In this document: positions 1-16,399 of the stretch, piece after piece
Numbering within the stretch: position 1 is the stretch's first letter
Layout of the letters: every line of letters starts with the position of its first letter
Assembly: GCA_023418835.1 (NCBI GenBank)
Contig: JAEZYW010000072.1
Location: forward strand, 1-16,399
DNA length: 16,399 bases
DNA from: Bacillota bacterium
GTDB taxonomy: Bacteria; Bacillota; Clostridia; Tissierellales; Peptoniphilaceae
Reading direction: 5' to 3'
Notes under the pieces: model-generated
Seen by the model: the letters and a program-made list of their open reading frames with translations, nothing else
Told to the model about the DNA's origin: nothing
Databases searched by the model: none
Made by a program: the position numbers and the translations under genes

Positions 1-599
1 CTTTCCATGTGAGACTCGCTATATCTGTCGTATTTATTGTTTTTATCTTTAACAAAAAAAGTCAATAAAAACTCGTTTATATTAGTCTTATGGTCGTAGC
101 TTCCTTGCCAAATATATACAACATCATCAACTTCATCTGTAAAGATGTTGTTTCCAATGTAATCTTTGATTTTATATTCGCTATTTATATCAAAGATGAA
201 AATTCCACCTTCTTTTAAATGTTGGAATACTAAAGAAAAAAGTTTCTTAACATCTTCATATTTATGAATATAATTTATTACATCTAAGCTAGCAATACAC
301 ATGTCAAATTTCTTATTGAAATGGAAATCTCTTACGTCCATATTAAAGAAAGAGACATTTCTCCTACCCATAAACTTTGACCTAGCTACAGTAAGCATCT
401 CTTCTGAGTTATCAATAGCAAATATATTATACCCAATTAATCTTTCAGTAACATTTCCAGTACCGCAGCCCAACTCCAAAACGTCTCTGACGTCAATTTT
501 GAATTTTTTTATAATCTCTTTATAAAAATCCTTAATCTTATCGTAGTCCACATCGTAAATTAAACTATCATATTTATTAGCTAAAAAATTATATTCCAT
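1..599 (-). CDS. Class I SAM-dependent methyltransferase (3' end outside window)
   Basis: The frame is open from the ATG at 599 to the left edge, giving 199 codons with no stop, so the C-terminus is missing. It is not a small plus-strand gene: this minus frame carries the recognisable protein. The N-terminus (MEYNFLANKYDSLIYDVDY) is followed at about residues 41-51 by the SAM-binding glycine motif LELGCGTGNVT. An acidic loop FAIDNSEEML follows at about 61-70, then a motif IV-like region (KFDMCIASLDVINYI) and KEGGIFIFDIN. This is the Rossmann-type methyltransferase layout. The remaining part resembles the clostridial family often placed beside DUF4364 genes, from memory. An AAGGGG ribosome binding site lies 7 bases before the ATG. 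The substrate cannot be read from the sequence. The gene is divergent from the DUF4364 gene. Confidence 0.85.
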   Translation of the reverse strand, partial: MEYNFLANKYDSLIYDVDYDKIKDFYKEIIKKFKIDVRDVLELGCGTGNVTERLIGYNIFAIDNSEEMLTVARSKFMGRRNVSFFNMDVRDFHFNKKFDMCIASLDVINYIHKYEDVKKLFSLVFQHLKEGGIFIFDINSEYKIKDYIGNNIFTDEVDDVVYIWQGSYDHKTNINEFLLTFFVKDKNNKYDRYSESHME

Positions 600-627
600 A
601 GTAATCCCCTTCTATTTTCTATCCATA

Positions 628-655
628 ATTATATATTAATATGATATAATTTCAA
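628..655 (-). promoter_or_regulatory. Promoter of the methyltransferase gene
   Basis: On the minus strand, TTGAAA (650-655) and a perfect TATAAT (628-633) are separated by 16 bases. This is a good sigma-A type promoter about 30 bases upstream of the ATG at 599. Its -35 box touches the -10 box of the divergent DUF4364 promoter. Confidence 0.65.
642..650 (+). promoter_or_regulatory. Extended -10 promoter of the DUF4364 gene
   Basis: TGATATAAT (642-650) is an extended -10 element with a perfect TATAAT at 645-650. At a 17-base spacing the -35 position (TCCATA) is weak. Transcription would be expected to begin near 656-658, almost on the ribosome binding site at 658-662, so the leader would be very short. 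A second possible -10 (TATATT, 632-637) would give a longer leader. Confidence 0.5.
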
Positions 656-667
656 ATGGAGGTAGTT

Positions 668-1183
668 ATGGAAAATTCACTTCACTCGAAGATTGCAAAA
701 GAAAAGTTAACAATTTTATATATAATAAAAAAATCCAACTATACGCTTACCTATAATAATCTATCAAATTTGATTTTAGAATACAATTTAATAAATTATT
801 TTGAGTTTGTAGAATATTTTAACGAGTTGAGTAATTCTAATTTTATCGAAAATAGAAATGGACCTCAGATAAAACTTACAGATTTTTCTTTACAAACCTT
901 GGAGCTCCTTGAAGGTGCAATTGACAAAGATGTTAAAGATGAAGTTGATTTCATTTTTTCCTCTGATCCTAATAAAAGAGTTGAACTAAGTGAGTTTCAA
1001 CTTGTTCCTTTGGAAAATGGGAATTGCATTGTTAAGTTAAGTGTTAAAGGTGATCTAGACGAAAACTTTTTGATGGAATTTACAGTAGAAAATATTGAAG
1101 AGGGTAAGAAAATAGAAAGTTCTTGGAAAAATAAAAACAAGTCTTTATATAGAGAGATAGTTAACATTATAAAAAATGCTTAG
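668..1183 (+). CDS. DUF4364 family protein
   Basis: This 171-residue protein matches my memory of DUF4364, a small family of clostridial proteins of unknown function. Its N-terminal half (about residues 5-75) looks like a winged-helix fold: KEKLTILYIIKKS, then NLSNLILEYNLINYFEFVEY and a short wing before ITL-like strands. A C-terminal alpha/beta part follows (about 90-171). The ATG at 668 is preferred over the in-frame ATG at 656 because GGAGG lies at 658-662, 5 bases before it. That assignment removes the first four residues of the longer reading. It is the only plus-strand gene seen here, divergent from a methyltransferase and convergent with valS. The stop codon (TAG, 1181-1183) lies inside the shared terminator. 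A regulatory, DNA-binding role is inference from the fold only. Confidence 0.8.
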   Translation: MENSLHSKIAKEKLTILYIIKKSNYTLTYNNLSNLILEYNLINYFEFVEYFNELSNSNFIENRNGPQIKLTDFSLQTLELLEGAIDKDVKDEVDFIFSSDPNKRVELSEFQLVPLENGNCIVKLSVKGDLDENFLMEFTVENIEEGKKIESSWKNKNKSLYREIVNIIKNA

Positions 1184-1213
1184 AACTTGTCTTTGACAAG
1201 CTCTAAGCATTTT
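1173..1213. terminator. Bidirectional intrinsic terminator (DUF4364 / valS)
   Basis: The left arm 1173-1191 pairs with 1195-1213 around a TTT loop (19 positions, one A-C mismatch at 1185/1201). The outer AAAA and TTTT ends serve as U-tracts in both directions. The TAG of DUF4364 (1181-1183) and the TAA of valS (1212-1214) fall within or at the edge of the palindrome. Confidence 0.9.
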
Positions 1214-3845
1214 ATTTACTGATTTTTTCTATTTGCTCTTCAAGATGCTTTAGTTGGATATGATACATATCTCTTTTTTCTTTTTCTTCATTGACCAATT
1301 TTTCAGGGGCTTTATTTATAAACCCTTCATTGGAAAGTTTAGATTCTACTCTGTTTATTTCTGAGATAACTTTATCCTTTTCTCTATTTAATCTCTCCAA
1401 TTCTTTTTCTTTGTCAATCAACTCTTCCATTGGTAAAAATATTTCCGCTTTACCTGCAACCAAAGTTATAAAATCTTCTGGGTTTATGGCATTTTTGTCG
1501 ACAAAGTTAATGGAATTTGAATATCCTAATTCAATTATATGGTCTACATTTTTATCTATTGCCTCTTTAGAAAATGAGTCTTCTGAATAATAAAGGGCAT
1601 TTGTACGCATTTTATTTGGAATATTCATTTCTCCTCGAAGATTTCTAATATTCCTAATGATATCTTTTATAAACTCCATCTCTTCATGGGTCTTTTCAAA
1701 CTCAAGGGATGGATCATATTCAGGCCATTGGGAAATTATTAATGCTTCTTCCCTATTAGGCAAATGTTGATATATCTCTTCTGTAATAAAAGGCATAATT
1801 GGATGCAAAAGTTTCAATATAGCATCTAATACATGGAGTAATACATTTATAGCATCATTTTTTATTCCATGATCTTTTGAATAGAGCCTAGGTTTTATCA
1901 TTTCAAGATACCAATCGCAAAACTCATTCCAAATAAATTCATAAATTTCGTCAGAGTAAAGCCCAATTTCAAACTTTTCTAGTTTTTGATCAATACTCTT
2001 TATTGCCTCATTTAATTTATGAAGAATCCATCTATCTTCGTTTTTAAGGTCAATATCTTTTATATCTTTAATTTCTAGGTTTTCATCCACGTTCATTAAT
2101 ACTAGTCGGGATGCATTCCAAAGTTTATTTGCAAAATTTCTAGCAGACTCCACTTTTGTATCAAAATATCTCAAGTCATTTCCTGGAGCGTTTCCGTTGA
2201 CTAAGAAAAATCTTAGGGCATCTGCGCCATATTTATCAATTACATCTAATGGATCCACTCCATTATCTAGAGATTTACTCATTTTTCTTCCAAGCTCATC
2301 TCTTACAATTCCCGTTAACAAAACGTGTTTAAAAGGTACTTTTCCAGTTTGCTCTATTGCAGAAAATACCATTCTAACTACCCAGAAAAATATAATGTCA
2401 TAGCCTGTTACTAACACATCTGTAGGATAAAAGTATTTAAAGTCCTCAGTCTCCTTGGGCCATCCCAATATTGAAAAAGGCCAAAGAGCAGAAGAAAACC
2501 AAGTATCTAAAGTGTCTTCGTCTTGAACGTAAGTTTTTCCTTCCTCGTCCTTTGGAGGAGTTTTAGAAACAATATATTCATCAGTGCCATTAATGTAATA
2601 AACAGGAAGTCTGTGTCCCCACCACAGTTGTCTAGAAATATTCCAATCTTGGATATTTTCTAGCCAAGATTCATATACCTTGCCAAATCTATCTGGTACA
2701 AACTGCGGAGACTGATTTTCTCTATATTCCTTAAGTGTAGCCTCTGCCATCTCTTTCATTCTAACAAACCATTGTTTAGAAATTATGGGCTCGATAACTG
2801 TATTACATCTAGAACAATGACCTACTGCATTTTCTCTTTTTTCTACTTTAACTAATAAACCTAGATTATCAAAGTCTTCAATTATTTTTTCTCTAGCTTC
2901 GTATCTATCTAGACCCTTATAAATACCGCCATTTTCATTTACTACAGCTTCATCATCTAGAACAATACACTGTCCAAGGTTGTGTCTTTTTCCTACTTCG
3001 AAGTCGTTTATATCGTGGGATGGAGTAATTTTTACTGCACCAGTGCCAAATTCCATATCCACATAATCGTCTGTTATAATTGGAATTTCTCTATTTAAAA
3101 GGGGCAATATTACTTTTTTCCCCACTAAATGAGTATATCTATTGTCATTGGGATTAACTGCAACTGCCAAGTCACCTAAAATTGTTTCTGGTCTTGTAGT
3201 TGCAATAGTAATATATTCCTCACTATCTTTAATGGGATAGTTAAAATGCCAAATTTTACTATCTGTATCCTCGTGATCTACTTCTGCATCTGAAATGCTT
3301 GTTTTACAATCAGGACACCAATTTATAATTCGATTTCCCCTATAAATCCATCCCTTTTCGTATAATTTTATAAAAACATCTATGACAGCTTCGGAAAGCT
3401 CCTCATCTAGAGTAAATCGCTCTCTACTCCAATCACAAGAAAATCCCATTTTCATCAATTGATTGTTTATATTGCCGCCGTATTTTTCAGTCCATTCCCA
3501 AGCTTCTTCTAAGAATTTTTCCCTTCCCAGTTCTTCTTTAGTGCGTCCCTCACTTCGGATTTTATTTACTACTCTAGATTCAGTAGAAATACTGGCGTGA
3601 TCTGTTCCCGGAACCCACAAAGCAGAGTAGCCGTCCATTCTTTTCCATCTAGTAAGTATATCTTGTATCACATACATGGCATGACCCAAATGCAAATTTC
3701 CTGTTACATTTGGAGGGGGCATAGCAATAGTAAAAGGTTTTTTATTCTCATCTATTTCTGCTTTAAAATATTCATTTTCCATCCAAAAATCGTATAATCT
3801 TTCTTCAAAATCTTTGGGATTATACGTTTTTGCTATATTATCCAT
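1212..3845 (-). CDS. valS: Valine--tRNA ligase
   Basis: This cytoplasmic class I synthetase charges tRNA-Val with valine using ATP. At 877 residues it is the full family length. The HIGH-type motif is LHLGH (51-55) after PPPNVTGN, and the KMSKS loop is at 521-525. The editing (CP1) domain carries ATTRPETILGD (from about residue 215) and GTGAVKITPSHD, which hydrolyses mischarged threonyl-tRNA in this family. Two zinc-type knuckles are visible, CPDC (177-180) and CSRC (344-347). The C-terminal stretch from about 810 is charged and heptad-like, matching the ValRS tRNA-binding coiled coil. The start is ATG with GGAGG 4 bases upstream. It lies 26 bases after trpS, so the two are very probably co-transcribed. 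No T-box lies in the gap. Confidence 0.98.
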   Translation of the reverse strand: MDNIAKTYNPKDFEERLYDFWMENEYFKAEIDENKKPFTIAMPPPNVTGNLHLGHAMYVIQDILTRWKRMDGYSALWVPGTDHASISTESRVVNKIRSEGRTKEELGREKFLEEAWEWTEKYGGNINNQLMKMGFSCDWSRERFTLDEELSEAVIDVFIKLYEKGWIYRGNRIINWCPDCKTSISDAEVDHEDTDSKIWHFNYPIKDSEEYITIATTRPETILGDLAVAVNPNDNRYTHLVGKKVILPLLNREIPIITDDYVDMEFGTGAVKITPSHDINDFEVGKRHNLGQCIVLDDEAVVNENGGIYKGLDRYEAREKIIEDFDNLGLLVKVEKRENAVGHCSRCNTVIEPIISKQWFVRMKEMAEATLKEYRENQSPQFVPDRFGKVYESWLENIQDWNISRQLWWGHRLPVYYINGTDEYIVSKTPPKDEEGKTYVQDEDTLDTWFSSALWPFSILGWPKETEDFKYFYPTDVLVTGYDIIFFWVVRMVFSAIEQTGKVPFKHVLLTGIVRDELGRKMSKSLDNGVDPLDVIDKYGADALRFFLVNGNAPGNDLRYFDTKVESARNFANKLWNASRLVLMNVDENLEIKDIKDIDLKNEDRWILHKLNEAIKSIDQKLEKFEIGLYSDEIYEFIWNEFCDWYLEMIKPRLYSKDHGIKNDAINVLLHVLDAILKLLHPIMPFITEEIYQHLPNREEALIISQWPEYDPSLEFEKTHEEMEFIKDIIRNIRNLRGEMNIPNKMRTNALYYSEDSFSKEAIDKNVDHIIELGYSNSINFVDKNAINPEDFITLVAGKAEIFLPMEELIDKEKELERLNREKDKVISEINRVESKLSNEGFINKAPEKLVNEEKEKRDMYHIQLKHLEEQIEKISK

Positions 3846-3871
3846 AAATCCTCCTAGAAACCTTAATAAAC

Positions 3872-4861
3872 TTATTTTTTTATAAATCCAACCTTATCAA
3901 AAACTTCTGCCAGTTTTTTGTCTGCAACTTCTCTTGCCCTACTAGCACCGTCTTTGTATATTCGCTCTAATTCTCCTTTATCTGAAATGTAGAGATTAAA
4001 TCTTTCTTGTATAGGTCTTAATCCTTCTGAAATAACTTCTGCTAAATCCTTTTTAAAAACTCCATATCCTTTGTTTTTATATCTATCGACTATTTCATCA
4101 ACTGAATCATTGGTAAAGGACGAGTAAATTTCAATTAAATTCCTGAGTCCAAGTTGATTTTCATTATAGTCAAAATTATTTAATGAATCTGTAACTGCTC
4201 TTTTTATCTTTTTCTCTATAACTTTAGGTTCATCAACCATGGTTATATAGGCAGAACTGTCGGGATCAGATTTACTCATTTTTGAAGTAGGATCTTGAAG
4301 ACTCATTATTCTAGATCCAGTATCAGTTGAAAGCATTTCAGGCATTACAAAAGTGTCGCCGTATATATGGTTAAATTTTTCTACAATATCTCTAGTAAAT
4401 TCCAAATGTTGTCTTTGGTCATCACCTACAGGGACATACTTTGCATCGTATAAGATTATATCTGCCGCCATTAGAATTGGATAATTCAAAAGGCCAGCGT
4501 GTAAATTGTCTGAATGTTGTTCTGCCTTGGATTTATATTGGGTCATCCTGCTCAATTGTCCAAGGGGAGTTATAGCATTTAAAATCCATTGCAATTCTGC
4601 ATGGGCAGCTACGTGAGATTGGAAGTAAATCACTGATTTTTCAGGATCTAATCCTGAAGCTAAGTATAAAGATAAGACTTCCAAGGAATTTTTACTCAAA
4701 TCTTCTGGACTGACTCCAGCAGTGAGAGCGTGCATATCTACAATACAATAAAAGCAATCAAAATTTTCCTGTTGCTTCGTAAAATTACTAAGTGCTCCCA
4801 AATAATTTCCAATGGTTAAATGACCAGAGGGTTGAATTCCACTAAAAATTTTGTCTTTCAA
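3872..4861 (-). CDS. trpS: Tryptophan--tRNA ligase
   Basis: This class I synthetase, acting as a cytoplasmic dimer in its family, charges tRNA-Trp. The 329 residues are the usual bacterial length. The HIGH-equivalent motif is PSGHLTIGN (11-19), followed by YLGAL, and the KMSKS loop is at 194-198 (SKMSKSDP). The conserved HAELQWILN and PVGDDQRQHLE segments are also present. The start codon is TTG at 4861: AGGAG in AAAGGAGAG lies upstream at normal spacing, and the TTG leads straight into the conserved IFSGIQPSG beginning. It is the first gene of a trpS-valS operon, with its own promoter just downstream of the glgP terminator. A leader of only about 20 bases leaves no room for a T-box. Confidence 0.97.
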   Translation of the reverse strand: MKDKIFSGIQPSGHLTIGNYLGALSNFTKQQENFDCFYCIVDMHALTAGVSPEDLSKNSLEVLSLYLASGLDPEKSVIYFQSHVAAHAELQWILNAITPLGQLSRMTQYKSKAEQHSDNLHAGLLNYPILMAADIILYDAKYVPVGDDQRQHLEFTRDIVEKFNHIYGDTFVMPEMLSTDTGSRIMSLQDPTSKMSKSDPDSSAYITMVDEPKVIEKKIKRAVTDSLNNFDYNENQLGLRNLIEIYSSFTNDSVDEIVDRYKNKGYGVFKKDLAEVISEGLRPIQERFNLYISDKGELERIYKDGASRAREVADKKLAEVFDKVGFIKK

Positions 4862-4888
4862 AATTAATCTCTCCTTTACTATTCATAG

Positions 4889-4917
4889 ATTGTACCACAT
4901 TAGAATAAAAATTAAAA
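4889..4917 (-). promoter_or_regulatory. Promoter of trpS-valS
   Basis: An extended -10 element, TGG-TACAAT, has its hexamer at 4889-4894 on the minus strand. A weak -35 (TTTTAA, 4912-4917) lies 17 bases upstream. It sits between the glgP terminator and trpS, as expected for an independent unit. The predicted start is near 4882. Confidence 0.5.
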
Positions 4918-4938
4918 ATATTTTGCCTATAGTTAAAT

Positions 4939-4974
4939 AAAAAAAGGCATCCCAATATATTCTATTAGAATGCC
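4939..4974 (-). terminator. Intrinsic terminator after glgP
   Basis: On the minus strand the arm GGCATTC (start 4974) pairs with GGATGCC (ending 4946), including G-U pairs, around an AT-rich loop. Seven T residues follow (4945-4939). It ends the comEA-glgP unit 36 bases past the glgP stop. Confidence 0.85.
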
Positions 4975-5010
4975 AATTTTAAAAGTAAAATCATCGTATA
5001 TTTATAATGA

Positions 5011-7380
5011 TTAAATCTTGTTGGGTTCAATTTCCCAAATTTCTTTTGCATAGTCGTTTATAGTTCTATCTGAAGAGAATTTACCTGCATTTGCTAGGTT
5101 CATCAAACATTTCTTAGCCCATTCTTTTCTGTTTCTATAAACTCTATCCACTTCTTTTTGTGCATCAATATAATCTCTTAGGTCTTTTAAAACAAAATAT
5201 CTATCAGATCTATTTTGGTTCTCTCTCATTAAACCGTTGAATATGTCAAGGAACATGAAAGTGTCTCCGTCTTTAAAAGTTCCATTCATAAGAGTATCTA
5301 CAACATCTCTAATTTCAGTGTCGTTTAAATATATTTCCATAGGTGAGTATGTGGATTTGATTCTATTTAATTCTTCTACTCTAGCTCCAAATATGAAGTT
5401 ATTTTCAAATCCCGCCTCATCAACTATTTCCACATTTGCGCCATCATAAGTTCCAATGGTAGGAGTTGCATTTAGCATAAATTTCATATTCCCTGTACCA
5501 CTAGCTTCTTTTCCTGCAGTGGAAATTTGTTCTGAAATGTCAGCAGCTGGGAAGATTTTTTCAGCATAACTAACTCGGTAGTTCTCCACAAACACAATTT
5601 TTATCTTGTCTTTAATTTCGATGTCACTATTTACAACTCTGGCAATTTCGTTAATGAATTTGATAATTGCTTTTGCTCTGAAATATCCTGGTGCAGCTTT
5701 TCCTCCAAATATAAAAGTACGTGGCAGTACATCTAAGTTTGGATTTTCTTTTAATCTTTGGTATAGATAAACTATGTGTAGCGCATTCATTAGTTGTCTT
5801 TTGTACTCGTGAATTCTTTTAACTTGTATGTCAAAGATGGAGTTAGGATTTATCCTTATTCCTTCATGTTCTAGGATATAATCTGCAAGTTGTTTCTTTT
5901 TAATACTCTTAATTTGTAACAATTTATTTAATACTTCTTCGTCGTTTACAAACTTTTCTAACTCTTTTAGCTTACCTAAATCTGTAATCCAGTCCTTATG
6001 CCCTAGCAATTCGGTTACATATTCACTTAACTCCGGATTACTCATTACTAGCCATCTTCTTGGGGTTATACCATTTGTCTTGTTTTGAAATTTTTCAGGA
6101 TAATGCCTAAACCACGTATTCAATACATTTTCTTTTAAAATATTTGTGTGCAGTTGAGCAACGCCATTTACAGCATGAGAAAGATAGATTCCTAAGTTAG
6201 CCATTCTAACTTGTCCATCTTTGAGTATTCTCATTTCGTCAATATCTTCTCTGGTTGCATCTATTTCTTTTAACTCTAATAGTAAATACTTTTCTATTTC
6301 TTTAATAATTTCTAAATTTCTTGGATTAGTATCTTCTACTATATCTTCGCTCCATTTTTCAAGGGCTTCTTGCAAAATAGTATGATTTGTATAAGAGAAA
6401 ATGTTATTTGATATCTCCATTGCCTTTTTAAAATCAAAGCCTTTTTCATCAACTAAAATTCTAATCAGTTCTGATATTGCAATAACTGGATGAGTATCAT
6501 TTAATTGAATTCTAGTTAAATCTTCAAGATTGTCCAGATTTCCATATTGTTCCATGTGTTTAGAAAGTATATCTTTTATTGAAGCAGAACAGAAAAAGTA
6601 TTGTTGTCTTAATCGCAATACTTTACCGACTCTTTGTTCGTCGTTTGGATATAAAACTCTGGTTATATCTTCGGCTCTATTTTTAGCTTCAACTGATTCA
6701 TCGTATTTAAAAGCGTTAAACTTTTGAAAATCGAAATCTACAAGAGCTTCACTTTGCCACAATCTAAGAGTATTTACATTATCGGTTCCATAGCCAATAA
6801 CAGGCATATCATATGGAACGGCTTTTACAACCATATCTTTGAATTCAACAATTTGGGATTCTAACTCTTTTCTTAAAGACCAAGGATCTCCATTTTTTGT
6901 CCAATTATCTCCTGTTTCAAATTGAAATCCATCTACAATATTTTGTTTTAATAGACCTTCAGAATATCTAACTCCGTATCCCATCAAAGGCAAATTCATT
7001 GTAGCCGCTGATTCCATAAAACAAGCCGCAAGTCTTCCTAGACCGCCGTTTCCTAAAGCTGCGTCCTCTTCTTGTTCTTCTAACTCTACTAAATCGATTC
7101 CCATTTCATCTAAGCAGTCTTTAACATCGTCGTCTAGTAATAAATTTACTAAATTGTTATGTAAAGATCTTCCTATTAAAAATTCTGCGCTAAAATAATA
7201 ACCCTGTTTTTTTTGACTATAAGCTCTTCTAGTATTATTCCAATCTGATGAAATTTTACCCATTATAGTCTCTGAAAGAGCGTGATATTTTTCTAAAGCG
7301 CTGGCTTCCTCAATTGTTTTACCAAAATTTAATTTTAATGACAATTCGTATGTGTTGATAAATGATTCTCTGTTAAACAT
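5011..7380 (-). CDS. glgP: Glycogen/maltodextrin phosphorylase
   Basis: This PLP-dependent family (GT35) splits alpha-1,4-glucan with phosphate to give glucose-1-phosphate. The 789 residues are a full-length bacterial phosphorylase. Visible landmarks are GNGGLGRLAACFMES (110-124), QLNDTHPVIAI (about 292-302), NKTNGITPRRW (about 433-443) and KRIHEYKRQLMN. The PLP-site block EASGTGNMKFMLN (625-637) contains the expected Schiff-base lysine at 633. The start is ATG with GAGGGA upstream, only 10 bases after the comEA stop. No glycogen synthase, branching enzyme or other glg gene is in the window, so whether it serves glycogen or imported maltodextrin is open. It ends in a strong terminator. Confidence 0.95.
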   Translation of the reverse strand: MFNRESFINTYELSLKLNFGKTIEEASALEKYHALSETIMGKISSDWNNTRRAYSQKKQGYYFSAEFLIGRSLHNNLVNLLLDDDVKDCLDEMGIDLVELEEQEEDAALGNGGLGRLAACFMESAATMNLPLMGYGVRYSEGLLKQNIVDGFQFETGDNWTKNGDPWSLRKELESQIVEFKDMVVKAVPYDMPVIGYGTDNVNTLRLWQSEALVDFDFQKFNAFKYDESVEAKNRAEDITRVLYPNDEQRVGKVLRLRQQYFFCSASIKDILSKHMEQYGNLDNLEDLTRIQLNDTHPVIAISELIRILVDEKGFDFKKAMEISNNIFSYTNHTILQEALEKWSEDIVEDTNPRNLEIIKEIEKYLLLELKEIDATREDIDEMRILKDGQVRMANLGIYLSHAVNGVAQLHTNILKENVLNTWFRHYPEKFQNKTNGITPRRWLVMSNPELSEYVTELLGHKDWITDLGKLKELEKFVNDEEVLNKLLQIKSIKKKQLADYILEHEGIRINPNSIFDIQVKRIHEYKRQLMNALHIVYLYQRLKENPNLDVLPRTFIFGGKAAPGYFRAKAIIKFINEIARVVNSDIEIKDKIKIVFVENYRVSYAEKIFPAADISEQISTAGKEASGTGNMKFMLNATPTIGTYDGANVEIVDEAGFENNFIFGARVEELNRIKSTYSPMEIYLNDTEIRDVVDTLMNGTFKDGDTFMFLDIFNGLMRENQNRSDRYFVLKDLRDYIDAQKEVDRVYRNRKEWAKKCLMNLANAGKFSSDRTINDYAKEIWEIEPNKI

Positions 7381-7390
7381 TAATTTTCCC

Positions 7391-7969
7391 TCATATTGTA
7401 ATTTTTTCTTTTATATTTTCAAATTTTTGACTTCCAATTCCATTAATTTTCATTAAGTCTTCTATTTTTTCAAATTTATTTTTATTTCTATATTCGATTA
7501 TACTCTCCGCAGTTTTATCACCAATTCCAGTCAAGGTCATTAATTCATCTTTTGAACAGGTATTTATATTTATAAGGGTTTCTTTATTTGTTATTAAAAA
7601 CTCTGAAACTTCTCCTTTTTTTGGTATATAAATCTTATCTTCATCTTGTAAGATTATCGATAAATTTATTTGATCCAAATCCGCTAGTTCTGTCATTCCA
7701 CCTGCCAGATCTATGGCATCAAATAGTCTGTCCCCTTTATTTAGTTTAATCAACCCTGGATAGTGTATTTCACCGCTAATATGAATATAAATTTCATTGC
7801 TTTCATCTGTAGAAAATAATTCATCTTGAACTTCTATTTCATTTTGAGTAAGAGATAATTGGTTAGAAAGATCTAAGTCAGTTTTACCCTTTTTAATAAA
7901 AATAAATACTGACAATATTGCAATATATGCACCAATTATTAATATAATTCGTTTATTTCTATCTTCCAT
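7391..7969 (-). CDS. comEA: ComEA-like helix-hairpin-helix DNA-binding protein
   Basis: This 192-residue membrane-anchored protein has the ComEA layout. A hydrophobic helix at about residues 8-26 (IILIIGAYIAILSVFIFI) is followed by an acidic linker. An SLBB-like domain (about 53-118, IYIHISGEIHYPGLIKL ... DKIYIPKKG) and a C-terminal tandem HhH domain (INTCSKDELMTLTGIG ... FEKIEDLMKINGIG) complete it. In the family this is the surface receptor that binds incoming duplex DNA for transformation. The ATG at 7969 is preferred because GGGAG lies 8 bases upstream. A longer reading from 8005 would start inside the ridA hairpin and adds an unlikely N-terminus. The usual partner comEC is not next to it; glgP follows instead. 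DNA uptake here is inference. Confidence 0.88.
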   Translation of the reverse strand: MEDRNKRIILIIGAYIAILSVFIFIKKGKTDLDLSNQLSLTQNEIEVQDELFSTDESNEIYIHISGEIHYPGLIKLNKGDRLFDAIDLAGGMTELADLDQINLSIILQDEDKIYIPKKGEVSEFLITNKETLININTCSKDELMTLTGIGDKTAESIIEYRNKNKFEKIEDLMKINGIGSQKFENIKEKITI

Positions 7970-7990
7970 TCCCTTATCTCCCAAAATACT

Positions 7991-8026
7991 ATATAAATAG
8001 AGCAACCAAATTTAGTTGATTGCTCT
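7991..8026 (-). terminator. Hairpin after ridA, probable terminator or attenuator
   Basis: The minus-strand stem AGAGCAATCAA (from 8026) pairs with TTGGTTGCTCT (to 7999). It is 11 bp with one G-U pair and a 6-base loop. The tail (ATTTATAT) is T-rich but not a clean run, so termination may be partial. It lies 7 bases past the ridA stop and 30 bases before comEA. Confidence 0.6.
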
Positions 8027-8033
8027 TATAAAG

Positions 8034-8408
8034 TTAAGCTAATGCTACTACTTCTATTTCAATTAAAGCATCTTTAGGTAGCCTTGCTACTTCTATGCAA
8101 GATCTTGCAGGTTTATGTTCAGAAAAGTATTCTCCATAAACTTCATTTACTTTTGCAAAGTTTTCCATATCACTTAAAAATATAGTAGATTTTACTACTT
8201 TATCTAAACTAGATCCAGCTTCTTCTAAGATAGCCTTGATATTATCTAAACTTCTTCTTGTAGCTGCTTGGATTTCATCATTTACTAAATCTCCAGTTTC
8301 TGGATTTAATGCCAATTGCCCAGAAGTGTAAATTAAATCTCCAACTTTTATTGCTTGTGAATATGGACCTACTGCTGCAGGTGCTTTGTCTGTGTGTAAT
8401 ACTTTCAT
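8034..8408 (-). CDS. ridA: RidA family reactive intermediate/imine deaminase
   Basis: This 124-residue YjgF/YER057c/UK114 family protein is expected to act as a cytoplasmic trimer. In the family it hydrolyses reactive 2-aminoacrylate imines released by PLP-dependent dehydratases. The N-terminus [13 protein letters not shown] (7-19), TSGQL (28-32) and the signature [19 protein letters not shown] (101-119) are typical. Arg102 is the counterpart of the conserved substrate-binding arginine. The start at 8408 was chosen because AGGAGG is immediately upstream and the protein then begins as family members do. A longer frame to 8447 would lie in the end of rsfS. It follows the rsfS stop by 2 bases, so the pair is co-transcribed. 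A ribosome link is not implied. Confidence 0.95.
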
Positions 8409-8410
8409 AC

Positions 8411-8758
8411 TTAGTCCTCCTTGATATTGTTTTCTACTGATTCCCATAATCTTTCTAAGTCATAATATTGTCTTTCTTCCTTATGGAATACATGTACTAT
8501 TACACTAGCATAATCTAATAATACCCATCTAGCGCTAGTATATCCAGAACGATTAATCCTTTCATAACCATTCAAGTCCATTTGTTTTTCTACTTCGTCT
8601 GCTATTGCAGAAACTTGTGTCGATGAACTTCCTGAAGTAATAACAAAATAGTCAGCTATACTCGTTTGTTCTCTTACATTTAATGTAACTGTGTCTTGTC
8701 CACCTTTGTCGTCTATAGCCTTTAATATAATATCTACTTGTTCCTTTATTTTCTCCAA
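8411..8758 (-). CDS. rsfS: Ribosomal silencing factor RsfS
   Basis: This 115-residue RsfS/Iojap protein binds L14 on the large subunit in the family and blocks joining to the 30S, mainly in starvation. The visible motifs are [28 protein letters not shown] and the C-terminal block from [14 protein letters not shown] to [12 protein letters not shown]. The start is taken as the TTG at 8758, with a perfect AAGGAGG 5 bases upstream. An upstream TTG at 8782 would put that ribosome binding site inside the gene. It directly follows yqeK but has its own perfect-consensus promoter. It is normally found next to nadD and yqeK in Firmicutes. Confidence 0.95.
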
Positions 8759-8791
8759 ATTTTCCTCCTTGAAGCAAAACAATATATACTA

Positions 8792-8820
8792 ATTATATTG
8801 CTTAATTTCTATAATGTCAA
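8792..8820 (-). promoter_or_regulatory. Consensus internal promoter before rsfS
   Basis: Minus strand TTGACA (8815-8820) and TATAAT (8792-8797) have a 17-base spacer, an exact match to the sigma-A consensus. The -35 starts 4 bases past the yqeK stop. The predicted start is near 8785, giving a leader of about 27 bases to the rsfS TTG. Confidence 0.85.
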
Positions 8821-8824
8821 AGCA

Positions 8825-9424
8825 CTATTTATTTTGTTTTATGCGTTTTAGAAGCCAATTTCTCGATTCAATACTTTTTGAACCAATATGCTTTTTTTTA
8901 TCTATTAAATCAATTATAGTTTTTTCTAACGATTCTAATACTGCCAAATCTATGTCTTCAAATGCCAATTTTCTAAAATACTCTACCCCATCATAGTCTC
9001 GATTAGGTTCTATTGCATCTCCAATATAGACAATTTTATCTAAAATAGTTGGATTTTCCCTCAAAGTAGTATGATAAAAAATTGAACTTAGCACTTCTTC
9101 GTCTGGGATACCATATTTTATTTTCCCCACGTAATATCCCAATGCTGGATGAAGAAGCTGATAGTTGTTTAACGTCTCATCTTCTATCTCTATTTTGTGA
9201 TCTTCTATAAATTTATAGGCATTTTCTTTAACGATAAATTTCCCACAGTCGTGAAACATACCTGCTAACATAGCCTTGTTTTCGTCTACATCGTAATTCA
9301 AAGCCAATTTCTTACAGATTTCCATTACTCCCATAGAGTGAAAAAAGCGCTCTTCTCCAATGTCTTTTTTTAATATTTCTAAATTTTTGTCATTTATATA
9401 ATCTGTTATCTTTAATATACTCAA
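8825..9424 (-). CDS. yqeK: YqeK-type HD-domain hydrolase (diadenosine tetraphosphatase)
   Basis: This 199-residue protein belongs to the HD-domain YqeK family, which in Gram-positive bacteria hydrolyses diadenosine tetraphosphate (Ap4A) symmetrically, from memory. Metal-binding candidates are His29 (FFHSMGV), the HD pair His58-Asp59 (MFHDCGK), His92, His118 (FYHTT) and Asp136 (IGDAIEPNR). The start is TTG at 9424. GGAG lies 7 bases upstream, and no other start precedes the conserved HSMGVMEI stretch at a suitable place. The gene overlaps the 3' end of nadD by 35 bases, suggesting coupled translation. The nadD-yqeK-rsfS order is the standard Firmicute arrangement. Confidence 0.93.
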   Translation of the reverse strand: MSILKITDYINDKNLEILKKDIGEERFFHSMGVMEICKKLALNYDVDENKAMLAGMFHDCGKFIVKENAYKFIEDHKIEIEDETLNNYQLLHPALGYYVGKIKYGIPDEEVLSSIFYHTTLRENPTILDKIVYIGDAIEPNRDYDGVEYFRKLAFEDIDLAVLESLEKTIIDLIDKKKHIGSKSIESRNWLLKRIKQNK

Positions 9425-9989
9425 TTACTTTCTCCGTAGTAAGATAGTTTATACTTAAATTTTCTTGTATTCTCTTTCTAATATCAGATGAAGAAATTTC
9501 GATAATGGGAGTGTCTACAATTTCTATCTCTAAATTATACTTTTTTCTTAACTCATTGCATTTGTCTATTGCATTTTTTTCTAAAGAGTTTTCGTAAATT
9601 CGTTGAGATACTAAAAATTTGGTGTAATTTCCCAATCTGTCAATCCCATTCCATGTTTCTAAATCGAACAAATTGTCCAAACCAATGATAAAGTAAAAGT
9701 CGCACTTTGGATATTTTAGCTTTAACTCTTTCATAGTGTCAACTGTATAAGTGACATCGGGTTTTTTAATATCAATATCGCAAGAGATAAAACAATCATT
9801 ATTAGAAATTGCCAATTCAACCATCTCAATCCTAGTTTCACCTGAATTTTTATATTTTTTATGGGGAGCATTCCCAGTAGGTATAAAAATTACTTTGTCC
9901 AGCTGTTTTTTTATCCTCACATGTTCAGCCATAATCAAATGACCGTGATGAATTGGATCAAAAGAACCCCCAACAATTCCAATTTTCAT
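9390..9989 (-). CDS. nadD: Nicotinate-nucleotide adenylyltransferase
   Basis: NadD joins nicotinate mononucleotide and ATP to form deamido-NAD in NAD synthesis. At 199 residues it is typical length. GGSFDPIHHGHL (7-18) carries the nucleotide-binding HxGH-type motif, followed by FIPTGNAPHKK (35-45) and the C-terminal ISSSDIR (165-171), the ISSTxIR-type motif. The start is ATG at 9989, four bases after the yhbY stop, with only weak ribosome-binding complementarity (AGAG in yhbY), so translation may depend on coupling. Its end overlaps yqeK by 35 bases. Confidence 0.96.
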   Translation of the reverse strand: MKIGIVGGSFDPIHHGHLIMAEHVRIKKQLDKVIFIPTGNAPHKKYKNSGETRIEMVELAISNNDCFISCDIDIKKPDVTYTVDTMKELKLKYPKCDFYFIIGLDNLFDLETWNGIDRLGNYTKFLVSQRIYENSLEKNAIDKCNELRKKYNLEIEIVDTPIIEISSSDIRKRIQENLSINYLTTEKVIEYIKDNRLYK

Positions 9990-9993
9990 GATT

Positions 9994-10281
9994 TTATAAC
10001 TCTATTTTTTTATGATCTTTAGATTCTCTATAAATAATTAATTTGCTGCCAATACTTTGAACAAAGTCTGCCTTTGTCTTTTCTAGTATTTCGTCAATTA
10101 TTTCTCCCACCAATACGGGGCTATTTTCTAAAACACTTATCTTGACAAGCTCTTTATGTTCCAGTTGAACTTCCAACTCATCTATTATGGATTCTGTAAG
10201 TCCAGTTTTGCCTATCTGTAAAGACGGGTTTAAATTGTTTGCCAAACTTTTTAAATATGATCTTTGTTTACTCGTTATCAT
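9994..10281 (-). CDS. yhbY: YhbY/CRS1 family ribosome assembly RNA-binding protein
   Basis: This 95-residue single-domain CRS1-YhbY protein starts with MITSKQRSYLKSLAN. It contains the characteristic loop QIGKTGLTESIIDEL (about 22-36), ELVKISVLENS and FVQSIGSKLIIYR. In the family it binds pre-50S ribosomal particles. The ATG at 10281 follows the obgE stop by 7 bases, and the AGGAAA binding site overlaps that stop. It sits between obgE and nadD, the usual Firmicute context, and fits the cluster's ribosome-assembly theme. Confidence 0.93.
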   Translation of the reverse strand: MITSKQRSYLKSLANNLNPSLQIGKTGLTESIIDELEVQLEHKELVKISVLENSPVLVGEIIDEILEKTKADFVQSIGSKLIIYRESKDHKKIEL

Positions 10282-10288
10282 CTATTTC

Positions 10289-11560
10289 CTACCTTATATA
10301 TTCAAATTCAATATCGCCAATAAATACATTGTCACCTTCGTCAATTCCAGCTTCTTCCAACAAATCTATTATGCCCTTTTTTATTAACATATTTTGGAAA
10401 AACTTAATTGATTCATTATCGTCAAAGTTTATTGATGCAATTAGTTTTTCAATTTCCTCTCCAGAAACTATAAAGTTATTGTCCACATTTTCTACTAAGA
10501 TTTCTTCAGGAGAATCGTCTATAATGTCTACAAACTCTTCATCATAAGTTTTATAAGTTCTCTCAATCTTTCCTAACTCATCCCAAATGTAATATAAAAG
10601 TTCTTGTAAATTCTCTTGTTTTACGACAGATCCGCTGAAGATTTTAACATCTGTATCTTCTAGTTCCTTTTTCAATCTTTCCAAGTTTTCTTCAGATCCA
10701 GGTAGATCCATTTTGTTGGCATATATTATTTGTTTTTTGTCTTCAAGATTTTTGTTATAGTTTTTCAATTCCTCATTAATTAGCTTATAATCCTCTAAAG
10801 GATCCCTACCTTCAATTCCAGAAATATCTAAAACGTGAATCAGAATTTCAGTTCTTTCAATGTGTTTCAAGAATTCATGACCCAATCCAATTCCTTCAGA
10901 TGCTCCTTCTATCAAACCTGGAATATCGGCAATTACAAAACTCTTTTCCAATCCCAAACTAACTACTCCAAGATTAGGACTCAAAGTAGTGAAGTGATAA
11001 TTGGAAATTTTAGGTTTAGCAGCAGAAACTACAGATAGCAAGGAGGATTTTCCAACATTAGGAAAACCGATTAATCCCACATCTGCCAATAGTTTTAGCT
11101 CTAATATTATTTCTCGAGTTTCCCCTTTTCTACCTGGTTGAGCAAATTTTGGAGCTCTTCTAGTGGGGGTTTTATATCTAGCGTTTCCCTTACCGCCTTT
11201 GCCCCCTTTGGCAATGACAAATTGTTGATTTTTATTTTTTAAATCCACAATTACATTTCCAGACAAAGAATCCTTTACCAAAGTTCCCACCGGAACCTTT
11301 AATATTATATCCTCGCCCTTAGCTCCAAACTGCTTTTTATTTCTGCCATTCTCTCCATTATTACCCTTATAAATTCTTTTATATCTAAAATCCATTAAGG
11401 TATGAATGTTTTCAGAGGTCACTAAAATAATGGAACCGCCGTCTCCACCGTCTCCACCTGCAGGACCTCCTGAAGGTTCAAATTTTTCTCTTCTCCACGC
11501 AACAGCACCATCACCGCCATTTCCTGCAGTAACTGTTATTTTAGCTTCATCAATAAACAT
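10289..11560 (-). CDS. obgE: GTPase ObgE/CgtA
   Basis: This essential ribosome-associated GTPase takes part in 50S maturation and stress control. The 423 residues cover all three Obg domains. A glycine-rich N-terminal domain (about 1-157) contains GNGGDGAVAWRREKF and GGPAGGDGGDGGS. The G domain carries G1 GFPNVGKS (165-172), G2 TT (191-192), G3 DIPGL (212-216) and G4 NKMD (282-285). The C-terminal OCT domain (about 345-423) ends FIGDIEFEYIR. The OCT domain is common in Firmicute Obg proteins. The start is ATG with AAAGGGG upstream. It is the first gene of the obgE-yhbY-nadD-yqeK unit, with a promoter at 11589-11617. Confidence 0.97.
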   Translation of the reverse strand: MFIDEAKITVTAGNGGDGAVAWRREKFEPSGGPAGGDGGDGGSIILVTSENIHTLMDFRYKRIYKGNNGENGRNKKQFGAKGEDIILKVPVGTLVKDSLSGNVIVDLKNKNQQFVIAKGGKGGKGNARYKTPTRRAPKFAQPGRKGETREIILELKLLADVGLIGFPNVGKSSLLSVVSAAKPKISNYHFTTLSPNLGVVSLGLEKSFVIADIPGLIEGASEGIGLGHEFLKHIERTEILIHVLDISGIEGRDPLEDYKLINEELKNYNKNLEDKKQIIYANKMDLPGSEENLERLKKELEDTDVKIFSGSVVKQENLQELLYYIWDELGKIERTYKTYDEEFVDIIDDSPEEILVENVDNNFIVSGEEIEKLIASINFDDNESIKFFQNMLIKKGIIDLLEEAGIDEGDNVFIGDIEFEYIR

Positions 11561-11588
11561 CTTGTTCCCCTTTGTATTTTATTATTAT

Positions 11589-11617
11589 AATATAACACGA
11601 ATTTCTCTTACTAACAA
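11589..11617 (-). promoter_or_regulatory. Promoter of obgE operon
   Basis: Minus-strand TTGTTA (11612-11617) and TATATT (11589-11594) have a 17-base spacer. A TGT directly before the -10 makes an extended element. The predicted start is near 11582, leaving a short leader of about 21 bases before obgE. Confidence 0.6.
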
Positions 11618-11636
11618 TTATAACACAATTAAAAAT

Positions 11637-11665
11637 AAAAAAAGACCTGCCAATTAGGCTAGGTC
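11637..11665 (-). terminator. Intrinsic terminator after rpmA
   Basis: The minus-strand GACCT-A-GCC (from 11665) pairs with GGC-AGGTC (to 11644), with one bulged or mismatched A and a loop of about 5 bases. Seven T residues follow (11643-11637). It lies 12 bases past the rpmA stop and separates the ribosomal protein unit from obgE. Confidence 0.85.
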
Positions 11666-11677
11666 CGATATAAAAAT

Positions 11678-11956
11678 TTACGCATCATAAACGCTAACTT
11701 GCTTAGATTTTTTGCCCTTAGCTTCGAATTTAACCACTCCATCTATTAATGCAAATAAAGTGTCATCGCCGCCACGTCCTACGTTAGTTCCAGGGTGTAT
11801 TTTAGTTCCTCTTTGTCTTACTAAAATGCTACCTGCACTTACAAATTGTCCGTCGCTTCTTTTAACGCCAAGTCTCTTAGCTTCACTGTCACGACCGTTT
11901 CTAGAGCTTCCTACTCCCTTTTTAGAGGCAAAAAACTGTAAATTTAATTTTATCAT
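11678..11956 (-). CDS. rpmA: 50S ribosomal protein L27 (with cleavable N-terminus)
   Basis: L27 sits at the peptidyl-transferase centre of the large subunit. This 92-residue protein contains [15 protein letters not shown] and the [10 protein letters not shown] signature. The ATG at 11956 was chosen because AGGAGG (11965-11970) lies 8 bases upstream. The preceding in-frame TTG (11959) would add only one residue. The short extension KLNLQFFA before SKKG is the recognised Prp cleavage site of Firmicutes, with cleavage expected after the Ala. It lies 3 bases after prp and is followed by a terminator. Confidence 0.97.
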
Positions 11957-11959
11957 CAA

Positions 11960-12307
11960 TTACACCTCCTGGTAAATCAATTCTAAATACTCACCGTACT
12001 CATCTATTAAAGATTTCAATCCAATTTCAAAAAAATTGAAACCATCTTGAACTCTTTGATTTTTATAAATATTTTCACTTTCTATATTAATGGATAATAT
12101 AGATGATTCTTCGTTTTCAATAGCATGAAAGTTTAAGTTTTCCTGGGAGATATTCAATACCTCAAGGAAATAATTTGTCAAAGTAAATCCCAGTGTGGAA
12201 ACCGAAGCGCAGACTATGTCCTCACCTGGTTTTGCCATAAAAGCATGACCTGAGATTAGCAATCCAGTAAATACTGAATCTTTCCTAAAAATCTTTACTT
12301 CTAACAT
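11960..12307 (-). CDS. prp: Prp cysteine protease (L27 N-terminal processing)
   Basis: This 115-residue protein belongs to the YsxB/Prp family. The family protease removes the N-terminal extension of L27, which is required for ribosome function in Staphylococcus aureus (established). The catalytic residues are visible: His21 in ISGHAFMAKPGED and Cys33 in IVCASVSTLG. The ATG shares one base with the rplU stop (TAATG), and its end supplies the ribosome binding site of rpmA. It is always placed between rplU and rpmA in Firmicutes, which fits its substrate. The rest of the protein is not otherwise unusual. Confidence 0.95.
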   Translation of the reverse strand: MLEVKIFRKDSVFTGLLISGHAFMAKPGEDIVCASVSTLGFTLTNYFLEVLNISQENLNFHAIENEESSILSINIESENIYKNQRVQDGFNFFEIGLKSLIDEYGEYLELIYQEV

Positions 12308-12615
12308 TAGATAATTTCTGCTATTTCTACTTCTGTATAAGGTTGTCTATGACCTTGTTTTTTACGATAGTTTTTCTTAGCTTTGTATTTGTAGACAATG
12401 ATTTTTTTGCCTTTAGCGTGTTCAACTACTTTAGCTTCTACTTTAGCACCTTCTACAAATGGGCTACCAATTTTTACATCTTCCCCATCAGCTACTAAAA
12501 ATACTTTATCAAAAACGACTTTGTCTCCTGCTTCTGCATCAAGTTTTTCAACTCTTAAAACATCGCCTTTTTCAACTCTGTATTGTTTTCCACCAGTTTC
12601 TATAACTGCGTACAT
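12307..12615 (-). CDS. rplU: 50S ribosomal protein L21
   Basis: This 102-residue large-subunit protein binds 23S rRNA. The family start [14 protein letters not shown] and the C-terminal signature ending [15 protein letters not shown] are present. The ATG is preceded by AGGAGG 7 bases upstream (12623-12628). It is the first gene of the rplU-prp-rpmA operon, with its own promoter and leader RNA. Its stop codon TAA overlaps the prp ATG by one base. Confidence 0.98.
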
Positions 12616-12689
12616 ACGGGCACCTCCTCATAACCAGTCTCGCCTAATAAGGTACTTAATGTTTTAAACCTTATAAGTGCGGCTCACAT
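12616..12689 (-). promoter_or_regulatory. Probable ribosomal protein L21 leader RNA
   Basis: The roughly 74-base leader of rplU contains a long helix. Minus-strand CTTATAAGGT (12677-12668) pairs with ACCTTATTAG (12653-12644), 9 of 10 positions, around a 14-base loop. Flanking blocks AGCCGC and GGCGAGACTGG match my memory of the Firmicute L21 leader family, probably an autoregulatory L21-binding site. Base pairing is visible; the family assignment is from recall. Confidence 0.7.
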
Positions 12690-12695
12690 CAACTT

Positions 12696-12724
12696 ATATT
12701 AACATTATTAAAATAAAATGTCAA
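12696..12724 (-). promoter_or_regulatory. Promoter of rplU-prp-rpmA
   Basis: Minus-strand TTGACA (12719-12724) is a perfect -35. Seventeen bases downstream is TAATAT (12696-12701), preceded by TGT, which makes an extended -10. It lies just 7 bases beyond the scfB stop codon, with no terminator between. Confidence 0.75.
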
Positions 12725-12731
12725 TTATTTT

Positions 12732-14075
12732 TTACTGCTCATTTGCCAAAATGGAAATGGCGCACTCCACTCTTTTCCTCTCCATTTCGCATCCGATTTC
12801 GTAAGGTTTTAAGAAATCTCCATTATTAAAGTATGCGTTAGCATGGCAGCCACCACTGCAATAATATTTGGCAAAGCAACTTTCACATTCAGTCTTATTT
12901 AAAACATTAGCACATTTAAAATTATCTCTAAGTTCTAGATTGGTAATTCCCTCGTCCAATGTTCCCAATAAAAACTCTTTTTCCCCCACAAATTGATGGC
13001 AAGGATAAATGTCTCCTTCTGGGGTAACTGCAATATATTCACTTCCAGCTCCGCATCCAACTAGCCTCTTTACTACACAAGGACCTTGGGATAAATCAAT
13101 CATATAGTGGAAAAATAAAAACTCTTTGTCTTTTTTTCTAATATCAATATACTCTTTAGAAAACTCCTCATACTCTTTTAAAATTTCTTCTAAATCTTCT
13201 TCCGTTAAAGCATAGGGTTCATCTGGATCAGTGACAACCGGCTCAATGGAAACTTTTTTAAAACCTAGGTCATAAAATTCTTTTAAATCTTTTCTAAAGT
13301 CCTTATTGAATTTAGTAAAAGTACCTCTAATATAATAGTCTTTTTCCCCTCTGGAATCAATTAACTTTTTAAACTTTGGAACTATTATGTCAAAGCTACC
13401 TTTTTCGTTTAAAGTAGGTCTTATAAAATCGTTAATTTCTTTTCTGCCGTCCAATGACAAAACTACATTGTCCATGTGCTCGTTTATAAAATCGATTTTA
13501 TCATCCGTTAACAAAACTCCATTTGTTGTAATGGTAAATCTGAAATTTTTATTGTAAATTTTTTCCAATTCTCTACCGTAGTAAACTAATTCCTTTACAA
13601 CTTCAAAGTTCATAAGAGGCTCGCCACCAAAGAAATCCACTTCTAAATTTCTTCTATTTCCAGAATTTTTCGCAAGAAACTCTAAAGATTTTTTCCCAGT
13701 TTCTAAGTCCATTAAGGTTCTTTCGCCTTTGAAATTGCCTTGTGCAGCGAAACAATATTTACACTTTAAATTACAATCATGGGCAACGTGTAGACACATT
13801 GCTTTTATTATATTCGTGGGATTGTAGTTAATTTCTTCGTAATTAGATTTTTCTGAAAAAAGTAATTCCTCTGATTTTAAAATTTCTATTTCTTCTAGAG
13901 CTGTCTCTATATTTGATTTATCGTATTTATTAGAATATTTATTAATTAGTTCTTCAGTGCTTAGGTTTTGAGAGTCTTCCAGAATATCATATGTCAATTC
14001 GTCGACGATATGAACAGATCCACTTTCCACATCTAGAACTATATAATTATCATTTAAAAAATATTTGTGTATCAT
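12732..14075 (-). CDS. scfB: SCIFF peptide maturase, SPASM radical SAM enzyme
   Basis: This 447-residue radical SAM protein is the partner of the upstream six-cysteine peptide. The first ~80 residues resemble the RiPP recognition element (RRE) that holds the leader peptide. The radical SAM core has CNLKCKYC with Cys101, Cys105 and Cys108 for the 4Fe-4S cluster that cleaves SAM, and a GGEP motif near 150-153. The C-terminal SPASM region carries Cys341, Cys359, Cys397, Cys400, Cys406, Cys410 and Cys429 for auxiliary clusters, with the CX2CX5CX3C signature at 397-410. Family members (CteB, Tte1186) form Cys-to-Thr thioether links on SCIFF. An AGGAG binding site is 5 bases before the ATG, directly after the scfA hairpin. 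Promoter and L21 leader of rplU follow without a terminator. Confidence 0.95.
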   Translation of the reverse strand: MIHKYFLNDNYIVLDVESGSVHIVDELTYDILEDSQNLSTEELINKYSNKYDKSNIETALEEIEILKSEELLFSEKSNYEEINYNPTNIIKAMCLHVAHDCNLKCKYCFAAQGNFKGERTLMDLETGKKSLEFLAKNSGNRRNLEVDFFGGEPLMNFEVVKELVYYGRELEKIYNKNFRFTITTNGVLLTDDKIDFINEHMDNVVLSLDGRKEINDFIRPTLNEKGSFDIIVPKFKKLIDSRGEKDYYIRGTFTKFNKDFRKDLKEFYDLGFKKVSIEPVVTDPDEPYALTEEDLEEILKEYEEFSKEYIDIRKKDKEFLFFHYMIDLSQGPCVVKRLVGCGAGSEYIAVTPEGDIYPCHQFVGEKEFLLGTLDEGITNLELRDNFKCANVLNKTECESCFAKYYCSGGCHANAYFNNGDFLKPYEIGCEMERKRVECAISILANEQ

Positions 14076-14089
14076 TTTATCTCCTAACT

Positions 14090-14112
14090 AAAAAGAAGTG
14101 GCTATCCACTTC
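14090..14112 (-). terminator. Hairpin between scfA and scfB (attenuator)
   Basis: A 7-bp GAAGTGG/CCACTTC stem with an ATAG loop (14095-14112) is followed by five T residues (14090-14094) on the minus strand. It begins 3 bases after the scfA stop, and its T-tract ends 4 bases before the scfB ribosome binding site. Compact intrinsic terminators like this give partial read-through. Confidence 0.7.
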
Positions 14113-14115
14113 AGA

Positions 14116-14265
14116 TTAGTTTCTTTCTTCATTTTCACACTTTTGATTTCCAACTGTGCATGATGTCTTGCACGCAGATTGACATGAAGTTTGGCATTCG
14201 CCACATCCTGCATATGAACGTGTGTCTTTTAAACTCTTTTTAATAAGTGTTTTAATATGTGTCAT
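14116..14265 (-). CDS. scfA: SCIFF six-cysteine ranthipeptide precursor
   Basis: This 49-residue peptide is too short to be seen without searching for it. It begins MTHIKTLIKKSLKD (leader, matching the SCIFF HIKTL start) and holds six cysteines at 21, 24, 28, 32, 36 and 43. The core reads GCGECQTSCQSAC followed by KTSCTVGNQKCE, the almost invariant SCIFF block. Thr37 lies five residues after Cys32, as in the crosslink reported for the Caldanaerobacter homologue (from memory). A GGAGG site (14271-14275) is 5 bases before the ATG, 11 bases after yajC. The product is probably a thioether-bridged peptide made by scfB. The physiological role of the family is unsettled. There is no exporter or protease next to it in the window. 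Confidence 0.95.
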   Translation of the reverse strand: MTHIKTLIKKSLKDTRSYAGCGECQTSCQSACKTSCTVGNQKCENEERN

Positions 14266-14276
14266 TATGTCCTCCA

Positions 14277-14555
14277 TTATTCACTGTGACTTTGGTTGTT
14301 TACTGTGCTAATTCCCCACTTCGTAAACTCTAACCTCGTTTTCATTCCACTTGTTTCTATTGTTACGTAATCTTCTTTTAGTAAAACGATGGTCCCAACT
14401 ATTCCGCCAATTGTGATTATTTTATCTCCTACTTTTAAGTTTGCACGCATTTCAGCGATTTCTTTTTCCTTTTTCTTTTGTGGTCTAATCATAAAGAAAT
14501 AGAAAAATGCAAACATACCTACCATCATTAAAATGCTATAATATTGTTGTGGCAA
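14277..14555 (-). CDS. yajC: Preprotein translocase subunit YajC
   Basis: YajC is a small inner-membrane partner of SecDF in the Sec system. The 92 residues show one N-terminal transmembrane helix (about 6-23, YSILMMVGMFAFFYFFMI) followed by the signature RPQKKKEKE. A soluble domain with LKVGDKIITIGGIVGTI comes next. The start is TTG at 14555, preceded by AAGGAGGG. The downstream ATGs fall inside the membrane helix. It follows tgt by 17 bases and precedes scfA by 11 bases. SecD and SecF are not in the window, although they often follow it. Confidence 0.93.
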   Translation of the reverse strand: MPQQYYSILMMVGMFAFFYFFMIRPQKKKEKEIAEMRANLKVGDKIITIGGIVGTIVLLKEDYVTIETSGMKTRLEFTKWGISTVNNQSHSE

Positions 14556-14572
14556 ATAAATCCCTCCTTATC

Positions 14573-16399
<1,827 letters not shown>

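What the first reader, a model, noticed from the sequence alone, without database searches (positions are those of the whole stretch)
14116..14265. Complete SCIFF ranthipeptide pair (scfA-scfB), with the precursor easily missed
The 49-residue peptide has six cysteines in the near-invariant SCIFF spacing (21, 24, 28, 32, 36, 43) and a matching SPASM maturase next door. Thr37 follows Cys32 at the spacing reported for thioether bridging in a homologue. The family is known, but its biological role is unresolved, and its placement in a core translation/secretion operon argues for a housekeeping rather than an antimicrobial role. No exporter, protease or immunity gene is adjacent.
Basis: partly seen in the sequence, partly recalled or inferred. 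Interest (0 to 1): 0.75.

Follow-up and report, generated by a model that had tools for sequence, protein, structure and literature searches.

The report
Clostridial SCIFF peptide and its maturase
A tiny six-cysteine peptide gene and the enzyme that should cross-link its product sit behind a protein-secretion gene; the pair belongs to a known family whose core is kept almost unchanged among sampled relatives, which points to a housekeeping job that is still unknown.

Summary
Window 14116-14265 (-) encodes a 49-residue SCIFF precursor (TIGR03973, 80 bits, cut-off 50) beside its radical SAM/SPASM maturase, 12732-14075 (-) (TIGR03974, 684.5 bits, cut-off 425). It is a new member of a known kind, matched in 250 of 293 sampled genomes of the relative's class. 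One detail should change: Thr34 is invariant (181 of 181 cores) while position 37 is not Thr in 41 of 181, so the later Cys32-Thr34 bridge fits better than Cys32-Thr37. 'Role unresolved' omits a reported quorum-sensing link. Added here: (1) outside one 37-species clade, scfA lies with yajC and/or secDF in 120 of 142 loci; (2) where scfA and scfB have separated (25 loci, three clades), scfA stays there in 22; (3) a terminator-like hairpin follows scfA in 95 of 146 loci with scfB next, and in this window; (4) the core is more conserved than RuvB, Tgt or its own maturase (top-ranked sample). SecD is not found in the window's close relatives, so the pair probably does not need SecDF. A housekeeping role is favoured; the target is unknown.

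The parts
14116..14265 (-). scfA, SCIFF precursor peptide, 49 residues, six cysteines
   Evidence: TIGR03973 80 bits, cut-off 50; PF13165 82.2 bits; translation
14209..14265 (-). leader part (residues 1-19), expected to bind the maturase's RRE domain
   Evidence: by homology to CteA/CteB as told in PMC8326336 (passages); leader mean pairwise identity 0.473 in 100 loci; inference for this protein
14134..14208 (-). core (residues 20-44) GCGECQTSCQSACKTSCTVGNQKCE with donor Cys32 and acceptor candidate Thr34
   Evidence: mean pairwise identity 0.89 over 178 loci; Thr34 181 of 181, position 37 T140 G39 S1 A1, Cys32 180 of 181
14270..14275 (-). GGAGGA ribosome-binding site of scfA, four bases before the ATG
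   Evidence: sequence; reading by eye
14095..14112 (-). terminator-like hairpin between scfA and scfB: seven-pair stem, loop of 4, then TTTTT
   Evidence: folds at -9.9 kcal/mol but 18 of 200 shuffles fold as well, z -1.48; same kind of feature after scfA in 95 of 146 relatives with scfB next
12732..14075 (-). scfB, radical SAM/SPASM SCIFF maturase, 447 residues
   Evidence: TIGR03974 684.5 bits, cut-off 425; CteB 5wgg E 4.1e-169
13752..13775 (-). radical SAM CxxxCxxC motif (Cys101, Cys105, Cys108)
   Evidence: these cysteines are conserved in 146 of 146 aligned ScfB including the window's
12789..13079 (-). SPASM region with seven further conserved cysteines (333, 341, 359, 397, 400, 406/410, 429 region; eight positions in all)
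   Evidence: Cys333, 341, 359, 397, 400, 406, 410 and 429 are each Cys in 146 of 146
14277..14555 (-). yajC; its stop codon lies 11 bases before the scfA ATG
   Evidence: TIGR00739 80.6 bits, cut-off 44.2; spacing
14573..15691 (-). tgt, tRNA-guanine transglycosylase, upstream in the same orientation
   Evidence: TIGR00430 573.2 bits
15700..16399 (-). queA, cut by the window end
   Evidence: NF001140 340.1 bits over 15700-16398
12696..12724 (-). possible promoter for rplU-prp-rpmA, which would separate them from scfB
   Evidence: 10 of 12 consensus match, TG before the second hexamer; 25 such sites found against 19.1 expected, so weak

Best explanation
This is a genuine SCIFF pair. scfA is probably transcribed from the queA-tgt-yajC unit and translated right behind yajC. 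A hairpin with a T run after scfA probably stops most transcripts, so that the peptide is made in excess over its maturase ScfB. The leader binds the RRE domain of ScfB, and ScfB joins Cys32 to the gamma carbon of Thr34 (ranthionine), leaving five cysteines free or otherwise used. The product then does a conserved housekeeping job inside or at the envelope of the producing cell, most likely one that benefits from expression with the Sec accessory gene yajC, rather than killing competitors. Shown here: identity, conservation, gene context, the hairpin as a sequence pattern. Inferred from homologues: leader binding and bridge chemistry. Inferred only: stoichiometry, location and role.
For: Family models and solved homologue. 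All eleven radical SAM and SPASM cysteines plus Cys94 conserved in 146 of 146 ScfB. SCIFF matched in 250 of 293 genomes of the class of the close relative; in the 43 without it the maturase is found in only 3. Core mean pairwise identity 0.92 in 100 top-ranked loci against RuvB 0.715, Tgt 0.649, ScfB 0.548, SecD 0.461, YajC 0.406, and 0.89 over 178 loci including low-ranked ones; codons vary while residues do not. scfA near yajC or secDF in 120 of 179 loci, 120 of 142 outside one clade. Hairpin after scfA in 95 of 146 (scfB next) and 23 of 33 (not next) against 0 to 25% after ten neighbouring gene kinds and 1-2% in shuffles. Found in 64 of 70 genomes without Spo0A.
Against: No expression, mass or phenotype data for this organism. 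A mutant in C. beijerinckii is reported to change sporulation and agr genes (passages), which fits signalling. Gene order may persist by inheritance without a functional tie: the context changes 13 times on the ScfB tree, and one 37-species clade has left it altogether. SecDF is absent from the window's close relatives. SCIFF is missing in 43 of 293 genomes, so it is not essential to the class. The window hairpin alone is not unusually stable (z -1.48).
Confidence: 0.6

Rival explanations
1. The mature peptide is a secreted quorum-sensing or sporulation-timing signal.
For: Chen 2020 is reported to show that disrupting the genes in C. beijerinckii lowers sporulation genes and raises agr (passages of PMC8102284; PMC8326336 table lists 'Quorum sensing'). 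The original paper was not held.
Against: Core nearly invariant across 178 species loci, unlike what I recall of strain-specific peptide signals. Present in 64 of 70 genomes without Spo0A and 186 of 223 with it. No exporter or receptor found beside it in the window; none that I recognised recurs in 100 loci (families mostly read by eye). The same review reports no link with sporulation in C. ljungdahlii.
Confidence: 0.2
2. SCIFF is a factor of the Sec machinery: the cross-linked peptide binds YajC or the translocon.
For: Context with yajC and/or secDF in 120 of 142 loci outside one clade; when scfA and scfB separate, scfA stays there in 22 of 25 loci in three clades (14 of 15, 3 of 5, 5 of 5). 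In the window scfA starts 11 bases after yajC.
Against: SecD not found in seven close relatives that keep the pair. SCIFF in 52 of 70 genomes without a strong SecF match against 198 of 223 with one (my cut; not corrected for kinship). TIGR04086, the membrane gene often between yajC and scfA, does not track SCIFF: 183 of 250 with, 33 of 43 without. A 37-species clade keeps SCIFF away from these genes.
Confidence: 0.13
3. The peptide is an intracellular redox or metal factor, in the way that PQQ or mycofactocin come from peptides.
For: Six conserved cysteines of which one bridge is assigned (passages); anaerobic class; extreme core conservation.
Against: No partner enzyme recurs beside it (by eye); nothing here tests metal or redox activity.
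Confidence: 0.1
4. It is a bacteriocin.
For: antiSMASH-type surveys count it with bacteriocin-like clusters (PMC13289728, passages).
Against: No immunity or export gene in the window; 250 of 293 genomes carry it with a near invariant core; the same paper says the class lacks well-characterised antimicrobial activity.
Confidence: 0.03

Closest known systems
CteA/CteB, thermocellin, Clostridium thermocellum (PDB 5wgg, 5why)
   Same: ScfB aligns over residues 1-446 (E 4.1e-169); same kind of precursor with Cys32, Thr34 and Thr37
   Different: Different species; bridge shown there, not here. CteA's own sequence was not compared in a call.
Tte1186a/Tte1186, Caldanaerobacter subterraneus
   Same: SCIFF pair; first in vitro bridge, reported Cys32-Thr37 (passages)
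   Different: Not aligned here; comparative data favour Thr34
Freyrasin PapA/PapB and NxxcA
   Same: Ranthipeptide class, related radical SAM maturases (PapB model NF047865 matches ScfB at 269.2 bits, below its cut-off 340)
   Different: Other precursors and acceptors (Asp, Asn); not the TIGR03973 peptide, as told in reviews
Neofamilia massiliensis locus L001 and MAG locus L002
   Same: Same gene order queA-tgt-yajC-scfA-scfB-rplU-prp-rpmA-obg; ScfB 82% and 81% identical
   Different: Other species; the window's own genome is not held

Membership tests
SCIFF precursor (TIGR03973, PF13165) | score above the curated cut-off | tested here: met
   80 bits against 50; 82.2 against 27
SCIFF precursor (TIGR03973, PF13165) | six cysteines in about 45 residues with fixed spacing | tested here: met
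   CxxCxxxCxxxCxxxCx6C; exact in 180 of 181 cores of relatives, the exception having Ser at 32
SCIFF maturase ScfB (TIGR03974) | score above the equivalog cut-off | tested here: met
   684.5 bits against 425
SCIFF maturase ScfB (TIGR03974) | radical SAM and SPASM cluster cysteines | tested here: met
   CxxxCxxC and eight SPASM-region cysteines conserved in 146 of 146
SCIFF maturase ScfB (TIGR03974) | N-terminal RRE domain | tested here: inconclusive
   aligns from residue 1 with CteB, which has one (passages); no RRE model was run
Ranthipeptide | Cys sulfur joined to a beta or gamma carbon | not testable with these tools
   needs mass spectrometry or NMR
Bacteriocin gene cluster | immunity and export genes nearby | tested here: not met
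   none among the window's proteins matched; none recognised as recurrent in 100 loci (by eye)
Quorum-sensing system | secreted signal with receptor | not tested
   no secretion or receptor data; only the context was looked at

The most novel reading that the evidence does not exclude
SCIFF is a housekeeping peptide factor of the clostridial envelope and secretion apparatus: made in excess through a conserved hairpin after scfA, matured by a Cys32-Thr34 bridge, and acting on YajC or the SecYEG translocon, so that scfA keeps its place beside yajC even when its maturase has moved away and SecDF is lost.
Probability: 0.12. Interest if true: 0.85.

Novelty: new member of a known kind. Interest (0 to 1): 0.4.

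Why it matters
SCIFF is among the most widespread ribosomal peptides of anaerobic gut and soil bacteria, and surveys count it with antimicrobials. The comparative results here (near invariant core, Thr34 and not Thr37 invariant, scfA kept by yajC/secDF after separation from scfB, a hairpin behind scfA, independence from Spo0A) argue for a housekeeping role and give direct tests in laboratory clostridia.

Tried and rejected
Chance ORF: rejected by the family scores. The 53-residue start at 14277: less likely, since the ribosome-binding site lies inside it. Known RNA families: none at gathering scores in the window. TIGR04086 as an obligate partner: rejected; 183 of 250 SCIFF-positive and 33 of 43 SCIFF-negative genomes have it. 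Spo0A as a condition: rejected. SecDF as a condition: rejected by the window's close relatives. A recurrent exporter or protease: not seen in 100 loci, but most recurrent families there were read by eye, and a six-locus ABC-ATPase-like family on mixed strands and a nine-locus family were not searched. Structure prediction was not run, because a solved homologue exists and cross-links are not modelled.

Limits. The 293 genomes were drawn by the tool; completeness was asked at 90 but the answers give none. Loci were read for 180 of the 250 matched genomes: the first 100 of the 150 listed matches that lay over 6,000 bases from the contig start, and 80 of the 100 not listed. Of these L296 (decayed) was dropped from core, context and hairpin counts and L295 (cut by the contig) from core counts. 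Gene identities use the top-ranked 100 only. Context counts are by HMMs built here and distances of my choosing; contig ends were not excluded. For the separated pairs, 25 loci count where a full maturase was found elsewhere; L252 (partial maturase, scfA in Sec context), L139 and L269 (no maturase found, not in Sec context) were set aside.

Full report
What is there. The reverse strand of 14116-14265 encodes a 49-residue peptide with six cysteines. It reaches 80 bits to TIGR03973 (cut-off 50) and the neighbouring 447-residue protein at 12732-14075 reaches 684.5 bits to TIGR03974 (cut-off 425). Pfam agrees (PF13165, 82.2 bits). The maturase matches the solved SCIFF maturase CteB, 5wgg, along its length (E 4.1e-169). 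The window belongs to a relative of Neofamilia massiliensis, whose locus L001 has an 82% identical maturase in the same gene order (class Clostridia in NCBI's taxonomy). The window's own genome is not held.

Distribution. In 293 genomes of the relative's class, TIGR03973 matches 250, of which 248 are over the cut-off. In the 43 without a match the maturase is found in 3. TIGR04086 does not track SCIFF (183 of 250 against 33 of 43) and Spo0A does not either (186 of 250 against 37 of 43, Fisher p 0.12). A strong SecF match goes with SCIFF somewhat (198 of 250 against 25 of 43, p 0.006, not corrected for kinship; my cut gave 223 genomes where the tool counts 222 over the cut-off).

The peptide. 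Loci were read for 180 of the 250 genomes. Over 181 cores from 178 loci, Cys21, 24, 28, 36 and 43, and Gln29, Ser30, Ala31, Lys33, Thr34, Ser35 and Asn40 never vary; Cys32 is Cys in 180, Ser in one (L246). Position 37 is Thr in 140, Gly in 39, Ser in 1 and Ala in 1. On the ScfB tree the non-Thr residues form one clade of 37 species, so this is one event, long tolerated. Reviews report Cys32-Thr37 from in vitro work on two SCIFFs and Cys32-Thr34, through the gamma carbon, from co-expression (passages of PMC8326336; PMC8172795). The invariance of Thr34 favours the latter. It does not prove it.

Rate. In 100 top-ranked loci the 25-residue core has a mean pairwise identity of 0.92, against 0.715 for RuvB (21 loci), 0.649 for Tgt (42), 0.548 for ScfB (88), 0.461 for SecD (38), 0.406 for YajC (52) and 0.473 for the peptide's own leader; the core exceeds the other gene in 99.9 to 100% of shared pairs for each protein. 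Ranking by score favours consensus cores, so the lower-ranked loci were added: 0.89 over 178 loci, minimum 0.68. Codons in the core vary while residues do not.

Gene context. A frequent order is queA-tgt-yajC-(TIGR04086)-scfA-scfB-secD-secF, for example in L005. yajC within 3 kb upstream or secDF within 4.5 kb downstream on the same strand is found in 120 of 179 loci; all 37 loci of the non-Thr37 clade lack it, which leaves 120 of 142. The label changes 13 times on the ScfB tree. In 25 loci scfB lies elsewhere in the genome; scfA keeps the Sec context in 22. These are three clades: 14 of 15, 3 of 5 and 5 of 5, so the number of independent events is small. In the window's own surroundings SecD is not found in seven relatives (G001, G002, G029, G082, G179, G274, G289; weak hits at best), while G243 and G058, also near on the tree, have it beside scfB. 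So scfAB stayed with yajC after SecDF was lost; that the window's genome lacks SecDF is inferred. The rplU-prp-rpmA genes after scfB are seen in the window, L001 and L002 among the 83 loci scanned.

Expression. Between scfA and scfB the window has a seven-pair hairpin followed by TTTTT (14095-14112). Its energy is not exceptional (z -1.48; 18 of 200 shuffles fold as well). A terminator-like hairpin within 120 bases after the gene is found after scfA in 95 of 146 loci with scfB next and 23 of 33 with it not next. After neighbours it is found for scfB in 18 of 147, yajC 19 of 93, TIGR04086 2 of 70, tgt 5 of 79, queA 4 of 73, the SpoIID gene 3 of 30, ruvB 3 of 49, secDF 40 of 157, recJ 0 of 31, and the carbonic anhydrase-like gene 1 of 26; dinucleotide shuffles give 0.4 to 2.4%. 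A stricter intergenic count with a shorter minimum stem gave 79 of 135 for scfA-scfB (3.2 expected) and 0 to 14 of 56 in other gaps. An attenuating hairpin between precursor and modification enzyme is, as I recall, known from lantibiotic operons; for SCIFF a search for SCIFF with terminator and radical SAM found no paper.

Role. Passages of PMC8102284 report that in C. beijerinckii disruption lowered sporulation genes and raised agr, with no such link to sporulation in C. ljungdahlii; the original paper was not held. SCIFF in 64 of 70 genomes without Spo0A and the near invariant core speak against a sporulation or strain-specific signal as the general role. PMC13289728 (passages) calls the class ubiquitous in Clostridia and without well-characterised antimicrobial activity. 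The best reading is a housekeeping peptide of the producing cell; which process it serves is open. The Sec context is suggestive for YajC but not for SecDF. Searches for SCIFF with SecDF, SCIFF with YajC, and ranthipeptide with preprotein translocase found no paper in this library; the founding paper on SCIFF was not held, so the context may have been noted there.

Verdict. An ordinary, well-formed member of a known family, correctly spotted. The interest lies in the comparative pattern and in correcting the bridge site.

Noticed in passing
L280, L284, L287 (genomes G005, G102, G282): Two SCIFF units, each with leader-like part and core, fused in one reading frame of 95 to 112 residues beside scfB.
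   Followed up: partly
L246 (genome G197): Natural SCIFF with Ser in place of the donor Cys32 and Ser at 37, with scfB next to it; could be a sequencing error.
   Followed up: no
L296 (genome G279): Decayed scfA remnant with stops between the TIGR04086 gene and secDF; described only.
   Followed up: no
L139 (genome G084): Intact SCIFF peptide but no maturase above cut-off in the assembly; may be a gap.
   Followed up: no
37-species clade, e.g. L253, L225, L230: Loss of Thr37 and loss of the yajC/secDF context coincide on the ScfB tree; one event each, so possibly chance.
   Followed up: partly
window 656-1183 (+): Protein of the DUF4364 family (92.7 bits), the only long ORF with a family match found on the + strand.
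   Followed up: no
window 11678-12615 (-): rplU, prp, rpmA; L27 starts with an N-terminal extension, as expected where Prp trims it (expectation recalled).
   Followed up: no
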